64,000 nucleotides of DNA, taken from Candidatus Bathyarchaeota archaeon. GTDB lineage: Archaea > Thermoproteota > Bathyarchaeia > 40CM-2-53-6. Below, one piece after another: positions 1 to 64,000 of this stretch (positions are counted from its first letter, which is position 1; each line of letters opens with the position of its first letter). The position numbers and the translations under genes are program-made. Location: contig VBBS01000032.1 in the NCBI GenBank assembly GCA_005888745.1, forward strand, positions 56,116 through 120,115, read 5' to 3'. The notes under the pieces were generated by a model. It searched no databases, was not told where the DNA came from, and was given only the letters and a program-made list of their open reading frames with translations.

Positions 1-1
1 C

Positions 2-175
2 GACCATGGTCCCATAATTCTCCAAGCTCCAGTTGCGATCCGCGACGATGATACTGTTGAAACTCTTTCAGGCCGTATCCTTAGAGAAGAGCACCGGATT
101 CTTCCCGAAGCACTCCGACTCCTCACAGAGGATCAGTTGAAGATGGATGGGAGGAGGGTTCTCTTCAAGACTTGA
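2..175 (+). CDS. purN: phosphoribosylglycinamide formyltransferase, C-terminal end (truncated by window start)
   Basis: Frame 2 reads DHGPIILQAPVAIRDDDTVETLSGRILREEHRILPEALRLLTEDQLKMDGRRVLFKT*, a typical PurN C-terminus; first gene of a purine/folate cluster. Confidence 0.75.
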   Translation, partial: DHGPIILQAPVAIRDDDTVETLSGRILREEHRILPEALRLLTEDQLKMDGRRVLFKT

Positions 176-1032
176 CAGCGATACTAATGGATGGAAAACT
201 GGTGGCCGGTGAGATCAAGAAACGGGTCGCTCAACAAGTCCAACAATTGGAAAAACATGGCACTAAACCTCTCCTCGCCACAGTTCAAGTGGGTGACGAC
301 CCTGCCAGCGCCTCCTATCTCAAAGCCAAACACAAAGCCGCCGACGAGGTTGGGATAAGATCCGAGAGCCACCACCTGCCTGCTGATACTTCCCAGGACA
401 AGCTGGAGGCTTTGCTCGGCCAGCTCAACACTAACCCTAAGGTCAACGGAATACTCGTTCAGCTGCCATTGCCCCCAGGCTTCAACCAGGAGAAAGTGAC
501 CGAGAGGGTCATCCCATACAAAGACGTTGATGGGTTGCACCCCATCAACGCGGGAAAACTGGCTTCGGGCTACGAGGAACTCGTTCCATGCACGCCAAAG
601 GGCGTCATCAATCTCCTGAACTACTACAAGGTTCCAATCGCTGGATCAAGGGCAGTAGTCATTAACCGAAGCAATCTGGTGGGTAGACCCCTTGTTAATC
701 TTCTCCTCAACAGAGACGCGACCGTTACCGTCTGCCACTCCAAGACACCCAACCTTTCAGGGATGACACGGACCGCTGATATTCTAGTCAGTGCCGTTGG
801 GAAAGAAATCTTCCAGGTTCGCGCGGATCATGTGAAGCCTAACTCGGCTGTCGTCGACGTCGGATTAACAAGGGTCAATGGAAAACTTCGGGGCGATGTG
901 GATTTCGACAGGGTCAACAGGGTAGCCGGCTATATTACGCCTGTTCCGGGAGGCGTTGGACCTATGACGGTGGCCTGTCTGCTAGAGAACACGATACTGG
1001 CCTCAAGTATCCAGATTGGCTTGAAAGTTTGA
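172..1032 (+). CDS. folD: methylenetetrahydrofolate dehydrogenase/methenyltetrahydrofolate cyclohydrolase
   Basis: VGDDPASxxYxxxKxKAxxxxGI, GILVQLPLP, KDVDG, RSNLVGRP and TPVPGGVGPMT motifs; TTG start overlapping purN. Confidence 0.95.
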   Translation: MTAILMDGKLVAGEIKKRVAQQVQQLEKHGTKPLLATVQVGDDPASASYLKAKHKAADEVGIRSESHHLPADTSQDKLEALLGQLNTNPKVNGILVQLPLPPGFNQEKVTERVIPYKDVDGLHPINAGKLASGYEELVPCTPKGVINLLNYYKVPIAGSRAVVINRSNLVGRPLVNLLLNRDATVTVCHSKTPNLSGMTRTADILVSAVGKEIFQVRADHVKPNSAVVDVGLTRVNGKLRGDVDFDRVNRVAGYITPVPGGVGPMTVACLLENTILASSIQIGLKV

Positions 1033-1625
1033 CCGAAGCAAAGACTGCTGTCGAGAAAGAGCAATTCCGACGATACATTTTGCGACTTAGAGAGCGACAG
1101 TCTATTCGAGACATTGAACAAAAGAGCATGGAGATCACGGATCAAGTTCTGCACCTACACGAGTATGTCCGGGCGAGAGGTATTGCCTGCTATGTCAACA
1201 AGGACAGTGAAGTTGCTACTCGTCCGCTGATTCGGAAAGCCCTGGATAGCAGCAAGCGGGTTCTCATCCCGGTTGTAAAGAAAGGAGACATTGATCTCTT
1301 CTTCTCCGAGATCAAAGACCTCGGGAAGGAGCTCGCGCCTGGAAGCTTCAACATTCCCGAGCCCAAGCCGGAGTTTCTAAGGCCCGAGACCCTGGATGCA
1401 GTCGACGTAATGTTCGTTCCCGGGATAGTATGGGACAAAGAGGGGTATCGCCTCGGCTGGGGCAGAGGATACTTCGACCGCGTTCTCAAAACGCTTCCAG
1501 AACACGTTCGCTCGATCGGTCTCTCGTTCAATCTACAGCTCGTTAGTCGTGTTCCTCGGGATCAATTTGATTTACCAGTGAACACGGTAGTGACTGAATC
1601 CCGCGTTGTGCGGTGTCACACTTGA
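1029..1625 (+). CDS. 5-formyltetrahydrofolate cyclo-ligase family protein
   Basis: FVPGIVWDKEGYRLGWGRGYFDR motif. Confidence 0.88.
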   Translation: MTEAKTAVEKEQFRRYILRLRERQSIRDIEQKSMEITDQVLHLHEYVRARGIACYVNKDSEVATRPLIRKALDSSKRVLIPVVKKGDIDLFFSEIKDLGKELAPGSFNIPEPKPEFLRPETLDAVDVMFVPGIVWDKEGYRLGWGRGYFDRVLKTLPEHVRSIGLSFNLQLVSRVPRDQFDLPVNTVVTESRVVRCHT

Positions 1626-2056
1626 CCAGAAGCGTCAGCATACTCATGGGTTCCGAGAGCGACCGGGAGATCGCTAAGAAGGCCGAGACCGTATTTGAGA
1701 AGCTTAGTATTCCTTTCGAGACGAAGGTTCTCTCAAGCCACCGCGATCACAAAGAGCTTGACAGGTACGTCGAGGCCTCGAAGTCTGATGTTTTCATTGC
1801 CATAGCGGGGCTCAGCGCGGCTCTACCGGGCTTCGTAGCGTCCCTGACCAGCAAGCCGGTAATTGGGGTTCCTGTCTCAGGTAAACTCAATCTCGATTCT
1901 ATCCTGTCGATAGTTCAGCTTCCATCAGGCGTTCCAGTCGGGACTGTAGGCCTGGACAATGGAACGAACGCGGCACTCTTGGCCGCTGAGATTCTGGCGC
2001 TCTCCGACTCAGAGCTCGCAAAGAATCTCCAACAATACCGTGGTGGACGTTCTTAG
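1613..2056 (+). CDS. purE: N5-carboxyaminoimidazole ribonucleotide mutase (PurE)
   Basis: ILMGSESDxEIAKKA, SSHRDHKEL, AGLSAALPGFVASLTSKPVIGVPVSG. Confidence 0.93.
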   Translation: MSHLTRSVSILMGSESDREIAKKAETVFEKLSIPFETKVLSSHRDHKELDRYVEASKSDVFIAIAGLSAALPGFVASLTSKPVIGVPVSGKLNLDSILSIVQLPSGVPVGTVGLDNGTNAALLAAEILALSDSELAKNLQQYRGGRS

Positions 2057-2923
2057 ATGCAGGAACACGTTAGCGAGCTCGAGAACGAATTGTCGTCAAT
2101 GCCGTTCAAGCGTGGTAAGGTGAAGGATATCTACGAACTCGACAGCGAGCGACTCTTGTTCGTTTTCACCGAAAGAGTCTCTGCCTATGATATTGTCCTT
2201 CCCTCAACCATTCCTCGGAAAGGGGAAGTGCTATGCAAGCTGGCGGCCTACTGGTTCAACTATCTGAAAGTCCCCCATCATATGGTCCGAGTGGAGAACC
2301 CGAACCGGATGGTTGTCCGGAAGCTGAAGATGATTCCAGTAGAGTGCGTTGTCCGAGGTTATCTCTATGGTAGTCTCTTCGAAAGGCTTGTCAAGGGAGA
2401 CGTCAACCTACCGGTAAAGCCGATCAACGCCGTCAAGCTTCCTGAACCGTACTTCGATCCAACCACCAAGTCTGACCTGAAGGATGAGCCTGTCACGGTT
2501 GATCAGATTGTGGATGAAGGCTGGTTGGACACGCAAGAGATCAATACCCTCAAAGATAGTAGTGTCAACATCTACAAGAAAATGTTCGAACGTGCGGACA
2601 AGGCCGGCTTCATCCTCGCTGATCTCAAACTAGAGTTTGGTTTCGACGAAGAAAGTAACATCGTACTGGCGGACTCGATTGGTCCCGACGAGTTCCGGCT
2701 CTGGCCGAAAGAGAACTATTCCCCAGGCAAGAATCAGGAGAGCTATGATAAGCAGTTGATCCGTGACTGGCTTTCCAAGGCTGGTTACAAGAAGATCCTT
2801 GATGAGGCGCGGAAAGCTGGACAGCCAACTCCTAGACCGCCTGATCTTCCCGAGGATTTGATCGATGAGACGAGTAAGCGGTATGTTATCGCTTATGAGC
2901 GCTTGACGGGATTGAAGCTCTAG
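2057..2923 (+). CDS. purC: SAICAR synthetase
   Basis: GKVKDIYEL, VFTERVSAYD, PVECVVRGYLYGS, ILADLKLEFGFD, DSIGPDEFRLWP. Confidence 0.96.
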   Translation: MQEHVSELENELSSMPFKRGKVKDIYELDSERLLFVFTERVSAYDIVLPSTIPRKGEVLCKLAAYWFNYLKVPHHMVRVENPNRMVVRKLKMIPVECVVRGYLYGSLFERLVKGDVNLPVKPINAVKLPEPYFDPTTKSDLKDEPVTVDQIVDEGWLDTQEINTLKDSSVNIYKKMFERADKAGFILADLKLEFGFDEESNIVLADSIGPDEFRLWPKENYSPGKNQESYDKQLIRDWLSKAGYKKILDEARKAGQPTPRPPDLPEDLIDETSKRYVIAYERLTGLKL

Positions 2924-2925
2924 GC

Positions 2926-3975
2926 TTGCCTCGGTCCCGCATGACCTACGCCAAAGCGGGAGTCGACGTTTCTCAAGTCAGAAAATCCCACGAGGCCCTG
3001 GCTCGAAGGCTCGAGTCCACGTTCAAGACTCGCAAGGGGAAAGTCGGATATCCCGTTTTTCCGATCGGCCATTACGCAGGTCTTGTTGACCTCAACGATG
3101 GTCGGGTTCTGAGTCTCCATACCGACAGCGTTGGAACCAAGATCATTGTTGCTCAGATGATGCGGAAGTACGATACCATCGGGATAGATTGCGTCGCGAT
3201 GTGCGCGAATGATCTAATCTGTACAGGCGCTGAACCTATCAGCTTCCTCGACTACCTCGCGATGGCCAAACACGATCGCCACATTGTCGAAGAGATCGCA
3301 GTCGGACTAGTTGAGGGTGCAAAGCAGGCTGGAATGGCGATCGTCGGTGGCGAGACAGCTGTCGTGCCAGACCTTCTCTCCAATGATGCAGGGCTAGACC
3401 TCGTCGGGATGGCAGCAGGAATCGGAAGAGAGGAAGATCTCATGCTCGGAGACGAGATTCGAAAGGGGGACGCACTGGTCGGAATTGCCAGTTCCGGAAT
3501 ACACTCGAATGGTCTAACTCTCGCAAGGAAAATTCTCCTCAGAGAGTACAAGTTGAGAGAGAACGTGCAGAAGCTAGGCCGAAGCGTTGGCCAGGAACTA
3601 CTTGAGCCCACTCGAATCTATGTCAAGCCGGTTCTAGAGGCGACAAGAAAACTGGAGGTCCATGGGCTGGCTCATATAACAGGAGGAGCGTTTGCAAAAC
3701 TCGACCGGATAATGGGACGGACGAGACAGGGAGCAAATATCGACCGATTACCTTCTACGCCTGGAATATTCCGGATCATTCAGAAAAAAGGAAGGATTTC
3801 CGATCGGGAGATGTATCGGACTTTCAACATGGGAGTAGGCTTCGTTCTCGTCTGCCCTCAAAGAACAGAGGACGCAGTAATCCGACTATTCACGAGACAC
3901 GGTCATAACGCGTTCCGTCTTGGACAAGTGGAGAAAGAGAGAGGAATTCGAGTTAACAACAGAGTCGTAAACTGA
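2926..3975 (+). CDS. purM: phosphoribosylformylglycinamidine cyclo-ligase (AIR synthetase)
   Basis: MTYAKAGVDV, HTDSVGTK, GIDCVAMCANDLICTGAEPISFLDYLA, GGETA, SSGIHSNG, HITGGAF. Confidence 0.96.
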   Translation: MPRSRMTYAKAGVDVSQVRKSHEALARRLESTFKTRKGKVGYPVFPIGHYAGLVDLNDGRVLSLHTDSVGTKIIVAQMMRKYDTIGIDCVAMCANDLICTGAEPISFLDYLAMAKHDRHIVEEIAVGLVEGAKQAGMAIVGGETAVVPDLLSNDAGLDLVGMAAGIGREEDLMLGDEIRKGDALVGIASSGIHSNGLTLARKILLREYKLRENVQKLGRSVGQELLEPTRIYVKPVLEATRKLEVHGLAHITGGAFAKLDRIMGRTRQGANIDRLPSTPGIFRIIQKKGRISDREMYRTFNMGVGFVLVCPQRTEDAVIRLFTRHGHNAFRLGQVEKERGIRVNNRVVN

Positions 3976-4007
3976 ACGACTCCGTAATGAGGTTCAGCTC
4001 CTTTGAG

Positions 4008-4205
4008 CTAGGCTTCAGCTTTGGAATGCTCCGAGAGGACTTTGAGGTCTGCGGGTTTGGCGTGGAATCCGATCTTTGCGTGGGTCCCGTCGCAAAAGGG
4101 TTTGTTGCTGGATCCTCCGCACCTGCACAAGGCGGTGAAGACTTTGCCGTCTAAGTAGACTAGGTTCGGACCGTTTTCCGTAGACCTGATCTCTACTGCA
4201 TGCAT
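4008..4205 (-). CDS. CDGSH iron-sulfur domain protein
   Basis: LCRCGGSSNKPFCDGTHAKIGF = C-x-C-x2-S-x3-P-x-C-D-G-x2-H. Confidence 0.92.
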   Translation of the reverse strand: MHAVEIRSTENGPNLVYLDGKVFTALCRCGGSSNKPFCDGTHAKIGFHAKPADLKVLSEHSKAEA

Positions 4206-4315
4206 GATTAGGGTGGTTCCAACTGATTCTATTTAAACAGAGAATGGATAGAATCCTCACGGTGTGGAAAAAGCCCGAAGAAAAGAGGGCGAGGCTCGGC
4301 TTGTTGGGCAGTTCA

Positions 4316-4696
4316 CTACAATTGGTCGGCGCTGTGTAGTTGTAGATCACGCATCATCTGTTCGAACTGTTCCTTGGTAATCTCTCCTTTGGCGTATCGT
4401 TCGCGGATGATATAGTAGGACTTGTCTTGGTATCGCCAGTATCTTCCTCGGTAACCCCATCCCCATCTCCATGGAAAGACTAGCCATCTGACGATCCAGA
4501 AGAAAGCGAAGATTCCGAAGATAAAGAACAGTGGGAAGGGGAAGAAGAAGTACGGGAAGTACGTGCCGGCTACAGGAGCGGGTCGGGTCGCGTAGAAGAA
4601 CGCTGAAACTGCGATTGATGCTACTATCACCGTGACCAGCGCAAATATGCCCCAGGCGAAGAAGTGTCGCGGACGATTCCATTCATGTTGACTCAT
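4316..4696 (-). CDS. membrane protein with C-terminal SHOCT domain
   Basis: Two hydrophobic segments then IIRERYAKGEITKEQFEQMMRDL (SHOCT). Confidence 0.75.
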   Translation of the reverse strand: MSQHEWNRPRHFFAWGIFALVTVIVASIAVSAFFYATRPAPVAGTYFPYFFFPFPLFFIFGIFAFFWIVRWLVFPWRWGWGYRGRYWRYQDKSYYIIRERYAKGEITKEQFEQMMRDLQLHSADQL

Positions 4697-4722
4697 ACAT
4701 TTCGCCTCCCTTACTGATGCTT

Positions 4723-4757
4723 CGATATCGACATAGCGATATCGGATATCCGATATA
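4723..4757. promoter_or_regulatory. Palindromic ATATCG-rich operator candidate upstream of the SHOCT gene
   Basis: CGATATCGACATAGCGATATCGGATATCCGATATA includes the perfect 18-bp palindrome ATATCGGATATCCGATAT (4739-4756). Confidence 0.45.
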
Positions 4758-4775
4758 AGTATTCTCTCGGTTCTG

Positions 4776-5183
4776 TTAAGTCTTCGTTGGATGGTTGTTG
4801 TCGTTTGCTTGTTGACTTAACTTGCCTCCATCGACTCTGAGGATTACCGTCGTCGTCGGGTTCCCCTTCACTGCTTCATCTGGAGGCCCGTTGGGGCTGA
4901 ACCTCAGCCCTCCCGCAGCTATGTTCCTAGCCGCGTTCTCGTCCCTGTCTAGTATGGCTCCACAGTGTGGACACCATAGTCTTCGTTGGGTGCTCTCTAG
5001 GGTCTTGTACCCGCATATTGAGCACCGCTTGGAGGTATTCCTTGCAGGAACGTAGATCACCTTCACTCCTTCCCATCGTGCCTTATACTCTACCTGTCGT
5101 TGTAGCTCTCCATAGCTCCAACTGTTCATCCGTGCCCGATAGTTTCTAGATTGTCCGTTGCCCCTACGATAGAGTCTTCTCAT
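4776..5183 (-). pseudogene. IS605-family TnpB/OrfB C-terminal fragment (5'-truncated)
   Basis: MNSWSYGELQRQVEYKARWEGVKVIYVPARNTSKRCSICG...LWCPHCGAILDRDENAARNI: TnpB zinc ribbon and final RuvC motif; N-terminal half absent upstream. Confidence 0.88.
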
Positions 5184-5380
5184 CCCTGAGCGAGAACGTG
5201 AGAGTATTCGGACGGCAACAGGTGACCTTATCCCCTACAAAGCCCACTTCCCAATTTGCAAGATCGGAGGCATCGAGATCTCGACTGAGCCCACGCTTGG
5301 GGTCTAAGGTTACCGTCCAGAACAGTCCAGAACCGCCAAGTTCGAATCCCTTATGAAACAGCCAAGACAAGTTCTGTTTT

Positions 5381-6631
5381 GTGTCTAGGAAAATTACAAC
5401 GACTATAGAGAATGCTAGGCGCCTCGCTGTTGCCAAACAGCATCTCGCTGGAAGGAGGCCTGTCAATCCGGACTCCGATGACATTCTTAGAGTGACACGA
5501 GACCTAGGTTGCCTCCAGCTTGATCCGATCAGTACGGTTGCTCCCAGTCATCTCATCGTCCTCTGGAGCAGACTCGGAAACTTCGATACGAAAGACTTGG
5601 ACAATTTGTTGTGGCGTGACAAGAAACTCTTCGAATACTGGGCCCATCAGGCGTCAATAGTCTTGATGGAAGACTACCCGCTCTACTACTCTCTGATGCG
5701 AAGACATCCGGACGGGCTAGTGAGTCCAGGATCAATTTGGCGACAAAGAATCGACAAATTTCTGAATGCAAACGGAAGGTTGAGAGATCATATCTTGAGC
5801 GAACTTAGGGAGAAAGGCCCTCTTCTCTCTCGGCAGTTTGAGGACACGAGCAGGGCAAAGCGCAGTCAGGGCTGGAGTAGCTGGGGAGATGTCTCTCGGA
5901 TGATGTTCCATCTTTTCTTGAGCGGAGAAGTAATGGTGGTTGGCCGCGAGGGAAAGCAGAAAGTCTACGGTCTCTCAGAAAATTTCCTGCCGTCCTGGGT
6001 TTCAAAGAAGGAATTATCAGCGGACGAGGTGGAGTATCTAACGGTACAGAGATCGCTTCGCGCCCTTGGAATAGCCAATTCGTCAGAGATCAGCTGGCAT
6101 TTTTTCCGTAAGCGCTATCCAAACCTGAAGGCAACCTTGAAACAATTAGTGGCAAACGAAAAGATCATTCCAATCGATATCTCGGATGGACCTGTCGAGA
6201 AGGGCGAGCGGTACATTCACTCGAAAGACGTGGTCTTACTAGACGACTTGGAAGCAAGCAAGTGGGAGCCACGGGTCTCCCTGCTCTCCCCCTTCGACAA
6301 CCTGTTTTGCGATAGGACTCGAACCAAGCTTCTGTTCAATTTTGACTACACAATCGAGATCTACACTCCCCCGAAAAAACGCAAGTTCGGCTACTACGTC
6401 CTCTCGATACTGTACGGCGACAAGTTCATCGGGCGTATAGACCCAGTGATGGATAGGAAAAACGGTACACTGATCATCAACGCAGTACACTCTGAACCCT
6501 ACGCACCCAAGGACAAGGACACATCAAGAGAGATAGGAGAGAGTGTCGAACAGCTTTCAAAATTTCTCGGAGCGAAAGAAGTAGTCTATTCACGCAAGGT
6601 GCCGAAGTATTGGCAAAGCCATCTTCACTAG
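5381..6631 (+). CDS. YcaQ-family winged-helix DNA glycosylase-like protein
   Basis: ARRLAVAKQHLAGRRP, LGCLQLDPISTVAPSHLIVLWSRLG, FEYWAHQASIVLMEDYPL, LLSPFDNLFCDRTRTKLLFNFDYTIEIYTPPKKRKFGYYVLSILYGDKFIGRIDP. Confidence 0.88.
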   Translation: MSRKITTTIENARRLAVAKQHLAGRRPVNPDSDDILRVTRDLGCLQLDPISTVAPSHLIVLWSRLGNFDTKDLDNLLWRDKKLFEYWAHQASIVLMEDYPLYYSLMRRHPDGLVSPGSIWRQRIDKFLNANGRLRDHILSELREKGPLLSRQFEDTSRAKRSQGWSSWGDVSRMMFHLFLSGEVMVVGREGKQKVYGLSENFLPSWVSKKELSADEVEYLTVQRSLRALGIANSSEISWHFFRKRYPNLKATLKQLVANEKIIPIDISDGPVEKGERYIHSKDVVLLDDLEASKWEPRVSLLSPFDNLFCDRTRTKLLFNFDYTIEIYTPPKKRKFGYYVLSILYGDKFIGRIDPVMDRKNGTLIINAVHSEPYAPKDKDTSREIGESVEQLSKFLGAKEVVYSRKVPKYWQSHLH

Positions 6632-6810
6632 TCTTAGACCCCTCCGTTTCGAAGGACAGAGCTGACTCAAGTATCGAATCTCGATATTCTCGGATTTTGT
6701 AATCACGGAGCATTTTGTAACCTACTCGCTGTTTCTAGGAAAACGACCTGAATAAATCTCCCGAATTACCATTACCTGTTTCGAGGGTCCTTCTGAAGAA
6801 GGCGAGCCTC

Positions 6811-7170
6811 GTGTCAAGAACATCCTCATCACAGCACTCCTCTCGAGCCACGATACTATCGCAACCCACGATAGAGGCCTCAAACCATTCAAGTCCACAG
6901 GAGAGTCATGTGGAGCAATTCCTCGCGAAGTTTCCAGACTATAGGAAGGCCCTATGGTTGGCTGCGAGAAGTGAGGAACAAGGATTAGGAAATCCGTCGT
7001 ATCAAGGATGGCAGTGGAGCGATGTCGAGATGCACCCGACCCGGGTCCTGAAGCTCGTGATAGAGGGAGTCGCGAAGATCAGCATGAGGACCCGGCGAGC
7101 TACGTACTACCTTCTGAAGGAGCCGGATCTAGTAAAGACGGTCCTCAAGAGCTCGGTTCTCAAGAAATAG
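6811..7170 (+). CDS. hypothetical protein
   Basis: Open frame of 119 aa with plausible C-terminal fold; no recognised motif. Confidence 0.45.
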   Translation: MSRTSSSQHSSRATILSQPTIEASNHSSPQESHVEQFLAKFPDYRKALWLAARSEEQGLGNPSYQGWQWSDVEMHPTRVLKLVIEGVAKISMRTRRATYYLLKEPDLVKTVLKSSVLKK

Positions 7171-7214
7171 TTAGACGCGTATTTCTACAAAATTACACGG
7201 GTCAGACTCAAAGA

Positions 7215-7685
7215 TTATTCTGAGAGTCTTGCAATTTCCAGCATCTTGGCAAAATCTTCTAAGCCGCTAGCGTAATTGCCGTCTTCGCCATTCCAAACCG
7301 AGCGTTTGCTCAATATGAGTTCCTTCGCCTCCCGAAGGGGAATCCCGCAATGTACGAGGTAGGCAGCTGCGCACGTCGGGCTTCTGCCGAGCCCCATTTT
7401 GCAATGGAGGTAGACAGTTCGCCCTCCACGGATGTGTTGCTCGATGAGTCTAGAGACGAGTCGAAGCTGGCTTACCGGAACCGCGGAGAAGGTTTCTTCG
7501 ACCTTGGGCGTCCGACCTTCGTATTGCAAGCCTAGTTTCTTGGACCACTCTTCCTCACGCGGATTTCTCGTAAGATCAACAATCACCGCCTTACCCCCAC
7601 TGTGTTTCTTGATCTCTTCTAGGTCCGCTAGCGTGGGGGCCGCGCCTACCCACAATTCGTTAGCTAGGATCTCTGTGAAGTCCAA
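7215..7685 (-). CDS. dual-specificity/tyrosine phosphatase family protein
   Basis: VYLHCKMGLGRSPTCAAAYLV = HCxxGxxRS P-loop. Confidence 0.85.
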   Translation of the reverse strand: MDFTEILANELWVGAAPTLADLEEIKKHSGGKAVIVDLTRNPREEEWSKKLGLQYEGRTPKVEETFSAVPVSQLRLVSRLIEQHIRGGRTVYLHCKMGLGRSPTCAAAYLVHCGIPLREAKELILSKRSVWNGEDGNYASGLEDFAKMLEIARLSE

Positions 7686-7767
7686 CCGGTCTCTACCAAC
7701 TTCAAGATGAGCAGTCGCGAGGGGAAATCTTGGGCTCCTCGCTGAGCCGCGTCATAGACCAACTGCA

Positions 7768-8289
7768 CTAGCTTAGTTTCTTTGGATCGAATTTGTTGCC
7801 GAACTTGTCGATAAAGGCTATTTCCGGAATGGGCATGCGATTCTTCTTTCCAACGATCTTCTTGACTGGGTAGCCAAAGCCTACCACCATAGTGGGCTTG
7901 ATATCGGCTGGGAAACCGAAATCCCTCCGCATTGCTTCTTCCTTAATTCCCGTGTAGACTCCGGAGATCACCCCGTTGTTCCACGCGGACAGCTGCATCT
8001 GCTGGACTGCGCGTCCGGTGTCGATAAGGTGGAACCCTATTTTGGGGTCCGTCAAGACTACAACTGCAAAATCTGCCCCAGCGACCCAAGGACCACTCGT
8101 GCTATCTTCCCCCAGCTTCTTGATTGATTCCTTGTTTTGGACGAGTATGAATCTCAGGTGCTGCTGGTTATTTCCCGTTCCAGCGGCTCGCGCCGCTTCG
8201 AGAACCTTCATCTTCACATCGGACGGGACTTTCTTCGGGCTGTACTGTCTAACATCGAGCTTTGTCAGAATGGCTTGATGAGTATCCAT
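7768..8289 (-). CDS. nitroreductase family protein
   Basis: R-x-Y-S-x-K-x-V opening, EAARAAGTGNNQQHLRFILVQ, DTGRAVQQMQLSAWNNGVISGVY, VVGFGYP. Confidence 0.85.
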   Translation of the reverse strand: MDTHQAILTKLDVRQYSPKKVPSDVKMKVLEAARAAGTGNNQQHLRFILVQNKESIKKLGEDSTSGPWVAGADFAVVVLTDPKIGFHLIDTGRAVQQMQLSAWNNGVISGVYTGIKEEAMRRDFGFPADIKPTMVVGFGYPVKKIVGKKNRMPIPEIAFIDKFGNKFDPKKLS

Positions 8290-8377
8290 TTCTCTCAGAG
8301 TATGTCAAGGAATAGGCCTAAGTTAAAAAATGTCTCCTTGGCCGGTGAGATTGAATAGAGGATCCGAGGAAACAATC

Positions 8378-9478
8378 ATGGTTGACCAGGTCACCGTCCA
8401 GAAGCAAGTCGTTGTTCCAGAGGCAAGACTGAAGGACTTTTGCAATAAAGTTTGGATGAAGCTCGGCGTCCCGGCACATGACGCCAAGATAACAACGGAT
8501 GTCCTCGTGCTGGCGGATCTTCGCGGGATCGAATCCCATGGAGTCGCCCGTCTTCCTCGGTATTACGCGGATCTAAAGAATGGCTGGACAAAGCCGACAG
8601 ACCAAAGCAAGATTGTGAAAGAGACCAAGGCTACTGCGATGATTGACGGCGGGCAGAGCTTGGGCCAGGTGGTCGGGCACAGAGGAATGGAGTTGGCCAT
8701 CAAGAAGACCAAAGAGACCGCAATCGGGATTGTCTCTGTCCGGAATTCTCACCATTACGGAATTGCAGGCTACTATAGCCTCATGGCCTTGGAGCACGAT
8801 TTGATTGGGATGAGCATGACCAATGCCGCTCCGCTTGTAGTGCCCACCTTCGGTAGGAATGCGCTTCTCGGCACGAACCCGATTAGCTTGACTGCGCCTG
8901 CTGGGAAGGAGAAGGCATTCGTGTTAGACATGGCAACGTCTGTCGTTCCTCGCGGGAAGCTTGAGGTCTACGATCGTCAAGGAAGGAAGATGCCTCTAGG
9001 ATGGGCCGTGGACAAGACCGGAAGAGGAACTGAAGACCCACATGCAGTTCTCGATGCTTTGTCTAAGAGATTGGGTGGCGGGATTCTACCATTGGGTGGG
9101 GAAGGTGAGGAGCACTCGGGACACAAAGGGTACGGTCTGGCGCTAATGGTGGACGTTCTAACCGGAGTCTTGAGTGGCGCAGCAACGGGCCTTGGTGTCG
9201 ATGTTAACAAGGAAAAGCCCAATGTGGGTCATTTCTTCATGGCGTTGGACCCAGCAGCGTTTCGGCCACTGGACGACTTCAAGAGAGACATGGACAGGTT
9301 AGCCCGGGAGTTGAAGGATTCCCCGAAGGCCGAAGGCCAAACGCGAATCTACGTTCACGGCGAGAAGAGCTATGCCAGGATGGAAAAGTTCCAGAAGGAA
9401 GGCATTCCACTGAATCCCAAGGTTGTTGAAGCGCTGAGACAGGTTGGAACAGAGATCGGCGTTCCCTGGCTGGGGTAA
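8378..9478 (+). CDS. malate/L-lactate/ureidoglycolate dehydrogenase family (Ldh2)
   Basis: SHGVARLPRYY, SHHYGIAGYYS, NAAPLVVPTFGRNALLGTNPISLTAPA, GHKGYGLALMVDVLTGVLSGA. Confidence 0.92.
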   Translation: MVDQVTVQKQVVVPEARLKDFCNKVWMKLGVPAHDAKITTDVLVLADLRGIESHGVARLPRYYADLKNGWTKPTDQSKIVKETKATAMIDGGQSLGQVVGHRGMELAIKKTKETAIGIVSVRNSHHYGIAGYYSLMALEHDLIGMSMTNAAPLVVPTFGRNALLGTNPISLTAPAGKEKAFVLDMATSVVPRGKLEVYDRQGRKMPLGWAVDKTGRGTEDPHAVLDALSKRLGGGILPLGGEGEEHSGHKGYGLALMVDVLTGVLSGAATGLGVDVNKEKPNVGHFFMALDPAAFRPLDDFKRDMDRLARELKDSPKAEGQTRIYVHGEKSYARMEKFQKEGIPLNPKVVEALRQVGTEIGVPWLG

Positions 9479-9682
9479 CGCTCCCCGTCGCAACTCCCCT
9501 TAGCAACTTCTTGCCTACTATCCGGGCCTCATAACCTCGATATTTTTTCTATGATCCCGATATACACGGAGCCTTTAGACTCAATGAAACGTCTGACTGT
9601 TCTTTGCTTGTAACTTTGTCACTAGCTGCCCCAGAGGTTGGTAGCGGCGGAACTAGCGATTCGCCAGATTACTTGAGGCGTA

Positions 9683-9991
9683 TTGTCAGTCCCAACAAGT
9701 ACCAACAGCAACTCTACCCAGAAGCTAAAGCTTGGAGTGCTTTCCATGTTGGCTTCTCTTCCATTATTCTTAGTTCTCGGGGTCCTCAGGGGTTTTGACG
9801 TTATTCTGTTTCTCGTGGGCGTGATCATCTACTTTGAGGGCTTGGTCCAAGACCGAAAATGGGAAAAGGGAAGGAAACAAGCCACAACCGCAGAATCCAC
9901 AAAGAGATTACCTGGGCAAGCAATGCCCAGGGAGAGCGAGAGGGCCAAATGCCTTGTCGCTTTCAAGATGAATATCGGACGATTCGATTAA
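9683..9991 (+). CDS. small membrane protein
   Basis: Two hydrophobic segments in a 102-aa ORF. Confidence 0.35.
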   Translation: MSVPTSTNSNSTQKLKLGVLSMLASLPLFLVLGVLRGFDVILFLVGVIIYFEGLVQDRKWEKGRKQATTAESTKRLPGQAMPRESERAKCLVAFKMNIGRFD

Positions 9992-10191
9992 TAAGCGAAT
10001 CGAGACTTAGTCCATCAGGGAACTAGGTCCCAAGACAACTATCAATTCGAGTCCTTCTCGATTTCACCTTGATAGAGGACTCATGCACACTCGAAGAATA
10101 CCCGAGTGTCGCAGGTATATCCTCGGAGGCTAATGTTGGGTTAAACAGGGCTTAAGAGGCGTTTCACTCTATTCTCAGTTGTGGTCGTAAA

Positions 10192-10404
10192 ATGAGGAGA
10201 CTTATGGTCCTCATCGGGGCAGTGTTCGTCCTGCTTGGAATCGTGGCTGAGAGCTTGTACATTAGCAACGAGAAAGTCGCCTACAACGGCGCAGCAATAT
10301 CTGCCAACGCGTACATGATCTCAGGTCTTTTCCTCATCATCTTGGGACTAATCCTGACTCTGTCTGGAGCAAGAATCCCTAAGATCCGGATTCCGCACGT
10401 CTAG
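10192..10404 (+). CDS. small two-TM membrane protein
   Basis: ATG start, two clear hydrophobic helices, followed by a terminator hairpin. Confidence 0.5.
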   Translation: MRRLMVLIGAVFVLLGIVAESLYISNEKVAYNGAAISANAYMISGLFLIILGLILTLSGARIPKIRIPHV

Positions 10405-10435
10405 TTGTGGACCCGAATTCGAGTCTTTGGAATCA

Positions 10436-10459
10436 GAGCCTCGTTCGGGCTCTATTTTT
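10436..10459 (+). terminator. hairpin plus T-run downstream of the 10192 ORF
   Basis: GAGCC-TCGTTCG-GGCTC followed by TATTTTT. Confidence 0.5.
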
Positions 10460-10683
10460 CGGATTAAGTTTAGCTTTTGGTCACGACACCGGGGTCGATC
10501 TTGACCGCCGATGCCCCGTTATTCCGTGAGTGATGTCTCGAACTCCAACCGCGACTAATACAATTGCCATTATGAGGGCCAAGCGGGACTTCTTTTCTCT
10601 ATCAACTTAGGAGTCTTGCGAGATGTCACTGGATATCGGCATTTAGTAACTCCCTTTTTGAATTCCTAACGGAACGCGACAGG

Positions 10684-10845
10684 TTAGACTCGGAACAGAC
10701 GTATCAGGTAAGCGGCTAGGACAGTAACAACGAGAGGAGCCCCAAGAATGCCTGCCAGAAAAATTGGAAATGTCAACAATATCGCGATGACATGGATCGT
10801 TATCAGATGCAGAGAAGTATTTGCAAAGGGCTTGAGGCCCAGCAT
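10684..10845 (-). CDS. small membrane protein (not in ORF track)
   Basis: ATG start; MLGLKPFANTSLHLITIHVIAILLTFPIFLAGILGAPLVVTVLAAYLIRLFRV*. Confidence 0.35.
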   Translation of the reverse strand: MLGLKPFANTSLHLITIHVIAILLTFPIFLAGILGAPLVVTVLAAYLIRLFRV

Positions 10846-10881
10846 CCTGTCGTCAGTGAAAACTTTCAGCCGCAGACCAAG

Positions 10882-11274
10882 TCATCCGATCTTGTAAATC
10901 GCGACCATGGATGACAGGAAAACCCAGAGAAAGGTTGCTTGGAGCAAACGCGCGTAGCTGTAGGGAAGTTCTCTCAGCAAATTTTGAGGCAAGGAACATC
11001 CAGGTTGAATATGGGTTCCAGGAACCAACACGCCCGCCGACAAGAGAAGGGCCGATGTTGCGACAATAGGCCGGAAGTCGCCTAGATAGTTGGTTTGGAT
11101 GCGTGATCTGTCTGCTCCCATCGATATCGCGTATCCCTCAAGATTTTCGACGCGACGACGCGCGTAACTGGACGAAAACAAAATGTAGACAATGTTAGCT
11201 AGGAGTAGCGGGATGCCGAGGGAAATATCGCCTGTGAAGTCCGTTTTTACGCTATAAGCGTAGTATCCTAACAA
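10882..11274 (-). CDS. hypothetical membrane protein
   Basis: 130 aa with several hydrophobic segments. Confidence 0.4.
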   Translation of the reverse strand: MLGYYAYSVKTDFTGDISLGIPLLLANIVYILFSSSYARRRVENLEGYAISMGADRSRIQTNYLGDFRPIVATSALLLSAGVLVPGTHIQPGCSLPQNLLRELPYSYARLLQATFLWVFLSSMVAIYKIG

Positions 11275-11408
11275 ACTCAGGATAAGAGGCGGAAGAAATT
11301 CTACAAGGGCACTCCGGCCTAAAATGGTAGACCAAAACGAGCGAAGAGACGCTCAAACCAGAGCTTGGATAATCATCTGGCGTAGAGATCAATCTGTCTA
11401 ACGTCGTC

Positions 11409-12974
11409 CTAGTTATCTTGAGAGCTGGACCAATCATCCAAGGTCCGTTTTGTCTTCGACGGAGGCTTCGCTCCTTTCTTCTTGACCGTCTGCAGAAAGC
11501 GGTGCATCTGTTGCTCTCTCTTCTGGCTTGTCCAGTAGTACGCCTCGTCAATCGTTCCCTCTGACATGAGTACTGTCATTTTTCCCTGCCTCGTCCTGCC
11601 AGTACGCCCCCTACGCTGTATCAGGCGGATCTCGGACGGAACGGCTTCATAGAATATGACATGGTCAACGTCTGGAACGTGAAGTCCCTCTTCACCTATG
11701 CTAGTTGTCACGAGTAAGTTATGCCGTCCCTCTCGAAAGTCCTCGAGGATACTCATTTGCTCGGCCTGGCTCAAACCCACGTCATCAGTATCCCGAGTTG
11801 CTTGACCGACAAAGCGAACAGCGGAGACACCTTCTAGCTTGTTCAGTCTCTCAACAAGTGTCTCAACAGTATCTCTATACTGAGTGAAGACTATGATTTT
11901 CGAATCCTTGTTCAACTTCATATCCTCCTCGACAAGCTCTCGAAGTCTCTTCTGCTTGGGATGCTCTCTTTCCTCCACCGAAAATGCTAGCCGCCTAGCT
12001 TCGAGAATCTTAGAGTCCCTTGAGAGGCTCTTGCCTGACTTGCTACTTGCGGTCTCTAGCTTCGCGAGATATCTAACGAGATTATGCAAACCCTGTGTCT
12101 CCAGCACGTCGATTGCATGACTCAACGACATCGCCTGGGCCTGCAAAATCACGGCCCCATACAAGGCCCCAGACCCACCCCTTCTCAGACTCTTGCGCAA
12201 CTTCTCCCCAAGCTCTAGCAGCATCCGCTTGTTTGCGCGAACACCGGACGGCAACTGATGCATGGCCCTAAGCTTCTCCGTCCTCTCCTCCATCGCGGCT
12301 CGGAGAATCTTGCTAATTTCCTTGTAGGCTGAAGATAGTGGGACCCGTACCCAGTTTATCGCCACGTCGTTGACATACTGAACTACATCCTCGTCTTCCT
12401 CAGTTCTCATCTCTACGTTGGTGATCGCAAGCTTGTCGCAAATCTCTCGGACCCGCTCTTTTCGGGCGCTTGGCGAGGCAGTTAGCCCAAGTATCAACGG
12501 GTTCGATGCTTGTCTCTTGTAGTTCTCGGCTACCTCAGAGTAAGCATAGTCTCGAACGCACCGATGTGCCTCGTCAAAAACGATCAAACAGACGTTGCTA
12601 AGCGTGTAACGTTCACTCGAGACATCGTTTCTAATTACTTCTGGAGTAGCAAAAACCAATTGAGATCCCTCGAAATCCGTGACCCTCGAAGCCGGAGGAT
12701 TTTCTCCTGTCAGGACCGATGATCTGACGTTCTTGTCGGGAAAGTGTTCTTTGAAAAACTCGGCATGTTGGAGAACGAGCGGTTTTGTCGGGGCAAGAAT
12801 AACGACTTTGTCCCTCCGGTATTCGGAAAGGCGCTTCACGGCTACTAGCAAGGCGACTATGGTCTTGCCTAGCCCAGTCGGAAGAACAACAAGCGTGTTG
12901 GCTTTGGCGGCGGACTCTGCAATGGTGCTTTGATATTCTCTTGCCTCAATGCCTAGTGGCCTGGAAACCTGCAG
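11409..12974 (-). CDS. Hef/FANCM-type superfamily 2 helicase (no ERCC4 nuclease domain); probable CTG start
   Basis: LVVLPTGLGKT (Walker A, upstream of the ORF-track start), LIVFDEAHR, GLTASP, KIIVFTQYRDTVETLVERL, VTTSIGEEGLHVPDVDHVIFYEAVPSEIRLIQRRGRTGR. Confidence 0.9.
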   Translation of the reverse strand: MQVSRPLGIEAREYQSTIAESAAKANTLVVLPTGLGKTIVALLVAVKRLSEYRRDKVVILAPTKPLVLQHAEFFKEHFPDKNVRSSVLTGENPPASRVTDFEGSQLVFATPEVIRNDVSSERYTLSNVCLIVFDEAHRCVRDYAYSEVAENYKRQASNPLILGLTASPSARKERVREICDKLAITNVEMRTEEDEDVVQYVNDVAINWVRVPLSSAYKEISKILRAAMEERTEKLRAMHQLPSGVRANKRMLLELGEKLRKSLRRGGSGALYGAVILQAQAMSLSHAIDVLETQGLHNLVRYLAKLETASSKSGKSLSRDSKILEARRLAFSVEEREHPKQKRLRELVEEDMKLNKDSKIIVFTQYRDTVETLVERLNKLEGVSAVRFVGQATRDTDDVGLSQAEQMSILEDFREGRHNLLVTTSIGEEGLHVPDVDHVIFYEAVPSEIRLIQRRGRTGRTRQGKMTVLMSEGTIDEAYYWTSQKREQQMHRFLQTVKKKGAKPPSKTKRTLDDWSSSQDN

Positions 12975-12995
12975 TTTGCCTCTGCGCCTTCTCTT

Positions 12996-13622
12996 CTAAG
13001 GAGAAGGCGGGACCGGGTTTAAGGGTGTGCTCCTGATCTCTTGGATATGTTTTCTGCCGAAGGTCAATAGGAGAATAGAGGCCGAGACCCATGCGACCAG
13101 AGCCGCGTTCACGTACATAGCCCTGAGCGGCCTACCAAAGTAGAGAAAGCCCAGCATAGCTAGAACCACGGCGAAGATGCTCAGAGTCTGATACCGATCC
13201 AATAATCCAAGGTCTCTACGTCCGACAGTCCAGAGTTTGTAGACGGTCGCAAGATACAATGCTAGTCCCAGTAGTCCTGTCGTTGCAAGCGAAATGACGC
13301 CCCAGTAAGGCACGCGAAGAATCAGGAGACCTACTTCGTCAGCAATCAGACCGGCTCCCACCCCGACAACCAACGCGCCGTCCCATCGGGTGCGGACATC
13401 TGTCGCAAAGACCATAATCGTTGACGAAGCCAGCAACAGTATAACCCCGTAGTAGAGATGGTGAATGTGAAATCCCTGAACTCGGATAACAGGACACGAC
13501 TGAGTGCACCTCGCCTCAACGGTGACAAACAATCTAGCCACGATAACAGCCATTGTGAACCCTACGGCAGCGAAGAGGAATCCTACTGGTCCAAGCAGTG
13601 GCGCGCCCTTTGGCCGGCTCAA
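12996..13622 (-). CDS. multi-pass membrane protein
   Basis: 208 aa with several hydrophobic helices; His-rich segment HIHHLYYG. Confidence 0.6.
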   Translation of the reverse strand: MSRPKGAPLLGPVGFLFAAVGFTMAVIVARLFVTVEARCTQSCPVIRVQGFHIHHLYYGVILLLASSTIMVFATDVRTRWDGALVVGVGAGLIADEVGLLILRVPYWGVISLATTGLLGLALYLATVYKLWTVGRRDLGLLDRYQTLSIFAVVLAMLGFLYFGRPLRAMYVNAALVAWVSASILLLTFGRKHIQEIRSTPLNPVPPSP

Positions 13623-13775
13623 ACTAAACTAGACCCAATCCATCTGGCCTTCTTTAGTCTATCCCGGTCGCTCTGTGATCTCTGATAGGGCTTTTAAGAA
13701 AAATCCTCATTTACAACTTTTTGCGCGGTTATTGAGAATGAAGACCGTACCCCGGGCCATTCATACTGGTAACGA

Positions 13776-15338
13776 GTGAACAAAACAGAGGAACTTGTCA
13801 TGGCATGGAGAGAGTTGAGGCACAACGGTGTGGCCTTTCCGCCGCCCTACGAGCCTAAGGGACTTTCTATCCGAATCCGTGGGACTGTTGTCCAACTTTC
13901 TCTTGCAGCTGAGGAGTTAGCCTACGCATGGGGGAAGAAGCGAACCACCCCCTATATCCAAGACCCGGTTTTCCAAGCAAACTTTCTCTCAGATTTTCTC
14001 AAGCTCTTGCCAGCAAGCTTTGCAAATGCAAAGTATTCCGAAATCGACTTCTCGCCCGTCCACGAGTATCAGACAAAAGAAGAACTTCAAAGACAGAATC
14101 TTGACTTCAAGAAGAAAACAGCCGGTGAGCGAAAGCAACTTCGCCTATCGCTGAAGGAGAAGTACGGGTTCGCGGAGATTGATGGAGTCAAGACTGAGAT
14201 CGCCAACTGGATGGTAGAGCCTCCAAGTCTCTTCATGGGAAGAGGCAGCCACCCGATGAGGGGACGTTGGAAGCCGAGAATCCACCACGAGGATGTTGTT
14301 CTAAACCTCTCTGAGAGCGTCGAGGCTCCTCCGGGCAACTGGAAAAAAATTGTCCACGATCACGAATCCATCTGGATCGCTCACTGGGTGGACAAACTCA
14401 GCAATGTGCGCAAGTACGTCTGGCCCAGTGACATCTCCGACCTCCGTCAAGAGCGAGACAAGCTCAAGTACGATGCTGCCCGGAAACTGCAACGCCGTCT
14501 CTCGGACGTTCGACAATTCATCGACAAGAATCTTCAATCACCAGACTTGAAGATGCGCAAGCTTGCGACCGTCTCATACCTAATAGACAATCTGGCTATG
14601 AGGGTGGGCGACGAGAAAGACGAAGATGAAGCGGATACGGTAGGTGCCTCAACCCTCAGGGTGGAACACCTCAAATTCCTGTCGCACGAGGTCGAATTTG
14701 ACTTCCTGGGGAAGGACAGCGTCCGTTGGCAGAAGACCCTGAAGGTTGACGGAGGGAACGCGCCCATTCGTAGGAATCTCCAGGAATTCTCGCAGGGAAA
14801 GAAGCCTGAAGACCTCGTATTCGATGGGATCACCTCTCAGCACGTGAACCGTTTCCTTAACAAGGCGATGAGAGGCCTAACGGCGAAAGTGTTCAGGACC
14901 CATCACGCCACGGAGACAGTCCAGACTTACCTGCGGAAACATAACGGGTTCAAGCCAGATGAGCCCCCCTACGTCAAGTTGCACCATGCTCGCGTTGCGA
15001 ATCTTGAGGCGGCGATAAGGTGCAATCATAAGAGGACCCCACCGAAGACTTGGGAGGGAACCCTCCTCAAAAAGCAGCAGCGTTTGGATGAGTGGAAAAC
15101 AAAAGAGGCTAAGACCGACAAGCAGAAGATGAGACTGGAGGAACGCATCCGAAAACTGAAGCTTGACGTCGACCTCCAGAAACGCACTCGCGATTACAAT
15201 CTCAACACTTCTCTTAGAAACTATATCGATCCAAGGGTCTACAAGAGCTGGGCAAACAGAGCAGAATTCGACTGGAAGGGAATCTATCCCAAGACTCTGC
15301 AGCGAAAATTTTTCTGGGCGTCTCGGGCCAAAGCCTAA
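13776..15338 (+). CDS. eukaryote-type DNA topoisomerase IB
   Basis: PPYEPKG, FMGRGxHPxxGxxKxRI, KYDAARKLQ, ATVSYLIDNLAMRVGDEKDEDEADTVGASTLRVEH, KVFRTHHAT, C-terminal NTSLRNYIDPRVYKSW (catalytic Tyr region). Confidence 0.95.
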   Translation: MNKTEELVMAWRELRHNGVAFPPPYEPKGLSIRIRGTVVQLSLAAEELAYAWGKKRTTPYIQDPVFQANFLSDFLKLLPASFANAKYSEIDFSPVHEYQTKEELQRQNLDFKKKTAGERKQLRLSLKEKYGFAEIDGVKTEIANWMVEPPSLFMGRGSHPMRGRWKPRIHHEDVVLNLSESVEAPPGNWKKIVHDHESIWIAHWVDKLSNVRKYVWPSDISDLRQERDKLKYDAARKLQRRLSDVRQFIDKNLQSPDLKMRKLATVSYLIDNLAMRVGDEKDEDEADTVGASTLRVEHLKFLSHEVEFDFLGKDSVRWQKTLKVDGGNAPIRRNLQEFSQGKKPEDLVFDGITSQHVNRFLNKAMRGLTAKVFRTHHATETVQTYLRKHNGFKPDEPPYVKLHHARVANLEAAIRCNHKRTPPKTWEGTLLKKQQRLDEWKTKEAKTDKQKMRLEERIRKLKLDVDLQKRTRDYNLNTSLRNYIDPRVYKSWANRAEFDWKGIYPKTLQRKFFWASRAKA

Positions 15339-15344
15339 CTCGTT

Positions 15345-16178
15345 CTATCGCGACTTTTTAGGACCCTTCAGCCAGCCTCCAATTCCGAGCTCCCTGGGCT
15401 TGCTAGCCGGTTCGATCGTAACCGAGCCATCATTGTGAATTCTTAACCGCCGCCATCTGTTGTCGCTTGACATTCCGCGCAGAGTTCTCACCCTTGCAAA
15501 GTGTACAACTTGTCCTCCCTCGTCGCTGCTCCGGAATTCGATAATGCCATCGCAAAGTGATTCAAACTGTTTGTAGAAAGAGTCAGACGCGATTCCCATC
15601 ATCACCGAATGAAACATTGCGAGCCCCCGGATTCTTGCATAGGGGATGATCCTGGTCCTCCAGATATCGACCATCAACTTCTCATCGGTGTAGTGACACA
15701 TCACTGACGTGTTGTCGTCAATGTGCAGCCACTTTTTCTCGTCCTCGGCAACTCCTTCTCGAATTATGTTGACTACTTTGCTGCTCCAGTGATTGAGGTC
15801 GAAGGACTGGTGCTCGTAAGCCTCCCTTCCCTTCGATCGCATCCCTTCAGGCGTTTCGGGATGGGCCAGCCCGGTCATCACATCGTAAGTATCCAGTATT
15901 CGGAGCTGGTCGCTCCGCTCTAGTCCTTTCACATCTAGTCCGAGCTTGGTAAAGGAATCTCGAACCTCGTGAGGTGGGTGCATGTAGGTATGATATTCTG
16001 TCCGTGCCCCGTTTCTCAACCCGCTAGCGGCTATTGTGAGCGATGTCTCGTACCAGGGCGAATCTGGACCGAACTCTACCAGATAACTTGCTCCAAATCT
16101 GATTCCATTAGGAACGAGATCCTCAAGAATTGCTAGCACCGGAGTCTGTTCCATAGTCGAGGTTTCACGCTCTACCAT
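15345..16178 (-). CDS. RecA-superfamily (KaiC/RAD55-like) protein apparently lacking a canonical Walker A
   Basis: Overall KaiC-like layout: YLVEFGPDSPWYETSLTIAASGLRNG, LRILDTYDVMTG, WLHIDDNTSVMCHY. Confidence 0.5.
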   Translation of the reverse strand: MVERETSTMEQTPVLAILEDLVPNGIRFGASYLVEFGPDSPWYETSLTIAASGLRNGARTEYHTYMHPPHEVRDSFTKLGLDVKGLERSDQLRILDTYDVMTGLAHPETPEGMRSKGREAYEHQSFDLNHWSSKVVNIIREGVAEDEKKWLHIDDNTSVMCHYTDEKLMVDIWRTRIIPYARIRGLAMFHSVMMGIASDSFYKQFESLCDGIIEFRSSDEGGQVVHFARVRTLRGMSSDNRWRRLRIHNDGSVTIEPASKPRELGIGGWLKGPKKSR

Positions 16179-16229
16179 GTTTGGTCTCTAATCTCTAACA
16201 CTTACGGTGGTTCTGTTAACTCACCGTCG

Positions 16230-16664
16230 GTGAGATAGCCTCTTGGGCATGCTGGGTCAAGGGTATACCTAACCGTCTCCCTCTTGGTATGGGAGTCTCC
16301 ATTCTTGATTTTGAAACCCTAGCAGGACACGAGTTGGGGTTTGATCGTGTAGGGCTCTCTGGTCGGGAAGCCTCTCTTTAGAGACTTCATCCTGCCGCTA
16401 GTATCCCCGCCGCTCGAGATATGACGCAGAGCTTGTAATGGCTGAGAGAATCGTAATGAGCGAGCAGGCCGTAAGAGGAGTGAGCCTTCGCAGCGAAGTC
16501 GCGTCGTAAGCCAAACCGATCTTTATGGTGTCGCTAACCGTCCTCCTGAATAACTCCAACAACAGTAGAACGTCTCGTGTTGGAGTGTAGTATTGCCAGA
16601 CTGACTTGGACTGCCTAAACGGGTAAAGAGAGGCCGAAAACTTGCCTATAAGTCGGACAGGCAT
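16230..16664 (-). pseudogene. frameshifted N-terminal remnant of an archaeal IS605 TnpB
   Basis: WQYYTPTRDVLLLLELFRRTVSDTIKIGLAYDATSLRRL, then other frames: AHYDSLSHYKLCVISRAAGILA and RMKSLKRGFPTREPYTIKPQLVSC*GFKI, in TnpB order. Confidence 0.78.
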
Positions 16665-16688
16665 CCGACGATGAGTTAACGGACGGTT

Positions 16689-17780
16689 GTGGTTAAAGCT
16701 GAACTAGCTCCTGCCAGAGATAATCAGACCAACCGAGAATCAATTTATGACAAAGGAATCGTGAGCGACCCATTGCCAAGGCCCAATCTGTTGATTACAA
16801 CTGATGTCGTCGACCCGGGTAGCATTCGGGCCCTATCCAGATACGCGAGAGTTTTCAGCTCGACTGTCCTTGATGAGGCATCGTTGAGTCAACTCTTACC
16901 GTCGATCGATATCCTTCTCGTGTTCTTCTGGCCCAGCTTCCTGACTCTTGAAAACTTGTCGAGGATGAGCAATCTGCGACTTATTCAGAGCATCCTCGCC
17001 GGTGTTAACCACATTCCCTTCGCCCAGCTGGACAAGAAGGTCGTTGTTTGTAGCAACGCGGGTGCCTATTCTGACGAGGTTGCCGAGTACGCCTGGTCTT
17101 TGTTGCTGTCTGCCGCCAAGAGGATAGTTGACTTTCACAACGCAGTCAAGACTGATCAATGGACTTTGAGACGAACCTTAGGCGGGAGAGAAGTGACCAT
17201 TATGGAGGAAAAAACGCTTGGCATTCTTGGATACGGCGGCATAGGGTCAGCCGTTGCGCGAATAGGTAAGGGGTTCATGGTGAAGATCTACGCTTTCTCG
17301 AGAAAACCGGTTCGAGAGAAAGGCGTGAGATCTTTTCAAGGGGACAAAGGACTATTGAGAGTCCTGGCGCAGAGCGATGCGGTCATGGTCTCGCTCCCGC
17401 TGACAAAGTTCACCAACAAGTTCATCGGCGCATTTGAGCTTGCCATGATGAAGAAAGATGCAATACTCGTCAACATAGCACGGGGAGAGCTCGTAGACGA
17501 AACCGCGCTCTACGAGCACCTCAAAACGAACCCGGAGTTTCGATACGCGACTGATGTATGGTGGTACAGAGAAGGAAAAGAGTCCCTCAAGACCGTCAAT
17601 CCCTTCTTCGAATTGTCCAACTTCATCGGGACCCCTCACGTATCGGGCCCATCAGGATTAGCTACCGGAAAGCCGGTGAGGTTTGCTGTCGCCAATGTTA
17701 TTCGATTCCTTAGGGGTCTCAAACCAAAGAACGTCGTAGATCCCGCGGAATACCTCGTCACGGACAGGCAAGAATACTAG
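16689..17780 (+). CDS. D-isomer-specific 2-hydroxyacid dehydrogenase
   Basis: KTLGILGYGGIGSAVARI (NAD-binding), VMVSLPLTKFTNKFIG, LVNIARGELVDETALYEHL. Confidence 0.88.
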   Translation: MVKAELAPARDNQTNRESIYDKGIVSDPLPRPNLLITTDVVDPGSIRALSRYARVFSSTVLDEASLSQLLPSIDILLVFFWPSFLTLENLSRMSNLRLIQSILAGVNHIPFAQLDKKVVVCSNAGAYSDEVAEYAWSLLLSAAKRIVDFHNAVKTDQWTLRRTLGGREVTIMEEKTLGILGYGGIGSAVARIGKGFMVKIYAFSRKPVREKGVRSFQGDKGLLRVLAQSDAVMVSLPLTKFTNKFIGAFELAMMKKDAILVNIARGELVDETALYEHLKTNPEFRYATDVWWYREGKESLKTVNPFFELSNFIGTPHVSGPSGLATGKPVRFAVANVIRFLRGLKPKNVVDPAEYLVTDRQEY

Positions 17781-17787
17781 ATTCTCG

Positions 17788-18762
17788 TCATCCAGTAATC
17801 GTCTTGGCAAGAAGATCCAATGACACATTACCACCCGATATGACTAGCACCACTTTCTCCCCAAGCTTCTCCAAATCCTTATTGGCGAGTAGAACGGCGG
17901 CGGGCGCCGCTCCGGATGGCTCGGGGAAAATGTGTGCTTCGCGAACCAATAGTTTCATTGCTGCAAGAATCTCGTCGTCTGAAACGTTGTAGACGCAGTC
18001 GACATATCTCTTGCATGCTTCAAGGGTCAGTTCTCCTACAGCTGATGGGATAAGCCCGTCCGCTATAGATTTAGGCGAATCGAATGTGACAATCTTGCCT
18101 GCCTGCAACGCTGCTTGGAGTTTCGTTGCTCCCTGCGGTTCGACACCGTAGACCTTCGCTTTCGGCTTCAGCGATTTGATCGCTGTCGATATGCCCGAGA
18201 TTAGACCTCCTCCACCAACTGGCACAATTACCGAATCGAAGTCGTCCAGTTGATTGGCTATCTCTAGCCCGCATGTGCCTTGTCCAGCGATTATGTCTGG
18301 GTCGTTGAATGGGTGGACGAGTGTCGCTCCGGTTTTGCTGACTATTTCCTTGGCTTTCGCATCGCGATCGGTCGTATATTTTCCGTACTTGATGGCTTCA
18401 GCGCCATATTCGACTATGGTGTTGACTTTCTCTTGGACCGCTGTCTCCGGTAATATTACGGTGCATTTCTTTCCGAGGAGTCGAGAACTATAGGCCACCG
18501 CCATTCCGTGGTTCCCAGACGAAACCGCCACGATATTCTTCGCTGACAATTGAGAGATCTTGTTGTAGGCTCCACGAATCTTGAAGACCCGTATTGGTTG
18601 GAAGCATTCGAGTTTCAAGTAAATCCGGCGACCAAATCTCCGCGATAGGGATGGCGATTCCACGAGCGGAGTCTTGGTTGCCACTCCTTCGATCCGCTTA
18701 GCCGCGGCAACAATATCGTCGAGCGCTGGCAAACGGACTTGACTCATGAATCCATCCCACAT
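17788..18762 (-). CDS. threonine dehydratase/PLP-dependent serine-threonine dehydratase
   Basis: VFKIRGAYNKI (PLP Lys), SSGNHGMAVAY, IVPVGGGGLISG. Confidence 0.9.
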   Translation of the reverse strand: MWDGFMSQVRLPALDDIVAAAKRIEGVATKTPLVESPSLSRRFGRRIYLKLECFQPIRVFKIRGAYNKISQLSAKNIVAVSSGNHGMAVAYSSRLLGKKCTVILPETAVQEKVNTIVEYGAEAIKYGKYTTDRDAKAKEIVSKTGATLVHPFNDPDIIAGQGTCGLEIANQLDDFDSVIVPVGGGGLISGISTAIKSLKPKAKVYGVEPQGATKLQAALQAGKIVTFDSPKSIADGLIPSAVGELTLEACKRYVDCVYNVSDDEILAAMKLLVREAHIFPEPSGAAPAAVLLANKDLEKLGEKVVLVISGGNVSLDLLAKTITG

Positions 18763-18802
18763 TTCTTTCCCCGCTTGGGGTTAAAGATGCACTAGTATAA
18801 CC

Positions 18803-19040
18803 AAGAATCGCCCCATTTCAACCCTAATATCGAGTCTGAGATGCCTTCCCTACGCTGCCCTGGTGATCCTTCGTGAGACCACGCTAAAACCGGAGGAATC
18901 GCCATGCCATCGACGCCTGGATTATGCCCTGAATCGCCTGTCTCCCCCAGAAACCATGCCGGACGGCGAGAGACCAGACGATAAGGGGGTCTTGTGAAGC
19001 GGTTTTACGTCGCACGAGCGGGAGTTCCCAACCCCCTGGG
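18803..19040 (+). repeat. dispersed repeat, copy 1
   Basis: Shares GATTATGCCCTGAATCGCCTGTCTC..CATGCCGGACGGCGAGAGAC..GGGTCTTG and upstream blocks with copies at 26150 (+) and 56720 (-). Confidence 0.75.
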
Positions 19041-19087
19041 TGTTGCGTTTCAATCCGGGATTGAAGGCCCTCCTCTGAACTGCTGCT

Positions 19088-20290
19088 CTAGGAAGGGTTC
19101 AGCCGCTTGAGCTGGCCAAGCACCCTTTCGCGAATATGATCCGGGGACGGAGGCGTCTTTGATAATCGCCCTCTTGAAAGGAGCGCTGCAAGTAGCTTCG
19201 CCATTGTTACTCCGCAGTTTGGACATTTGGGCGCTGTTTGAGTCGCGCCCGTTATCTTCTCTATGAGACAGTCGTCGCATCTCCAGGCCATTTTTCTACC
19301 ACCCAACTTCCCTCTCTTGGCCACAGGTTTTCCGTCAGCTTCCACAATGTCCAAGGCGAAGTCGATGCTGGGAGCGTTGCTCACCGACGTCCCCACCCCA
19401 AATCCGTCCACTCCCGCCAGAGATATCTGAGCGACTGTTTCATCGTTGAGTCCGCCCGAGACAAAAATCTTTACGTGATTGTATCCTCTCAAATCCAGCT
19501 CCCATCTCACCTCTCGAACAATCTCGGCAAGATTCCCGCGTCTCGAGCTAGGCGTATCCAGCCGGACTCCAAATAGATCCTTACCAAGCGCTTCAGCTGC
19601 CAAGATGGATTCTGTCTTCTCATCGTAGTACGTGTCGACCAGAGCGATTCTTGGCACCTTCTTCGGCATGTGTTTGTTGAAGCTTTTCCAAGCTTTGACT
19701 TGGTCTCCCATCGCAATTATCAGTGAGTGAGGCATCGTCCCTGCGGGATCTTTCCCGAGAAGCTTCGCACCAACCATGCTAGAGACTTCATCGAAGCCGC
19801 CGATGTAGCAGGAACGATCTATCATGGGTGCGAGAGCTGGATGGGCTCTGCGAATCCCGAAGGAGAGGAGGGTTTTCTTGCCAGCCGCTTTCCTCACCCG
19901 CGCCGCCATGGTTGCTATCCCGGATGCTTGACAGAGCAATCCGAGTAGCGGCGTCTCGTAGAGACAGAAGTCCAGATATCGACCCTCAAGCACCATGACA
20001 GGCTCTCTTACGCCCTCCGCGTCGCTTGAATGAAACAAGGTCCCTTCAGGAAAAGAGTGAACATCGATCGGTACATCTTCTAGAAGATGAGCGGCTTCCT
20101 CAACCCCCGCGAGGATTCCCCATTCCCAATTCCTCGGAAGAGAACCTGTCGTTATTTCTGCGGTAACTCTTAGATCGGATAATCCTTCTTTTTCGAGAAT
20201 CTCTTTTGTGCGTGTGAAGTAGACGTCTGTTGTTTCTGCGTTCTTGATCTCGTCCTCACTTGCTACCTGGAATTTTCTCAAATTGGTCAT
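19088..20290 (-). CDS. nicotinate phosphoribosyltransferase
   Basis: SFGIRRAHPA, GTMPHSLI, ALVDTYYDEK, GVRLDTPSSRRGNL, FVSGGLND, GFGVGTSVSNAP; C-terminal zinc-ribbon cysteines. Confidence 0.9.
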   Translation of the reverse strand: MTNLRKFQVASEDEIKNAETTDVYFTRTKEILEKEGLSDLRVTAEITTGSLPRNWEWGILAGVEEAAHLLEDVPIDVHSFPEGTLFHSSDAEGVREPVMVLEGRYLDFCLYETPLLGLLCQASGIATMAARVRKAAGKKTLLSFGIRRAHPALAPMIDRSCYIGGFDEVSSMVGAKLLGKDPAGTMPHSLIIAMGDQVKAWKSFNKHMPKKVPRIALVDTYYDEKTESILAAEALGKDLFGVRLDTPSSRRGNLAEIVREVRWELDLRGYNHVKIFVSGGLNDETVAQISLAGVDGFGVGTSVSNAPSIDFALDIVEADGKPVAKRGKLGGRKMAWRCDDCLIEKITGATQTAPKCPNCGVTMAKLLAALLSRGRLSKTPPSPDHIRERVLGQLKRLNPS

Positions 20291-20412
20291 TGTCGTTTTA
20301 CTTTGATCGAATTATAATCTTCGGGTAGCAGCACTTCCGCCATTTTCCCGATAGAACATCTGACAAGTTATAACTAGGTTCAACGCCCCTCGGTAGGGCA
20401 GGTTAGTTAGAC

Positions 20413-21027
20413 GTGAGATCACTGGAAGAACTCGCCAAGAGTGCCCGCGAGCTGAAGGAACGGGGCTTGTCCACGTACGAAATAGCAGATGAGCTGAAGG
20501 TCCAGGCAGACACCGTTGTCTGGCTTCTGCTCCATGGCAAGGAAGGGGTCAAGACAAAGGAGGCTTACGATGTCTATGTAAACTGGAATCCGATAGGATC
20601 GAGCGTTCGACGCCTAACACTTGTCGGACGGGCGATGGCAGACATGGTCCGCGAAGCCACGGAAGCTGGACTAATGGAAGAACCTGAAGTAGTGGCGGGG
20701 ATCGAGAGCGGTGGAATGGCGCTGGGACTCATCGTCGCAAGATCATTGAACAAGCCCATAGCCTCCGTGCGACCCCAGAGGCTCGGGGAGAAGAAAGTGG
20801 CTGGGGCGGTGAACCCGAGCTTCTCAAGAGTCGAAGGCAAGAAGGTACTGATAGTCGACACAATACTGCGGATGGGAGAAACTATCAGAGCTGCCATCGA
20901 GACCCTAACGGGAGTAAAGGCAAAAGCTGTCGGAGTTGTTGTTCTCGCGAACAAGAGCGGTAAAGAGAGTATCGAGGGAATTCCCGTACGTTCTCTGGTC
21001 GAGCTATTGCCTGTGGCAAAGCAGTGA
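20413..21027 (+). CDS. HTH + phosphoribosyltransferase-domain protein (GfcR-like)
   Basis: N-terminal HTH LSTYEIADELKVQADTVVWLL; PRTase loop KKVLIVDTILRMGETI. Confidence 0.75.
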   Translation: MRSLEELAKSARELKERGLSTYEIADELKVQADTVVWLLLHGKEGVKTKEAYDVYVNWNPIGSSVRRLTLVGRAMADMVREATEAGLMEEPEVVAGIESGGMALGLIVARSLNKPIASVRPQRLGEKKVAGAVNPSFSRVEGKKVLIVDTILRMGETIRAAIETLTGVKAKAVGVVVLANKSGKESIEGIPVRSLVELLPVAKQ

Positions 21028-21104
21028 GCCGCGTCGACAATAATGGAATAGAAAGATGAAAGAGGATCCCATCCGAGTCAAAAGCGTGCAATTATATCCT
21101 ACGG

Positions 21105-21356
21105 ATGCGGCCGGTATACCGGAAGCGTGGAGAGATGCCGACCAAGTTCATGCAATCCCTTGACCCTCAAGTCTACGCGGAACTCCGAAAGATCGCAAAG
21201 GAAAGAGGCATTACCATGCAGGAACTAATTAGAGCCGTTATCGTCCCGGACTGGATGGGCAAAGATGAAAGCAAAGATGGCGCCGGCAGATCTCCAAGGA
21301 GATCCCGAACAATTCGCAGCGCGTCCAAGAGACTCCGAGCCAAGATAACCGCTTAG
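21105..21356 (+). CDS. ribbon-helix-helix-like protein
   Basis: TKFMQSLDPQVYAELRKIAKERGITMQELIRAVI. Confidence 0.55.
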   Translation: MRPVYRKRGEMPTKFMQSLDPQVYAELRKIAKERGITMQELIRAVIVPDWMGKDESKDGAGRSPRRSRTIRSASKRLRAKITA

Positions 21357-21407
21357 CGCACTGATAACCAGGCAACGCTTATTTCTCGGCTGACTCCAGA
21401 CTCCAGG

Positions 21408-21845
21408 TTGAAGGATAGACAATTGTCCGCTCAGGATCGAGTTCCCGCCTACGCGATCTCGTTGCTCGCGGGGATATTGACCTTCATCGGTGGGTTGGCC
21501 AAGGCCTCCACCACCGGGATCATCAAATACACTGCCTCGGGAGCCACCTTCAACAATTTCGTTGGAAGCAGCGTCCGGTCAACCAATTTCGGCCTCGCCT
21601 TAGCGAGCGCACGAATCTCCGCGGTCATATTGATCCTCTCTGGCATACTCGTATTGGTTAGCGCTGTTGTGATGAGTTTTAGGTTCCACCAGTATCCGAC
21701 TTGGGGAACCATCATTGTGGTCTTTTCGGTGGTCGGGCTTTTCGCAGGAGGCAACCTCCTTACCGGAATTGGATCCGTCCTAGGGATAATCGGCGGGCTG
21801 TTGGCGATCACATACAGGAGAGCCCCACATTCCGTGCCAGTCTAA
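21408..21845 (+). CDS. multi-pass membrane protein
   Basis: 145 aa with four hydrophobic segments. Confidence 0.5.
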   Translation: MKDRQLSAQDRVPAYAISLLAGILTFIGGLAKASTTGIIKYTASGATFNNFVGSSVRSTNFGLALASARISAVILILSGILVLVSAVVMSFRFHQYPTWGTIIVVFSVVGLFAGGNLLTGIGSVLGIIGGLLAITYRRAPHSVPV

Positions 21846-21945
21846 TTTCAGAGACCCTCCCTTTCTAGAAGCCTCTTGACGAAGAGGCACGTCCCAGAGC
21901 CTAGTCTTATCTTTAGCCTATGATCGACTGTTCAGCAGAGACGCC

Positions 21946-23499
21946 TTGAGCCAGGAAACAAAGCTAACCTATGTAACACTGCTCGCCGACCCTAGCATCC
22001 ATCCGAAATATGAAGCAGCCCTGAAACAGATTGAGTCTGAGTTTGGGAAACATCATCCGATGTTCATTGAAGGCCGAAAGGTTCTCGCGGGGGAGGGAGA
22101 ATTCGATGTCAGAAGCCCTCTAGATACTAAGATCCTGCTAGGCTATTTCCAGAAAGGAAACGCAAAGTACACCCGCAAGGCCATCAACGCGGGCAAGGAC
22201 GCATTCGAGGAATGGAGCAGGAAGTCCTGGAAGGAGAGAGTTGCAATTATCCGCAGAGCGGCAGACCTGATGGAAGACGATCGGTTCAGCCTCGCAGCGC
22301 TGATCACGTACGAGGTTGGCAAGAACCGGTATGAGGCTGTCGCGGAAGCAAGTGAAGCCATCGACATGCTAGACTACTACGCCGACCTTATGGAACAGAA
22401 TGACGGATACGTGAAACCCATGCAGCCAGGCGCACCAGGAGAGACATCGAAGAGCGTTCTTCGACCCTATGGGGTATGGGCAGTAATATCGCCGTTCAAC
22501 TTTCCACTCGCCTTGGCCGCGGGCATGATCGCGTCCGCACTCATCACTGGAAATACTGTCGTGTTTCATCCAACAAGCGCCGCGCCTTTCTCCGGGCTCA
22601 AACTCTACCAGACACTCATCAACGCGGGAGTGCCAACGGGGGCATTGAGCTATCTGACAGGTCCAGGTGAATCTTTCGGCGACGAAGTCACCTCGAACCT
22701 GGACATGGCAGGCATAGCCTTCACCGGCTCGAAGGACGTGGGCATGAGGCTCTACCGCGATTTCGTGAACAAACAGCCATATCCGAAGCCGTTCATCGCT
22801 GAGATGGGTAGCAAGAACCCTGCCCTCATCACCTCGAGCGCGGTTCTGGAGAGGGCGGCCGAAGGGGTCGTCAGAGGAGCGTTTGGATATAGTGGCCAAA
22901 AGTGCAGCGCGACGTCAAGAGTCTACGTAGAGAGAGGCATAAAGAACGATTTACATCTCAAAGTCGGGGATCCGAGGGACAAGGACGCTTTCGTTGGACC
23001 CGTGATCAACGAGAAAGTGGTGAAGAAATACCAACGCTATCTCGAACTCGCAAAGAAGGACGGGGGTAAGATAGTTGCCGGAGGCGGACTACCAGAAGAC
23101 AAGAAACTGTCAAAAGGCTACTACGTTAAACCAATAGTCGTCGCTGGCCTGCCTTCAGAGGATCGCCTCTTTAAGGAAGAACTCTTCCTGCCTTTCGTGG
23201 TCGTTGACGAGGTCAAGAACCTAGACGAGGCCTTGAAGAAGGCAAACGACACAGACTTCGGCTTGACCGCAGGAATCTTCAGCAACGATCCGGGCGAGGT
23301 TGACAAGTTCTTCAAGAGCATCGACTTTGGAGTCACATACGCGAACAGAAAAGGCGGTGCCACCACAGGCGCCTGGCCCGGCTCGCAATCGTTCGGCGGC
23401 TGGAAAGGAAGCGGAGCTACAGGCAAGGGGGTTGGCGGGCCGTACTATCTGTTAGAGTTCATGCATGAACAGGCCCAGACCATAGTCAAAGACCCTTAA
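21946..23499 (+). CDS. aldehyde dehydrogenase family, probable 1-pyrroline-5-carboxylate dehydrogenase
   Basis: YGVWAVISPFNFPLALAAGM, FTGSKDVGMRL, AEMGSKNPALI, GAFGYSGQKCSATSRVYV. Confidence 0.9.
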   Translation: MSQETKLTYVTLLADPSIHPKYEAALKQIESEFGKHHPMFIEGRKVLAGEGEFDVRSPLDTKILLGYFQKGNAKYTRKAINAGKDAFEEWSRKSWKERVAIIRRAADLMEDDRFSLAALITYEVGKNRYEAVAEASEAIDMLDYYADLMEQNDGYVKPMQPGAPGETSKSVLRPYGVWAVISPFNFPLALAAGMIASALITGNTVVFHPTSAAPFSGLKLYQTLINAGVPTGALSYLTGPGESFGDEVTSNLDMAGIAFTGSKDVGMRLYRDFVNKQPYPKPFIAEMGSKNPALITSSAVLERAAEGVVRGAFGYSGQKCSATSRVYVERGIKNDLHLKVGDPRDKDAFVGPVINEKVVKKYQRYLELAKKDGGKIVAGGGLPEDKKLSKGYYVKPIVVAGLPSEDRLFKEELFLPFVVVDEVKNLDEALKKANDTDFGLTAGIFSNDPGEVDKFFKSIDFGVTYANRKGGATTGAWPGSQSFGGWKGSGATGKGVGGPYYLLEFMHEQAQTIVKDP

Positions 23500-24680
23500 G
23501 CGGCCAATCTATCTATCTCGTCAAGGAACATCTCTTCGTTTCCAACGGGAAGGACTCCAGAGGCCGCAACGGAGTGTCCATCTCCGAACCCACCAACCTT
23601 CGAACAAGACTCAGGAAGAATCTTCGAGAGCGAAGGCTTCTTTCCCTTCTCAATAAGGCTCGTAAGAATCTGAGGGGCTCTTCCTGAGACCTTGACCATC
23701 GGTGAGGATAATTTTCCCCAGCCCGGAATGTCTGGGGAAATATTCATCATTCCAACCAAATATTTGACGGGATTAACGCCTCGCCGGTGGCGAAGGTAGG
23801 AGCAAAAGCTTCCCACCACTTTTCCTCCCATTCCTTTGTAATTGTCGTGGGCGTGAAACCACTGGATGTTGCTCTTCTGCGATAGTCCTTCCTTCTTTAT
23901 CGTAGAGAGCATTTTTCGGTTGGCTTGCTTTCGTTCTTCCTCGAACTCTCTCGCCACCTCCGTCGTTTGGTGGCCGAAACCTGTTGTACATGCTTCGATT
24001 CCCATCTCAGGGCCGTTTCTGTAGTATCCGACTGAGCCGAGCACGTTGAGAAGGCTGGAAGCTCGGCTTCTGGTAAGATTCATGCCCTTAGCCTCGATCT
24101 TGAGGTTCCCCTTGCCAGAATCCCGAACCAGCCCCCGATCCTTGGCGTCTTTCACCGCGATCAAGTTGAGTCCCCGTGTCTCGCCAGGAAGCTCGAAAGA
24201 CCCTATTGTCGCCAAGTGAGCGTACTCGGACAGTCCGGGATCAACCGTTTTACATAAAAAGTAGGCTACGGTTGCGGATGAAGCGTCCTTTTCGCCTGAA
24301 AACCCGTAGAGTTCAGGATTGAGATTGTAGAGCAAAGGATCCTCGATGGAGGTTGTGTCGTGGTGGTCCAGAACGAGAATTAGCCCTTTAGCCCTGTTCG
24401 CTTCTATCACCCAATCAATATGGCCGGAGCCGAGGTCGACGTAGGCTATTACGCGAGGAGGACCTGATTCGACATCTTTGACAACTTCCGGGTACAGCTT
24501 GTCCAGACAGATTAGCCTCGTGCTGAGCCCGAGACTTGACAGTGCTAGTTTCGTAAGTGCTGCTGACGTTAGCCCATCTGCTTCATCGTGATGGAGAACA
24601 ATCGCTTCTCGGATAGCAGACTCTCGAACAGCCGAGATAGCCGAATCTAATCTGTTCTGGAAACCGGGAAGGCGTTCCAC
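23496..24680 (-). CDS. DHH-family phosphoesterase (archaeal RecJ/NrnA-like)
   Basis: LHHDEADGLTSAAL, LVLDHHDTTSI, C-terminal GGFGDGHSVAASGVLP. Confidence 0.88.
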   Translation of the reverse strand: MERLPGFQNRLDSAISAVRESAIREAIVLHHDEADGLTSAALTKLALSSLGLSTRLICLDKLYPEVVKDVESGPPRVIAYVDLGSGHIDWVIEANRAKGLILVLDHHDTTSIEDPLLYNLNPELYGFSGEKDASSATVAYFLCKTVDPGLSEYAHLATIGSFELPGETRGLNLIAVKDAKDRGLVRDSGKGNLKIEAKGMNLTRSRASSLLNVLGSVGYYRNGPEMGIEACTTGFGHQTTEVAREFEEERKQANRKMLSTIKKEGLSQKSNIQWFHAHDNYKGMGGKVVGSFCSYLRHRRGVNPVKYLVGMMNISPDIPGWGKLSSPMVKVSGRAPQILTSLIEKGKKPSLSKILPESCSKVGGFGDGHSVAASGVLPVGNEEMFLDEIDRLAA

Positions 24681-24691
24681 GGGTCATCATC

Positions 24692-25849
24692 TCAGTTCTT
24701 GACGAATCTCGCTGTGAAATAGCCCGTCTCGTGCATATCAGGATTGAACCTCTGAGTGAGATGGTCCTTATCGAACCCGTTCCCACCAAGAACCGGGAAT
24801 TGTATCTCCAACGTCAATCCCAATTCTCTCTCCCCAAAGCCCACGACGTCCTCGCACTCTTCCTTAGTAATCGTGCAGACGCTGTACACGATCGTTCCGC
24901 CTTTCTTTGTGATGTGAGCAGCTGTCGTTAGAAACTGTTTTTGATAGTCTGCTGAGTTCTCGACATTCTCGACCGTAGTCTCGATCCCAAGCTTCGGGAG
25001 TATTCCAAGTGCTGTGCAAGGCGGGTCCACTAGCACTCTGTCGGCTTTGATGTTGTAGTCCCGATGGACGTATCGAGAATCATGCGATATCAGCTGGTAG
25101 TTTGTGCAGCTCATCCTCTCCATGAGTTCCTTTGCCTTCCGGATTTTCCGAGTGTTGCGGTCGAAGCCGATTATCCGAGCCTTATTCTGAGTAAGTTGGC
25201 TGATGTGACTTGTCTTGCCGCCGGGTGCGCAGTTGAGATCGACAATGGTCTCTCCCGGTTTCGGATCTAGAATGTGGCTCGTCAGAATGGCCGGCAATGA
25301 TTGGAGGTGGATCTGTCCGTTAGAGTACCAGGGGGTTTCCATAATGCTCGGCAAACCCGTTCTGCTATACCTGATCTCCACTGCTACTCCTTGTCGGTAC
25401 GTTAGGATGCTTGTCTCGCTCTGGTGGGAGACACCTGAGCCTACAGCTGTTCCGCTCCCGTCGACTACTGTTACTTTCATGCCTGGTCGCAATCCATGGC
25501 ATCGCCTTACGCCGGGAGCGTAGAGGTGTGCGCCTAGTTGAACAGCCTCTGCTGCGAACCTGTTCGCTTCGACAATAGCTCCATCGGTTTCTACCTTGGA
25601 TGGCCGGGGACGGAGAAACGCTGCATCCTCAAGTTGCATGTGAGCTTCAACGTGCAGACCACTGGCTATCATCGATCGGATGATGGTGTCCCGCTCGCCC
25701 TTCAGCGTGTTTATCCGGAGATAGTATTTCGAAGGCATCGCAATCATCGCAGAGAGAACTCCATTGGTTCGTGGGCCGTAAATCTCGCGGAGACGGCGCT
25801 CTAGTTCTGGATCCAGTTGTAACCGTCTCTCAGGAGGTTCTAGAAGCAC
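24692..25849 (-). CDS. NSUN-family RNA m5C methyltransferase with PUA domain
   Basis: DLNCAPGGKTSHISQL, IIGFDRNTRKIRKAKEL, DRVLVDPPCTALGI, GGTIVYSVCTITKEECEDVV. Confidence 0.92.
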   Translation of the reverse strand: MLLEPPERRLQLDPELERRLREIYGPRTNGVLSAMIAMPSKYYLRINTLKGERDTIIRSMIASGLHVEAHMQLEDAAFLRPRPSKVETDGAIVEANRFAAEAVQLGAHLYAPGVRRCHGLRPGMKVTVVDGSGTAVGSGVSHQSETSILTYRQGVAVEIRYSRTGLPSIMETPWYSNGQIHLQSLPAILTSHILDPKPGETIVDLNCAPGGKTSHISQLTQNKARIIGFDRNTRKIRKAKELMERMSCTNYQLISHDSRYVHRDYNIKADRVLVDPPCTALGILPKLGIETTVENVENSADYQKQFLTTAAHITKKGGTIVYSVCTITKEECEDVVGFGERELGLTLEIQFPVLGGNGFDKDHLTQRFNPDMHETGYFTARFVKN

Positions 25850-25929
25850 GGTGATGTCGCTTTAGTGTTGGGCGGCTTTCTGGTTTAATTACCCTTGACT
25901 TTTGCTCGAGGGGAAGAAGGGGTCCCTGG

Positions 25930-26142
25930 ATGGTAAGAGTGGTCTTGGAGCTTCACTGCGTGAAATGCGCGGTCAAGTTTGAGCGGACCTTCGAGCAGAG
26001 AAGACAGCTCAACTATTCGGAGGGGGAAATGCTACAGCTTGACGAGAAGGCTTGCCCCAACCACTGCGGCGGGGACTGGTTCTCCATAGAAAAACAGCAT
26101 CCAATCCGCAAGTTCAAACGTCGATTCGACCAGGACACCTGA
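25930..26142 (+). CDS. hypothetical Cys-containing protein
   Basis: LHCVKCAVKFERTFE...EKACPNHCGGDWFSI: paired cysteines. Confidence 0.5.
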   Translation: MVRVVLELHCVKCAVKFERTFEQRRQLNYSEGEMLQLDEKACPNHCGGDWFSIEKQHPIRKFKRRFDQDT

Positions 26143-26149
26143 AGCGCCC

Positions 26150-26400
26150 ATAATCGCCCGTTATCAGCCCTGATGTCGAATCTGGAAGCCCAGTTCCTAG
26201 ACTGCCCGGGAAATCGTGCTTGACCGCCCGTTAAGACCGCAAGAATCATCGTGCCATCTAAGCCCGGATTATGCCCTGAATCGCCTGTCTCGCCCATTAT
26301 CAATGCCGGACAGCGAGAGACGTCTCCAGGGAGAGGGGTCTTGCACAGACATCTCGCGACGCAAGAGCGAGACTTCCCCATGGCTCCCGGATCGTTCCGT
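26150..26400 (+). repeat. dispersed repeat, copy 2
   Basis: Aligns with copy 1 from AATCGCCCG..CAGCCCTGATGTCGA to GGGGTCTTGC..CGACGCAAGAGCGAGA. Confidence 0.75.
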
Positions 26401-26776
26401 GAGAGTTACTCAAGGCTTAAACCCGGTCTTTCTTAAGCTACAATTCAATTCTACAGAAGACAGAATTTCGGGATATGGATTGAAAAAGACGGCCAGGAAG
26501 AGCCCTCAGCTACTCAACGGCTTTCCCCACATTCCCTTCGACGAGTTTCCCCTCAAGAAATCAGAGGACCTCGTAGTCCTACTTGAGAAGAACATGCCAG
26601 AGGGGGCGAAAGTGGAAATTACTCCAATGGAAGACTCGCATCATTCTCCCTGTATGGAGGAGATGGTAGCGATAATGGTCCATGATATCGAAGAAGGAAA
26701 GGATTCCTCCGAGATCTACACGATATACCAGTTCTGCCCTGCCTGCCAAGTCGCGGTCAGAGTCCTCTAGCCCGGA

Positions 26777-29746
26777 CTATTCCAGATAGATTGCCGGTCT
26801 GTACGGCTCCGACATTCTAGCCCGATCCTTAGGATCGCTTATCCCGGTGTCTCCTTCCTTCCAGACATTGATCGGGCTTTTGAATTCGCGTTGATAGAAG
26901 TCTGCCGCATTAGCAAAGATAGTTTTCTCAGCAGTGATCCCATCTTGGAGACGTGACTGTCTCATCTCATCAGGCATTTGGTTTGCCTGCTTAAGCGCTT
27001 TGCTAGCATAGTCGGCTGCATTCTTTCCCAGCGATCGGAGCAGAGGATCTCCCATAATCTCCTTGATGAAATCCCCTTGTCTGTTCTTCTCGCCCGCAGC
27101 CTTCAGTGCTTTGAGATAGACTTGCCATTTCCAATCTGCTGCTGTGAAGTATGCGATGCGCTTAGGAGTCATGCCCGTAGCTTTCAGGATCTCACTAGTA
27201 TCGTCTAATAGTTGTCGAACGAGCGCTTCTGCTAGCTCTGCCTTGGGATCTCTCTCATTCTCGACTTCTTCAGGCCAATCGCTCTGGACGACGAACCCCT
27301 TGTTTCCGATACGGCTCCAGATCTCCTCCGCGGTGTGGGGCGCGAGTGGAGCCATCATTCTTGTTCTCGTCTCCAACACCCTTCGCAGGATCCGGTCGCG
27401 ATTGTCGGATCTCGGTTTCCTGGGGCCGAGTCTTCGCTTGTACCATGCAGCGTCGTTGTCGAGCTGGTAGAGAATGATGTTGATCGCCTCCCTAACCCTC
27501 AACCTGTCCAGCGCATTTGTCGCGGTCAGGACGGCGATGCTCAAACGGCTGATCATCCATCGATCGAGTATGGAGGTTTTCGATTTCCCAGCTGTCTTCT
27601 TCGCGCCCAGCCTTCTCGCCTGTCCAATAAGAATGGCCAGTCTTTGCTGAATCGATGCGGCGAGCCCTTCGCTGAAGTCTGTGTCCTGGCCCAGTTCAGC
27701 TGTTGCCAATACCCCAACCCGAACAGGATCAGCTCCGAACCTAGCGATTCCCTGGCGGAGAGGAATGATATTCTGGAGAGACTTTGACATCTTCGCACCC
27801 TCCATCAATACGAAGCCATTGGCCACGATTCCTTTCGGCCACTGTCTCTCAGGAAAGAGAGTCGAATGGTGAAATATGTAGAAAGATAGATGGTTTGAGA
27901 CCAGTTCTCTCGCCGAGTGACGCATGTCAACCGGATAGAAGTACTCGAACTCCGTCCGGATCGCACTCAGTATTCTTTTGGGAACTCCGGTCTCTTTTGC
28001 AACCCCGTCAATGGCTCCTTCTCCCAGAAGTGTGAAGTTAAAGAAAGCGTCAGGCAATTCTGATGTGTCCTTTTCGAACTTCTTGAAGACAACCCAGTCC
28101 TTGGCGAAGTACTTGGATAGGATGTAGTAGGCCATATAGACGACCGAATCCGACAGCGCCTCGATTGTCCAGCTTGGGTCCCATGGAAGCTTCGTTCCCA
28201 GACCCACTGTACGCGCGCAAGCTCTCTCCCTCAACCAGTCCAGTGTGTAGTTGAACTCGGCCCGAATCTCCTCCGGTAGAATGACCAGTTGGTCAAGGCA
28301 TTTGTGGGCTAGTTTTTTCCACTCGAGATCGCCGTAGTTGATGAACCACTGGTTCTCCAGAATATGGACTAGACATTTCGTTCCGCACCTGCAGACTACC
28401 GGCGCGTTTCTCAGTTCAAGCAAGGTCTCAATTTTTCCCTGTCTTGTCAGTTCTTGGACGATGGCCTCCCTCGCTTTCGCGACTGGCATTCCAGAGTAAC
28501 TGCCAGTGTTTTCTCTCATCACTCCGTCATGGAACTCTCTGGAGTACAGCTCCTGAGTCGCAGGTTCTAGACGAGGGTCGTTCTGGTCTTTGACTTCGAA
28601 CTTCTTGATCTGATCCTTGGCGGGAAAATCGGAGAAGCCTTCCAGCCTTATGATCGATATGGGATTGGTTGCTTGCAGAATCGGCCCTGCCTCCGCGGAC
28701 CCAGCGTACCTCTCCTTGAGGTCGATCAGGGCCTGATAGTCATACGGTGCGTGACCTGGAACGGACATGACAACACCAGTGCCATTATCTGGATCGACGA
28801 AGCTTCCAGGGAAGATCGGGAAATCGTTGCCTGTGACTGGGTTCCGGACAGTGTTCCAGAGCAACTCGCCTGCCGGGATCTCGCGTTCTACGACGACCTT
28901 GTGATTCTGGTGCTGAAGCTTCCCCACCGTTTCCCTGCTGATGACCCAGGACTCTTCGTTAACCGTAGCTCGAACATAGGTGGCTTTCGGGTTGACCCAG
29001 AGATTGGTCACCCCAAACACAGTCTCAGGCCTCAAAGTCGAAGTAGGATAGAACACCCCATCTTTCTCGAACTTGACCAAGTAGGAGTCCCCTATCTCGG
29101 GTTCCACATCTCCCTGGGTATCCACGACTCCCACTGGGCTCTTGTCATTGGGACACCACGCGACCGGATGTGTTCCTCTCGTGATCAGTCCTTTCTGGTT
29201 CAGGGTCCGAAAGTGCCATTCGATGTATCGGCTATAGAGAGGGTCGATGGTCGTGAACTCTCGGCGCCAGTCGATGGAGAGGCCAATCTCCACCATTCCC
29301 TTCTTGATATCGTCGCGGAAGTAGGAAGCCATCGACTTGGGATCTTTCAACTTCTCCTGCATTGACCGTGGAATTCCGTAGATCCTGGTGAAGGCCTCCA
29401 CGATCTCAGGGTCGCCTTCCCGGAGGCGTTTGGCCATGGCGAAGAGTGGAGAGCCCGTATAATGGAAGCCCATTGGAAAGAGAGTGTTGTAGCCTCTCAT
29501 CCGGTGATATCGGGCGTTAACGTCGGCGATAGTGTATGTTCTCGCGTGACCGATATGCTGGGGAGAGTTCGGGTAGGGATAGGCCGCCGTCACATAGTAC
29601 TTGGGTCTACGAGAGTCAGAGTCTGTCTCATGGATCTTGCGCCAGTCCCACTTTTTCTGCCACTTTCTTTCGAGCGCGCGCCAGTCAAGCTTGGCCGGCG
29701 TTACTGACTCCCTCCCCTGGGGTTGCCATATTGAGCTGCCTTGCAA
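26777..29746 (-). CDS. leuS: leucyl-tRNA synthetase (archaeal type)
   Basis: YPYPNSPQHIGHARTY, GFHYTGSPLFAMAKRL, TLRPETVFGVTNLWVNP, EGAKMSKSLQNIIPL (KMSKS); exact start uncertain. Confidence 0.95.
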   Translation of the reverse strand: MQGSSIWQPQGRESVTPAKLDWRALERKWQKKWDWRKIHETDSDSRRPKYYVTAAYPYPNSPQHIGHARTYTIADVNARYHRMRGYNTLFPMGFHYTGSPLFAMAKRLREGDPEIVEAFTRIYGIPRSMQEKLKDPKSMASYFRDDIKKGMVEIGLSIDWRREFTTIDPLYSRYIEWHFRTLNQKGLITRGTHPVAWCPNDKSPVGVVDTQGDVEPEIGDSYLVKFEKDGVFYPTSTLRPETVFGVTNLWVNPKATYVRATVNEESWVISRETVGKLQHQNHKVVVEREIPAGELLWNTVRNPVTGNDFPIFPGSFVDPDNGTGVVMSVPGHAPYDYQALIDLKERYAGSAEAGPILQATNPISIIRLEGFSDFPAKDQIKKFEVKDQNDPRLEPATQELYSREFHDGVMRENTGSYSGMPVAKAREAIVQELTRQGKIETLLELRNAPVVCRCGTKCLVHILENQWFINYGDLEWKKLAHKCLDQLVILPEEIRAEFNYTLDWLRERACARTVGLGTKLPWDPSWTIEALSDSVVYMAYYILSKYFAKDWVVFKKFEKDTSELPDAFFNFTLLGEGAIDGVAKETGVPKRILSAIRTEFEYFYPVDMRHSARELVSNHLSFYIFHHSTLFPERQWPKGIVANGFVLMEGAKMSKSLQNIIPLRQGIARFGADPVRVGVLATAELGQDTDFSEGLAASIQQRLAILIGQARRLGAKKTAGKSKTSILDRWMISRLSIAVLTATNALDRLRVREAINIILYQLDNDAAWYKRRLGPRKPRSDNRDRILRRVLETRTRMMAPLAPHTAEEIWSRIGNKGFVVQSDWPEEVENERDPKAELAEALVRQLLDDTSEILKATGMTPKRIAYFTAADWKWQVYLKALKAAGEKNRQGDFIKEIMGDPLLRSLGKNAADYASKALKQANQMPDEMRQSRLQDGITAEKTIFANAADFYQREFKSPINVWKEGDTGISDPKDRARMSEPYRPAIYLE

Positions 29747-32447
29747 TGGTTTGTGACGCGATCTTCAACGCCTCGTCCACTTTGTCTTTGGAGGATCCGC
29801 CGCCTGTCGCGAAGAATGGTCTGCCCGCTCCGCCACCACCCAAGACTTTAGACGCTTCTGAGACGATTTGGCCCGCGTTAACACCCGCCTTGACGGCCTC
29901 GTCGCCTGCCGCGGCTACCACCTGAACCCGCTCCGATACCTCGAATACTACCACGATCATATTAGGGTCGGATTCCTTGAGCCGATTGGCAACCTCGACC
30001 GCGTCGATTCCTCTCCTCTTCACCGTCTTTGCGAGTACGAGTCTAACTGTTCCGAAACTGATTGCTTTCTTCTCCAATTGTTTGACGTGTGTTTCCATGG
30101 CCTTCGCGTGAACCTTTTCAAGTTCTCTCTCTAGAGAATCTCTCTCTACGATTATTGCCCTGATGGACTCCAGAAGCTTGTCAGGCGTCGTTTTCAGGAG
30201 TTCGCTCGACTTTGCGAGTTCTTCGCTCTGCTGGTTGATCCGTTTCAGCGCGGGCTCCCCCGCGAAGAAGATAATTCGCTCGACGCCGTCCTGCAACTTG
30301 CTAACCTTCTCGATCTTAAAGACTCCTCCGCAAGCTTCCGCGTCCCAGCCCTAGATTCTTACTACTCGGATCTTCGAGCCTGGGACCGCTCCGCCTTGGT
30401 AGAGCCTGTAACCGTACTTTGCCTCCGCCTTCTCACGAGCCATCCACGTAACTTGTACTGGGAGGTCGTGCAGAATGACTTGGTTGACCAGCCGCTCGAT
30501 TCTTTCCTTCTCTTTCGCACTGATCTCCCGGTAGTGCGTTATGTCTAGCCTGCTCGACTCCACTTCCTTTTGCGCACCCGCTTGCCAGACGTGCTCGCCT
30601 AGCACTCTCCGCGCCGCCCCTATCAGAGCGTGAGTGCCAGTATGGTGACGCATCAGGTTCACACGGCGCTGCCAGTCAATCTCTCCCTCAACCAGATCGA
30701 TTTCTTGATCGATGGGTTGGTCAAGAAAGTGAACGATGATATTTCCGAACTTTTGGACGTTTGTAACTTTCAGTTTCCTATCGTCGGACCGTAATTCACC
30801 GTGATCGGCGGGTTGGCCACCTCCCTCCGGATAGAAACATGTCTGGTCCAGCACGACAGCATTTTCGGCAACCTTCGCCACTATCTTCGCTTGGAAGCGG
30901 GTCTGATAGGCATCCTCATAGTATGACGCTCGGGTTGGTGGAAGATCCTTTAGCTTCGCTTCCCATTCAGGTTCGGAGGAGGATGCCTCAAGACTAGTAG
31001 TCGGCTTTGAATGTCGTTCCGCGACTAACGTCAAAAAGTTCTCGGGAACGTCGACCTCTACTCCGACCTTTTCCGCGCTCTCCTTTACGATCTCGGGCGC
31101 CAGACCTTGAGAATCGTAGAGCAGTACGAGCTGGTCTGTAGGAATCTTCCGAATGCCTTGACTCGAGAGCTCCTTTGAAAGTCTAAGCACCGCCTCGGAC
31201 CCCTTACTTATTGTCTCCTCGTACTTCTCAACTTCAATCCGCAGACCCTCCAGTATCTCTCCTCTCATCTCTCGGAGGAGGTGAAACTCTCCACCCCACA
31301 ATTTGATTTGCCCCTCGATTATGCCTGGAAGTTCCGGGAGGATTCCTAGTTGTCGTGCCAACCTTGCGGCTCGGCGAATGATGAGCCGGGTCAGGTAGCC
31401 TTCGCCCACGTTGGACGGAACGACGCCTTCAGCTAGCAGGAAGGAGATCGATTTTGTGTGATCCGTGATTGCAAATGCGGCCTCCAGCGTCTGAACTACC
31501 GAACGAAAGGCCTCCTTGTCGCGGCCAGTCTCGAGTGCTGTCGCTTCGACATAGGCATCTCTAGAAGATCGACTGGAGGCTCCATAGATTCCTGCCGCCC
31601 TCGTAAGATATGACAAACTGCTCTCGTCAAGGTCGACTTTCGCTAAGCCCAAAACCTGCGTGAGCAAGGGGCCATACACAGCATGGAATCCACTCGGGGA
31701 GCCTTGTGACAGCCAAGCCCATCTTTCCATCCCATAACCAGTGTCCACGGTCCTGATGGGCAGGCCTATGAGTTCATCTCCCTGAACCTTGTACTGCATG
31801 AAGACGAGCGTCGATATTTCTAGCCCTGAGACAATTCCTTCAAGGTCTGGACCCGCATTTCCTCCCCCTGACCAAAAGTGCTCTTTGTAAGTGATGGACT
31901 CAGAGGGGACACCCATCACGTCGGACAAGAGTTTGTGGTGATAACGGACTGTATCGTCTTTCCAATAGATTTCCTTATTCGGATAATTGAACGCGTGGGC
32001 TCCACCCATTTCAAATATGGACATGTGTCGGCCCGCCGCGCCAACCTGTTCAATGTCAGTGAAACGGATACAAGGCTGACTGATGACCAACGGGTTTGCA
32101 GGCGGCGGCATCGTCCCTTCGGTCACGTACGGTTGGAAATCATAGATCGATGCCCCTACGAGGTAGACATCGTTACGCCAACGCGCCACAATCGGGTAAG
32201 GCTTGACCCTGCTGTGTCCCCGCTCTGCGAAATAATCCATGAACTGAATCCTCATCTCCGCCAGAGTGTACCGTCGTTTTGTAGGAGGGTTTCCGATGAA
32301 CGAATACGGTGAACAAGGAACCTCGCCACAAGTCGCCTGACTAGGTGCCGCCCAGTAGTTGCTTCCGCATGATGGACATTTTTTACGAACGAACCCGATT
32401 TCCCTGAAGTACGGGAGGGCGAATTCGTCTTGGTTTATCTCTGGCAT
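29685..32447 (-). CDS. alaS: alanyl-tRNA synthetase (archaeal type), interrupted by one in-frame TAG at 30351-30353
   Basis: 30351..32447 encodes the catalytic and most of the editing domain (GVFKAVYGP-like, HHTGTHALIGAA); same frame continues after TAG as GWDAEACGGVFKIEKVSKLQDGVERIIFFAGEPAL...GGGGAGRPFFATGGG to 29685. Confidence 0.9.
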
Positions 32448-32571
32448 CTATCGTAGCCCTCCAAGATTGCTTCGGAAATATAGAGGATTGGCCTGGAAAA
32501 TTGCTCTAGAGGGTTGTCGACTCGAGGAGAAAACTGTGCGGAGCTATACCGCGAACCTCCTTGGCCACTCT

Positions 32572-32874
32572 CTACCCGAACAGTGCCCCGAGTCCCGCTA
32601 GGGCTTCCTCTTCCTTCTTCTTCTCTTCTTCGGCCGGTTTCTTGTCTTCCTTCTTTGCCTCAGTGGGTGCTACGGGCGCTGCGACTGGAGCTGCCATAGC
32701 GCTGGCCGACTTTAGAGCTTCGTCAATGTTGACTTCGGAGAGCGCAGCGACTAGAGCTTTGACTTGGGCCTCTTCAGGTTGACCTCCCGCTGCGACTACG
32801 ACTTTTTTCACATTTTCTTCTGTTACAGGCTGCGCTGATGAGTGCAGCAGGAGTGCAGCGTAAACATACTTCAC
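32572..32874 (-). CDS. rpl12: ribosomal protein L12/P1
   Basis: [26 protein letters not shown].. acidic C-terminal [18 protein letters not shown]. Confidence 0.95.
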
Positions 32875-32934
32875 TGAACCTTTTCCTCTTTTCTCAGGAT
32901 TGATCGGATTTCAGTCGAAAGTTAATTCTTACAC

Positions 32935-33810
32935 TTAAGGGTTTCCGGGTGTCGCGCTAGAAATCTTCTGGTTCAGCACGTTTGCATTCATCACGGCGCG
33001 TCTGAGGACCGGCTCGATGGTGCCGCTCTCAAGGAAGCCTGCTTCGACAGCGACGGCTAGTGCTTCTCTCATTCCCTTCCCTAGAATTCTTGGGGCGTTC
33101 TCAGGAGTCACGTATCCAGCATCGATTGAGAGGCTGAACGCATTACTCACTGCTTGGAATACGTCTTTTCGATAGGCACTGATGTCGAGAACTAGATCCT
33201 CGGATCGGAGTATGGTTCCGTTATCGTATGCGGTAGAAAGTGTGAGCCCGGCCTCCATTGGTTTGAGTCCAAGTTTGGAGAGTACTGAGGCCATTTTTGG
33301 CGTGATGAGGTCTCCTCTTCTAGCGACCACTGAGTCTTTTGCAACCCAGATGCTTCCCCCCTCGATTCTTGTCTGGACCTTGATCTCTCCGAATTCGCTG
33401 ATCACAGGGCCAGGAGGTAGTCCGGTGTTTCCGGCGGGAACCATGATCTCGCCAGTTGCAATGTCTCCAGCTTTCGCAGGTACTCGGACTTTGCTTTTTT
33501 CGAGCAGTATTATCAGAGAGTAAGGATTGACAACCGTGAACAATAGGATGTTCGACCCTTGAAGGTCCTTGACGAACTGCCCGAGTCTCCCGCGGCTGGA
33601 CTCTGACAGCTCCACTGATTTTCTCAACAAATTGTTCTTGGTGACTACCATCGCTACTCTGTCCCGTAGACGCTTACGCAGTTCGTGGATCTGCGATGAG
33701 CGAACTTTGGTCAGGTCAGCGGCCGCTACGACGGGATACTTTTCCAGTAGAACCTGCAACTGGGCTATCGCCTCTTTCTTCCAGGCCGCTACCTTCCGGG
33801 TTGTCGACAT
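32935..33810 (-). CDS. rplP0: ribosomal protein L10/P0
   Basis: LRxRLRDRVAMVVTKNNLLRKS; between L1 and L12; KAGDIATGEIMVPAGNTGLPPGPVISEF. Confidence 0.95.
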   Translation of the reverse strand: MSTTRKVAAWKKEAIAQLQVLLEKYPVVAAADLTKVRSSQIHELRKRLRDRVAMVVTKNNLLRKSVELSESSRGRLGQFVKDLQGSNILLFTVVNPYSLIILLEKSKVRVPAKAGDIATGEIMVPAGNTGLPPGPVISEFGEIKVQTRIEGGSIWVAKDSVVARRGDLITPKMASVLSKLGLKPMEAGLTLSTAYDNGTILRSEDLVLDISAYRKDVFQAVSNAFSLSIDAGYVTPENAPRILGKGMREALAVAVEAGFLESGTIEPVLRRAVMNANVLNQKISSATPGNP

Positions 33811-33814
33811 TGTC

Positions 33815-34477
33815 TTACGCCGCCGTGGTGAGGGGTATCTTTACCAGTGGTCCCATTGAAGCTTTGATCGAGACCGCTTTGATGTTCTTGGGACCCTTCT
33901 CCAGCTTTGCCTCCAATCGCGAGATTATCGTTTGGATGTTTTGCACTAGGACATCATCGGGCATGTCCTCGGTTCCAACCTTCGCCTGGATTACAGGTTG
34001 ATCCTTCATTTTTAGCCGGACGTTACGGCGCTGGCGCTTGATGATATCGTCGATTGGTGCGGTGGGGGGAATAGGTGTTGGCATTTTGCCTCTCGGTCCG
34101 AGAATCTGTCCGAGAGTCTTTCCGACTTGCGGCATCAGAGGGGCTTCTGCAACGAAAAAGTCGTAGCTCTGAGCTATCTTCCTCGCCTGCTTTTTCTCCC
34201 GTCCTAGCTTGTCTAAATCCTCCCTGCCAATAACAATGTCCGCACCGGCATTTTTTGCTCTAACAGCCAGATCGCCCCCCGCTATCACTGCTACTTTCGA
34301 ATCCTTGTCTGCAGCCGTGGGAAGCTCGAGGTTCTCGTTAATTCTCCCCTCAGGCTTTTTCAGATCTATTTCGCGAAGCTTGACGGACAGCTCAATGGCC
34401 TGTGTGAACTTTCTCTTCGGTGTCTTGCTCCTGACGTCGCTCAGTGCTTTTGTAATCGAATCCTTGGACAAGGGCAT
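33815..34477 (-). CDS. rpl1: ribosomal protein L1
   Basis: RKFTQAIELSVKLREIDLKKPEGRINENLELP, GPRGKMPTPIPP. Confidence 0.95.
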   Translation of the reverse strand: MPLSKDSITKALSDVRSKTPKRKFTQAIELSVKLREIDLKKPEGRINENLELPTAADKDSKVAVIAGGDLAVRAKNAGADIVIGREDLDKLGREKKQARKIAQSYDFFVAEAPLMPQVGKTLGQILGPRGKMPTPIPPTAPIDDIIKRQRRNVRLKMKDQPVIQAKVGTEDMPDDVLVQNIQTIISRLEAKLEKGPKNIKAVSIKASMGPLVKIPLTTAA

Positions 34478-34489
34478 CTTAGCGTTCTC

Positions 34490-34981
34490 CTACTCTAACT
34501 CCTTTATGGCAGCGTCATACTGACCCGCGTCTAAGCTCTTGATGAACTCTTTTGGCTCCTTAGCGTCCACCGTCACGCCCATGCTCACGCACGCGCCAGC
34601 GACCTCCTTGACAGCCGACTTTAGGGTTCGCGCGTAGCTGTCGGTCCGTTTCATCTGGGCAATCTTCACGATTTGCTCAGGAGATAAGTTGCCGACCTTG
34701 GTGGCTTTGGGTGTTGCCGATCCCTTCTCAACCCCCAACTCCTTCACTATCAAGGCAGAGGTAGTCGGCGTGCCGATTTCAACTTCGAAACTCTTGTCTT
34801 CCACGTTCACAAGGATCTTTACCGGGACTTTCATTCCCGCGTAAGCTTTGGTGAGCTCGTTGATCCTGTTCACGATCTGTAGAATGTTTACTCCCAAGGG
34901 TCCAAGTTGAGGACCGAGCGGAACACCCGCCGTGGCTTTACCGCCGTCTATTATCGCGTCAACTGTTTTCTTGTCGGCCAG
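34490..34981 (-). CDS. rpl11: ribosomal protein L11, probable CTG start at 34981
   Basis: LADKKTVDAIIDGGKATAGVPLGPQLGPLGVNILQIVNRINELT...; ORF-track start at 34897 lacks the conserved N-terminus. Confidence 0.92.
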   Translation of the reverse strand: MADKKTVDAIIDGGKATAGVPLGPQLGPLGVNILQIVNRINELTKAYAGMKVPVKILVNVEDKSFEVEIGTPTTSALIVKELGVEKGSATPKATKVGNLSPEQIVKIAQMKRTDSYARTLKSAVKEVAGACVSMGVTVDAKEPKEFIKSLDAGQYDAAIKELE

Positions 34982-35456
34982 CTTCCTCAGCCTCTCCTCT
35001 ACTCACGAGCTTCACATAGTCCGCGTGCACGGTTATGGGGAGTGTTGCAAAACCCTCTTCCAGGAGCTCTATGACGACTTCCTGCTTGACCTTGTCGACG
35101 TGCGTGATCTTCGCTTTCAGACCTCTGAAGGGTCCACCAACAACCTCAACGAGGTTGCCGACGCTTAGCTCTTCAATAACAGGTTTGGTTACAATGAACC
35201 GTTCGATCGCAGCTAGAGAGACGACTCCTTTTGTTCTGGTTCGTGCACGTCTCGTCCCAGCGATCGCCTCGTCAACAAAGTGTGGTCCCATTGCCTCGAC
35301 GAAGATGTAGCCCTTGATCACTTCAGGTGCGAGTATTGCGACGATCGGTAGTTTCTTGGGCTGGATCCTGCTGGCCATGAGGTCCACCACTGTTCTCTCC
35401 TGTCCGCTGGTCGTGCGGACTGCGTATATCGAAGTCTTCTGAGTCTGGGTGGCCAC
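34959..35456 (-). CDS. spt5: transcription elongation factor Spt5/NusG
   Basis: YAVRTTSGQERTVVDLMASRI, APEVIKGYIFVEA, GNLVEVVGGPFRGLKAKI (KOW). Confidence 0.92.
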   Translation of the reverse strand: MATQTQKTSIYAVRTTSGQERTVVDLMASRIQPKKLPIVAILAPEVIKGYIFVEAMGPHFVDEAIAGTRRARTRTKGVVSLAAIERFIVTKPVIEELSVGNLVEVVGGPFRGLKAKITHVDKVKQEVVIELLEEGFATLPITVHADYVKLVSRGEAEEAGRQENS

Positions 35457-35468
35457 GATCTTGACCTT

Positions 35469-35672
35469 CTATCGTCCTGCGGCAGCTTGGCTAGCCGGCA
35501 ACTGGTATAGTCCGACCACCCAGAAGAGGATTCTGAGCACGAACCCTATGCCCCCGACTATAGCTACACCTATCAGGATGATCTTGATGTTGAGTTTCGT
35601 TTCTTGCCAGTCTGGCTTTTGAGCTACGTGAAACAGACGTCTCGCAGATTGAAGGAAGGTCCCAATGCCCAT
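35469..35672 (-). CDS. secE: preprotein translocase subunit SecE/Sec61 gamma
   Basis: Short single-TM protein upstream of spt5: SARRLFHVAQKPDWQETKLNIKIILIGVAIVGGIGFVLRI. Confidence 0.88.
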   Translation of the reverse strand: MGIGTFLQSARRLFHVAQKPDWQETKLNIKIILIGVAIVGGIGFVLRILFWVVGLYQLPASQAAAGR

Positions 35673-35838
35673 GACAAGCCCTCGATTATGAACCAGAGTT
35701 CGATGGAACCGGCCTTCCCTATTTTAACCATACTAGCCCGTTGTGTTCTTGAATATTTCAGCTGCAACGTTGACTGGAGCTGTTCTCAGGATGCCGTGAG
35801 GTAGAAGGAGTCCAGAAGGAGATCCCACTCTACGTTTC

Positions 35839-36762
35839 TTACAAAATGAGCGAAAAGAGTCCTCTCGCGGTATGCAATCTGTTTTCAGCTTCGTCCCAGA
35901 CTGCTGACTGAGGGCCATCGATGACGTCTTCGGTCACCTCTTCGCCCCTATGAGCAGGCAGGCAGTGAAGGAATATCGCGCCAGGCTTGGCGTGTGCGAG
36001 TAGCTCCCGGTTTACCTGATACTTTGGAATGAACGTCGACAGTCGGGTCGCTCGGTCTTTCTCCATGCCCATTGAAACGAACGTGTCCGTGTAGATCGCG
36101 TCTGCGGCCTTGACCGCTTCTTCAGGGTCTTCCATGATGCTAATTGATGCTCCAGACATTTCAGCGGCTTCTTCGGCTTGTTTAACCGCTTCTGGGTCCG
36201 GGCCGTACCCCAGAGGCCTGGCGACACCAATGTCAACTCCAGTCTTAGCACAGCCTATCAGCAGGCTGTTGCAAACATTGTTTCCATCGCCAACGTATGC
36301 TAATTTTAGACCCTTCAGTCGTTTCTTGTACTGGATCAGCGTTAAGAGGTCTGCAAGTATCTGGCAAGGATGATGTTTGTCGGAAAGACCATTGACGACC
36401 GGCGCCTCCGCATTTTCCGAGAGAGAGACTAGGTCCTCATGCAAGTAGACCCGTGCCATTATGGCATCGACGTACCTGTCCAAGACTTTAGCGGTATCGG
36501 AAATCGTTTCTCCTCGTCCCAGTTGCATCTCGTTCCAGCTCAGATAAATGGGGTGGCCGCCGAGTTGGGCAACTGCTGTTTCGAAGGAAACCCGAGTCCT
36601 TGTTGACGGTTTCTGAAATATCAGGGCGACGGTTTTTCCTCTGAGCTCTTGTGGAACCCTCTTTCGCCTTGACAAAATCGAGGCGCGCCTTAGGATCAGA
36701 TCGATCTCCCTAGGGGACAATTCGACTAATGAGAGAATGTCTCGTCCTTTGAGGCCGACCAA
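35839..36762 (-). CDS. argF: ornithine carbamoyltransferase
   Basis: FQKPSTRTRVSFE, DKHHPCQILADLLT, FLHCLPAHRGEEV. Confidence 0.95.
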   Translation of the reverse strand: MVGLKGRDILSLVELSPREIDLILRRASILSRRKRVPQELRGKTVALIFQKPSTRTRVSFETAVAQLGGHPIYLSWNEMQLGRGETISDTAKVLDRYVDAIMARVYLHEDLVSLSENAEAPVVNGLSDKHHPCQILADLLTLIQYKKRLKGLKLAYVGDGNNVCNSLLIGCAKTGVDIGVARPLGYGPDPEAVKQAEEAAEMSGASISIMEDPEEAVKAADAIYTDTFVSMGMEKDRATRLSTFIPKYQVNRELLAHAKPGAIFLHCLPAHRGEEVTEDVIDGPQSAVWDEAENRLHTARGLFSLIL

Positions 36763-36903
36763 GGTTTCGATAAATCTCCGTGACTGTTTACCCGTCGAAG
36801 ATTATTCTCTTATAAGAACCCGCTACTTATACCTCAATTCGATCTCGGGATTTGAAAACGGGTTTAAATCTCGCTAACCATACGCTCAACAATAGACGGA
36901 AAA

Positions 36904-37173
36904 ATGGTTGACCTCGAAATTACGTACTGCCAACCTTGCGGACATCAGCCAAGAGCGTTGGACATGGTTAGTCAACTCCTCGCGATCTACGGCATGCCTC
37001 TGAACCGGAGACTTACAATCTCTCTGAAACCAGCAGACAAAGGAGTCTTTGACGTAGTACTTGATGACCAGCTGATCTTTTCGAAGCACCAACAAGGTCG
37101 TTTCCCGACTGTTGATGACCTCAAGAAACAGCTCGACCAGAAGCTTACGATTCCTCTAGAAACCCCTCAGTAG
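36904..37173 (+). CDS. Rdx/SelW-like thioredoxin-fold protein
   Basis: EITYCQPCGHQPRALDMVSQLL (CxxC) and ...PTVDDLKKQLDQ. Confidence 0.7.
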   Translation: MVDLEITYCQPCGHQPRALDMVSQLLAIYGMPLNRRLTISLKPADKGVFDVVLDDQLIFSKHQQGRFPTVDDLKKQLDQKLTIPLETPQ

Positions 37174-37238
37174 ACATACTGAACCGCTGAGTCCAGCTTA
37201 ATCAAGAAAAATCACCAGAATACGAGATCTCGGCAGTC

Positions 37239-38144
37239 TCATCCAACAAGGTTTCTTACGATAGTCTGAGGCTGGAACGATTCCAGATCGTCGTATCCCT
37301 GCCCAGTTCCGACAAGAGTCACCGGCCTGCCCATTATGTAAGACAGCGATATCGCACTGCCGCCTTTGACATCGGCGTCGAGTTTCGCGAGAATTATCCC
37401 ATCGATCCTGACTGCTTGCGAAAAGACCTTGCCCTGCTCCACGGCATCGTTTCCAGTGAGCGCATCTACGACTAGAATTGTCAAGTCGGGTTTCGTGACC
37501 CGGACAATCTTTCTCATCTCCTCCAACAAATTCTGATTTGTCTGCATTCGTCCCGCGGTGTCGATTAGAACCGCGTTGATTCCATGCGCTCGCGCATAAT
37601 TGACCGCATCAAACGCGACGGCAGCTGGATCGGCCCCGTATTGATGTTTGATCAATCTCACGCCAATTCTTCTCGCGTGTTCCTCAAGTTGTTCTATTGA
37701 ACCCGAACGGTATGTGTCGCTTGCAGCTAGGATGCATGTTCTGCCTTTTCGCTGGAGAATGTGTGCCAGCTTTGCAATGCTTGTCGTCTTTCCTGTTCCG
37801 TTAATGCCTACAAATACTATTATCGCAGGCTCTCCGGCCTTCTTCTTCTCTTCAACTAGCTCGAAGATGTCGAGTCTTCCGGCCCTATCAAGTACCGATA
37901 GTAGTACGTCGCTCAGAATTGCCTTGACTCTTTCTCGGGGGTCTGAAAATCTTGCAAACTGGACATCTTTCAATTTTTCCTTTAATTCTGTCGCTACGTA
38001 ATCTGCAACAGAGACCGCGACATCATTTTCCACTAATGAGAGCTGGAACTCGTCCAGAACCTTGTCTAGATCCTTTCCTTGAAGCTCTGTTTTGGTCACG
38101 CGGTCGTAGAAGTTGGAAAACTGCGCCCTAAGCTTGTCAAACAA
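37239..38144 (-). CDS. ftsY: signal recognition particle receptor FtsY
   Basis: FVGINGTGKTTSIAKLA, AASDTYRSGSIEQLEEHARR, LIDTAGRMQTNQNLLEEM, ILAKLDADVKGGSAISLSY. Confidence 0.96.
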   Translation of the reverse strand: MFDKLRAQFSNFYDRVTKTELQGKDLDKVLDEFQLSLVENDVAVSVADYVATELKEKLKDVQFARFSDPRERVKAILSDVLLSVLDRAGRLDIFELVEEKKKAGEPAIIVFVGINGTGKTTSIAKLAHILQRKGRTCILAASDTYRSGSIEQLEEHARRIGVRLIKHQYGADPAAVAFDAVNYARAHGINAVLIDTAGRMQTNQNLLEEMRKIVRVTKPDLTILVVDALTGNDAVEQGKVFSQAVRIDGIILAKLDADVKGGSAISLSYIMGRPVTLVGTGQGYDDLESFQPQTIVRNLVG

Positions 38145-38389
38145 GGCATTCTCAAATCTTCGGTTGACCGGTTGGCAATAGCTTCCGTTATCTCTGTAGG
38201 ATATTCACTAAAGACAAGATAGGCTTGTCAAAGCGGTCGTCCCGTGAGCTCGTCGCGATGGCATGAGGAGAGCGACCTCGACCACGTGAGGGGTCAGAAC
38301 TGGGATAGCCCGTTGGTTGGCCACTGTAAAATCCCTGCCTGGCAACAGGCCAAGCTCCCACGCTACAGGCGCGAGGGGCGGTCGAGGTT

Positions 38390-38520
38390 AGACCGTTCCC
38401 TGCCAAAAAGAGACAACGTGTCTCTGAGGCGCAAAAGCTCTCAGGTGAAGCAGTGAAGGGGAACCCGACGACGGTAATCGCCCGGGTCGATGAGAGCAAG
38501 TCGAGTAAAAGCGATCGAAG
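38390..38520 (+). pseudogene. remnant of a TnpB 3' end in the ftsY-pfdA intergenic region
   Basis: Frame reads EAVKGNPTTVIARVDESKSSK, matching DEAVKGNPTTTVILRVDGGKLSQ at the end of the 4776-5183 TnpB; DNA block GAAGCAGTGAAGGGGAACCCGACGACG shared. Confidence 0.7.
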
Positions 38521-38533
38521 GCTCGATAGAACC

Positions 38534-39007
38534 TCAAACAATCTCTACCGGCCCACCGCCTTTCTTGCGAGCTAGGTCCTCTAGGCGGGCTCTGTAGTCC
38601 TCAGTTTGGTTGATGATCTGGCTCAACTGTTGTGTGACGTTGATCCGTGCTTTGTCCATGTCGGATGCTCTCATGTTGAGATCCCTAATTGAATCATCTA
38701 CGGTCTTTTCTATGCAGACCCCCGCGCCAACTCCGATTATGACGTGCTGAGAATCTTCGAGCTTCGCCTTTACAAATGAGCCCGAGCCTATTGGAATCAG
38801 CATTTCAACGTTCTTTCCTGACTCCTTTGTGCCCTCAAGAGTTTGCTTGGCGGTCTGCGTCTCGGAGAGAGCGCCTGTCACAATATCGAGTCTCGACGAG
38901 AGAACCCTAGCTGACCCTTCTAGCATTCTGATCTCGACTAGTAGCTGGCGCATTTCCTCGTCTAGGTTTCGAGGGGCGGCCACCTGCTTTTTCGAACTCG
39001 CCATCAA
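38534..39007 (-). CDS. pfdA: prefoldin alpha subunit
   Basis: Coiled-coil N- and C-termini with MLIPIGSGSFVKAKLEDSQHVIIGVGAGVCIEKTVDDSI. Confidence 0.93.
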   Translation of the reverse strand: MMASSKKQVAAPRNLDEEMRQLLVEIRMLEGSARVLSSRLDIVTGALSETQTAKQTLEGTKESGKNVEMLIPIGSGSFVKAKLEDSQHVIIGVGAGVCIEKTVDDSIRDLNMRASDMDKARINVTQQLSQIINQTEDYRARLEDLARKKGGGPVEIV

Positions 39008-39207
39008 ACCGCCTCTGGTTCAGGTAATTCCTCAATCTGTTTGATAGTTATTTCGAACTTCCTTGCCTTGTGCCGACTTCCCATGTCAGAGTAGAGGTGT
39101 TGCAAAGCGTCTTCTTTCTTGACTGCTCTGATGTCCTTGCTGAATGGGAGCTTGTCTCCGCCCTTTCGCAATTCGCCTGTTATCTTGAATAGTCGTACCT
39201 GACTCAG
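39004..39207 (-). CDS. rpl18a: ribosomal protein L18a/LX (not in ORF track), probable CTG start
   Basis: LSQVRLFKITGELRKGGDKLPFSKDIRAVKKEDALQHLYSDMGSRHKARKFEITIKQIEELPEPEAV*; operon position between eIF6 and prefoldin. Confidence 0.9.
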   Translation of the reverse strand: MSQVRLFKITGELRKGGDKLPFSKDIRAVKKEDALQHLYSDMGSRHKARKFEITIKQIEELPEPEAV

Positions 39208-39259
39208 TGTGGTAGCCTTGCCCTAGAATATCGGAGTTCGCGAATGGGCGGTACTTAAC

Positions 39260-39922
39260 CTAATCCGTTTGGAAAGCGTTACTTAGCGCGATAAGCTCCG
39301 AGCCTAGCGTGTGGGAGCCCACGATGGCGCCTCTGGAGTTGACTACCAGTCCTGCTTTCGGGTATGGGACTCCAGAATTTACGGTCCCCCTGGACACCGG
39401 AACGCCGAGAACACTTGAGATGGTCCTGCTCTCATTGTCAGTGATTATTGGATTCGCTAAGACTCCCTTGTTTGAAGCAGTTGCCAATGCGCCAACGTGT
39501 GGAAGTCCTCCTATAGTAGAAGGTCGGACGGGGACTTCTAGTGTTTCTTCGAGTGCAGTCACGGTATTGTGATTGAGTCGTGGATCGATTATGGCACCAT
39601 GATCGTTGCAGAGTATTATGTTGCCCAGCGCCGTTCGCTTCTCTCTTACGATCTCGATATGCGCTCCTGTCGAGCGGAGTTGCTCTAGTTCATCTTTCGT
39701 GGTAATATAGGGGACGAGGACAGCGTTGGAGTTACCAGTGACATAGATTCCAACAAGTCTAGATTCTGCAATTCCAACCGAGCAGGGGTCTACGCCCAAT
39801 ATGTCGTGGAAGCTACTTATCTTCTTGTGAGAGATGCCGGCCGGCAATATTGCTATCTTATCATTCGCGAAAGAGAAAATCCCTACGTTCGGGTCTCCAA
39901 AGATGTCAGAGAGAATGATCAT
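39260..39922 (-). CDS. eif6: translation initiation factor 6
   Basis: MIILSDIFGDPNVGIFSFANDKIAILP...; NHGAIIDPRL, GLPHVGALATASNKGVLANP; ORF-track start 39952 extends into integrated-element DNA. Confidence 0.93.
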   Translation of the reverse strand: MIILSDIFGDPNVGIFSFANDKIAILPAGISHKKISSFHDILGVDPCSVGIAESRLVGIYVTGNSNAVLVPYITTKDELEQLRSTGAHIEIVREKRTALGNIILCNDHGAIIDPRLNHNTVTALEETLEVPVRPSTIGGLPHVGALATASNKGVLANPIITDNESRTISSVLGVPVSRGTVNSGVPYPKAGLVVNSRGAIVGSHTLGSELIALSNAFQTD

Positions 39923-39938
39923 CGCCTTCTCTAACCGT
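39907..39938. repeat. att-like repeat 1 (eIF6-proximal junction)
   Basis: TCAGAGAGAATGATCATCGCCTTCTCTAACCG; differs from repeat 2 at one position. Confidence 0.85.
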
Positions 39939-39942
39939 TCGG

Positions 39943-40200
39943 TTAAGCCCAACCGCTCACATATTCTAACATTGCGTCTTTGTCAGCTTGGGTGCATGTC
40001 AGACCGAGATAGTGGCTAAGAGCCGTCATCTGAGTATCCCCCTGCGAGAGAAACACCTCCAGGACTCGTTCGGGGTAGGATGCGACAAGCCAGCTTTCCC
40101 AGCTTTTTCGCAGGGTCTTAGGTCCGAGTCCCACATGGTCCAGCCATGCTCTCTTTGCCCATCGTTCTAGGTTCTGACTCCAACCTTTCCATGTTGACAC
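39943..40200 (-). pseudogene. archaeal tyrosine integrase, C-terminal fragment A
   Basis: STWKGWSQNLERW..LGPKTLRKSWESWLVASYPERVLEVFLSQGDTQMTALSHYLGL..DAMLEYVSGWA*; catalytic GH changed to GD. Confidence 0.82.
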
Positions 40201-40349
40201 ATCCGAAACCAGGATCCTCACTCACCCCCTTAAGGTAGCGGATTCTATATGTTGAGCGAGGCGGTTATCCCAGCTACAGGCTGGGAACAAGACCCCTCTC
40301 AATAACCAAAGAACAACCGAACGAGACGGGCGGACGTGGGCTCGGAAAC

Positions 40350-40379
40350 AATATATTTTGCATTATGCATTATGCATCC
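40350..40379 (+). promoter_or_regulatory. promoter/operator of vapBC with tandem TGCATTA repeats
   Basis: AATATATTTTGCATTATGCATTATGCATCC just upstream of the vapB ATG (40388). Confidence 0.5.
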
Positions 40380-40387
40380 AGGGAACC

Positions 40388-40597
40388 ATGGCCAAGACCG
40401 TTGCGGTTAGAGAAGAGACGTGGGAGAGGATGAAGAAGCTCTTGGAGGCAGGGGATGCAAAGAACTTCGACGAGCTGATCAGGAAGCTGATAGACCAGAG
40501 CCTCCGGGTTCCCAGGTCGATGCTCGGCGTCGATAGGAACAGAAAGGTCCGGCTGACCGTGCAGGAGCACGAAGAGATCACGAGAGATGCCCACTGA
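40388..40597 (+). CDS. VapB-type antitoxin
   Basis: MAKTVAVREETWERMKKLLEAGDAKNFDELIRKLID; overlaps downstream PIN gene. Confidence 0.8.
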   Translation: MAKTVAVREETWERMKKLLEAGDAKNFDELIRKLIDQSLRVPRSMLGVDRNRKVRLTVQEHEEITRDAH

Positions 40598-41003
40598 GCC
40601 TCGAGACCAGCTTGATAGGAAGCAAGCGGTCGTTCTGGACTCTTTCGCCTGGATAGAATATTTCAACGGGACCAGTGCTGGAGAGAAAGTTCAGGGCTTC
40701 TTGGAAACGGGGCGTGCTTTGACTCCGGCTATTGTAGTCGCGGAGCTCTCGGAGAAGCACAAGAGATTGAATCGGGAGTTTGGGCCAAAGTACGACTTCA
40801 TGAATGCTCGGACCAGTATCGTGCCGCTGGAAGAGGAGCTTGCACGGGCGGCGGGTGAGCTCAATTTTGAGAGAAAGAAGAGGGCGAAAGGCTGGGGGAT
40901 GGCCGACTCAATTGTGCTGGCTACCGCCAGACGGTCTAAGGCCATAATGGTTACTGGAGACCCTCACTTCAAAGATTTGGCCGACGAGACTATCTTCCTC
41001 TAG
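40587..41003 (+). CDS. VapC-type PIN-domain toxin
   Basis: VVLDSFAWIEYFNGT, VVAELSEK, GMADSIVLATARRSKAIMVTGDPHFK. Confidence 0.9.
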   Translation: MPTEPRDQLDRKQAVVLDSFAWIEYFNGTSAGEKVQGFLETGRALTPAIVVAELSEKHKRLNREFGPKYDFMNARTSIVPLEEELARAAGELNFERKKRAKGWGMADSIVLATARRSKAIMVTGDPHFKDLADETIFL

Positions 41004-41191
41004 TCGTTCGTAGGTTCGCTGGTCCGCGATTCATTAGGCTACTAGACAAATGGGCATGAACGTCTAGTATGCGTCAGATCCGAAGAGAAACCATCCCTAC
41101 GTTCCGTAAGAGAAATCACCCTCTCCCAGCAGTTTTATCCGAAAAGCAAATGCCCAACACCTCTTCCCAGCTCTTGGAGAAACAGCTTTCT

Positions 41192-41259
41192 GGGGAGGGT
41201 GTCATTCTCGGGTGTGACCAAGCGTTTCAGAGAGAATGATCATCGCTTTCTCTAACCGC
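41192..41259. repeat. att-like repeat 2 (junction between the two tandem elements)
   Basis: Left half matches repeat 3; right half TCAGAGAGAATGATCATCGCTTTCTCTAACCG matches repeat 1. Confidence 0.85.
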
Positions 41260-41262
41260 CGC

Positions 41263-41690
41263 TTAGGCCCATCCGCTTACGTATTCTAACATTGCGTCTT
41301 TGTCAGCTTGAGTGAATGGCAGACCGAGGTAGTGACTGGGAGCCGTCATCTGCGTATGCCCCTGCGAGAGAAACGCTTCCAGGACTCGTTCGGGGTAGGA
41401 TGCGACAAGCCAGCTTTCCCAGCTTTTTCGAAGGGTCTTGGGTCCTAGTCCAATAGGGTCCACCCGAGATCTTCCGGCCCACCTTTGCATGTCCTGGGTC
41501 CAACCCTTCCACGTCGGAAGAGACTTGGCCTTGAAGAAATAGGGTAGGATCTCGCGCACTGGTAGTTTTTCCTTGAAGATGAAACAGCGTGTTTTGAACG
41601 TGGTTTTAGGTGGCCCGAATAGACCGGGTGGGCCCCGAAATTCGTTGCTTGTTAGTCGCCCTCTTCTATCTTTGAGCTAGATTTGCCCCC
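41263..41690 (-). pseudogene. archaeal tyrosine integrase, C-terminal fragment B
   Basis: KDRRGRLTSNEFRGPPGLFGPPKTTFKTRCFIFKEKLPVREILPYFFKAKSLPTWKGWTQDMQ...LGPKTLRKSWESWL..FLSQGHTQMTAPSHYLGLPFTQADKDAMLEYVSGWA*; N-terminal half absent. Confidence 0.85.
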
Positions 41691-41704
41691 TTGAGGGCCG
41701 AAAA

Positions 41705-41971
41705 ATGGACCTAGTCTCGACGCTGAACCTTTTAGCTTTCGGGGCCTTATTCGCTGTCGGACTCGTGCCCCTATACCTGTCGTTCAAGCTGAACGTGAAA
41801 TCTCTCAGAATACTTTCTCTGATGCTAGGCCTTTTTGCCACAATCCACGGCACATATCACCTGGCATTTGACCTCAACCAACCCACCCTCGCTATGGGAG
41901 TGCTCGACCCAATCTCCGTAACGTTTCTCCTTGCCTTCGGACTCTATTTCTCCAAGAAGGGAATCCCGTGA
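41705..41971 (+). CDS. small membrane protein
   Basis: 88 aa, three hydrophobic helices. Confidence 0.6.
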   Translation: MDLVSTLNLLAFGALFAVGLVPLYLSFKLNVKSLRILSLMLGLFATIHGTYHLAFDLNQPTLAMGVLDPISVTFLLAFGLYFSKKGIP

Positions 41972-42318
41972 CGGATCTCGGGATCCTAGCTGCGCAAACC
42001 TATACCTTGATCGTAATCCTGCTGGCGAGCATCGTATTTGCAAGACTGGCCTTGAAGGGCAAGAATCTCGGAAGCTACCGGGTGCAGCTGTCCGTCTTCA
42101 TCCTCATCTGGGCTGCCGCTGAGATGCCCCGTGCAGCCTCTAACCTCGGCCTAGTCTCAGCCTCCGACTACGGAACACTGGGACTTTTCCTCCACATGGT
42201 CTCGATGGCCGCCTTCGCAGCGTTTGTAGGGGCCAAGTCGTTCAATTTCTTCAAACCGGCACCTAAAGGGGCTCTCTCGACATCAACTCCCACCATACCC
42301 AGCCTTCAGCAAGCATAG
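41968..42318 (+). CDS. small membrane protein
   Basis: 116 aa, about four hydrophobic helices, ATGA-type overlap with upstream gene. Confidence 0.6.
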   Translation: MTDLGILAAQTYTLIVILLASIVFARLALKGKNLGSYRVQLSVFILIWAAAEMPRAASNLGLVSASDYGTLGLFLHMVSMAAFAAFVGAKSFNFFKPAPKGALSTSTPTIPSLQQA

Positions 42319-42326
42319 GACAGGCC

Positions 42327-42590
42327 ATGTCCAAGACTCTCGGCAGACAGGTCTTGAAGGCACTCAACCTTTACTTCGACCTCAAAACCGTAGCAAGCGA
42401 TCCGGAGGCGTTTGGGAAGGTTCTGGACAAGTTGTTCGGAGGAACATCGAAGGTCCTCAAACAGGTTATCGGCCAGACCTTGATCACAAAGGTAAACGGA
42501 CAGGTAGACGATCGGAGAGTCCGGGAATTTCCAGAGTGGATACAGATTGCCAGGGCCAAGTTCCTCTCATCCTCTAGGCTCTCAGTTTAA
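42327..42590 (+). CDS. small alpha-helical protein, possibly an archaeal output-domain-like protein
   Basis: MSKTLGRQVLKALNLYFDLKTVASDPEAFGKVLDKLFGGTSKVLKQVI; co-oriented with two membrane-protein genes. Confidence 0.45.
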   Translation: MSKTLGRQVLKALNLYFDLKTVASDPEAFGKVLDKLFGGTSKVLKQVIGQTLITKVNGQVDDRRVREFPEWIQIARAKFLSSSRLSV

Positions 42591-42748
42591 GTCGGCCTAA
42601 ACCGAAGAAAACTTCACTAGCATCTGGGGACAGCCATTCTATCCATCAAGCCTATAGAGCGACCGCGCTTCTCGGAGTAAACAGTCCATGGTTTTTCGCA
42701 AGTCTTGAAACAGAATCCTGTTGTCCATTGGAAATTATTGGCGCGTGA

Positions 42749-43330
42749 GTGGGGCCTCCTACCCGTTGCGCCTCGAACAAATCCCGGAGTAGGGAGGTAG
42801 AACGGAAGATAACAGAAGCACTGCGTAGAGAAGAACATTATTTTCTGAGAAAATACTTCGACGCCAGGGCTCTCTCCCAGATGGCAGTCTTTGCTGCACT
42901 ATACTCTGTCCTCGTCTGGGTTTTGCCAGGTTTGAGCTTCGCCGCAGCGCAGTTCAGAATTGCTGAGGGTCTGAAGCCTGCCATTGCCAAAAAATGGATC
43001 TAAGCTTTCGCGTTTGCATTAGGAAGCTTCTTGGGCAACCTGAGCTCGCCCTTTGCGGGAGTCTACGAGCTAGGTTTCATGCCCCTGATGAACATCGTTG
43101 GCGGATTACTCGCCTACGGAGTTGCAAGAGCCTTCAAGAGAAACTATTTGGTCGCTGGACTGGTTTACGCCGCCATCATCGGTCTCAGTGTTTCATGAAT
43201 GTTGCATGTACTCTTCAACATTCCTCTGGAAGTTTTGACTCCGTTACTGATTGCAAGTGAGGAGACCGTAATGATAATCGGAGCAGTTCTCTTCTACCTC
43301 GTCGAGAAGCGATGGAAATGGTACCAGTAA
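42749..43330 (+). pseudogene. QueT-family (queuosine precursor) transporter pseudogene with two in-frame stops
   Basis: AVFAALYSVLVWVLPGLSFAAAQFRIAEGLKPAIAKKWI*AFAFALGSFLGNLSSPFAGVYELGFMPLMNIVGGLLAYGVARAFKRNYLVAGLVYAAIIGLSVS*MLHVLFNIPLEVLTPLLIASEETVMIIGAVLFYLVEKRWKWYQ*, one reading frame throughout. Confidence 0.82.
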
Positions 43331-43351
43331 ACGGGAGGTGAAAGATAACAA

Positions 43352-43552
43352 ATGTGCGTTACAGCAGTAGTGAAATGTTGGCACTGTGGAGAATGGTTCG
43401 CCAAACAGGCTAACCGTCGTGAGTTCGAAAGCTGTCCGTTCTGCGGAAAGGGCTTCGAACAACTCAGCGTTGAGGCACAACGGGCTGTGAAAGCAACTCT
43501 TGCGCCATTCTTCGAAGTGCCTCATCTCAAGGAGAGACCCCTTACCACATAG
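43352..43552 (+). CDS. small zinc-finger protein
   Basis: VKCWHCGEWFAKQANRREFESCPFCGKGF: two CxxC pairs. Confidence 0.7.
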   Translation: MCVTAVVKCWHCGEWFAKQANRREFESCPFCGKGFEQLSVEAQRAVKATLAPFFEVPHLKERPLTT

Positions 43553-43563
43553 GAGGAACGTTT

Positions 43564-43586
43564 CGGCTCCAATCGGAGCCTTTTTT
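43564..43586 (+). terminator. hairpin plus T6
   Basis: CGGCTCC-AATC-GGAGCC-TTTTTT. Confidence 0.6.
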
Positions 43587-43774
43587 GAGGGCCCCATTCC
43601 GGTTTTTAGTCGGAAACTGCTGCACGAGTTTCACGTGTGTACCTTGGACGGGCTTGAGGTCAGACAGCCTAACTCTTACCAACCAATGTTACCCACTTAT
43701 ATCTAGGACCAGCGTGTCAGATCTTCTATAGATCCTTGGCTCCGTCCATCATGACCTACACGAGTTGAAGCAGT

Positions 43775-44695
43775 ATGAGACAGGTGACCCGATTTTGTAC
43801 AACGCCTGACAATGTACGCATCGCCTATGCGGTTGTCGGCAAAGGACCACCGCTCGTTAAGGCGGCTAACTATCTAAGCCATTTAGAGTTCGACTGGCAA
43901 AGCCCCGTATGGCGCCACTGGCTCGAAACAATGTCAACCGATAGCACGCTGATAAGGTATGATGAGAGGGGATGTGGCCTATCCGACTGGAACGTTCCCG
44001 ACTTCTCATTTGATGCTTGGGTCCGAGACTTGGAATCAGTAGTGAACGCCGCGGGCTTGGAACAATTTCCATTACTTGGAATTTCTCAAGGAGGGGCTGT
44101 CGCGATCGAATATGCGATACGCCATCCAGAGAGAATTACCCAACTCATCCTGTACGGAGGATATGCACGCGGGTGGGCTAAGCGTGGATCAATCGAGACG
44201 ATTGAAAAGCGCCAGGCCTTGATGACCCTCATAAGGCATGGTTGGGGCCATGATGACCCAGCAATTCGCCAATACTTCACCTCCACATTCATTCCCGATG
44301 GCACATTGGAGCAGACGCGATGGTTCAATGACCTTCAGCGAGTCTCCTGTTCGCCTGAAAACGCGGTTAGGTTTCAGGAAGAGTTCGGCCAGGTCGACGT
44401 GTCCATGAATCTTTCCAAGGTAAAGGCTCCAGCCCTGATAATCCACTCTCGAGGAGATTTATCCGTCCCACTTGAGGAGGGTCGGGTTCTAGCTGCGGGC
44501 ATTCCGAACTCACGTCTTGTAACGCTGGAGAGCAGGAACCATTTGTTGCTGGAAGCTGATCCGGCTTGGCACACCTTTGTGTCCGAGGTGAGAAACTTTC
44601 TTGGAAAGCGGGAACTAGTCCCAACCGTGAATGACAAGACAAAGAAGAAGACTGGACTCGGAATATCAGGATGGATAAGGGGACCCCAGACATAG
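43775..44695 (+). CDS. alpha/beta hydrolase
   Basis: YDERGCGLSDW, LLGISQGGAVAIEYAIRHPERI (GxSxGG nucleophile elbow), C-terminal His SRNHLLLE. Confidence 0.88.
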   Translation: MRQVTRFCTTPDNVRIAYAVVGKGPPLVKAANYLSHLEFDWQSPVWRHWLETMSTDSTLIRYDERGCGLSDWNVPDFSFDAWVRDLESVVNAAGLEQFPLLGISQGGAVAIEYAIRHPERITQLILYGGYARGWAKRGSIETIEKRQALMTLIRHGWGHDDPAIRQYFTSTFIPDGTLEQTRWFNDLQRVSCSPENAVRFQEEFGQVDVSMNLSKVKAPALIIHSRGDLSVPLEEGRVLAAGIPNSRLVTLESRNHLLLEADPAWHTFVSEVRNFLGKRELVPTVNDKTKKKTGLGISGWIRGPQT

Positions 44696-44857
44696 TCGAA
44701 TCGTGAATCTCCTTTAGCGCGTCGCTTCGCTCAACTCAGATATCGGATTTTCTAGGTACTCATGGATGGGAAGACATCTCAACGAATCATAATCGAGTAC
44801 ATAGAACCACAATCCCCGGAGAGCTTGGCTTCTACACGGTTTTGCCTTGGTGTAGTC

Positions 44858-45271
44858 CTAGAATCGTTCGAGGATTCTCTTCAGGTTCTGGGCAGAATGT
44901 TGGACCATTTTCCGTATGTTCCTCTTGATCATGATTAGATCCATGATCCTCCCGAGGATTGAGTAAGGTGGCATATATTCCACTTCTAAAGAGTAGCGTG
45001 TGCCCTCCCCTTCCTTCTCGACACGATTCACGGCTTTCATCCTCATTGCTTCGGGTATGCCGGAAATCGCTTGCCAAACGATAGAATCGTTTTCCGCCCA
45101 TTCTATGACCCTTCCATCCCATTCCATTTTTCTACCCATGATTTGGCCCGAGTGGTGTGCCGAAGCGCCGACTCCAGTCTTCTCACTTGAAGTGTATGTT
45201 GCGCTAGAAACGAATTCTAGCCAGTCATTGCAACTGTCATGTTGAGTGATACGGCTGAAAACCCTTTCCAC
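44858..45271 (-). CDS. SRPBCC/polyketide-cyclase-like protein
   Basis: NDWLEFVSSATYTS...VIEWAENDSIVWQAISGIPEAMRMKAVNRVEKEGEGTRYSLEVEYMPP. Confidence 0.65.
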   Translation of the reverse strand: MERVFSRITQHDSCNDWLEFVSSATYTSSEKTGVGASAHHSGQIMGRKMEWDGRVIEWAENDSIVWQAISGIPEAMRMKAVNRVEKEGEGTRYSLEVEYMPPYSILGRIMDLIMIKRNIRKMVQHSAQNLKRILERF

Positions 45272-45436
45272 AGGGGCATCAATGAATACACTTGATCCTA
45301 CCTTGCTCGTAATGAAAATCGCCTCAACAGATGGTCGAATAATTCATCGATTTAACGATGAGCAGCTACTGCGATGTACCCGAAACCGTTCTTCTCAGCT
45401 ACCACTGCGCATCGGGTGTCAGCATGTCTTTCCGGC

Positions 45437-45495
45437 CCCTTGAGAAACGATTTTCTGAAGGTTATTCTCGGCTATGACCGAGTCTTTCAGAGAGA
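45437..45495. repeat. att-like repeat 3 (rpl31e-proximal junction)
   Basis: TTGAGAAACGATTTTCTGAAGGTTATTCTCGGCTATGACCGAGTCTTTCAGAGAGA matches the left half of repeat 2. Confidence 0.8.
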
Positions 45496-45505
45496 TAGGC
45501 ACTAT

Positions 45506-45961
45506 TCATTTTCCCTCACCGGGAAACACGATAACTTTGCCTTCCTTGTCTTTGACAACGCGGATCCTAATCTTCCGAGGTGGTTTGCTGATTCCTCTAT
45601 TCCAGAGAAGACTGTTTGTCTCTTCGCTTAACGAGACGTTATCGGTTTTCATTCTCTGGGCAGCGTATTGTCTAACGTATCTCACCGCTCTGGGCGTTCG
45701 TTTCTCTCTCGGAGCCGTCCAAATACGTCTTAGATTGAGGTCGTAGAATTTCTCTTCAACAATCTCTATCTCCTCCTCTTCCTCAGCAGCTTCTTCAACT
45801 CCCGGAGCCTCTGGTGCTTCGGGCCCTTTCGCCTCTGATTCTAGTCCTACCGTTTCTTCTTCTGTGGATTCCACCTTTTCGTCCTCGGGCTTAGCGATTC
45901 TGGTCTCCTTCGAAAGTTCTGTGCGAGCGTCGTCTTCAGGCGCTACTTCTTTTTCTGTCAT
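45506..45961 (-). CDS. rpl31e: ribosomal protein L31e with long acidic N-terminal extension
   Basis: EKFYDLNLRRIWTAPREKRTPRAVRYVRQYAAQRMKTDNVSLSEETNSLLWNRGISKPPRKIRIRVVKDKEGKVIVFPGEGK*; preceded by ~70 acidic residues. Confidence 0.92.
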   Translation of the reverse strand: MTEKEVAPEDDARTELSKETRIAKPEDEKVESTEEETVGLESEAKGPEAPEAPGVEEAAEEEEEIEIVEEKFYDLNLRRIWTAPREKRTPRAVRYVRQYAAQRMKTDNVSLSEETNSLLWNRGISKPPRKIRIRVVKDKEGKVIVFPGEGK

Positions 45962-45966
45962 CTACA

Positions 45967-46122
45967 TTACACTTTGATCTTTGTTTCTCGCCAGTGTCGC
46001 TGCTTCGGATTTCTCTTGACTTTGCCCTCAGTCTTAGCTACCACCCAAGAGGGAACGGCTTGGGCCTGTTTCAAAGCATGCGATAGATGTTTCTTCTTTC
46101 CCGAGGGTTTGTGGCGGGCCAT
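45967..46122 (-). CDS. rpl39e: ribosomal protein L39e (not in ORF track)
   Basis: MARHKPSGKKKHLSHALKQAQAVPSWVVAKTEGKVKRNPKQRHWRETKIKV* (51 aa). Confidence 0.95.
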   Translation of the reverse strand: MARHKPSGKKKHLSHALKQAQAVPSWVVAKTEGKVKRNPKQRHWRETKIKV

Positions 46123-46467
46123 CTATGCTCTCCTGATCTTGATCTCCTTTTTCTGCGATTGTAACTGGACCAGTGTTTTCTTCAGTTGTTCATCGGTTAT
46201 CTGTGTTTGAAGCCTCCCTGACTGGGCAAGTTGAATTAGTTGCATTTCCAATTCCTCAGCGAACTCTGGTTTCACCATTCGAATATTGGCAAGCCGTTGC
46301 CTTGCCTCTGGGGTGAGAATTTGGCGAATGATTGATTGTTTCTGACGCTCCACTTGTTGCTGAGCCTGTGAACGGCGTTGCTCATCGTAGGCGGACCTTT
46401 GCATCTCGACCATTCTTCGTCGGCGTAATGCTTCAAGCTCTTCGTCTGTGTATTCTCCATTAGACAT
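46123..46467 (-). CDS. DNA-binding protein PDCD5/TFAR19 family
   Basis: YTDEELEALRRRRMVEMQ... ILTPEARQRLANIRMVKPEFAEELEMQLIQLAQSGRLQTQITDEQLKKTLVQL. Confidence 0.92.
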   Translation of the reverse strand: MSNGEYTDEELEALRRRRMVEMQRSAYDEQRRSQAQQQVERQKQSIIRQILTPEARQRLANIRMVKPEFAEELEMQLIQLAQSGRLQTQITDEQLKKTLVQLQSQKKEIKIRRA

Positions 46468-46919
46468 TAACTTGAGGCCTCTTGAGGCCGGGCTCTCAAT
46501 TCTTTGACAACTTCTGCTGCTGTGCGGTTGAGAAGCGCGATCCCTTCCCTAGTTAGTTTTCGGCCTTTTTTCCCATCCAAGGCGATGAGTTCCGCCTTCT
46601 GAAGCTGTTGCAGTGGTTCCCTAATCGCGGAACCTCCCGCGGGTACGTGATGAGCTGGCCGATTTCCGTGACTAACGCGTCCTCCGTACTGGACTCGCAA
46701 CCGAGACACCCCAACCGGGCCTCGGACATACATTTTTCGGAGAAGCGAAGCACATCTGAAGTACCACCAATCCGGGTTCTGGGGGGGCCTCTCCTTGTGA
46801 GCGCCCGTCTTCGCGAATTCTGTCCAAGGCGGCGGAGTGATGTCGCTCACGCTCTCCTTCAGATGCTTGGCTAATCTACTGATGAGTTCCTCGGCCGGGA
46901 CTTCGAAGACTGTGGGCAA
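46467..46919 (-). CDS. rps19e: ribosomal protein S19e
   Basis: VPAEELISRLAKHLKE, PPQNPDWWYFRCASLLRKMYVRGPVGVSRLRVQYGGRVSHGNRPAHHVPAGGS. Confidence 0.95.
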   Translation of the reverse strand: MPTVFEVPAEELISRLAKHLKESVSDITPPPWTEFAKTGAHKERPPQNPDWWYFRCASLLRKMYVRGPVGVSRLRVQYGGRVSHGNRPAHHVPAGGSAIREPLQQLQKAELIALDGKKGRKLTREGIALLNRTAAEVVKELRARPQEASS

Positions 46920-47005
46920 TTCTGGCGATGTCCTCAGTGGATTCTAGATTTTCGTCGGGAAGGCGAGGGTGGCGTAATATAAGGCTTCATCGAAAAGTGC
47001 GGCCA

Positions 47006-47356
47006 CTATCCTAGTTTTCGATATGGATACCTTCGAATTGCGCCACAGCCAAGACATGAGATGATGATTCTTGAATTGACGGGACGAAGTCTGATTCGCG
47101 CGTTCCTCCCGGGAACCAGGGGCTGGCCGCAGTTCTTGCAGAGACAACGTTTTTTCTCTTGTGGAATCCTGACCTTGGTCCGCCTCGAAATCTTCTTGGC
47201 GAGTCCAGCGTACCTCTTGGACAACTCAACATCCTGAGGAAGGACCGCGTCGGCCTGACGGAGAAGGATCTCTATGCGTTCACGCGCCACTGTTGCAACC
47301 GCTGATCGCATCTTTCCGTAGTTTCGTCTCGTAGGCCTATTTCCCATGAAACTCAT
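47006..47356 (-). CDS. rnp4: RNase P protein component 4 (Rpp21/Rpr2)
   Basis: RYAGLAKKISRRTKVRIPQEKKRCLCKNCGQPLVPGRNARIRLRPVNSRIIISCLGCGAIRRYPY. Confidence 0.9.
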   Translation of the reverse strand: MSFMGNRPTRRNYGKMRSAVATVARERIEILLRQADAVLPQDVELSKRYAGLAKKISRRTKVRIPQEKKRCLCKNCGQPLVPGRNARIRLRPVNSRIIISCLGCGAIRRYPYRKLG

Positions 47357-47383
47357 AACCTAGCTTAGGCAACCTATGATTGA

Positions 47384-48088
47384 TTGCAGTTGGTCCTGTC
47401 ACTAATCCTCGCCGAGTCATCGATAGAACTTGTGCCTAATGAACTGGTCCATCACCCTGCGATATTGAAATCGGCACAACGGAAGAGAAAGGACCCTCAC
47501 GCGCTCATTTTGGACCAGACCTATCATCACCCAGCTATCCTCGGGCTGGGACCGCGTGGAATTGGGAGGGGCCGTCCAGACATCCCCCATCTCTCATTGC
47601 TACTCGCGCTTGGTTCACCACTCAACCTGACAGGGGGACTGAAATGCTACGTGCATACGCGAGATAACAACATAATCAAAGTCGATTCTGGGGCAAGACT
47701 TCCCCGGAATACTGACCGGTTCACTTCGTTACTCGAACAACTCTACCAAGAAAAAGTGGTTCCTCCAACGGGTCGTCCGCTTCTGTCGATCGAATCCGGG
47801 TCCATTGGAGATTTACTCGCCGAAATATCAGGAGAGGTTATCGCACTGACGACAGCCGGGCTTCCCAAAAGTATGGACCAAGTAGCTTCGAGGTTGGTTG
47901 AACATCGCAACCCCGTATTGTTGGTAGGTGGGTTTCCAAGGGGACACTTTTCCAGGGAAGCGATCTCCAAAGCGAAGGAATCGTACCGAATTCACAATCA
48001 ACACTTGGACGCGTGGACGGTTGTCGCGCGAGCTGTCTACGACTTCGAGAGAGCGATTGCGTTAGGAGAAGCTCGTTCCAGAACCTAG
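47384..48088 (+). CDS. nep1: rRNA small-subunit pseudouridine methyltransferase Nep1/Emg1
   Basis: LILAESSIELVP, LDQTYHHPAI, GRPDIPHLSLLLALGSPLN, VHTRDNNIIKVDSGARLPRN, GGFPRGHFS. Confidence 0.93.
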   Translation: MQLVLSLILAESSIELVPNELVHHPAILKSAQRKRKDPHALILDQTYHHPAILGLGPRGIGRGRPDIPHLSLLLALGSPLNLTGGLKCYVHTRDNNIIKVDSGARLPRNTDRFTSLLEQLYQEKVVPPTGRPLLSIESGSIGDLLAEISGEVIALTTAGLPKSMDQVASRLVEHRNPVLLVGGFPRGHFSREAISKAKESYRIHNQHLDAWTVVARAVYDFERAIALGEARSRT

Positions 48089-48118
48089 CCTTATGTAGAC
48101 GAGGCCGGAATTTCTGTA

Positions 48119-48523
48119 TTGAATGGGTCTAGACTAATGTCCTCGGACTTGGAACTTCAGAGACAAAAACGCGTTCTGGAACTCCGCCGGAGGATGCTAC
48201 AGTCGCAGGCCAAATTCGTTGCAGCTCCACCACTGAAGCCGGCAGAACTTCCTCGGGACGTCGTCCGGAAGCTCTTGGCTGGCAGGGGATCAGAAGTAAT
48301 GGAGACCGCGCGAAGACACTATCCTGCCGAGATTGAACGATTGGAGTCAAGCATAGCTGCCCTAGTCACTCAAGGAAGACTGAAGGGTCCCATCTCGGGA
48401 GAGGAATTGTATGCCTTCCTCCGCCGGCTCGGGCTCGTGTTCAGCATGGACGTGAAGATCAGAATTAAGGAACACGGGGAACTTAAGAGCATCGAAGAAA
48501 AGCTTCGAAAATCGTCGATTTAG
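48119..48523 (+). CDS. PDCD5-like divergent protein
   Basis: Same layout as PDCD5: basic RxxxLELRRRMLQSQ N-terminus, ERLESSIAALVTQGRLKGPISGEELYAFLRRL. Confidence 0.5.
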   Translation: MNGSRLMSSDLELQRQKRVLELRRRMLQSQAKFVAAPPLKPAELPRDVVRKLLAGRGSEVMETARRHYPAEIERLESSIAALVTQGRLKGPISGEELYAFLRRLGLVFSMDVKIRIKEHGELKSIEEKLRKSSI

Positions 48524-48648
48524 CCGCCGTTTCGCGATTCTTCACGGAATCTTCGTGGACAGTCCACACGGACCGTAGTACTCCAGGACAGGTCAGGCGG
48601 GCACGGAAGACATTTTTTCGTTCTGCCTGTCATAAGAGCCGTTCACCT

Positions 48649-49266
48649 TTGGCAGCCACTGCAGGTGCCTTTAACGTTCCCTTGAAGTGCACCCCGGAAG
48701 AGACCAAGCATTTTGTTGAGCCAGCTATGAAAGAAGCTGAAAGCTCCAACTTCACAGGAGCATTGGAAGTAGTTAACGCTGGATTGAATGCCCATCCTGC
48801 ATCCGAGGGGCTTCTATTTCTCCGATCTTACTTTTGCTACAAGATTGCAGACAGCATAAGCAGTGAGCTTAGCACGTTGCCACAACCGATTCAACCTCTA
48901 GGAGAGGGTGTGCTGATGGTTGATGGCGCGATGACCAACCAAATGCTGGGGCGATTCCAAGAGATAGTCAAGGTTCTAGGGGACGCTGAAGAGGCCATAA
49001 ACGAGATATTGCAAGTGAACCCGCGTAACAACGAGGTTACTGCGTTTAGAGCCTACATTGATAGCAAGCTGCAAAAACTGGGGCAAGAATCCGAAAACAT
49101 GCGGATGACGTTCACAAACACTCCTAACATCGCTGGCAATTTTTGCGTGGGATGCAGGAAGAATATTTCGTTTGACACACAAACGGTCGTCTTTCGGAAA
49201 ACTTCCTCTCCGCAACTAGAAGTCTGGCATCTCCCCTGCTTCAAGCAGATGGGCAACAAGAACTAG
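48649..49266 (+). CDS. helical repeat-like protein with C-terminal zinc-binding motif
   Basis: TPR-like helices then FCVGCRKNISFDTQTVVFRKTSSPQLEVWHLPCF. Confidence 0.6.
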   Translation: MAATAGAFNVPLKCTPEETKHFVEPAMKEAESSNFTGALEVVNAGLNAHPASEGLLFLRSYFCYKIADSISSELSTLPQPIQPLGEGVLMVDGAMTNQMLGRFQEIVKVLGDAEEAINEILQVNPRNNEVTAFRAYIDSKLQKLGQESENMRMTFTNTPNIAGNFCVGCRKNISFDTQTVVFRKTSSPQLEVWHLPCFKQMGNKN

Positions 49267-50297
49267 ACTAGCTTGGTTATTACTGTAGGCAGTGGGCCAT
49301 TGGCTGATTCTACTACTAGCTTGGTTCCTTCCTTGGCAAAGTCTCTCTGCGCGTAGCCTAAACCTACGACGGCTTTCAGTCCAGGGGAGAATGCAGCGCT
49401 GGTGACGTATCCTGCTTCTTTGCCAGTTGCCTGAAACCTTGATTTCGGAACGGGTACGTAGTCGGATTCGGTTTGAAATTGGACAAGGTTCTTGTTTACC
49501 CGTCCAATGTGAGTGGCTCGGGCTACGACTTCTTGACCGAGATAGCATCCTTTGGTGAAGCTGATGGCGTCTTTGTACCCAGCTTCTAGGATTATGGTGT
49601 TCTCGTCCACGTCGACTCCATATCTCGGGTATCCTGCTTCAAGCCTGAGAATTTCCAGGGCATCTTGCCCTACTGGGGTAACTCCTTTGAGGAGGAAGCC
49701 TTGCCAAACTGCCTCAGCCTCGTCATTTGGAATTATTATATCGTATCCGGATTGACCGGTCCGGTCGCGGACAACGATCATGGTAGGGCCTATCATCTTG
49801 TGTTGCAATGGTTTCATGTCTGCTAAAGTTAGGCCGAACAGCTCTTTCGCGTTGTCTGCAGCTTGCGGTCCCTGCAGTGTTAGGTGAACAAATACAGAGG
49901 TGATGTCTTGGACCTGCACGTCCTCCGTGATGATAAATCGGTCGAGGATTTCTTTCACACTGGCTCCCGGAACATCACCGGTGTCGATGAGAAGATCATC
50001 CTCTCTTGCATAGAGGTAGAGGTCCGCAAGCACTCTAGCTTTCGTGTTAAGAAGCGCCGAGCGGACGCCTGTCCCTTCGTTCAGCTTCAAGACTTCATTG
50101 GTGAGTAGTCCGTTGAGGAAGGCTAGTCTGTCCTTACCGGTTATTCGTAGTAGACTGAGGTGTGAAATGTCAGCTAGACCTGAGTGGTTTCGAACGGCCC
50201 AGTACTCTTCAACTGGACTAGTGTAGGACAGTGGAATCCTGCTTTGTTCGAGCTGGGCACCCATCTTCTCATGATGCAGAACCAGTGGATTGGACAT
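49263..50297 (-). CDS. aminomethyltransferase-family folate-binding protein (GcvT/YgfZ-like)
   Basis: GLADISHLSLLRITGKDRLAFLNGLLTNEV, FTKGCYLGQEVVARATHIGRVNKNLV (KGCYxGQE). Confidence 0.87.
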   Translation of the reverse strand: MSNPLVLHHEKMGAQLEQSRIPLSYTSPVEEYWAVRNHSGLADISHLSLLRITGKDRLAFLNGLLTNEVLKLNEGTGVRSALLNTKARVLADLYLYAREDDLLIDTGDVPGASVKEILDRFIITEDVQVQDITSVFVHLTLQGPQAADNAKELFGLTLADMKPLQHKMIGPTMIVVRDRTGQSGYDIIIPNDEAEAVWQGFLLKGVTPVGQDALEILRLEAGYPRYGVDVDENTIILEAGYKDAISFTKGCYLGQEVVARATHIGRVNKNLVQFQTESDYVPVPKSRFQATGKEAGYVTSAAFSPGLKAVVGLGYAQRDFAKEGTKLVVESANGPLPTVITKLV

Positions 50298-50385
50298 GCC
50301 ACCTTACATCGTTCCAATCGCGGGTTATAGGATTGAGCCCGTGTCGTATGTCGCTGGATTGGGCTCGCTTTACCTATTTCCTAGG

Positions 50386-50507
50386 TGGTGCGGCCGCCGG
50401 GATTTGAATTCCCGAACCGCTGTTGAGGCGGTTTCCCGGGTCGTCAGCGTTCTGCTAAGCCTATCATTGGCAGGCTGATATCATAGACCAGGCTAGACCA
50501 CGGCCGC
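50386..50507 (-). tRNA. tRNA-Gly(GCC) with two introns (50450-50467 and 50409-50434), CCA encoded
   Basis: GCGGCCG/CGGCCGC acceptor, TCAGC-CTGCCAC-GCTGA anticodon arm and CCGGG-TTCAAAT-CCCGG T-arm after removing 18-nt and 26-nt introns, each with a 4-bp central helix and two 3-nt bulges. Confidence 0.93.
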
Positions 50508-50665
50508 ACAAAATGAACCCCGAAAGCTCCCGGTCATTTAAAGACTGAGCAAGCTGAGGCGCGGACGAGCCCGAGTGTCCGATCAGTGAAGGTCGAGTTG
50601 CGATCGGTTCCATTGTCTTAAATAGAAAAATCGACCCGGGCCCAGATTTCAGAAGAGTCACAACC

Positions 50666-51502
50666 GTGAGCATCCCACTAGAAAACCTGAGGCGTGACCT
50701 ACGGACACGGCTCGAAAGCGACAAGCAGATGTCAGGCGCTTGGGCGATCGTTCCGTTACTGCCGACAATCGTGGGAATCGCTGTTACGGCAATCGTTTTC
50801 GCGGTCATATTCAGTTCTCTGGCCAACATTCCTCGGACAACCACGCCTACAAATTCAACAATCACAGCAGTAGGGCCACTGGTCGCGGCCCTTTTTGGAG
50901 CAATAATCCTCGCATATCTTAGCTATTTCATCCTGCTCATCCTAGTTATCGTTCTGATCTTCAAGCTAGTGAGCCGTCGCAACAACCATTTCAACCGGCA
51001 AATTCTTCTCCAAGAAGATCTGGTCGGCATGGCAAAGGAGTTGGCGGCTAAGAAGGGCGTTGACCTCTCCGTTCTCCTCAACAATATGGAGAGAAATGTG
51101 AGAGAGGCGCGCCTAGAGGAGACGGAGAAAAACGCCACACTGTATGCGATAATCGGCGGCCTCGTCTGGATCTACACGGCATATTTTCTCATGAAGGACT
51201 TTTTCAAGCACGAGAGAAGAGAGGACCTATTCATCAATGACATGCTTAGGACCTTTAATGCGCTAGGTGTGCCGATAAACTTCCCCTACAGAAACCCGCC
51301 CATACCAGATAGGAGCTTCGCCCTATACTTTGTCTTGACACTGATAACAGGGGGCATCTTCGGGGTATACTGGGTCTACGTGCTAGTAACTGACCCAAAC
51401 AACCACTTCCGACAACAGATGCTGATGGAAGACACGATCATGGCCCAGCTCTCCTCGACCTTTCCACCTCCTTCCCCAATTCCCTCCCCATCGCCAAGCT
51501 AG
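50666..51502 (+). CDS. multi-pass membrane protein
   Basis: 278 aa; hydrophobic segments plus FALYFVLTLITGGIFGVYWVYVLVTDPNNHFRQQ. Confidence 0.65.
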   Translation: MSIPLENLRRDLRTRLESDKQMSGAWAIVPLLPTIVGIAVTAIVFAVIFSSLANIPRTTTPTNSTITAVGPLVAALFGAIILAYLSYFILLILVIVLIFKLVSRRNNHFNRQILLQEDLVGMAKELAAKKGVDLSVLLNNMERNVREARLEETEKNATLYAIIGGLVWIYTAYFLMKDFFKHERREDLFINDMLRTFNALGVPINFPYRNPPIPDRSFALYFVLTLITGGIFGVYWVYVLVTDPNNHFRQQMLMEDTIMAQLSSTFPPPSPIPSPSPS

Positions 51503-51524
51503 GCTGAACTAGTCGAACTGTGGT

Positions 51525-52391
51525 GTGCGAGTGGCTTTCTCCGACTCTTCTAGTCGCGAGTTGAGTCTCTCGGCGTTGGTTCAGATGCGACCGAGAACGG
51601 ATATCGTAATTCCGGTTTCATGGCTGCTCCTGCCGCTTGCGAGTTACTTGTTGTGGGCGGTTTTTGCGGTTGCCTGGTGGGTCGCTGGAGCGGGAGTTGA
51701 AACGAGCAATCTAACGCTGGTAGTTAGCGGGCTGGGAATTGTGGGGCTGGCAGCGTCAGCGGCAGCGTCGTACGTGGTCTTTAGGCTGGTGAATAGGGCG
51801 AATTTACACTCCAGCAGAAGCAGAGCACTCTTATGGAATGCGATTAGCGGGCTTGAGTCGAGGGTAGGAACGGCTGGCCAGGGAGCTCTGCTTCCTTTGA
51901 GTTCTGCCGAGGAGAACCTTTACAGACTCTTCCACGGAGACCGTGAGAGTAGCGCGGTGCTCTGGGCACTGCTTGCCTCGATTCCTGCTATCGGCTGGAT
52001 CTTTCTTGTCGCCGCATTATGGTTCCTCTCACGACATTTGGCGAAACACAATCGCCTAGAGGGGTTGGTTCTTGAGGATGTGGACAGGACGATGAGGGGA
52101 GCTGGATTGCAAGGCATCACCGTCAAGCATTCGCCAGTTGGAGCTCGCGATGTCTTGGGCATAGCTGTTGTTGTTGTTTCGTTGGTCGAACTCTTGTCGG
52201 TGTTCCTTCTCGGCCTGGCAGGCGGCCTCGTGCTCATCTATCTGACTGTAGGCGCGTCTTCCCTGATCTGGTTGGACCTATCCATCAGAGATCCGACCTT
52301 CCACTTCTCTTCCCATTCCCAGTTCGAACCCGAAATTCTTCGGTCCCTGCCCGATGCTACTGTTGGCGGTGGCAGTATTGGAGCTGCGTAG
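51525..52391 (+). CDS. multi-pass membrane protein, apparent paralogue of the upstream gene
   Basis: Similar topology and order; DLSIRDPTFHFSSHSQFE near C-terminus. Confidence 0.6.
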   Translation: MRVAFSDSSSRELSLSALVQMRPRTDIVIPVSWLLLPLASYLLWAVFAVAWWVAGAGVETSNLTLVVSGLGIVGLAASAAASYVVFRLVNRANLHSSRSRALLWNAISGLESRVGTAGQGALLPLSSAEENLYRLFHGDRESSAVLWALLASIPAIGWIFLVAALWFLSRHLAKHNRLEGLVLEDVDRTMRGAGLQGITVKHSPVGARDVLGIAVVVVSLVELLSVFLLGLAGGLVLIYLTVGASSLIWLDLSIRDPTFHFSSHSQFEPEILRSLPDATVGGGSIGAA

Positions 52392-53985
52392 ATTGGCGAG
52401 AAACACTCTGCTTGGTCTGAAGAGAATACTCTTCGATAGGGTCTTTGAGAGATCCTTCTGGACCTGGAGAAAACATCCCGCGATAATCATACCAACGATG
52501 TTGGGATCGGCCTTGCAGGTCATCCTGCAATCCATTGTCACACTGGTGATAATGCTTCTCTTGACTAGCTGGGCTTTGTCAGGCTCATTGTCGAGGGTTC
52601 TAACGGTATTTGGCAATTCTGGGCTGTTGGGAGTGCTTCAAGATCCTACGCTTTCCTTTACACTCATACCTGTAGTCGTGGTCATGCTGGTCGCGCTAGT
52701 TCTTCTCGCTATCGTCGGAGCAGGCTATGTCTATTCCTCCGAGTACGGTATCTATGTCGAGGCGTGGATCAAAGATAGTGTCCCGGTCAAGTCTGTTCTG
52801 GAAAATGGTTCCCGGAGATGGAGAGCGATGGCCTGGACCTTGTTTCTCTCTAATCTGATTACTTGGGGTCCGGCGGCCATAGGTTACACGCTGATAATTG
52901 CGTCCACTTCAAGCATCAACAACGTGGCCGGATTGATTGCTTTCTTCACCGCTATTAGCGTGTTTCAACCGCTTCTCTTTGCCTCGTTGGTACTCTCGGT
53001 ATTCACCGTATACTCGTATCCTGCGGTGGTCGTCGATCAGGTCTCTGGTTTGAGAGCTATTCGCCAGAGCTTCAGAGTGGCATCCCACAATCTCGGAGTC
53101 ACACTGACCTACTCGCTTGTCCGGATAATATTCCAGGGATTACTCCTTCTCGTCGTCTTCTTTGCGGGAACGATCGGACTGCCACTGACGTCGCTTATCA
53201 CGGTGATTCTCAGCTTCCTTCTGACGCCGATTCTTCATCTTACGAAGACGATGATCTATTACTATGCTGGATCATCTATTCCCGAGATGCCGTTCCAGCT
53301 TTCCAACCCGATCTGGCAGGACGTATTCCGACGGTTGCCGAGGGCGGCTTGGATGAAGATCAAGACCGGATTATCCGAGGGATTCAGGTTTGTCATAGGG
53401 CCAAGGAACTTTCCCTTTCACGCTCTCTCCATGCTCGCGTTCGCGCTCGGAATCTACTTGGGCTACTACGTGTCAGTCAACGGTGTTGCGAGCTTCTTTC
53501 TGAGCTTAGGTTACCAACCGGGTCACGGCAATAGCCTTCTTGCACAACTGCCCGTTCCTGCGCTTCCTGTTCTTGGAATCGACATTTTCCTCAACAACTG
53601 GCTCGTGTCTATTGCCACCGCCTTGTCCGGATTGGGGTTCGGTGCTCCGAGCTTTCTCACGATAATGTTCAACGGGTTCATTCTCGGGGTGCTCTTGGCG
53701 CCGCAGTTATCGCCGAGCATGACAATGTTTCTCGCGGCGATCTTGCCGCATGGGATTATCGAGATTCCCGCGTTTGTCTTGTCAGGATCTATGGGCATTA
53801 GGCTAGGATATGCAGTTTGGAAGGCAAAGTTCCGGCGCGGTCCGGAGAATGATGCGTATCTGTCAAGAACTCTACGATTGGCCGTGTATGTTGTTGTTGG
53901 GCTCGCGCCTCTATTCTTCGTTGCTGGCTTGATCGAGGCGGATATTACGCCGTGGATAATGCGGATGTTCGGCTGGACCTTCTAG
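52354..53985 (+). CDS. membrane protein with C-terminal SpoIIM-like (stage II sporulation protein M) domain
   Basis: C-terminal FLTIMFNGFILGVLLAPQLSPSMTMFLAAILPHGIIEIPAFVLSGSMGIRLGYAVWK. Confidence 0.8.
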   Translation: MLLLAVAVLELRRLARNTLLGLKRILFDRVFERSFWTWRKHPAIIIPTMLGSALQVILQSIVTLVIMLLLTSWALSGSLSRVLTVFGNSGLLGVLQDPTLSFTLIPVVVVMLVALVLLAIVGAGYVYSSEYGIYVEAWIKDSVPVKSVLENGSRRWRAMAWTLFLSNLITWGPAAIGYTLIIASTSSINNVAGLIAFFTAISVFQPLLFASLVLSVFTVYSYPAVVVDQVSGLRAIRQSFRVASHNLGVTLTYSLVRIIFQGLLLLVVFFAGTIGLPLTSLITVILSFLLTPILHLTKTMIYYYAGSSIPEMPFQLSNPIWQDVFRRLPRAAWMKIKTGLSEGFRFVIGPRNFPFHALSMLAFALGIYLGYYVSVNGVASFFLSLGYQPGHGNSLLAQLPVPALPVLGIDIFLNNWLVSIATALSGLGFGAPSFLTIMFNGFILGVLLAPQLSPSMTMFLAAILPHGIIEIPAFVLSGSMGIRLGYAVWKAKFRRGPENDAYLSRTLRLAVYVVVGLAPLFFVAGLIEADITPWIMRMFGWTF

Positions 53986-53994
53986 CAAAGTCCT

Positions 53995-54468
53995 TTGGCC
54001 GGAATAGAATTGCCAGTCTACTATATCGATGGACAGAGTCAGGGAAACGAGCAGAATAGCCTGCCTCGAAAGGCGAAAATTGCAATTGCCTACGCGGAGT
54101 CCGATATGATCGACCATGGAAAATTCAGAGTCTACTGGCAGCCAATTGGAGACAGAACTAACAACGAGGCAGAATACTACGCGTTGCTCAAGGCACTAGA
54201 GTTGATCGCCGAGAAGACGGCCGGAAAAGTTCCAGGTAACATCGGTGAGGCACTCGTTCGTTCGGACTCAAGGCTTGTAGTAAACCAGGTCAATGGAGAG
54301 TGGCGGGTTGAAGATGAGAAGCTCACGGAGCTGAGTAGCAACGCAAGGGATTTGATCAAGAAGATAGGCCCAGTCAGATTGGAATGGGTTCCAAGAGATC
54401 AGAACTATGCTGGTCTATGGCTTGAAGGGAAGATGAAACCCTTCAGTGTCGAGCGATTACGCGAGTAA
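53995..54468 (+). CDS. RNase HI-like protein
   Basis: YYIDGQSQGN, TNNEAEYYALLKALEL, VRSDSRLVVNQVNGEWRV, LEWVPRDQNYAG. Confidence 0.8.
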   Translation: MAGIELPVYYIDGQSQGNEQNSLPRKAKIAIAYAESDMIDHGKFRVYWQPIGDRTNNEAEYYALLKALELIAEKTAGKVPGNIGEALVRSDSRLVVNQVNGEWRVEDEKLTELSSNARDLIKKIGPVRLEWVPRDQNYAGLWLEGKMKPFSVERLRE

Positions 54469-54663
54469 TCCAGCGCCCGTGCTCCGTTGACCCCTTTTTC
54501 GGGGGTTCTGCTTCGTTGAAAAAGGGTTCTGTGGCTGTGATGGTGAGGGGAACATCATTCTGATATTGCCGGCTGGATTAGTCCTCATGTGAGGCGAGCG
54601 CGACCGGGTCTGTCGAGCTGTTTCTGGGCTCGTAGATTGATCCTTCGTGGAGTGTGAGCAGGG

Positions 54664-54903
54664 ATGGACAAGTTTTCTACGATTCGGAGCATTAAGCTGT
54701 CTTACAAGATTGATCAGGTGGAGAACGGCTGGACGGTCACTACTATGGACGGGACTGTTTTCGTCTTTCCTGATGCGAGGGAGATGGCTGAGTGGTTCTG
54801 TATGGTTGTCGGTGTTCCGTTTCTGTACAAGAAGACGGATCTGGATCCGTTGGAAGAGGAGATCAGGAAACTGACGAAGGCCACTGCTAGCCTTCTAGCC
54901 TGA
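54664..54903 (+). CDS. small hypothetical protein
   Basis: 79-aa ORF, ATG start, plausible beta-rich composition. Confidence 0.5.
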   Translation: MDKFSTIRSIKLSYKIDQVENGWTVTTMDGTVFVFPDAREMAEWFCMVVGVPFLYKKTDLDPLEEEIRKLTKATASLLA

Positions 54904-54982
54904 CCCTGTCAGGGCTTCTAGTCGGGTACTGGAAAATAGATATTGTCGATTTGCCGTTCAGGATTGCGAGTAGGTCGCAGTC

Positions 54983-55486
54983 TTGGCGAATGTCCCTTCT
55001 GACATCGTTCGTGTTCTCGGTCCTGGCGAGCAGGTTGAATTGTTCATTCAGCAAAAGATCTATCATCCGAAGATCAATATTGACTCTGTCGTCTTGACCA
55101 CGCAGCGGATCATTCTACGTCACCCGCATGATCTCGGTCTGAAAAAGGATTTTACAGATTTCAACTATACGGATGTTGCGAACGCGATTCTTGACAAGGG
55201 AATACTCCGATCAACGGTGAAGGTTACGCTGCGGTTTGGCGGGGACCCGTTGAATCTGAACGATCTCCCGAACAGTGATGCGGAGAAGGCTTACGGGATC
55301 ATACGATCGAATATTTCACGGTTCCAGACGCCCTTCTCAACAGGCTACGCGGGAATGGCGCCGGTTATGCCGGTCGGTATGGTCCAGCAGCAGCCTCCTC
55401 AGATACAGGGAATCGTCTGCGGAAGGTGCGGTGCGCGGAGTGCGGCTGGAACAAGGTTCTGCGGGTCCTGCGGCAAGCCTCTCTAG
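54983..55486 (+). CDS. PH-like domain protein with C-terminal zinc ribbon
   Basis: LGPGEQVELFIQQKIYHPKINIDSVVLTTQRIILRHP; CGRCGARSAAGTRFCGSCGKPL. Confidence 0.75.
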   Translation: MANVPSDIVRVLGPGEQVELFIQQKIYHPKINIDSVVLTTQRIILRHPHDLGLKKDFTDFNYTDVANAILDKGILRSTVKVTLRFGGDPLNLNDLPNSDAEKAYGIIRSNISRFQTPFSTGYAGMAPVMPVGMVQQQPPQIQGIVCGRCGARSAAGTRFCGSCGKPL

Positions 55487-55713
55487 AGTGTCCTAACTCT
55501 CCTTCGATCCTCCGAGTCTCTCGGGCGGGATTGGTCGGCCCGCTCGATCACTCTGAGTGCTCTGGCGAGAAACGCTTGCTCTTCCATGTCCGATGACAAT
55601 AGTATCATCCAGTGAACCCGTTCTTTTTCATGGCAGATTCCGCAGAGGTAGAGTTTGGAGTCGTCGGCTTTGGCCACGTCTTGGAGGTCCCGTAGACACT
55701 CGGCGCAGAGCAT
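55483..55713 (-). CDS. small Cys-rich hypothetical protein
   Basis: MLCAECLRDL...LYLCGICHEKERVHW: two CxxC pairs. Confidence 0.55.
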   Translation of the reverse strand: MLCAECLRDLQDVAKADDSKLYLCGICHEKERVHWMILLSSDMEEQAFLARALRVIERADQSRPRDSEDRRRVRTL

Positions 55714-55778
55714 GCCGAATCATGGCTTGGTGGCGGGATAAGTAGGGTAGAGACCTGAGAAAGGAACCCTCTATCCTC

Positions 55779-56606
55779 TCAGGGCATGTTTGTAGGGTCC
55801 CAGGAGTTTCGAAAGTTCTCGTCGAGTGAGTCGAGTGTTCGCATTTCGTCTGTTGTGAGGTTGTAGTCGAAGACTTGGCTGTTCTCCTTGATTCTCTCTT
55901 CTCTGACTGATTTTGGTATGGTTACGAGGTTGTGTTGGAGGCTCCAGCGGAGCAGTACCTGAGCGGGGGTTTTGTTGTGTTTCTTGGCGATCTCTTGGAT
56001 TCTGGGATGGTTGAGCTTCTCGCCCTGTGTCAGTGGACTGTATGCTTCGAGCTGGATCTTGTTCTTCTCGCAGTAGTCGAGGAGTTGTTTCTGGTAGAGG
56101 AAGGGGCTGAATTCCACCTGGTTCACCATCGGGATCATATCTGATCTGCCCAATAGCCCTGTTAGGTGCTGGATTGTGTAGTTGCTTACGCCGATGGCGC
56201 GGGCCTTTCCATCTTTCAACAATTGGACTAGAGCTTTCCAGCTCTGGTCTCTGGTTTCTTGGACTGGCCAGTGGATGAGATAGAGATCGACATATTTGAG
56301 TCCGAGTCGTTCGAGGCTGGCGTCGTAGGCCTTTAGCGCCGTCTCGTATCCCTGGTCGCTGTTCCAGAGCTTTGTTGTGATGAACACGTCTTCGCGGTTG
56401 ATACCGCTCTTGCGCAGTGCGGTGCCAACGTCGGATTCGTTGTTGTAGATTCGCGCAGTGTCGATGTGGCGATATCCTACTTTCAGTGCGTATTCTACTG
56501 CTTTCTGAGTTACCTGTCCTGGTGGAGACTGGTATACTCCGAGGCCGAGGCGCGGAATCATAACCCCATTGTTGAGCCTCGCAACCGGCTGGACGGCAGT
56601 CTGCAT
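55779..56606 (-). CDS. aldo/keto reductase
   Basis: MIPRLGLGVYQSPPG, GYRHIDTARIYNNESDVG, YVDLYLIHWP, KARAIGVSNY, VTIPKSVREERIKENSQVFDY; ORF-track N-terminal extension to 56855 reads into repeat copy 3. Confidence 0.93.
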   Translation of the reverse strand: MQTAVQPVARLNNGVMIPRLGLGVYQSPPGQVTQKAVEYALKVGYRHIDTARIYNNESDVGTALRKSGINREDVFITTKLWNSDQGYETALKAYDASLERLGLKYVDLYLIHWPVQETRDQSWKALVQLLKDGKARAIGVSNYTIQHLTGLLGRSDMIPMVNQVEFSPFLYQKQLLDYCEKNKIQLEAYSPLTQGEKLNHPRIQEIAKKHNKTPAQVLLRWSLQHNLVTIPKSVREERIKENSQVFDYNLTTDEMRTLDSLDENFRNSWDPTNMP

Positions 56607-56719
56607 AAGACCGGTAGATTGTGCAGGTCCTTCTTCAACCTTGGACCGGGGAGAACGATTCGAGAGAGAATTGTCTCGGAAGAGACGGCTCGTGTCATGC
56701 AAACCGACGACGCTTTCAA

Positions 56720-56935
56720 CAGGCCGTCCGGACTCGCCTCTATTGCGTCGCGAAGTCGAATCGCTTAGACTCCCTCCTTCCGAGAATATCTGCTGTCTGG
56801 CAGGGTTTCTGGGCGAGACGGGCGATTCGGGGCGCAGCCCAGTCTTGGAATGCATGACGTTTTGTCGAGCGTCAAGAACGATTTGCTAGGAAACATAGGG
56901 AAGAGCTCCTAGAACTGAGAACAGGGCTGAAAATG
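56720..56935 (-). repeat. dispersed repeat, copy 3
   Basis: Reverse strand AAGCCCATTTTCAGCCCTG...CCCCGAATCGCCCGTCTCGCCCAGAAACCCTGCCAGACAGC...TCGCGACGCAATAGAGGCGAG aligns with copies 1 and 2. Confidence 0.68.
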
Positions 56936-57056
56936 GGCTTATCCATGGTTTCGAGATGCAAGTTGGTCCAAAGCTGGAGGGTGTAGGTGGGGGTGATGGA
57001 GACGGTTACGGCTTTTTGATGGAGAAGAACATGACGGGGTCATTGTGAACAGAAAC

Positions 57057-57257
57057 CTAGGCTTGGCCACGGGAGTATTTCATCGTCGCGGACGGCGCTA
57101 GTGCTCTTTTCCCACTGCAGACGTCCTTGTGAATTTTCTCATAGAAGAATCGATCATAGGATTCTCCACATTTTTCACAGGTCACCTTTCGAGACTGGTG
57201 AGTGGATTTGAACGGGGACTTCTTCATAGGAGCATTACCCATCATCGATCTGCTCAT
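57057..57257 (-). CDS. small zinc-finger protein
   Basis: VTCEKCGESYDRFFYEKIHKDVC: C-x2-C-x12-H-x3-C. Confidence 0.65.
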   Translation of the reverse strand: MSRSMMGNAPMKKSPFKSTHQSRKVTCEKCGESYDRFFYEKIHKDVCSGKRALAPSATMKYSRGQA

Positions 57258-57329
57258 TCCTAGGCGATATCTCCTCTAAAATCTTCGCCTAGCCCACTAG
57301 CTCGACCAGAAAAAAATGTAAGGCGGGTG

Positions 57330-58304
57330 TTATGGTTGAACAATGATGACCACGTTTCCTGTTTTTTGGCCCGTTTCGACATACCGGTTGGCTTCGACAA
57401 TTTGTTCCAACGGATAGCATCTGTCCATTACTGCCCTTATCTTCCCATTCTCGGCGAGCTCTTTGAGAAAACCGAGATCTTCGGCGCTGTATGAGATCAT
57501 TCCGCCGATTATTCTCTTGCTACTTGTCACTGAAGTCCATAACCCTCGAACCTGCTGTAATAGCCCGGGGTTACCCAAGAGGAAGACTCCTCTTTCCTTT
57601 AGGGACCTTACGCAAGCTGGGAATGAACTCTTGCCTACTACGTCAAAGACAACATCATAGGTCTCCCCGTTCTTGGAGAAATCTACTCTTGTGTAATCGA
57701 AGACGTGGTCTGCACCGATGGAACACAGCGTGTCTAGCTTCCTCCCGTCGTCCACGCCAGTTACTTCTGCCCCGAATGATTTGGCTAGCTGGACGGCAAT
57801 GGTGCCTACGGTCCCGCCTGCACCAATGATCAAGACCTTCTGGCCGCTCTGGATGTCTGCCTTTCTGAAAAGATGAAGCGCGTGAAGTCCACCGACGGGA
57901 AGGGTGGCGGCTTCCTCGTAGCTCATATTAGCCGGCTTTAAGGCGATCAGCCCTTTCTCTGGCAAACAGGTGTATTCGGCCCAGGCGCCAAGACGGAGAC
58001 CGGTTGCTGCGAATACTGGGTCACCTTTCTTGTATTGCCTTACGGCGTTGCCTACATGCTCGATCTCCCCGGCTAGCTCCTGCCCCAGTATCTTCTTTCT
58101 CGGTCGCCTGAGACCGAAGCCTATTCGCACCATGAGCTGCCAGGCTAACGGGAGCTGGAGGCCACGGAATTCACAGTCTCCTGTTGTCACTGTTGTCGCG
58201 TGGACTCTTACAAGCACTTCATTGTCCTTGGGAGTAGGTTTCTCAACTTCTTTGAGCTGAAGAACGTCTGCTGGCCCGTATTTCGCACACACAATCGCTT
58301 TCAT
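57330..58304 (-). CDS. NAD(P)-dependent medium-chain alcohol dehydrogenase/quinone reductase
   Basis: GQELAGEIEHVGNAV, VLIIGAGGTVGTIAVQLAKSFGAEVTGV. Confidence 0.92.
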   Translation of the reverse strand: MKAIVCAKYGPADVLQLKEVEKPTPKDNEVLVRVHATTVTTGDCEFRGLQLPLAWQLMVRIGFGLRRPRKKILGQELAGEIEHVGNAVRQYKKGDPVFAATGLRLGAWAEYTCLPEKGLIALKPANMSYEEAATLPVGGLHALHLFRKADIQSGQKVLIIGAGGTVGTIAVQLAKSFGAEVTGVDDGRKLDTLCSIGADHVFDYTRVDFSKNGETYDVVFDVVGKSSFPACVRSLKERGVFLLGNPGLLQQVRGLWTSVTSSKRIIGGMISYSAEDLGFLKELAENGKIRAVMDRCYPLEQIVEANRYVETGQKTGNVVIIVQP

Positions 58305-58356
58305 TCATATCGCAGGCTCGCGAGCTTCTGTCCTCTGAGGAGGACAGCCTTGCTAG

Positions 58357-59325
58357 TTATGGTTGAACAGTGATGACTACCTTTCCTTGGGCGTGTCCGC
58401 CTTCAAGATACCGTAGAGCTTCAGGAACCTCGCTCAGAGGATATCGTCTGTCAATGACAGGTACTACCTTCTCGGTCTTAAGAAGCTCTTTCACAATAAC
58501 CAAATCCTTCTTGTTTGGTTTCGTCAACATCATACTGATCTTCTTACTCCCAGTCTTTGACGCCAATGGTCCTACGATGAGGTGTTGAAGCAGGCGAGAC
58601 ATGCTTGAAAATCCGACTACTACGCAAATTCCCTCGGAAGTGAGTGCACGCTTATAGTCTGAGATCGAATGATTTCCCACAGCGTCAAGTATCAGATCGT
58701 AACGCTGTCCCTTCTTGGTGAAATCTTCTTGGGTATAATCGATGACGTGGTCTGCACCAATCTTACGCACCATGTCCAAATTCCGCGTGCTGCATACGCC
58801 GGTGACTTCAGCGCCGAACGACTTTGCAATCTGGACCGCGAATGTTCCCACACCACCGGATGCACCATTAACTAGAACTTTTTGCCCGGGCTGAATCTTT
58901 CCCTTGTCGCGAAGACCCTGGAGAGCGGTGTAGGCCGCTACGGGCACAGCTGCTGCTTCCTCGAACGATAGATTGGCCGGTTTCAACGCCAAACGATCTT
59001 CTCTGGCAACCGCATACTCGGCGAAAGACCCATTGCACCCGCCGAACACCTCATCGCCCGGTTTGAATTCGGTCACATCATTGCCGACCGCTTCAACCCG
59101 CCCGGCTACGTCAGCGCCGACTCTCGGGTCTTTCGGTTTTAGAATCCCAGAGCCCATCAGGCGGGCAATGAACGGCTTACCGCTCACCCCATGCCAGTCA
59201 AGCGGATTCGCGGAGGCCGCATGAACTTTCACTAGTACTTGATTGCCCATGGCAGCGGGTTTCTCTACTTCTTCGAACTGAAGTACATCTGGTGAGCCGT
59301 ACCTTGTTAGCACAATTGCTTTCAT
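58357..59325 (-). CDS. NAD(P)-dependent medium-chain alcohol dehydrogenase/quinone reductase (tandem paralogue)
   Basis: GADVAGRVEAVGNDV, VLVNGASGGVGTFAVQIAKSFGAEVTGV; strongly similar to the adjacent gene. Confidence 0.92.
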   Translation of the reverse strand: MKAIVLTRYGSPDVLQFEEVEKPAAMGNQVLVKVHAASANPLDWHGVSGKPFIARLMGSGILKPKDPRVGADVAGRVEAVGNDVTEFKPGDEVFGGCNGSFAEYAVAREDRLALKPANLSFEEAAAVPVAAYTALQGLRDKGKIQPGQKVLVNGASGGVGTFAVQIAKSFGAEVTGVCSTRNLDMVRKIGADHVIDYTQEDFTKKGQRYDLILDAVGNHSISDYKRALTSEGICVVVGFSSMSRLLQHLIVGPLASKTGSKKISMMLTKPNKKDLVIVKELLKTEKVVPVIDRRYPLSEVPEALRYLEGGHAQGKVVITVQP

Positions 59326-59468
59326 GCCTCTCTGACTCCTCGTTGCAAAGCTATAACTTTTCGGGGACTTCCTCTTCATTCTCGCCTAGGAAAGACTGGG
59401 AAGTAGTGCCAATGGGGATCCTATCTTTTCAGAGCTGGTTACAAAGCGGGGGCGTTTTTTTAGGATCG

Positions 59469-59918
59469 ATGACCCAGCAGTTTGATAGAGAATCGTCCTC
59501 CAGAGTGAAGAATAATGCTCTTGAAGGAGAAATCTTGTTTGTCTGCGTCGAGAACGCGGGGCGCAGCCAGATGGCCCAAGCATTTGCCGAAAAATCTGGG
59601 ATGAAGGCTTCGAGCGCTGGCACAGTTCCTTCCAGCCGAGTTAACCCTGTGGTGGTTGAGGCGATGAGAGAACGGGGAATAGATCTCTCTCGGAGAACAC
59701 CGAAGATACTAACAGCTGACCTGATCAGCAATGCACGCCTAGTCATAACGATGGGTTGCTCGGTCGAGGAGGCATGTCCAAGGCCGATGCTGGCGGCGAT
59801 GCAAAAGAAGCTGGTGGACTGGCACGTGGATGATCCGAAGGGCAGATCCATTGAGGAGGTTCGGAGGATCAGGAACGAGATTGAGAAAAGAGTGAGAGAG
59901 ATTGCGCAAGAAGAGTGA
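59469..59918 (+). CDS. low-molecular-weight phosphatase/arsenate reductase family
   Basis: EILFVCVENAGRSQMAQAFAEKSG, ITMGCSVEEACPRPML, DWHVDDPKGRSIEEVRRIRNEIEKRV. Confidence 0.9.
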   Translation: MTQQFDRESSSRVKNNALEGEILFVCVENAGRSQMAQAFAEKSGMKASSAGTVPSSRVNPVVVEAMRERGIDLSRRTPKILTADLISNARLVITMGCSVEEACPRPMLAAMQKKLVDWHVDDPKGRSIEEVRRIRNEIEKRVREIAQEE

Positions 59919-59994
59919 TCCGCTGCAGGACTGTACCGATCAAAACTGTCAACTCTAGATTTTTCAACGACGTGTTGAGCGAAGAGAGAAGAGT

Positions 59995-60606
59995 ATGAGT
60001 TCTGTTTCTCAAATCCGGATAAGGGCGCGGCTCGCCAAGCCGCCCGAATATGTGCTGGTAAAGTTTCCGCGTTATGAGCGAGAGTTCTTTCTCGGTTATG
60101 CCAATTTCATCCTGGGACTGATACTGTCTCGAGAGATCAGGGAAATGTTGAGTAATCTGGTTTCTGCGGAGGGCATTCGGTCTGATCGATCGATTGATCT
60201 GCGTGTGATGATCTTTCCAGCAAGACAGTTGAGACGACATCCTTCCCGAATACTCTACGGGAGCTACAGTCACTCTCTAGCGCAGATCAGCCTCTACCCT
60301 CTGAGGATCAGTAAAGATCGGATTCGGAGGGAGGGAAGGGAACTCTTCTCAAGTTCTCTTGACGAGCTGTCCATGGTGCAGAGGAAGCTTATCGGAGAGA
60401 TCGCCACCGCGGCAATCTCCACTCTCATCCACGAGGTCTTGCACGTGAAGTTCCAGCAGCGAAGCCTCGCACGTTATGTCGAGGAAGGAATGGTCCAGAG
60501 ATTGGAGAAGACCTACATGAGACAGTGGGCGGACAAGATCGACGGGGTCCTAAGATCACAATTCTCGTCCCTCATCGACGACGTTTCCGTGGGAAAGGAG
60601 CCCTAA
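59995..60606 (+). CDS. putative HExxH metallopeptidase-like protein
   Basis: ISTLIHEVLHVKFQQRSLARYVEEGMVQRLEKTY: HExxH plus a downstream Glu. Confidence 0.6.
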   Translation: MSSVSQIRIRARLAKPPEYVLVKFPRYEREFFLGYANFILGLILSREIREMLSNLVSAEGIRSDRSIDLRVMIFPARQLRRHPSRILYGSYSHSLAQISLYPLRISKDRIRREGRELFSSSLDELSMVQRKLIGEIATAAISTLIHEVLHVKFQQRSLARYVEEGMVQRLEKTYMRQWADKIDGVLRSQFSSLIDDVSVGKEP

Positions 60607-60639
60607 GATAGTCAAAGATAACTTTGGCGCGCAATTGGA

Positions 60640-61623
60640 GTGATGAACATGCTTCAAGAAATGACTGACGAAAAAGCGAGACACTTTCTTGCACTTTCTC
60701 GCGAAATGCACTGGTCGTTCCCTTCATCTCAAGGCACCCCGATTATCAAAGGCCAAGCCCCGACCCAGTGGATTGAACGAGCGGTCAAGGAGCGGGAGTC
60801 CTACGTCAACGCAGCTCATACCCTAATGGAACATGGAGACGAGGAAGCAGCGATCGAGATCGCTGCCAACGCTTGGCGTCTCTGGATGCTTGCCCGTGAC
60901 CTCGACGGCGGACGGGCGTTTCTGGCCTCAAATCTGGACAAGGGTGGGAAAAAACCGTCACGAGCCAGATCACTTGCACTTTATGGTGATGCTCTGTTGG
61001 CTTTCAGCAAGGGGAAGATTGAGGAATCACGGCAGAGGAGCCAGGCTGCGCTCGACGCGGCACTCGCGGTAAATGATCGAGAGGCTTTGACACTGGCATA
61101 TCTCGGGCTTACCCGGGTAGCGTTCGAGGACGGCGACTATGCCAAGTCTGCCAGCCTTGCCGTCAAAGCTAGAGAATTCGCTCTTGGCCTTGACCCGGCG
61201 ATGGGACAAGCACCCCTATTCCTTCACGCAAATGCGACCCGGCTCACGGGTGACTACGATCAGGCAGCGGCACTTTTTGAGCAGAGCCTCGAACTTAACC
61301 GGAAGATCCGAGATCAAGGCATGGTGGCAGCGGAACTACAAAATCTAGGCTTTGTCGAGATCCACCGAGGAAACGCCGACGCGGCTGAACGCTATTTCAC
61401 CGAAGGCGAGAAAATTGGACCAGCAAGAGATCGATATAGCTCCGCGATGAGCATCATAAACAAAACCGTCATTGCATTCCTTCGGGGGAACAAGTGCGAA
61501 TCGCGCACTCTACTGCAGAGTGCTCGATCAGTATTCAAAGAGGCCAGGATAGCCCCTGGTGCGGACGACCAGTTCGAGATCGACTGGCTTCACGGACAGC
61601 TGGAAAAGAATGCCAGAGATTAG
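60640..61623 (+). CDS. TPR-repeat protein
   Basis: Tandem helical repeats: RALYGDALLAFSKGKIEESRQ, AALFEQSLELNRKIRD, LGFVEIHRGNADAAERYF. Confidence 0.8.
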   Translation: MMNMLQEMTDEKARHFLALSREMHWSFPSSQGTPIIKGQAPTQWIERAVKERESYVNAAHTLMEHGDEEAAIEIAANAWRLWMLARDLDGGRAFLASNLDKGGKKPSRARSLALYGDALLAFSKGKIEESRQRSQAALDAALAVNDREALTLAYLGLTRVAFEDGDYAKSASLAVKAREFALGLDPAMGQAPLFLHANATRLTGDYDQAAALFEQSLELNRKIRDQGMVAAELQNLGFVEIHRGNADAAERYFTEGEKIGPARDRYSSAMSIINKTVIAFLRGNKCESRTLLQSARSVFKEARIAPGADDQFEIDWLHGQLEKNARD

Positions 61624-62296
61624 CAGCGGACCTAGGGATACGGCTCAACATCCTCGACCTCGTATCCAGTCTCTATCGGATCTAATCTTCGGCCTAGCCC
61701 TATCGATCGGCGCGCTCAACCTGATTTCAAGCAAGCCAGCTGACACACAGACGCTATTCGGGAACATCGCGACCTTTGGCTTCAGCTTCCTCATCCTGAT
61801 TTTCGTCTGGTTCCGCTACACAGAAATCATGTCGGTCCTTCCAGTTGAGACAACTGGGACCCGCGCGCTCAACACGATAATGCTATTTCTCGTCGCCATT
61901 GAACCCTATCTGTTCAATCAGATCTCGTTCGGCTTCACTTCCCCCTCGAACCCGACTCTTTCACAAGATGCTGCTTCTGCGACCTACGCGCTCGGCATAG
62001 GTGCGATCTGGGCGATTCTGGCAGCTTTCACGCACATCCTTACGATCGAGGAGAGGAACCTAGTCGCACCTGATCTGTTCAGTGAATACCGGCTGTTGAG
62101 GAATCTTGAGATAGTTATCGCGGCGATATTCTTCGTATCAGTTCTCCCACCTTTCTGGAATACCGTGCTAGGTAACACCAGCCTCAGGTACGCGCTATGG
62201 GGCTTGACGTTTTTCGTTCGACGCACTGGAAATCTCTATTCCCGACTGGTCCAAAAACGACACCGACGGAACCCGCCAACGGACCCCGGTGGATAA
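61610..62296 (+). CDS. DUF1211/TMEM175-like membrane protein
   Basis: RIQSLSDLIFGLALSIGALNL opening (RxxSLSDxxFG-like) and multiple TM helices. Confidence 0.65.
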   Translation: MPEISSGPRDTAQHPRPRIQSLSDLIFGLALSIGALNLISSKPADTQTLFGNIATFGFSFLILIFVWFRYTEIMSVLPVETTGTRALNTIMLFLVAIEPYLFNQISFGFTSPSNPTLSQDAASATYALGIGAIWAILAAFTHILTIEERNLVAPDLFSEYRLLRNLEIVIAAIFFVSVLPPFWNTVLGNTSLRYALWGLTFFVRRTGNLYSRLVQKRHRRNPPTDPGG

Positions 62297-62345
62297 GGCG
62301 CTGATCCTCACAACTAAAATAGAAACGTGTTGTTGATCACGCGCC

Positions 62346-62666
62346 ATGGTTCTGGTCGTATCGAACAGGATACCGGTGGCGAAGGGCTGGGAGGAAGATT
62401 TCGAGCGCCGATGGAAACAGAGAAAGTGGTCGATCGCGCAGTCGCCCGGGTTCATCAGAACAGAGGTCTTACGACCTATGAAGGGAGAACACTATGTTGT
62501 CATGACGTATTGGAAGTCGAAAGAGGATTTCGAGCGGTGGACTGAGAGCCAGGCGTTCATGGATGCTCACGCGAACACGCCGCCGAAAGAGGCGTTTAGG
62601 GGTCCTAGCAAGCTTGAGGTCCACGAGATCATAGCCGAAAGCCCGGGCGCGTCTAGCACCGGCTGA
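62346..62666 (+). CDS. antibiotic-biosynthesis/heme-degrading monooxygenase (ABM) domain protein
   Basis: VSNRIPVAKGWEEDFERRWKQR...SPGFIRTEVLRP...YVVMTYWKSKEDFERWTESQAF. Confidence 0.85.
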   Translation: MVLVVSNRIPVAKGWEEDFERRWKQRKWSIAQSPGFIRTEVLRPMKGEHYVVMTYWKSKEDFERWTESQAFMDAHANTPPKEAFRGPSKLEVHEIIAESPGASSTG

Positions 62667-62725
62667 TGCATCGCCAAACCTTTTTCTTACCGTATTTCAA
62701 CGGCCCTTAGCGAAGTGTTTACGCG

Positions 62726-62959
62726 TTGAAGGCAGCTGAGAAACCGGAGACCTGGTGGGAGAGAGCTAACAAGAAGCTTGCCGAGTCTACTCTAAAGACA
62801 AGGTTTACGCTGAACAAGGAAGGAAGAGTCGAGGTTAACCCTCCAGTCCTTCCGGCGGACTATGAGGAGACGCGATTGCTCTTCGAGATAGTGGACGATG
62901 TTTTCGCGATGCTCGAAGAAGAAGCTGAAGAAGCAGAACTAGACGAGCCCGACAACTAA
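62726..62959 (+). CDS. small acidic hypothetical protein
   Basis: 77-aa ORF, acidic C-terminus. Confidence 0.5.
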   Translation: MKAAEKPETWWERANKKLAESTLKTRFTLNKEGRVEVNPPVLPADYEETRLLFEIVDDVFAMLEEEAEEAELDEPDN

Positions 62960-63095
62960 CAATCTGAGAATTCTGGGCCTAAGAACTCGGCCCCGGCAAG
63001 AACTCGCGACCAGATTTGGGCTACTCGGGCAGGACTCTACAACGGTCACACGTGATTAAAAATGGTCTAGGGAATACTTCCATGGACGAAACGCT

Positions 63096-63389
63096 TTGGC
63101 TTCCACTGGACGCTTTGGCTGGTTCCTTATCGGGGTCATACTCGGCGCGATAATACTGGAACTCTACAACGGGATAGTTGGATTCGCTCCCGGCTGGCTT
63201 AAGGCTGGGGCGGTACTTGTCAGGTTCGTAATCCAGCTGATCGCCTGGTTCGGACTAATGCTCGCAGTAGCCAGTGTCCTCGGATGGCGAGTCATAAGAA
63301 AAGACCAGATGAAGTATCTCCTGGTCGGGTTCGGCGCTATTATTGTCACCATGGAGCTATTGTTTGCGATACCCTTCGGTCTTGCGTAG
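63096..63389 (+). CDS. small membrane protein
   Basis: Three hydrophobic helices; SIGNAL-like opening. Confidence 0.55.
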   Translation: MASTGRFGWFLIGVILGAIILELYNGIVGFAPGWLKAGAVLVRFVIQLIAWFGLMLAVASVLGWRVIRKDQMKYLLVGFGAIIVTMELLFAIPFGLA

Positions 63390-63633
63390 GCTTTTTTGGA
63401 TATATCGTAATTCGAGCATATCAGGTTTCGAGAATTTTGAATCTCTGAATATTGTGTTAAATTCTAAAGGCGTATGCGTGTGTGAGTATGCCGGTTATAG
63501 ATTTCAATCCTAGGCTACCGGCAATACGGAATGAATACGGGAAGGCAGACGCAAGAATCCCTGACTTCATTCAGAGCGCCGAAGGGGGGCGCGGTGAGAC
63601 GAAAATACCCCAGAAGGAAAGGGAGGTTTGGGA

Positions 63634-64000
63634 ATGAGAAAATTGGTTAAAGTCGTACCCTATATTCTCGCACTTCTAATCCTTACAATGGTGCTGAGCC
63701 CCACGCTGGCCACATCAAACGGTCCCACGGTGAAGATTCTAGGAGGGAACGGTGTTCGGATCAACTCGATCATATTCAGCACCTTCCATTTCGGTCCTGG
63801 AAAGCTGAACGTTAGACCAGGCCAGATGGTAACATTTCTGAACACCGGCACATGTACTGATTGCGAGCATACGATAAGCCTTGTAAGACGAGACACAACT
63901 TCCGACCACCTTTGATGACGTGTTCGGGTGCGGTGGGCCGGGAACGGTATGCTTCAACGTTATTAGTGCACACTTCCCGCAGGGACCGGGCGGCCCCACA
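63634..64000 (+). pseudogene. secreted cupredoxin-like protein with apparent frameshift, truncated by window end
   Basis: MRKLVKVVPYILALLILTMVLSPTLA signal peptide; FHFGPGKLNVRPGQMVTFLNTGTCTDCEHTISLVRRDTTS then +1 frame LPTTFDDVFGCGGPGTVCFNVISAHFPQGPGGPT to window end. Confidence 0.55.

Follow-up and report, generated by a model that had tools for sequence, protein, structure and literature searches.

An in-frame TAG in an alanyl-tRNA synthetase gene

How is an alanyl-tRNA synthetase (AlaRS) gene to be understood when a TAG codon stands within its reading frame? The question is raised by the window, i.e., the 64,000-nt stretch of Candidatus Bathyarchaeota archaeon contig VBBS01000032.1 analysed here, on the minus strand of which a single frame runs from 32447 to 29685 and comprises 698 codons, a TAG (30351..30353), 221 further codons and a TGA; the plus strand at this locus is full of stops. 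The part before the TAG (N-part, 30354..32447, minus strand) encodes 698 aa with the full aminoacylation and tRNA-recognition region and most of the editing domain. The part past it (C-part, 29688..30350, minus strand) stays open for 221 codons, which encode the rest of the editing domain, a linker and the C-Ala/DHHA1 domain, and is followed by the original terminator TGA (29685..29687), overlapping the reading frame of leucyl-tRNA synthetase (LeuRS). Over its whole length, the encoded AlaRS is collinear with archaeal AlaRS (A. fulgidus 3WQY/2ZTG, P. horikoshii 2ZZE, TIGR03683). The site of the TAG is occupied by a Gln codon in most congeners and by Arg, Val, Met or Leu codons in others; in the closest relatives (genomes G007 and G001) the alignment shows CAG, so a single C-to-T change is enough to produce the stop.

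The original prediction described an AlaRS gene in one frame interrupted by a single TAG and offered four explanations in no order of preference. The frame and the TAG are indeed in the assembly, on the minus strand, which had been left unstated, but a second lesion had been missed: the continuation quoted in that prediction ('...EACGGVFKIEKV...') spans a 30-nt deletion without marking it. Nucleotide and protein alignments place the deletion junction at 30324..30329 (minus strand), between the two GGA codons of TGC GGA|GGA GTC, 24 nt (eight codons) past the TAG. The deletion is in-frame and removes ten codons, encoding GTHCKRTGEL, that are present in every intact congener. The locus is thus more than one interruption in an otherwise perfect gene, and it illustrates that an in-frame stop can mimic recoding where a nearby second lesion argues otherwise.

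Relative to the A. fulgidus enzyme, the stop falls between the equivalents of V696 and G697, and the ten residues deleted after it include the equivalent of H707, which forms the CxxxH motif with C703 (alignment with 3WQY). Together with HxxxH, this C703/H707 motif provides the zinc ligands of the AlaRS editing site. In the window that site is incomplete: HHTGTH is kept, the Cys codon lies past the TAG and the His codon is deleted.

Domains retained by the 698-residue product

Both the class II catalytic region of AlaRS and its tRNA-recognition region are complete in the N-part. PF01411 covers residues 1-551/552 (364 bits), and the archaeal AlaRS equivalog model TIGR03683 scores 902 bits on the N-part alone, against a cut-off of 744.7. 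In the PDB alignment, the counterparts of A. fulgidus N359 and D450, which read G3:U70, are kept too. In contrast, DHHA1 (PF02272, 45 bits) is encoded solely past the TAG, which leaves C-Ala outside the 698-aa polypeptide, and the truncated editing domain, missing the counterpart of A. fulgidus 697-739, might misfold.

In sequence, the N-part is consistent with the mini-AlaRS, charging-only class. A precedent is the AlaRS of Tupanvirus, a 461-aa enzyme naturally without editing and C-Ala domains, which charges tRNA and rescues yeast in which ALA1 is knocked out; the N461 fragment of the E. coli enzyme fails to rescue yeast (PMC10036535). Like the product considered here, the Tupanvirus mini-AlaRS has neither a working editing domain nor C-Ala. 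However, it is viral and ends before the editing domain, whereas the 698-aa protein carries a partial editing domain and is the only AlaRS found in a cellular genome. By analogy, aminoacylation by the short protein is plausible.

Selective constraint before and after the TAG

Constraint on the window's branch was compared with the background in a codon branch model on ten sequences. Up to the TAG, omega on this branch equals the background, both for residues 1-540 (0.06) and for residues 541-698 (0.09), and a value of 0.39 is rejected for the latter segment (drop 7.4). Past the TAG, omega rises to 0.38 vs 0.13 in the background (2dlnL 6.8-7.5), most strongly over the half nearest the TAG (0.66 vs 0.10), and in the same ten-sequence model this relaxation appears in none of the nine other lineages. 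Private substitutions in the window number 13 nonsynonymous to 7 synonymous past the TAG, vs 16 to 37 upstream of the stop (p = 0.015), yet the same test gives p = 0.029 for G016, whose AlaRS is intact.

When 56 segments across the contig served as a control, the C-part came top by likelihood ratio, but an omega ratio above 3, similar to that of the C-part, was reached by some five or six others; LeuRS, the neighbouring gene, is itself mildly raised (0.153 vs 0.095). Because its omega ratio is not unique, the relaxation of the C-part is suggestive only, and so is the overall contrast between a normally constrained N-part and a relaxed C-part.

Editing in trans and the favoured reading

To our knowledge, the editing and C-Ala domains are kept in AlaRS almost everywhere, because confusion of serine with alanine is harmful. 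The genome is a draft of 2,195,209 bases in 75 contigs, 93% complete and with 3.8% contamination. As originally stated, the window holds no second AlaRS copy, and a search of the whole 2.195-Mb, 93%-complete assembly, which had been proposed as a check, returned none either: the sole other PF01411 match is a weak one, to a 244-aa AlaX. This is the separate editing protein AlaXM (NF040865), encoded on another contig (C18:52689-53294), in which HTAGH is present and the zinc motif reads ADGGLH instead of ACGGTH. AlaXM is found in nearly all congeners, including those with an intact AlaRS, so its presence is no specific compensation for the truncated enzyme. AlaXps have been reviewed as a redundant clearance system for Ser-tRNA-Ala (PMC3158927).

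Tentatively, and with slightly less than even confidence, we favour a genuine C-terminal loss that has left a charging-only AlaRS with editing in trans. The TAG would act as an ordinary stop, and two close lesions, i.e., the change of CAG to TAG and the 30-nt deletion of the second zinc motif, would have cost the sole AlaRS its C-terminal part. Judged by the class II core and tRNA-recognition helices that it keeps, the 698-aa product would probably still charge tRNA-Ala, with lower efficiency for lack of C-Ala; its own editing would be dead, and Ser-tRNA-Ala would probably be cleared in trans by AlaXM. This reading takes the assembly to be correct, the short protein to be both produced and active, and editing to have passed to AlaXM. 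It is possible, on a slightly weaker footing, that the loss of the editing zinc site and of C-Ala from this archaeon's sole AlaRS is recent and that its proofreading depends on AlaXM, which would represent a natural transition from cis- to trans-editing. If so, a naturally truncated sole cellular AlaRS would test how far AlaXM-like proteins can replace editing in cis.

As a side observation, the AlaXM gene (L054, G000:C18 near 52689) has no ATG, GTG or TTG before the conserved N-terminus TRKLYW; an ATT follows a GGAGG at the position where G011 has TTG.

Artefact, pseudogene or split gene

The most serious alternative is an assembly or strain artefact, in which the TAG and/or the deletion would stem from a chimeric or low-coverage consensus while the cells carry an intact alaS. 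We regard it as rather unlikely. AlaRS is essential, and the fragmented (75 contigs), partly contaminated draft lends the artefact some weight, as does the behaviour of alaS in the genus, where the gene is a recombination mosaic and where the G001 and G007 assemblies break nearby. In G001, alaS (L035-L037) is present as three overlapping pieces on contigs ending at codons 616-657. In G007 (L040, G007:C83 about 29189), an 11-nt frameshift coincides exactly with the point where the sequence passes from one haplotype to another, and there is a run of Ns in the LeuRS gene that follows; from this sequence context, the G007 break is probably an assembly error. Yet at the window's two lesions no haplotype switch is seen in the congener alignments, and an artefact would require two nearby lesions. 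Moreover, the excess of amino-acid change extends beyond the lesion across the whole 221-codon C-part. Of 50 G015 gene queries with a match on the 120-kb contig, no long one other than AlaRS is broken, so its lesion is not background noise.

Convergent decay of AlaRS in the genus was also considered and rejected, since its main support was the G007 frameshift, which, at a haplotype switch and near an N run, looks artefactual. Separately, the AlaRS of G002 (G002:C149:12756-15596) gives matches in several frames within one contig, as if repeatedly frameshifted.

It is improbable that the locus is a dead pseudogene and that a functional AlaRS resides in the 7% of the genome that escaped assembly or binning. 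The completeness of 93% leaves room for such a copy, but a complete second AlaRS is absent from all 17 congeners searched, and on the window's branch purifying selection acts in full on the N-part, residues 541-698 included. Had the entire gene decayed over the time implied by the C-part, this neighbouring segment, whose branch is of similar length, would be expected to show relaxation too.

A split AlaRS, in which the 698-aa part and a restarted C-terminal polypeptide would be translated separately and then assemble, is a still poorer candidate. The frame of the C-part is open with omega below 1, and the in-frame TTG at 30296 that had been pointed out as a restart is present and opens a 203-aa ORF (29685..30296, minus strand). 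A precedent exists in Nanoarchaeum equitans (PMC3655853; PMC10036535), whose archaeal AlaRS (NEQ211/NEQ547) is likewise encoded in two frames. There, however, the pieces are separate genes and the break lies within the tRNA-recognition domain (PMC10036535), whereas in the window they are adjacent and the break lies inside the editing domain. The TTG ORF encodes linker and C-Ala only and starts downstream of the zinc motif, itself deleted, so that the two pieces together do not restore all domains with a full editing site, as a Nanoarchaeum-type split would, and the zinc His is in neither. By eye, no well-spaced Shine-Dalgarno sequence is seen before the TTG, and none of the congeners has a convincingly split AlaRS. 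The Nanoarchaeum-like option raised originally thus finds no support.

TAG as stop or sense codon

That readthrough or a suppressor tRNA yields one full-length protein, another of the original options, is very improbable: the frame is continuous across the TAG, but the resulting protein would be without the zinc His and a total of ten editing-site residues, and the C-part that it would preserve is relaxed. Since the His codon is deleted, even a full-length product would still be without an editing zinc ligand.

The use of TAG elsewhere points the same way. TAG is the commonest terminator on the contig, ending 23 of the 52 other conserved genes. A profile search of the genome for PylS, prompted by the original proposal to look for pyl genes, gave a best match of 33 bits against a cut-off of 178, and a PylC-like search returned a sub-cut-off match only. 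Pyrrolysine recoding was rejected, as PylS is missing, and TAG is not rare as a terminator; the earlier view that wholesale TAG reassignment is unlikely is supported. Conservation of the TAG in relatives had been suggested as a further check, and none carries it at the AlaRS site among the 60 related genomes searched, 17 of them congeners. Stops reported in other genomes were set aside: in G043 both TAGs checked are ordinary terminators, and those in G040 and G044 appear to be so too, as judged from the search table. On the side of suppression, the whole-genome tRNA search recovered just 13 tRNAs, mostly longer than an intronless tRNA, which makes the search for anticodon CUA incomplete; no evidence otherwise speaks for such a suppressor.

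Within the window, no tRNA or Rfam family was found by ARAGORN or at Rfam gathering scores. The whole-genome search did give a tRNA-like match of 119 nt and 30.5 bits at 50389-50507 on the minus strand (G000:C44:106504-106622), missed by ARAGORN and the Rfam scan, that probably contains introns.

The start codon of the adjacent LeuRS gene

The gene downstream of AlaRS encodes an intact LeuRS (26777..29701, minus strand; 960 bits to leuS_arch) and overlaps the 3' end of AlaRS in another frame. Its expected start was placed by alignment with P. horikoshii LeuRS and that of G013 and falls on an ACG (29701-29699), preceded by a GGAGG (29715-29711), inside the AlaRS 3' end. The start was compared in the window's subclade (the window, G001, G004, G005, G006, G007, G010, G013, G014, G015 and G016). 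At the expected position, nine species including the window have ACG, G013 has ATG and G016 has ATA, and most of the subclade has a GGAGG-like site about 9 nt before it. The LeuRS frames of G004, G014 and G015 contain neither ATG nor GTG nor TTG from the in-frame stop upstream as far as the HIGH motif. In five congeners of the other subclade a TTG stands one codon downstream, and the same position is ATG in G018, which belongs to another genus.

From these alignments, ACG is a candidate near-cognate start of an essential gene; no paper on archaeal ACG starts came up in a full-text literature search. A general shortage of canonical starts was considered as well, since an automatic scan flagged 18 of 48 gene groups, and was rejected, the alignments being convincing for LeuRS only. 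Initiation at the LeuRS ACG is perhaps helped by translational coupling to the termination of AlaRS; under such coupling, the premature TAG would affect LeuRS too.
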